A DNA stretch of 11,191 bases. Origin: Chloroflexota bacterium (GTDB lineage: Bacteria; Chloroflexota; Anaerolineae; Anaerolineales; Anaerolineaceae). Position 1 is the stretch's first letter. The number at the start of each line of letters is the position of its first letter. Positions 1 to 11,191 of this stretch are shown piece by piece. The notes under the pieces are model-generated. The model searched no databases and was not told the origin of the DNA. It worked only from the letters and a program-made list of their open reading frames with translations. The translations under genes and the position numbers were made by a program. The stretch spans positions 1 through 11,191 of the forward strand of contig JAJUJY010000140.1 of assembly GCA_029265085.1 (NCBI GenBank), given 5' to 3'.

Positions 1-603
1 CATATGCCGCAAGCCAAAAAGGCACTTTCATTGGTATATGCGGTCAATCCGTTTGGTGCAGATCACCAATCCAGTGAACATGATCCATTGTATGAAGAAG
101 GTGCTGGCTCCCCGTATTTTGACCGCCTGGCCTTGCTTGGCCTGTCTTCCCCTCAGCCTGCCTACAGCATGAATGAAGAAAAAGTGCGGTTTGCATATAT
201 CACAGAGTGTTTCTACTCTGCTCTCGATTCATTTGGTTTATGCCAGTTTGTTTGGGGACCAGCCTGGACCGCCTTTGGCCCACAAGAAATTGTAGAAATG
301 ATTCATGCAGCCACCGGCTGGGATTTTACCCTGGAAGAGTTCCTGCGTGTCGGCGAGCGGCGAATAAACATGATGCGTGCCTTTAACGCTCGAGAAGGTT
401 TTGACCGCCATGCAGATAAACTCCCGGCAAAATTTCATAAACCTCTTCAAGGCAGCGGTCCCACCGCTGGCGTTGCAATTGATCCAGAAGAATTGGAGAG
501 CCACAAAGATTTGTATTACCAGTTAGCCGGTTGGGATATAGCCAGCGGGACACCCCCACAAAGCAAATTAGACTCTCTGGGATTAAGCTGGTTTGTTGTG
601 TAG
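1..603 (+). CDS. Aldehyde:ferredoxin oxidoreductase, C-terminal part (5' truncated by window edge)
   Basis: This is the last 200 codons of a tungsten (or molybdenum) bis-pyranopterin aldehyde:ferredoxin oxidoreductase. Such enzymes oxidise aldehydes to acids in the cytoplasm and pass electrons to ferredoxin; the full family length is about 600 residues. The frame is open at base 1, so the gene begins upstream. Counting from the first Met in view (base 4), the motif D75-S-F-G-L-C80 matches the family's D-x-x-G-L-C, whose cysteine is the fourth ligand of the 4Fe-4S cluster and whose aspartate contacts the pterin (known from the Pyrococcus enzyme). The segment before it (VNPFGADHQSSEHDP) and the helical tail with E-x-x-x-x-x-G-E-R-x-x-N-M-x-R-A-F-N-x-R-E-G-F are also typical. 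The TAG stop lies 5 bases before a MoaD/ThiS-like gene, a pairing often seen for this family. Substrate cannot be told from this part. Confidence 0.93.
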   Translation, partial: HMPQAKKALSLVYAVNPFGADHQSSEHDPLYEEGAGSPYFDRLALLGLSSPQPAYSMNEEKVRFAYITECFYSALDSFGLCQFVWGPAWTAFGPQEIVEMIHAATGWDFTLEEFLRVGERRINMMRAFNAREGFDRHADKLPAKFHKPLQGSGPTAGVAIDPEELESHKDLYYQLAGWDIASGTPPQSKLDSLGLSWFVV

Positions 604-608
604 CCAGG

Positions 609-842
609 ATGCAAATACAAGTTATTCTACATTCCATCTTACGCGAAAAACTTTCCCCAGAGGCGCGGGGGCGTGCCGTGCTGAAAATACAGCCAGGCAG
701 CCGGGTCCAGGACATCCTCATCGAATTAAATTTACCGCCAAACATCATCTGGACGGTAAATGGCATGATCCAACGTGATCCTTTGCAAGAGCTGCAGGAC
801 GGTGACGAATTACACTTCTTGCGTCCAGGCGCAGGCGGCTAA
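609..842 (+). CDS. MoaD/ThiS-family small protein linked to the AOR gene
   Basis: A 77-residue protein of the ubiquitin-like MoaD/ThiS fold. These are sulfur carriers activated at a C-terminal Gly-Gly, used to build the dithiolene of molybdopterin or the thiazole of thiamine. Here the chain ends in R-P-G-A-G-G, the expected exposed tail, preceded by the usual pattern V-N-G-x-x-x-x-R-x-x-x-L-x-D-G-D-E-L-x-F-L (residues about 50-70). I place the start at ATG 609 because the next in-frame upstream start (531) would overlap the AOR gene by 70 bases and add sequence unlike the family. There is no good ribosome binding site (only CAGG next to the ATG), suggesting translational coupling to the AOR gene that ends 5 bases earlier. 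Location suggests service to the AOR tungsten cofactor; that role is inferred from context. Confidence 0.87.
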   Translation: MQIQVILHSILREKLSPEARGRAVLKIQPGSRVQDILIELNLPPNIIWTVNGMIQRDPLQELQDGDELHFLRPGAGG

Positions 843-864
843 TCCGAGAACTATACCATAGCAG

Positions 865-896
865 GCAGGGTGTGAGCTGAAACGCTTGCACCCTGC
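865..896 (+). terminator. Hairpin after the AOR/MoaD-like operon, probable terminator
   Basis: Bases 865-877 pair with 884-896 (GCAGGGTG against CACCCTGC, two wobble pairs, then AGC/GCT) around the loop TGAAAC. The stem is 13 pairs. The downstream tract is only weakly T-rich (TCTTATT), so termination may be partial. Confidence 0.6.
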
Positions 897-964
897 TCTT
901 ATTGGAAGCGCAGAAATTCCTGGAACAAATGTACGAACTTCGCGGCAGAAAACCATGTCCAGGA

Positions 965-973
965 TGGTATAAT
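965..973 (+). promoter_or_regulatory. Extended -10 promoter for the DnaQ-DinG gene
   Basis: TGGTATAAT is a perfect extended -10 element (TGn plus TATAAT at 968-973). No convincing -35 is present at 16-18 bases upstream, which extended -10 promoters tolerate. The -10 hexamer ends 7 bases before the ATG at 981, so transcription should start at or next to the first base of the start codon. Confidence 0.6.
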
Positions 974-980
974 CCTGGGT

Positions 981-3779
981 ATGCCATCTTTAGTCGCCAT
1001 CGACCTCGAAACTACTGGCCTGGACCCCAACCGGGATGCAATCATTGAAATCGCAGCCGTCCGGTTTAACGGCTCACGCATTGAAGCCGAATGGACCACA
1101 TTAATTAATCCAGGCCGCCCTATCCCAGGATTAATTACCCAATTAACCGGTATCACCAATGAAATGGTGCGTAACGCGCCACCTATCAAGGCCGTGATTC
1201 AAGACCTGGTTGATTTTATTGGCGATTCACCGGTCGTAGGCCATAATGTGCGTTTTGACCTGGGATTTCTGCAAAAACAGGGCATTCTTGGGCTGGTCGA
1301 AGCGCTTGACACCTACGAACTGGCTGGTGTGCTCATGCCAACCGCCAGCCGATATAACCTGGGGTCATTAGGCCAGATTTTAAGCATTTTGATCCCGAAC
1401 TCCCACCGTGCACTAGACGATGCGCGTCTGTGCCATGCGGTATTTTTACAGCTTTACGAAAAAGCGTTAACCCTGGACATGGACATTCTTGCCGAACTGG
1501 TGCGCCAGAGCGAACCAATCGATTGGGACGCTGCCTGGTTATTCAGCCAGATTTTGCGCAACCGCATCCGGCAGCCTTTGGGGGCGCGTCAGGCCAAACC
1601 GCATGATTACGGCACCCTATTCTCTACCGGGGACGAAATACTGGCCCGCGGATTAAATCCACGGGATCCACTCCTGGCACTTGATGCTGACGAGGTTTCA
1701 GCCATCCTCGAACCTGGCGGGGTATTCTCCAAATATTTCGGCCAATTTGAATACCGCACCCAGCAGGTTGAAATGCTGCGCTCGGTCACCCAGGCATTTA
1801 ATGAAAGTTACCATCTCATGGTGGAAGCTGGAACCGGCACAGGAAAATCTTTTGCATATCTGATTCCTGCAGCATTGTGGGCATATCAAAATGATGTCCG
1901 CGTAGTCATCTCAACCAATACCATTGCACTGCAAGAGCAGTTGGTGAAAAAGGATATTCCCGACCTGCGCGCTGCCTTGAACATTGATTTGCGCGCAACC
2001 GTCTTAAAAGGACGCGCTAATTACCTTTGTCCGCGCCGTCTGGAAGCCTTCCGCCAGCGCGGGCCAGACAATGCCGATGAAATGCGTGTATTGGGAAAAG
2101 TTTTGGTCTGGTTAAACGAAGGCGGCGATGGCGACCGCAGCCAGCTCAACCTGAACGGCCCGCAAGAGCGTGAAGTTTGGTCGCGCCTTTCTGCGGACGA
2201 TGAAGGCTGCAAAGCCGAGGTATGTCTCAGCCGCAACGGCGGGATGTGTCCTTTCTATCGCTCACGCCAGGCTGCCCAAAGTTCACACCTGATTGTAGTG
2301 AACCATGCCCTGCTGCTCTCCGATGTCGTCACAGGCAACCGCGTTTTGCCTGAATACCAATACCTGATTATCGACGAAGGCCATCATCTTGAGTCAGCCA
2401 GCACGAATGCACTCAGCTACCGGATCACCCAGAACGATCTCAAACGTATGCTGCGTGAATTAGGCAGCACATCTGCGGGAATTTTGGGGCGGCTGCTTGG
2501 CCTGCTGCGTGAAGCGCTGCGTCCCTCAGAATTTGCCGCCATCAACCAGGCAATGATCCGAGCTACGGACCTGGCTTTTAGACTGGATCATGATCTGGCC
2601 AATTTCCTGGTGAGCATAAATTATTTCCTGGATACACAGCGCGAGGGACAGCCTATCGGCAACTATGGCCAGCAGGTTCGTATTCTGCCCTCTACCCGCA
2701 CCCTGCCTGCCTGGAATGAAGTCGAAATGTCCTGGGATACCGCCCAGGAAACCTATAAGCTGCTGCTCAATTTACTGGGGCAAATTCACCGCGGTGCAAG
2801 TGAAGGTCTGGATCAACTCAGCGAAGATATGGAAGACTCGCTTGGCAATCTATCCAACATCCATATGCGTCTTTCCGAAGCAGAAACGTACCTGACTCAA
2901 TTGGTTTTACAACCGGATGCAGGCAATATTTATTGGGCTGAAATTCAGGGTCAAAATAACATTCTCGCCTTACAAATTGCTCCTCTGAATATCGGGCCAC
3001 TCATGGAAAAATATTTGTGGCACGAGAAAAACAGCATCATCTTAACCTCGGCCACATTAACCACTCAGGGTGAATTTGAATACCTGCGCAGCCGCCTGAA
3101 CGCAGACGAAGCGGACGAACTGGTCTTAGGTTCCCCCTTTGATTATGAAACCTCGACCCTGCTGTATCTTGCCAACGATATCCCGGAACCTACGGATGCC
3201 AATGGATACCAGCGAGCCGTAGAGCAAACCCTGGTGAAGCTGGGCAAAGCTACCGGCGGGCGCATGTTGGTGCTTTTCACATCGTATGCCCAACTAAAGC
3301 GCACCTCACAGGCCATCAGCCCGGCACTGGCCGAGGCAGATATCCAGGTGTACGAACAAGGCGAAGGTGCATCCGCAAATACGCTGCTGGAAACTTTCCG
3401 CGAATCGGACAAGGCAGTTTTGTTAGGCACGCGCGCGTTCTGGGAAGGTGTGGATATTCCTGGCGAGGCGCTTTCGGTACTCGTCATCGTCAAGCTGCCT
3501 TTCGATGTGCCCTCAGACCCGATCATAGCGGCGCGTTCTGAAACCTTTGAAGACCCATTCAATGAATATCATATTCCCGAGGCGATCTTGCGCTTCCGCC
3601 AGGGATTTGGCCGCCTGATCCGCACACAATCAGATCGCGGCGTGGTGGCCATTTTAGACCGCCGGGTTCTGACCAAACGGTACGGCCGTGCGTTCCTGGA
3701 TTCACTGCCTACCTGCAAGGTGCAGGTTAGCTCAGTTCGCGATCTGCCCGCTGCCAGCGCTCGTTGGTTGAATCTATAA
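981..3779 (+). CDS. dinG: Bifunctional DnaQ-family 3'-5' exonuclease / DinG-type ATP-dependent helicase
   Basis: A 932-residue fusion of an N-terminal DEDDh exonuclease and an XPD/DinG-like superfamily 2 helicase, as found in many Gram-positive DinG proteins; the role is in DNA repair or R-loop and branched-DNA processing. Exonuclease: D8-x-E10 in DLETTG, D93 in HNVRFD, and H142...D147 in HRALDD, so all catalytic residues are present. Helicase: Walker A GTGTGKS at 284-290, DEGH at 465-468 (the family's DEAH box), VNHALLLSD at 440-448, motif V around 814-829 (GTRAFWEGVDIPGE) and motif VI R-Q-G-F-G-R-L-I-R at 873-881. Four cysteines, 350, 410, 415 and 423, have the order expected of an XPD/DinG 4Fe-4S domain between motifs I and II. 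No ribosome binding site precedes the ATG; a leaderless mRNA is likely. The gene stands alone between its own promoter and terminator. Confidence 0.95.
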   Translation: MPSLVAIDLETTGLDPNRDAIIEIAAVRFNGSRIEAEWTTLINPGRPIPGLITQLTGITNEMVRNAPPIKAVIQDLVDFIGDSPVVGHNVRFDLGFLQKQGILGLVEALDTYELAGVLMPTASRYNLGSLGQILSILIPNSHRALDDARLCHAVFLQLYEKALTLDMDILAELVRQSEPIDWDAAWLFSQILRNRIRQPLGARQAKPHDYGTLFSTGDEILARGLNPRDPLLALDADEVSAILEPGGVFSKYFGQFEYRTQQVEMLRSVTQAFNESYHLMVEAGTGTGKSFAYLIPAALWAYQNDVRVVISTNTIALQEQLVKKDIPDLRAALNIDLRATVLKGRANYLCPRRLEAFRQRGPDNADEMRVLGKVLVWLNEGGDGDRSQLNLNGPQEREVWSRLSADDEGCKAEVCLSRNGGMCPFYRSRQAAQSSHLIVVNHALLLSDVVTGNRVLPEYQYLIIDEGHHLESASTNALSYRITQNDLKRMLRELGSTSAGILGRLLGLLREALRPSEFAAINQAMIRATDLAFRLDHDLANFLVSINYFLDTQREGQPIGNYGQQVRILPSTRTLPAWNEVEMSWDTAQETYKLLLNLLGQIHRGASEGLDQLSEDMEDSLGNLSNIHMRLSEAETYLTQLVLQPDAGNIYWAEIQGQNNILALQIAPLNIGPLMEKYLWHEKNSIILTSATLTTQGEFEYLRSRLNADEADELVLGSPFDYETSTLLYLANDIPEPTDANGYQRAVEQTLVKLGKATGGRMLVLFTSYAQLKRTSQAISPALAEADIQVYEQGEGASANTLLETFRESDKAVLLGTRAFWEGVDIPGEALSVLVIVKLPFDVPSDPIIAARSETFEDPFNEYHIPEAILRFRQGFGRLIRTQSDRGVVAILDRRVLTKRYGRAFLDSLPTCKVQVSSVRDLPAASARWLNL

Positions 3780-3801
3780 ATCAGCAAAATCAGAACACAC
3801 T

Positions 3802-3836
3802 AAAAAATCCGGTGTTTTTTCTCCACCGGGTTTTTT
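3802..3836 (+). terminator. Rho-independent terminator of the DnaQ-DinG gene
   Basis: CCGGTG (3809-3814) pairs with CACCGG (3824-3829), extended through a T-G wobble by the A6 tract 3802-3807 against the T6 tract 3831-3836. It lies 22 bases after the stop codon. The A-stem-T layout is classic and could also work on the opposite strand. Confidence 0.85.
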
Positions 3837-3851
3837 ATTACGTTTTCCATC

Positions 3852-3880
3852 TTGACCTTTTTCGTAAACCGGAATACACT
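3852..3880 (+). promoter_or_regulatory. Sigma-70-type promoter for the GntR regulator gene
   Basis: TTGACC (3852-3857), a 17-base spacer, and TACACT (3875-3880) form a good vegetative promoter. The start of transcription would be near 3887, inside the palindromic element that follows, giving a leader of about 60 bases. Confidence 0.6.
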
Positions 3881-3905
3881 TGATGTATCATATATCATAT
3901 ATGAT
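3881..3905. promoter_or_regulatory. Palindromic operator candidate over the GntR transcription start
   Basis: Two adjoining palindromes: TGATGTATCA (3881-3890, TGAT/ATCA arms around GT) and the perfect 12-mer ATCATATATGAT (3894-3905). The heptamer ATCATAT is also directly repeated (3887-3893, 3894-3900). They start immediately after the -10 hexamer. GntR-family dimers bind such short AT-rich palindromes, and a site here would block the polymerase, so negative autoregulation by the adjacent regulator is likely. This is inference from position and symmetry. Confidence 0.5.
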
Positions 3906-3946
3906 TTACTATATTTCTTTGGTTTACCGCGAAGAAAAATACCCTC

Positions 3947-4684
3947 ATGACCGAATCCCCTTCTTTACTCTCCCCAGTCCATAACCCGGCATCTTTAGAA
4001 AAACTGGCCTATGAAGCCATTAAAGAGGCCATTCTGACCTTTCGGCTAAAACCCGGGGAAAGCCTGGTGGAATCCGACCTGGCCGGACAGCTCAAAATCA
4101 GTAAAACCCCGGTACGAGATGCTTTATCCAGGCTGGAAAAAGAGGGTTTTATCATCAAGTACCCCTATAAAGGTTATACCGTCTCAGAGATCTCTAAACA
4201 GGCATTAATCGAGATTTTTGAAGTCCGCGCCAGCCTGGAAGGTCTGGCAGCTTCTTTAGCCACGGAAAAGATCACCCAGGCACAAATCGATCAGGCCGCC
4301 GGCTGGAACAACGAATATGCCCTTGCGCTCGACCGGGGTAATACAGCCCTGGCAGCTCAGATGAATCGTTGTTTTCACGACTGGATCATTCAAAGCGCTG
4401 ACAACCAGTGGCTGGTGATGATCCTGTCCAACCTGGAATCACACCTGCAGCGATACCGGGTTCTTTCGTACTTCCAACCTGGCCGCCAAAAGAAATCGGT
4501 TGCAGAGCATCACGCGATTTTAGACGCCTTACGCCAGCGTGATGGATCTTCAGCCGAGCATGCGATCCGTACCCATTTATTAAGTGTGCAAGCCGATTTA
4601 ATTGAGCAAAACATTGACGAATTGATCACCCAGGTCATTCAAGGCCGCCAAACCAGCACCCATGACCCGCAAGCCCACGAATAA
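3947..4684 (+). CDS. GntR-family transcriptional regulator, FCD (FadR-like) subfamily
   Basis: A 245-residue one-component regulator. The winged helix-turn-helix spans about residues 17-82, with the family pattern L-x-P-G-x-x-L-x-E-x-D-L-A-x-x-L-x-x-S-x-T-P-V-R-D-A-L-x-R-L-E-x-E-G (35-67) and the wing G-Y-T-V (77-80). The C-terminal helical FCD ligand domain covers about 88-222. FCD domains often bind a metal with one Asp and three His; here the likely positions are N140 (in place of Asp), H144, H188 or H189, and H210, so a carboxylate or amino-acid-type effector bound through a metal is possible. The ribosome binding site is weak (GAAG). It sits directly upstream of, and on the same strand as, the PLP enzyme, dehydrogenase and racemase genes and is presumably their regulator. 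Effector unknown. Confidence 0.92.
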   Translation: MTESPSLLSPVHNPASLEKLAYEAIKEAILTFRLKPGESLVESDLAGQLKISKTPVRDALSRLEKEGFIIKYPYKGYTVSEISKQALIEIFEVRASLEGLAASLATEKITQAQIDQAAGWNNEYALALDRGNTALAAQMNRCFHDWIIQSADNQWLVMILSNLESHLQRYRVLSYFQPGRQKKSVAEHHAILDALRQRDGSSAEHAIRTHLLSVQADLIEQNIDELITQVIQGRQTSTHDPQAHE

Positions 4685-4687
4685 TTT

Positions 4688-4716
4688 TTGCAAGATCAGT
4701 CTTTTGTACTGTTAAT
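4688..4716 (+). promoter_or_regulatory. Possible promoter for the PLP-enzyme operon
   Basis: TTGCAA (4688-4693), 17 bases, GTTAAT (4711-4716). Each hexamer matches the consensus at four of six positions, so this is only a candidate; the genes might instead be read through from the GntR promoter. I see no copy of the ATCATATATGAT palindrome in this gap. Confidence 0.3.
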
Positions 4717-4756
4717 CACCAACCAACCATAAATCTTTATCCAATGGGAGAAAACA

Positions 4757-6223
4757 ATGTCCAAGTTCCAGTTCAAGTTCCAGCTTTATAAACACCTGCA
4801 AGCAAATGCTGCCAACATCTACGCGGAAGCACGCAAAGCCGCCGAAGAAATTGGTATCACCCCGGAAATGAAAGGCAATATCGGTTTAACCGGCGCTGTT
4901 TCCGGCTGCCACGGTTTATTAACAGAAGAAGTTGACCGCGCTATCTCTGATGCTGCCCGCAAAGTCATCCCCAGCGCATATTACGATGAAAAAATCCGCG
5001 AAGTTGTCAAAGAATATTATGGTGATTCTTACGATGCCGCGTTAATCAACACCTGCGAAGCTGGTTTGAATGTCTCTTTTGATGTTTTGTGCATGCCGCC
5101 CTCAATGGGGCGCGGTGAAATGTACCGCGGCCGCTATGTTACCCTGTACGAACGCCACCTGCACCACCAGGGTGCTTATGGCCGCCCCTTCCCGCCCAAG
5201 TACAAAGAGGTCAACGCTGAACGCGGTGAAGCAGCCGGTGAATACGGCGTGCAGGGAAAGCGAGCCACCAATTTAGACACCGTTGTGGTGAAACCCGTTG
5301 GCGCCACCTACGAATGCCACGGTATCAAATACAACCCCATCCCCTCCATGCTGCATGTTGACGCCAAAGCGACCATTGAACAGCTTGGACAGGTGGCTGA
5401 ACGGCACACAGATACCCTGGTCGGTATCGCCTCCCTTGGCTATGACTCCCCCGGTTACGGCTACGGCGACAAAGACGAAAACGGCGCTCCTTTGCTGCAA
5501 ACCGGCATGGGCAAACTGGCCGCTAAATACGATATTCCCTACATCGTAGACAACGCCTGGGGTGTTCCTTTCCTCGGCACAGATATTCGCCAGATTGGCG
5601 CTGATGTCATTCTCTACTCCATGGACAAGGCCTCTGGAGCCCCCACCTGCGGTTTGATTATTGGTAAAGAAGAACCGATGGTGTTGATCCGCCGCGCCCT
5701 GGGTATTCACGGCGCTCGCTACGGAACCCTCTCTTCCCACGGCAAGGCCGCGTATGTCGGTTTTGATCCGGGTAAAGAAGCATTGGCTGGTGCCTATACC
5801 GCCATGCGCATTCTCAAAGACCGCGGCGGAATCGCCCTCAAGGCATTGGATGATCTGTACCGCATCACCCTGGAAGAATACGAACTGCTGCCTTCTGTCC
5901 TCAAGCACGATTGGGTGATCAGCAAGTCTGTGAACAGCCAGGCAGTTGAATTGAACTATGCCGACATGTGGGCCGATGGCAAAACTGGTCTGCCGATCTT
6001 CTCCATTGAAGATATGTACGCCGGCAGCCACATCCTGCAAAACTGCATGTCTCAGATGGGTATGGTTCCGACCATTGGTTACGATGCCAACATCTTCATC
6101 TCCAACGGTATTGGCAACCTGGATGCCGAAGGCAACCTGATTGAACTGCCGACCCGCCTTTCGGTTCGCGCGATGTTCAAATCCATTGAAATCATCGCCC
6201 GCTACGCCGGTCTGTTAGACTAA
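4757..6223 (+). CDS. Unassigned fold-type-I PLP-dependent enzyme (aminotransferase/lyase superfamily)
   Basis: A 488-residue soluble protein whose exact family I do not recognise. The core reads as a fold-type-I pyridoxal-phosphate enzyme: I-V-D265-N-A-W-G is the usual aspartate that pairs with the pyridine nitrogen, and S-M-D-K291-A-S-G-A-P-T-x-G-L-I-I-G is the usual Schiff-base lysine block, spaced as in Cys/Met-metabolism and SelA-like enzymes. A G-L-T-G-A-V-S-G-C-H segment (43-52) near the N-terminus and the tyrosine- and histidine-rich part around 123-142 may help shape the active site. A strong ribosome binding site GGGAG precedes the ATG by 6 bases. It leads the genes for a diaminopimelate-dehydrogenase-like protein and a racemase, so its substrate is probably a diamino or D-amino acid handled by all three. 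Lyase, aldolase and aminotransferase activities all remain possible. Confidence 0.8.
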   Translation: MSKFQFKFQLYKHLQANAANIYAEARKAAEEIGITPEMKGNIGLTGAVSGCHGLLTEEVDRAISDAARKVIPSAYYDEKIREVVKEYYGDSYDAALINTCEAGLNVSFDVLCMPPSMGRGEMYRGRYVTLYERHLHHQGAYGRPFPPKYKEVNAERGEAAGEYGVQGKRATNLDTVVVKPVGATYECHGIKYNPIPSMLHVDAKATIEQLGQVAERHTDTLVGIASLGYDSPGYGYGDKDENGAPLLQTGMGKLAAKYDIPYIVDNAWGVPFLGTDIRQIGADVILYSMDKASGAPTCGLIIGKEEPMVLIRRALGIHGARYGTLSSHGKAAYVGFDPGKEALAGAYTAMRILKDRGGIALKALDDLYRITLEEYELLPSVLKHDWVISKSVNSQAVELNYADMWADGKTGLPIFSIEDMYAGSHILQNCMSQMGMVPTIGYDANIFISNGIGNLDAEGNLIELPTRLSVRAMFKSIEIIARYAGLLD

Positions 6224-6236
6224 ATTTTTCAAATCC

Positions 6237-6261
6237 GGGGGCTGCTTTAATTGCAGCCCCC
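6237..6261 (+). other. Strong intercistronic hairpin after the PLP-enzyme gene
   Basis: GGGGGCTGC (6237-6245) and GCAGCCCCC (6253-6261) form a perfect nine-pair stem with loop TTTAATT, 13 bases after the stop codon. The sequence that follows (ACATTCTATT) is not a T run, so this is more likely a partial attenuator or a 3'-end stabiliser than a full terminator. It could set higher expression of the first enzyme than of the two that follow. Confidence 0.55.
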
Positions 6262-6274
6262 ACATTCTATTAAA

Positions 6275-6292
6275 TTCCAGGAATCCCTGGAA
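6275..6292. repeat. Inverted repeat between the PLP-enzyme and dehydrogenase genes
   Basis: TTCCAGG and CCTGGAA, perfect seven-base arms around AATC. It may form a second small hairpin next to the first, or serve as a protein-binding site. It does not resemble the palindrome at 3894-3905. Confidence 0.4.
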
Positions 6293-6376
6293 ATCCACCC
6301 CCAAGATCGTTTCTAAACCTCAAATTCCAACCCTTATCCAGATCAATCACTGGCAGAAAATCCAAGGAGAAACCCT

Positions 6377-7288
6377 GTGAGCAATCCAATTAAAGTCGCT
6401 GTAATGGGATGTGGTCATATCGGCGCTTCGGCCATCCAGGCTGTACAATTGGCTCCCGATATGGACCTGATCGGTATCGTCGAACTCGGTTGCCGTGTAG
6501 AAGAATTGCGCTGCATGTATCCGGGCGTCTCGGTTGTTGAATCGTTTGACGATTTCACCGAAAAGCCGGATGTCGCGGTATTATGCGTGCCAACCCGCAC
6601 CGTCGAAACTGTTGCGCCAAAGCTGCTCGCTGCTGGCATTCACACTGTGGACTGCTTTGATATGCACGGTGAACCGTTTGCCCACCTAAAAAGCACACTG
6701 GAACCTGCTGCTCAAAAAGGCGGCACCGCAGCCATTATGGGCGCTGGTGTAGATCCAGGAATCAGCACGATGGTGCGCGCTTTATTTGAAATCTGGGCTC
6801 CTACCGGTTTAACCTACGTCAATTACGGTCCTGGCATGTCAATGGGCCACACGGTAGCGGCTAAATCATATCCCGGCGTAAAAGATGCACTCTCGATCAC
6901 CCGCCCAGGTGACCCAGGCTGCCATAAGCGCGATTTATACCTGGAACTGGAACCCGGTGCTGATTTTGAAACCGTCAAGAAAGCCATCTTGAGCGATTCG
7001 TATTTCTGCCATGATGATGTGCGCGTTTTCCAGGTAGAAGATGTTACGCCGCTCATCGATACGGGCCACCGCATCCACATCTTCCGCAAGGGCGGCTCCA
7101 GCGGTATCGACAACCAATTACTCACCTTTGATACCACTTTCCATAACCCTGCCTCAACCGCTCAGGTGATGGTCTGTGCCGCCCGGGCAGCTACACGGAT
7201 GGCTCCGGGAGCTTATACCATGCTGGAAATCCCATTGGCGGCATTCTTAAAGGACACTGTTCCACAAGCTTTGCATCGTCTGGTATAA
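6377..7288 (+). CDS. ddh: Diaminopimelate dehydrogenase family protein (NAD(P)-dependent amino acid dehydrogenase)
   Basis: A 303-residue Rossmann-fold dehydrogenase. Family enzymes reversibly deaminate the D-centre of meso-diaminopimelate with NADP. The dinucleotide loop is G11-C-G-H-I-G16. Set against the Corynebacterium enzyme as I remember it, these ligand residues line up: D92 and D95 in TVDCFD, D126-P-G in VDPG, the G-P-G-M-S-M-G-H stretch (151-158), T175, R185 in HKR, H231 in TGH and N257 in HNPAST. The residue before D126 is V125, where the classical enzyme has a tryptophan that packs on the substrate, so specificity may differ. The length is near that of the shorter type II enzymes (about 300). 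The start is GTG with a well-placed AAGGAGA (6364-6370). The stop is 3 bases before the racemase ATG. 2,4-diaminopentanoate dehydrogenase is an alternative. Confidence 0.82.
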   Translation: MSNPIKVAVMGCGHIGASAIQAVQLAPDMDLIGIVELGCRVEELRCMYPGVSVVESFDDFTEKPDVAVLCVPTRTVETVAPKLLAAGIHTVDCFDMHGEPFAHLKSTLEPAAQKGGTAAIMGAGVDPGISTMVRALFEIWAPTGLTYVNYGPGMSMGHTVAAKSYPGVKDALSITRPGDPGCHKRDLYLELEPGADFETVKKAILSDSYFCHDDVRVFQVEDVTPLIDTGHRIHIFRKGGSSGIDNQLLTFDTTFHNPASTAQVMVCAARAATRMAPGAYTMLEIPLAAFLKDTVPQALHRLV

Positions 7289-7291
7289 CCC

Positions 7292-8449
7292 ATGATCGAT
7301 TCCGCTTTCCCCACCTGGTTAGAAGTAAATCTGGATGCTGTTGGCCATAACACGCGGTACGCAGCAGCCCAATTAAAACAGGCGGCGATGATGGCGGTGG
7401 TTAAAGCAAACGCATATGGATTGGGTGCGGTGGAAATTGCGCGCACGGCATTGCAGAACGGCGCTTCCTGGCTGGGAGTTGCTCGTTACTGTGAAGCGCG
7501 CAGCCTGCGCAAAGCAGGAATCACCGCGCCCATCCTTGTTTTTGGAATGGCGACCCCCACAGAAGTTGAGGAAGCCATTCAACACGATGTGACTTTAACC
7601 CTGCACAGCTTTGAAGCCCTCAACCTCTATGCCCAAAAGTCTCGGGCAGCCCAAAAGCCGCTCAAAGTTCATCTCAAATTAGATTCGGGTTTTGGCCGGT
7701 TGGGCGTCTTGCCGGAAGAAATATTACCCCTGGCACAGCAAGCAGCTCAACAACCATTTCTGGTTACCGATGGGTTGTATTCTCACCTGGCAATGGCGGA
7801 TGAAAAACCCGGCCACCCGGTCACCCAGGCACAAATTCAGGCGTTTGAAAACGCCTTAAAAAGCCTGCGCGAGAACGGGATTCACCTGCCGTGGATTCAC
7901 CTGGGCAATTCGGCGGCCGCCTTTGGCTTACCAGAAGTGCATTACAATCTGGTGCGGGTTGGAACAGCCCTGTTGGGAATGAAGCCGTTTTACTTCTTGC
8001 CTTTTCCTGCTGAACTACGCAGGGTGGTACAGTGGAAAGCCCAACTGGCCAGCTGCAAGCACCTGCCTGCAGGTTGGGGTGTGTCCTATGGACATGAATA
8101 CGTGACGACTGCCAATGAGTGGATCGGGGCATTACCAGTAGGGTATGGCGACGGTTTTCGCCGCTTACCCGGCAATGAAGTGCTCATCGGCGGGCTGCGT
8201 GTGCCAGTGGTTGGCAGAGTCTGTAATGATCAGTGTATGATCCACCTACCGCGCGCATTTCCAGCCGGCAGTGAGGTCGTATTAATTGGCGAGCAAGGCT
8301 CTCAGGCAATTTACACCGATGAACTGGTTGGCCGCTGGCACACTTCGCAAGCGGATATTATTTCCAACATTAACTTACGCGTCCCGCGTATTTACACACG
8401 GGACGATGGAACTTACTTCATCAAAGAACTCGATTTGAACGGCGCCTGA
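7292..8449 (+). CDS. alr: Alanine racemase family protein
   Basis: A 385-residue fold-type-III PLP amino acid racemase; classical members interconvert L- and D-alanine for peptidoglycan. The PLP lysine is K38 in VVKANAYGLGA and the second catalytic base is Y266 in VSYGHEY. Also seen: R136 in GFGRLG, H204-L-G-N-S-A-A-A, G-Y-G-D-G-F-R-R (284-291) and V-G-R-V-C-N-D-Q (307-314). The last is usually C-M-D-Q; N312 replaces the methionine that lines the substrate pocket, and VSYGHEY differs from the common SYGxTY. These changes, with the neighbouring dehydrogenase and PLP enzyme, make a racemase for another amino acid (for example ornithine, lysine or diaminopimelate) a real option. Only 3 bases separate it from the dehydrogenase gene, so the two are co-translated. 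It ends in UGA, read here as a normal stop. Confidence 0.9.
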   Translation: MIDSAFPTWLEVNLDAVGHNTRYAAAQLKQAAMMAVVKANAYGLGAVEIARTALQNGASWLGVARYCEARSLRKAGITAPILVFGMATPTEVEEAIQHDVTLTLHSFEALNLYAQKSRAAQKPLKVHLKLDSGFGRLGVLPEEILPLAQQAAQQPFLVTDGLYSHLAMADEKPGHPVTQAQIQAFENALKSLRENGIHLPWIHLGNSAAAFGLPEVHYNLVRVGTALLGMKPFYFLPFPAELRRVVQWKAQLASCKHLPAGWGVSYGHEYVTTANEWIGALPVGYGDGFRRLPGNEVLIGGLRVPVVGRVCNDQCMIHLPRAFPAGSEVVLIGEQGSQAIYTDELVGRWHTSQADIISNINLRVPRIYTRDDGTYFIKELDLNGA

Positions 8450-8460
8450 TCAGCGTTAAC

Positions 8461-9099
8461 TTAAGCGACTTCGTCTTCCTGGGGGTGGGCATTCGCCGAG
8501 GCCAAATGATATTCACCCGGCCGCTCACCCTCATCAAAACAGGAAACAACCATCACGGCATGGACTGCCGCAGGTCCCGGATTACGCCAGTGATGGAGCA
8601 AACGCGCTGCAAACATTAAGCTGTCGCCGGGTTCCAACACATACACTTTCCCTTCCACTTCGTATTCCAACGTTCCCTGCAGACACAAGATAAATTCATT
8701 TCCGGAATGGATCATTCCATGCGAACCGCTTGACGCCCCCGCATCCAGGGTCAACATAGATGCTTCCACTTTGCCTACAAAGTTCTCTCCACCCATACCT
8801 TCCCATAGACCTTGCGTAAAAGAAATGCGGGAGCGTTGGCTGGCTTTGTAATAAACCACTTTGGATTTTTCGGGTTCAATCCGGAAAAAGGCCGTGACTG
8901 GCACTTCCAGAGCATTTGCTAATTTGTTCAATGTACTCACCGACGGGGATGTTAAACCACGTTCAATCATGCTTAACGCATTCGCAGAAAGACCGCTCCG
9001 CCGTGCCAGGCTGCGCATGGAAATCCCCCGTTCCTCACGCAGAGCTTTTAAACGCTGCCCGACATCGATTGATAAAGCTTCCTTTGCGAAAATTTCCAT
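8461..9099 (-). CDS. XRE-family regulator with C-terminal cupin domain
   Basis: A 212-residue regulator that joins a lambda-repressor-type helix-turn-helix (about residues 12-70: VGQRLKALREERGISMRSLARRSGLSANALSMIERG) to a small-molecule-binding cupin barrel (about 110-187). Cupin motif 1 shows H131, E135 and the G-x-L-E-Y-E-V-E-G-K turn; motif 2 shows P157-G-D and H169-H170, so a metal or ligand pocket is present. I chose the ATG at 9099 since GGAGG (9104-9108) lies 4 bases upstream; the longer TTG start at 9147 has none. Regulators of this type often control amino acid, polyamine or sulfur-compound genes. It converges on the racemase gene with 11 bases between stop codons, and is divergent from the cytochrome-YeeE operon, so either set could be its target. 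Confidence 0.9.
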   Translation of the reverse strand: MEIFAKEALSIDVGQRLKALREERGISMRSLARRSGLSANALSMIERGLTSPSVSTLNKLANALEVPVTAFFRIEPEKSKVVYYKASQRSRISFTQGLWEGMGGENFVGKVEASMLTLDAGASSGSHGMIHSGNEFILCLQGTLEYEVEGKVYVLEPGDSLMFAARLLHHWRNPGPAAVHAVMVVSCFDEGERPGEYHLASANAHPQEDEVA

Positions 9100-9137
9100 A
9101 CCGCCTCCACTGTCATTGATAATGATGGGGATTGTAA

Positions 9138-9149
9138 ATTTGACCAAAT
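9138..9149. promoter_or_regulatory. Palindrome in the leader of the XRE-cupin gene
   Basis: ATTTGACCAAAT has perfect five-base arms (ATTTG/CAAAT) around AC. It lies about 10-20 bases downstream of the predicted start of the XRE-cupin transcript and is a candidate autoregulatory site. Five-base AT-rich arms are weak evidence on their own. Confidence 0.3.
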
Positions 9150-9166
9150 CAGGATGATTTCATATT

Positions 9167-9194
9167 ATTATACAATTTAAATTCAATAAAGCAA
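9167..9194 (-). promoter_or_regulatory. Promoter of the XRE-cupin gene
   Basis: On the minus strand TTGCTT (9194-9189) is followed after 16 bases by a perfect TATAAT (9172-9167). Transcription would start near 9160, leaving a leader of about 60 bases before the ATG at 9099. Confidence 0.6.
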
Positions 9195-9269
9195 TTTGTT
9201 TCTGGAAATTCAAATGATGAATTTCTTGGTACAGCCAACCGTATTTCCAATGGACTGCTTTTCTGGTTG

Positions 9270-9275
9270 TATAAT
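9270..9275 (+). promoter_or_regulatory. Candidate -10 element for the cytochrome-YeeE operon
   Basis: A perfect TATAAT within GGTTGTATAATC. The best -35 is poor (TTCCAA at 9245-9250, 19-base spacer), so this promoter would need an activator or be weak. The leader would be about 100 bases. The 282-base gap 9100-9381 otherwise holds the divergent XRE-cupin promoter, the palindromes listed separately, and an 8-base direct repeat TGATGACA (9277-9284 and 9300-9307, 23 bases apart). Confidence 0.4.
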
Positions 9276-9319
9276 CTGATGACATAACACCCACCGTTTT
9301 GATGACAGGGGGCACTTTC

Positions 9320-9334
9320 AAGGTTATTAACCTT
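9320..9334. promoter_or_regulatory. Perfect palindrome in the leader of the cytochrome-YeeE operon
   Basis: AAGGTTATTAACCTT has perfect seven-base arms around one T. A second palindrome, TGATATCA (9337-9344), follows after two bases. Position, between the candidate -10 and the start codon, suggests a repressor site or a small leader hairpin. Confidence 0.4.
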
Positions 9335-9381
9335 CGTGATATCAAAAAAAGTATTATTCGTAAACCTGCGGAGATTGTTTT

Positions 9382-10518
9382 ATGCGCAAATTGCCGCTTT
9401 GGATCATTCTTTCGAGCATAGGTATGCTTGCGATCCTGGCATTGCTGATTGACTCCAAGCCAGCCAATGCGCAATGCGGGATACCCACCTCTTGCAATAC
9501 CTGTCATGAGGTTCAGGGTCAATACCCGGTTGGAGAAAAAGGCATCTGGCACTCGCAGCATAAACCCTATAATGCCTGTGTCCTATGCCACGGGGGCAAT
9601 AAGGATGTCAATGATCCTGCCCTGGCACACCAGGGCGTAACAACCAGCTTGAGCGATATGCAGTCCGCTTGTGCTAACTGCCACCCCAAAGATGTCCAGG
9701 CTCGTTACAAGCAGTACGCTGACCAGGCGGGTGTTTCCAGCCAGATCACCACCTCCAGCACGTCAAACAACGGCATTGCCAGGGTATTAGGCAGCGGACC
9801 TGCTAATGTTGCCGAAGAGCCCCAAGAGACTTCAATGCCTTCTACCCTAACCGCCACTCCGGAAAACCAAAGGCTGAATTGGATACTCGGCAGCATTTTT
9901 GCTGTGGGAATTTTGGGCGGCGGCAGCTATATCGCCTGGAATGAGCAGCGTAAGAAGCAGCGCAGCGGAAGCCAACTGCACTGGCCAGCCTGGATCTTTT
10001 CCCAAATCCGCCAAGAGAACTGGTCGCCGTACATGGCGGGTATTCTGTTAGGCGTGATTGCCATCCTGGCTGTAGTGATTGGCAACCATTTATTAAGTGC
10101 ATCCAACGCAATAGCAACGGGCATGAGCAGTATACTCAGCCAGGTATTTCCCGCTCTGGCAGACAATATGTATTTCAAGTTCATCATGCCGCCCGGGTTT
10201 AACTGGCCTATCGCTTTGATGATTGGAATATTTCTGGGCGGTTTTCTTTCCAGCCTCAGCAGCGGCACCTTCCGGCTGCGCTGGAACGATGACCCAACCT
10301 GGCAAAAAGTCTTTGGAAAATCGCGGCTCAAACGCTTTCTAATCGGTTTTGCCGGAGCAATCATCCTCCAGTATGGGGCGGGAATTGCTGGCGGCTGTAC
10401 AAGCGGCCTGGCGATTTCTGGCGGGATGTTAATGGCACCTTCCGCTTTCCTGTTCATGGCCGGAATGTTCGCATCGGGTATTTTGGTTGCCATCCTGGTT
10501 TATCGCCGGAGGTATTAA
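9382..10518 (+). CDS. Three-haem cytochrome c domain fused to YeeE/YedE transporter half (first half)
   Basis: A 378-residue fusion. Residues 1-30 are a signal peptide (basic start, hydrophobic 7-22, cleavage after PANA). Residues 31-110 are exported and carry three c-type haem sites, C38-N-T-C-H42, C66-V-L-C-H70 and C97-A-N-C-H101, with extra histidines H57, H60 and H83 as possible axial ligands. A Ser/Thr-rich linker (115-162) leads to about five membrane segments (near 167-186, 218-236, 275-293, 316-337, 354-373). The motif G337-G-C339-T-S-G-L-A-I-S-G is the signature of the first half of YeeE/YedE (TsuA-type) thiosulfate transporters, C339 being the transport cysteine. The basic patch QRKKQR (189-194) puts the loop after the first segment inside, which keeps the haems outside. 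GGAG lies 8 bases before the ATG. The next gene supplies the other half. I know of no standard family with this fusion. Confidence 0.88.
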   Translation: MRKLPLWIILSSIGMLAILALLIDSKPANAQCGIPTSCNTCHEVQGQYPVGEKGIWHSQHKPYNACVLCHGGNKDVNDPALAHQGVTTSLSDMQSACANCHPKDVQARYKQYADQAGVSSQITTSSTSNNGIARVLGSGPANVAEEPQETSMPSTLTATPENQRLNWILGSIFAVGILGGGSYIAWNEQRKKQRSGSQLHWPAWIFSQIRQENWSPYMAGILLGVIAILAVVIGNHLLSASNAIATGMSSILSQVFPALADNMYFKFIMPPGFNWPIALMIGIFLGGFLSSLSSGTFRLRWNDDPTWQKVFGKSRLKRFLIGFAGAIILQYGAGIAGGCTSGLAISGGMLMAPSAFLFMAGMFASGILVAILVYRRRY

Positions 10519-10521
10519 TCC

Positions 10522-11076
10522 ATGAGTGCTTATTTAATCGCCATTGGTTTAGGAATTGGCTTCGGTTTTAGCCTGTCGAAAGGCGGGTTAACCCGTTACG
10601 GCAATATTGTTGGCGTTTTTCGATTTACCAACCTGACCGTCATTAAATTCATGCTCAGCGCTCTTGTGACTGCGTCAATCGGCCTGTATATTTTAAAAGG
10701 CATTGGGGTCGTTCAATTCCCCAGTATTCCCCCTACATATATCCTGGGAAATTTGCTTGGCGGGTTAATTTTTGGAATTGGCATGGCGCTAACCGGGTAC
10801 TGACCAGGCACCTGTGCCGCCGGGTCCGGCGAAGGAAAACTAGATTATCTTGTCTCTGGGATTTTGGGTTTACTGGCAGGTGCATTAATTTTTGGCTTGA
10901 CCTATCAGACCATTTTTCCACCCATTGTGAATATTGCTAATCTTGGCCCAGTCACCTTGCCAGGGCTGTGGAACGCCAATCCGCTGTTGGTTGTGGGTGT
11001 ATTTGCAGTCTTCACCATCCTGCTGTTTTACTTCTTAGAAAACGGAGGAAAACGAAAAGACCGGCTGGATGATTAA
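10522..11076 (+). CDS. YeeE/YedE transporter half (second half), predicted selenoprotein with in-frame UGA
   Basis: A 184-residue membrane protein if the UGA at codon 94 is read as selenocysteine. Before it runs G-M-A-L-T-G-Y and after it P-G-T-C-A-A-G-S-G-E-G-K-L-D-Y-L; together these are the family's G-Y-C-P-G-T motif, with UGA exactly where the conserved transport cysteine belongs. C98 is a second nearby thiol. Hydrophobic segments lie near 3-20, 40-60, 72-92, 109-129 and 155-175, with a basic C-terminus (KRKDR) as expected for a membrane protein; 90 sense codons follow the UGA in the same frame to TAA. Ending at the UGA would remove half of the fold. A strong GGAGG (10508-10512) overlaps the end of the upstream gene, 3 bases away, so both halves are co-translated. 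In TsuA the cysteines pass thiosulfate inward; the exact substrate here is unknown. A nonsense mutation or sequencing error is the main alternative. Confidence 0.85.
10801..10803 (+). other. Predicted selenocysteine codon (UGA, residue 94)
   Basis: TGA in frame with the gene that begins at 10522, replacing the invariant Cys of G-Y-C-P-G-T in YeeE/YedE. UGC or UGU to UGA is one base away, so only the conserved position, the intact downstream frame and the hairpin that follows argue for recoding; together they argue strongly. Confidence 0.8.
10804..10835 (+). promoter_or_regulatory. Candidate bacterial SECIS element
   Basis: Directly after the UGA, CGCCG (10818-10822) pairs with CGGCG (10827-10831) around the loop GGUC (10823-10826). 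CCU (10811-10813) can pair with AGG (10833-10835) to form a lower stem, leaving GUGC opposite a single A as an asymmetric bulge that contains a U. The loop begins 20 bases after the UGA; in E. coli fdhF, as I remember it, a GGUC loop begins 19 bases after. Known bacterial SECIS features (short GC stem, G in the first two loop bases, loop 16-37 bases from the UGA) are met. A competing small hairpin GGCA/UGCC (10807-10818) could stack on the upper stem instead. Confidence 0.7.
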
Positions 11077-11090
11077 CGCATCGGAGATCA

Positions 11091-11127
11091 AAAGACAGGG
11101 TCGAGCTTGTTTCTCGACCCTGTCTTT
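11091..11127 (+). terminator. Terminator of the cytochrome-YeeE operon
   Basis: AAAGACAGGGTCGAG (11091-11105) and CTCGACCCTGTCTTT (11113-11127) form a perfect 15-pair stem with loop CTTGTTT, followed by ATTTT. It lies 14 bases after the TAA at 11074-11076, which supports that stop, not the UGA, as the true gene end. It may work in both directions for the converging gene at the right edge. Confidence 0.88.
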
Positions 11128-11154
11128 ATTTTGTAGAAATAAACCAGAAGATTT

Positions 11155-11191
11155 TTAGAACAGGCCAATTACACGGCCAGTTTCCAGATCC
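11155..11191 (-). CDS. Possible C-terminal end of a minus-strand gene (cut by window edge)
   Basis: Read from the right edge on the minus strand, one frame gives D-L-E-T-G-R-V-I-G-L-F followed by TAA (11157-11155). The short peptide looks protein-like and sits just beyond a terminator that could serve both strands, so a converging gene is plausible. Twelve codons cannot identify a family or prove the gene. Confidence 0.35.
   Translation of the reverse strand, partial: DLETGRVIGLF

Follow-up and report, generated by a model that had tools for sequence, protein, structure and literature searches.

A predicted selenocysteine in a putative split YeeE-family pore associated with multiheme cytochromes

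UGA codon of a PmpB-like half-transporter gene

The 11,191-nucleotide stretch of DNA that we analysed (the window), probably from a Chloroflexota bacterium, contains a gene for one half of a YeeE-family transporter, and the UGA at codon 94 of this gene is almost certainly read as selenocysteine (Sec). That reading had been proposed in a first-pass annotation of the same DNA and is strongly supported by our results: a single codon is affected, a hairpin resembling a bacterial SECIS element follows it, Cys and Sec interchange at this position, and the genomes of relatives encode Sec machinery. With less assurance, we consider it probable that the product belongs to a split YeeE-family pore in which Sec94 serves as the central relay, passing sulfane sulfur inward beside a multiheme cytochrome. 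The gene and its landmarks are:

10522..11076, + strand: PmpB/YedE2-like YeeE half-transporter, a predicted selenoprotein of 184 amino acids (from the translation, a PF04143 match and 61 further UGA homologues)
10801..10803, + strand: in-frame UGA, codon 94, predicted Sec94, aligned with Cys91 of S. thermophila TsuA
10813..10815, + strand: TGT codon of Cys98, at i+4 from Sec; Cys in 62/62 Sec forms
11091..11127, + strand: terminator-like hairpin of 15 pairs on the 3' side of the PmpB-like gene (from a hairpin scan)

Translation of this frame gives 184 codons ending in TAA, with the UGA as the sole interruption. The gene starts 3 nt past the stop of the upstream gene, and GGAGG precedes its ATG. 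In all these respects (the extent of the gene, one UGA at the Cys of the motif G-Y-C-P-G-T, and the TAA end) the first-pass annotation was right, as translation and alignment confirm. It had also described a terminator after the TAA, which corresponds to the 15-pair hairpin; the scan returned five sites compared with 3.6 in shuffled sequence, and the stem at 11091-11127 is by far the longest. Likewise, the racemase gene in the window does end in UGA, and read-through there would add four codons before the next stop.

When the UGA is read through, the frame matches PF04143 (Sulf_transp) at 71.3 bits, above the gathering cut-off of 27, over positions 8-149 of the 310-position profile, which correspond to its N-terminal half. 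The portion preceding the UGA reaches 40.9 bits by itself. A database search gave 348 homologues. In the best 120 of these, the column of codon 94, which the first-pass annotation had suggested checking for Sec/Cys exchange, holds Cys in 116 rows and Trp in 4, and apart from the Y/F alternation every other letter of G-x-C-P-G-T is unchanged. The four Trp rows probably represent UGA translated by code 4.

A search for UGA at the same codon in related genomes had likewise been suggested, and 61 other loci carry it there. The DNA pattern G[YF]-UGA-P-G-T-x-[AV]-x-G-x-G-E-G, run on a genome collection, recovered 48 loci in 45 assemblies (counted by contig names), all from Chloroflexota: 47 from groups labeled Chloroflexota, Chloroflexi or Anaerolineae and one from Brevefilum (Anaerolineaceae). 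The identical pattern had no matches in viral contigs. Because the pattern itself fixes the position of the UGA, these 48 loci cannot test that position. An independent protein survey covered 298 genomes from a single class and, taking matches to E 1e-30, returned 39 matches in 37 genomes; 19 of these matches have one internal TGA, 15 have no internal stop and five have TAA or TAG. The TGA lies at the codon-94 position in 18/18 examined matches of the 19, the other (G264:C13) falling outside our locus set. The UGA form occurs in 18/298 genomes of the surveyed class. L110, the sole one of the five TAA/TAG matches that was inspected, has TGC at the codon-94 position, and the other four were dropped.

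After removal of 23 duplicates, the 48 pattern loci, the window and 13 new loci make up 62 distinct UGA loci. The Cys comparison set comprises 18 close loci with DNA, drawn from 31 after the 13 with alignment scores below 380 had been dropped as too distant. Among the 62 Sec forms the motif is YUPGT in 42 and FUPGT in 20, although 48 of these loci were chosen by a pattern that asks for that motif. Two assemblies hold multiple UGA copies: LaPlata_bin-0303 has three on different contigs (L008, L010 and L046), and Umea3p4_bin-0630 has two (L019 and L041).

The sequence beyond the UGA is open and conserved in the UGA loci (in L044 it is open to the contig end). With two rows left out, the median Ka/Ks is 0.22 after the UGA (504 usable pairs) and 0.175 before it (502 pairs). 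A protein search with the 93 residues that precede the UGA gave 169 matches, and all 120 of those listed, including the window's own, end in G-Y or G-F, as would be expected of UGA genes that have been cut short. Since these database entries stop right before the UGA, the sulfur operon is misread there.

A tree was built from 125 rows, comprising the 62 UGA loci, 21 Cys loci and 42 of the 120 database rows. It requires 12 Sec/Cys changes, at least 7 of them forced, and places the window among mostly Cys rows. Because local support is low and the bootstrap has not settled, we draw no origin of the Sec form from this tree.

Twenty of the 45 assemblies recovered by the pattern, together with 14 control genomes, were searched for Sec-insertion genes. 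SelA exceeded the cut-off in 19/20 UGA assemblies compared with 1/14 controls, SelB in 17/20 compared with 2/14, and tRNA-Sec in 17/20 (16 of them above 64 bits) compared with 5/14; given this last control count, weak tRNA-Sec matches were not trusted. The class survey has 18 UGA genomes, two of which are among the 20. Fourteen of these 18 have tRNA-Sec, and the remaining four all have SelA (one as a fragment), with SelB over the cut-off in two. At least one of SelA, SelB and tRNA-Sec is present in 36/36 of the UGA relatives' genomes tested. No clear tRNA-Sec was found in G002, G004, G010, G132, G181, G124 or G210, and G009 gave partial matches only; each of these genomes has SelA, SelB or both. 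The tRNA is equally common elsewhere, being present in 225/298 genomes and for 12/15 rows without a stop, and so it does not separate UGA from no-stop forms. Cys forms of the pore half are also found in genomes that have tRNA-Sec (for example G272, G299, G150 and G153), so losing the machinery does not account for the Cys form.

Predicted SECIS hairpin

The bases that follow the UGA can form a hairpin with the features expected of a bacterial SECIS element. In the window its predicted parts are:

10804..10843, + strand: predicted bacterial SECIS of class A, assigned from the class table; fits the bSECIS model
10811-10813 with 10833-10835, + strand: mid stem
10818-10822 with 10827-10831, + strand: upper stem
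10823-10826, + strand: predicted apical loop GGUC, with U10815 within the 5' bulge

Positions below are numbered with the U of the UGA as 1. Wobble-base variability was compared across G, A, P, T and V codons with at least 90% conservation among rows. It is lowest at codons +6 and +9 (0.58 and 0.56 bits), and the next value is 1.02. Pairs 19-30, 20-29, 21-28 and 22-27 are all formed in 61/62 Sec loci but in only 3/18 Cys loci. When codons were randomly exchanged for synonyms at the codon frequencies of these genes, the four pairs arose in a mean of 15.5 of 62 loci and a maximum of 29 in 2000 draws; this null takes related loci to be independent. At the wobble position of the Pro codon (base 6), a purine stands opposite U41 in 59/62 Sec loci compared with 2/18 Cys loci, a comparison made without control for codon usage.

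Two hairpin classes can be distinguished. Class A (22 loci, including the window) pairs 18-22 with 27-31 around a GGUC loop, adds a 17-32 pair in 18 loci and has U15 in 21/22. Class B (39 loci) pairs 16-21 with 25-30 around a GGN loop; its 21-25 pair is present in 33, and T21 occurs only with A25 (6/6). A mid stem of 11-13 with 33-35 is common to both classes, and its 12-34 pair forms in 54/61 loci. The GGUC loop resembles the loop of E. coli fdhF, and U15 resembles the bulged U of that element. L108 (1771-1818) is the most divergent Sec form and has lost the consensus hairpin; by eye, a longer stem with a GGU loop is possible there in another register.

Both classes match the bSECIS model as printed in the available part of PMC13188914, and the window hairpin fits it with a 5-bp stem and a GGUC loop 19 nt from the UGA. 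Folding programs gave a more mixed picture. For 48 nt of the window the minimum free energy (MFE) is -11.2, part of which comes from a second hairpin; the four apical pairs have probabilities of 0.74-0.76, and the MFE structure is without the mid stem. A 53-nt segment of the window is no more stable when folded than shuffled sequences are (z 0.50), and an Rfam search of 10000-11191 gave no relevant match. RNAfold places the four-pair register in the MFE structure of 17/62 Sec loci and 0/18 Cys loci, and RNAalifold returns the described stem for class B but another fold for class A, the class of the window. Within the four-pair helix, pair covariation analysis found no double-sided change and column shuffles were uninformative, so the wobble-site, Cys-control and recoding comparisons given above were used in place of the covariation count.

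Two other readings of the codon can be weighed against these data. Annotation pipelines do call a 93-residue piece, and together with the unremarkable folding of the window alone this might suggest that the UGA is a true stop in a decaying or truncated gene. We regard this as highly improbable, because all 18 examined UGA matches of the unbiased survey share the column, because the sequence past the UGA stays open and conserved (to the contig end in L044), and because the wobble bases of the hairpin are constrained. The four database proteins with Trp at the column could instead be taken as a sign that a changed code has UGA read as Trp or Cys. This idea has even less to recommend it, given that UGA ends the racemase gene and also terminates the PmpB-like gene itself, at the expected length, in 8/49 loci, and that the hairpin follows UGA but mostly does not follow Cys codons.

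Pore position, partner half and neighboring genes

A profile of 40 homologues (the window and 39 of the 120) was aligned to TsuA (6leo). In this alignment, from which the numbering is read, codon 94 falls on TsuA Cys91 and Thr24 on TsuA Cys22. As the first-pass annotation had implied, the Sec position is the counterpart of a TsuA relay cysteine, Cys91. The Cys22 column holds Thr in 58/62 Sec forms and Cys in none. Cys98 is present in 62/62 Sec forms, 14/18 Cys loci and 98/116 Cys database rows, counts in which related rows are not independent. An AlphaFold2 model of the half alone had a mean pLDDT of 69, and its search of the PDB gave no match better than E 3.2, leaving TsuA unmatched; this poor model was set aside.

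Upstream of the PmpB-like gene lie its likely partner and a divergent regulator:

9382..10518, + strand: partner, a 378-aa fusion of an N-terminal hydrophobic segment, three CxxCH motifs and a PmpA/YedE1-like YeeE half with GGCTSG (Cys)
8461..9147, - strand: divergent HTH-cupin regulator; five other Sec loci have a relative within 7 kb

The YeeE half of the partner matches PF04143 at 83.6 bits (cut-off 27) over positions 127-309 of 310, the C-terminal half of the profile. Proteins of this fused type have 76 near-full-length database members (P0242-P0317, including the window's), 74 of which carry three CxxCH motifs and GGCTSG. The other half, always with the GGCTSG Cys and never with UGA, is present in 60/60 Sec loci that have at least 300 nt upstream, and a frame with two or more CxxCH motifs is found in 47/47 of those with at least 1450 nt upstream. 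The cytochrome, which is likely extracytoplasmic, is fused to the PmpA-like half in the window and in L018.

Downstream, a molybdoenzyme cluster is present in 51/55 Sec loci with at least 700 nt on that side. The one representative identified, in L003, has a Tat-like RRDFLK start; its nearest NCBIfam model is PhsA (595 bits, below the 694 cut-off) and its nearest PDB entry is 2vpw, deposited as a thiosulfate reductase (468.8 bits). No molybdoenzyme was seen in the 391 nt that follow the UGA in the window, a span ending past the terminator-like hairpin, nor in the 1.9 kb downstream in L018 or the 7.3 kb in L026. Of 71 scanned loci, many of them too short to show such genes, 28 have an iron-sulfur subunit cluster nearby, 22 an NrfD/HybB-like gene, 21 an ArsR-type regulator, 10 a cytochrome b and 9 a multiheme cytochrome. 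Cys forms of the PmpB-like half occupy the same operon type as the Sec forms.

L018 pairs a window-like fused cytochrome-PmpA with a Sec PmpB, and genes for DsrC/TusE, DUF1641 and an ArsR regulator lie upstream there. Also upstream, at 1770-2999 on the minus strand, L018 encodes a protein matching NCBIfam NF049943 (type III sulfide quinone reductase, selenoprotein subtype) at 633 bits against a cut-off of 525; by eye this member is a Cys form (HSNC). A small-frame check of 80 loci, most of them short, found divergent TusA genes (PF01206) at L033:7161-7409 (66.8 bits) and L039:6963-7214 (69.2 bits). The UGA is about 3 kb away in both loci, and the two gene products are possible cytoplasmic sulfur acceptors. 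Within 5 kb of the window's UGA no TusA-like gene was found by motif.

Proposed sulfur relay and its relation to known systems

The cysteines of characterized relatives provide a framework for the Sec residue. PMC11073785 names Cys293, Cys91 and Cys22 of TsuA as the first, second and third cysteines, and PMC11582611 equates the Cys of PmpB with Cys91 and that of PmpA with Cys293 and proposes a heterodimer. According to PMC10812762, YedE1E2 is homologous to PmpAB and imports zero-valent sulfur, with both Cys residues required and a persulfide suggested. Across the available portions of these three papers, the choice between covalent and hydrogen-bond passage of sulfur along YeeE-family cysteines is left open.

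The first-pass annotation had compared the protein with TsuA-type transporters. The family and the Cys91 position stand, but the closest functional model is the split PmpAB/YedE1E2 system. As in that system, there are two adjacent half genes with one conserved Cys each at the Cys91 position (here Sec) and the Cys293 position; the equation of GGCTSG with Cys293 rests on which half of the profile is matched and on the description in PMC11582611. The two differ in that each half is about 130 aa in PmpAB/YedE1E2, compared with 184 aa and a 378-aa fusion here, and in that the present system has Sec at the Cys91 position, an additional Cys98 and a multiheme cytochrome to which the partner half is fused or linked. 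The likeness to the TsuA/YeeE thiosulfate transporter (PDB 6leo and 8k1r) lies in PF04143 and in the alignment of Sec94 with Cys91, whereas the window protein has half the length and Thr24 in place of Cys22. Its scores against the TsuA equivalog models are far below the cut-offs (20.2 of 645 bits for NF041049 and 31.7 of 400 for NF052577).

From these homologues and the neighboring genes, we infer that Sec94 carries sulfane sulfur. The PmpA-like and PmpB-like halves would form one pore, in which the outer Cys of GGCTSG, at the position of TsuA Cys293, would take up the sulfur species. At neutral pH, Sec is in its selenolate form. Sec94 could then attack the sulfur species and hold its sulfur as an Se-S persulfide. 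Cys98, perhaps replacing the lost inner Cys (Cys22, now Thr24), might either receive the sulfur or close a selenenylsulfide, while at the outer mouth the cytochrome might act as electron donor or acceptor. The sulfur source would be the PhsA/PsrA-like enzyme in most loci and the sulfide:quinone reductase in the window-like L018; on the inside, carriers of the TusA or DsrC type may take the sulfur over.

The first-pass annotation had also suggested that the protein may perform redox chemistry on its cargo, an idea that gains plausibility from the cytochrome, the molybdoenzyme close by and Cys98. In a stronger version, which we advance only tentatively, the pore would be a heme-coupled selenium gate: an Se-S persulfide forms from the outer face, Cys98 resolves it, and the fused cytochrome sets the redox state, such that transport and redox conversion are one reaction. 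If Sec is indeed present in a transmembrane sulfur pore, the proposed hydrogen-bond relay becomes a testable covalent relay, and the residue provides a selenium label at the disputed centre of the sulfur pathway.

The same residues might serve other purposes. Proteins of the DsbD/CcdA type shuttle reducing equivalents across the membrane, and the Sec pair could likewise be mainly an electron conduit that links cytoplasm and cytochrome, with reducing equivalents carried by a Sec94-Cys98 selenenylsulfide and the partner Cys. The invariance of Cys98 in Sec forms, compared with its incomplete conservation in Cys forms, is in keeping with this idea, as are the CxxCH frame in every locus with sufficient upstream sequence and the redox enzymes alongside. 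We nonetheless judge it unlikely, since the YeeE-family members that have been studied move thiosulfate or zero-valent sulfur and the neighboring genes handle sulfur. Alternatively, Sec might be present because the cargo is itself selenium, with the pore acting like the YedE transporters (TIGR04112), distant homologues that are linked to selenium genes in PMC5322559. The weak similarity to TIGR04112 (26.6 bits) is far below the cut-off of 200, no sel gene occurs among eight annotated neighbor representatives, the molybdoenzyme is of the thiosulfate/polysulfide type, and the Cys forms sit in the same operon. A selenium cargo is accordingly a still weaker proposition, and we favor the inward relay of sulfane sulfur through Sec94.

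The first-pass annotation had left undecided whether this selenoprotein family was already described. YeeE/YedE selenoproteins are known as a class, since WP_012471001.1 is listed with the motif GUxSG in both PMC13188914 and PMC9312934. That protein, like the present one, is a PF04143 member predicted to hold Sec, but its GUxSG motif differs from the G[YF]UPGTC found here, as does the heme linkage of the present family. The available part of PMC5322559 does not describe YedE as a selenoprotein, and YeeE/YedE was not found in PMC2398784, PMC5029168, PMC12013277 or PMC1794560. Our literature search found no report of the G[YF]UPGTC subfamily in the passages and listings that it covered, and sources beyond these could name it.

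Elsewhere in the window, positions 4757-6223 encode a PLP-type enzyme of 488 aa that has no match in Pfam and only a weak one in NCBIfam (TIGR01437, 28 bits); its gene stands in a row with those for a GntR regulator, diaminopimelate dehydrogenase and alanine racemase. In positions 1-842 an aldehyde ferredoxin oxidoreductase is represented by its C-terminal part, after which comes a small protein that ends in GAGG, has no NCBIfam match and is, by eye, possibly a MoaD-like carrier.
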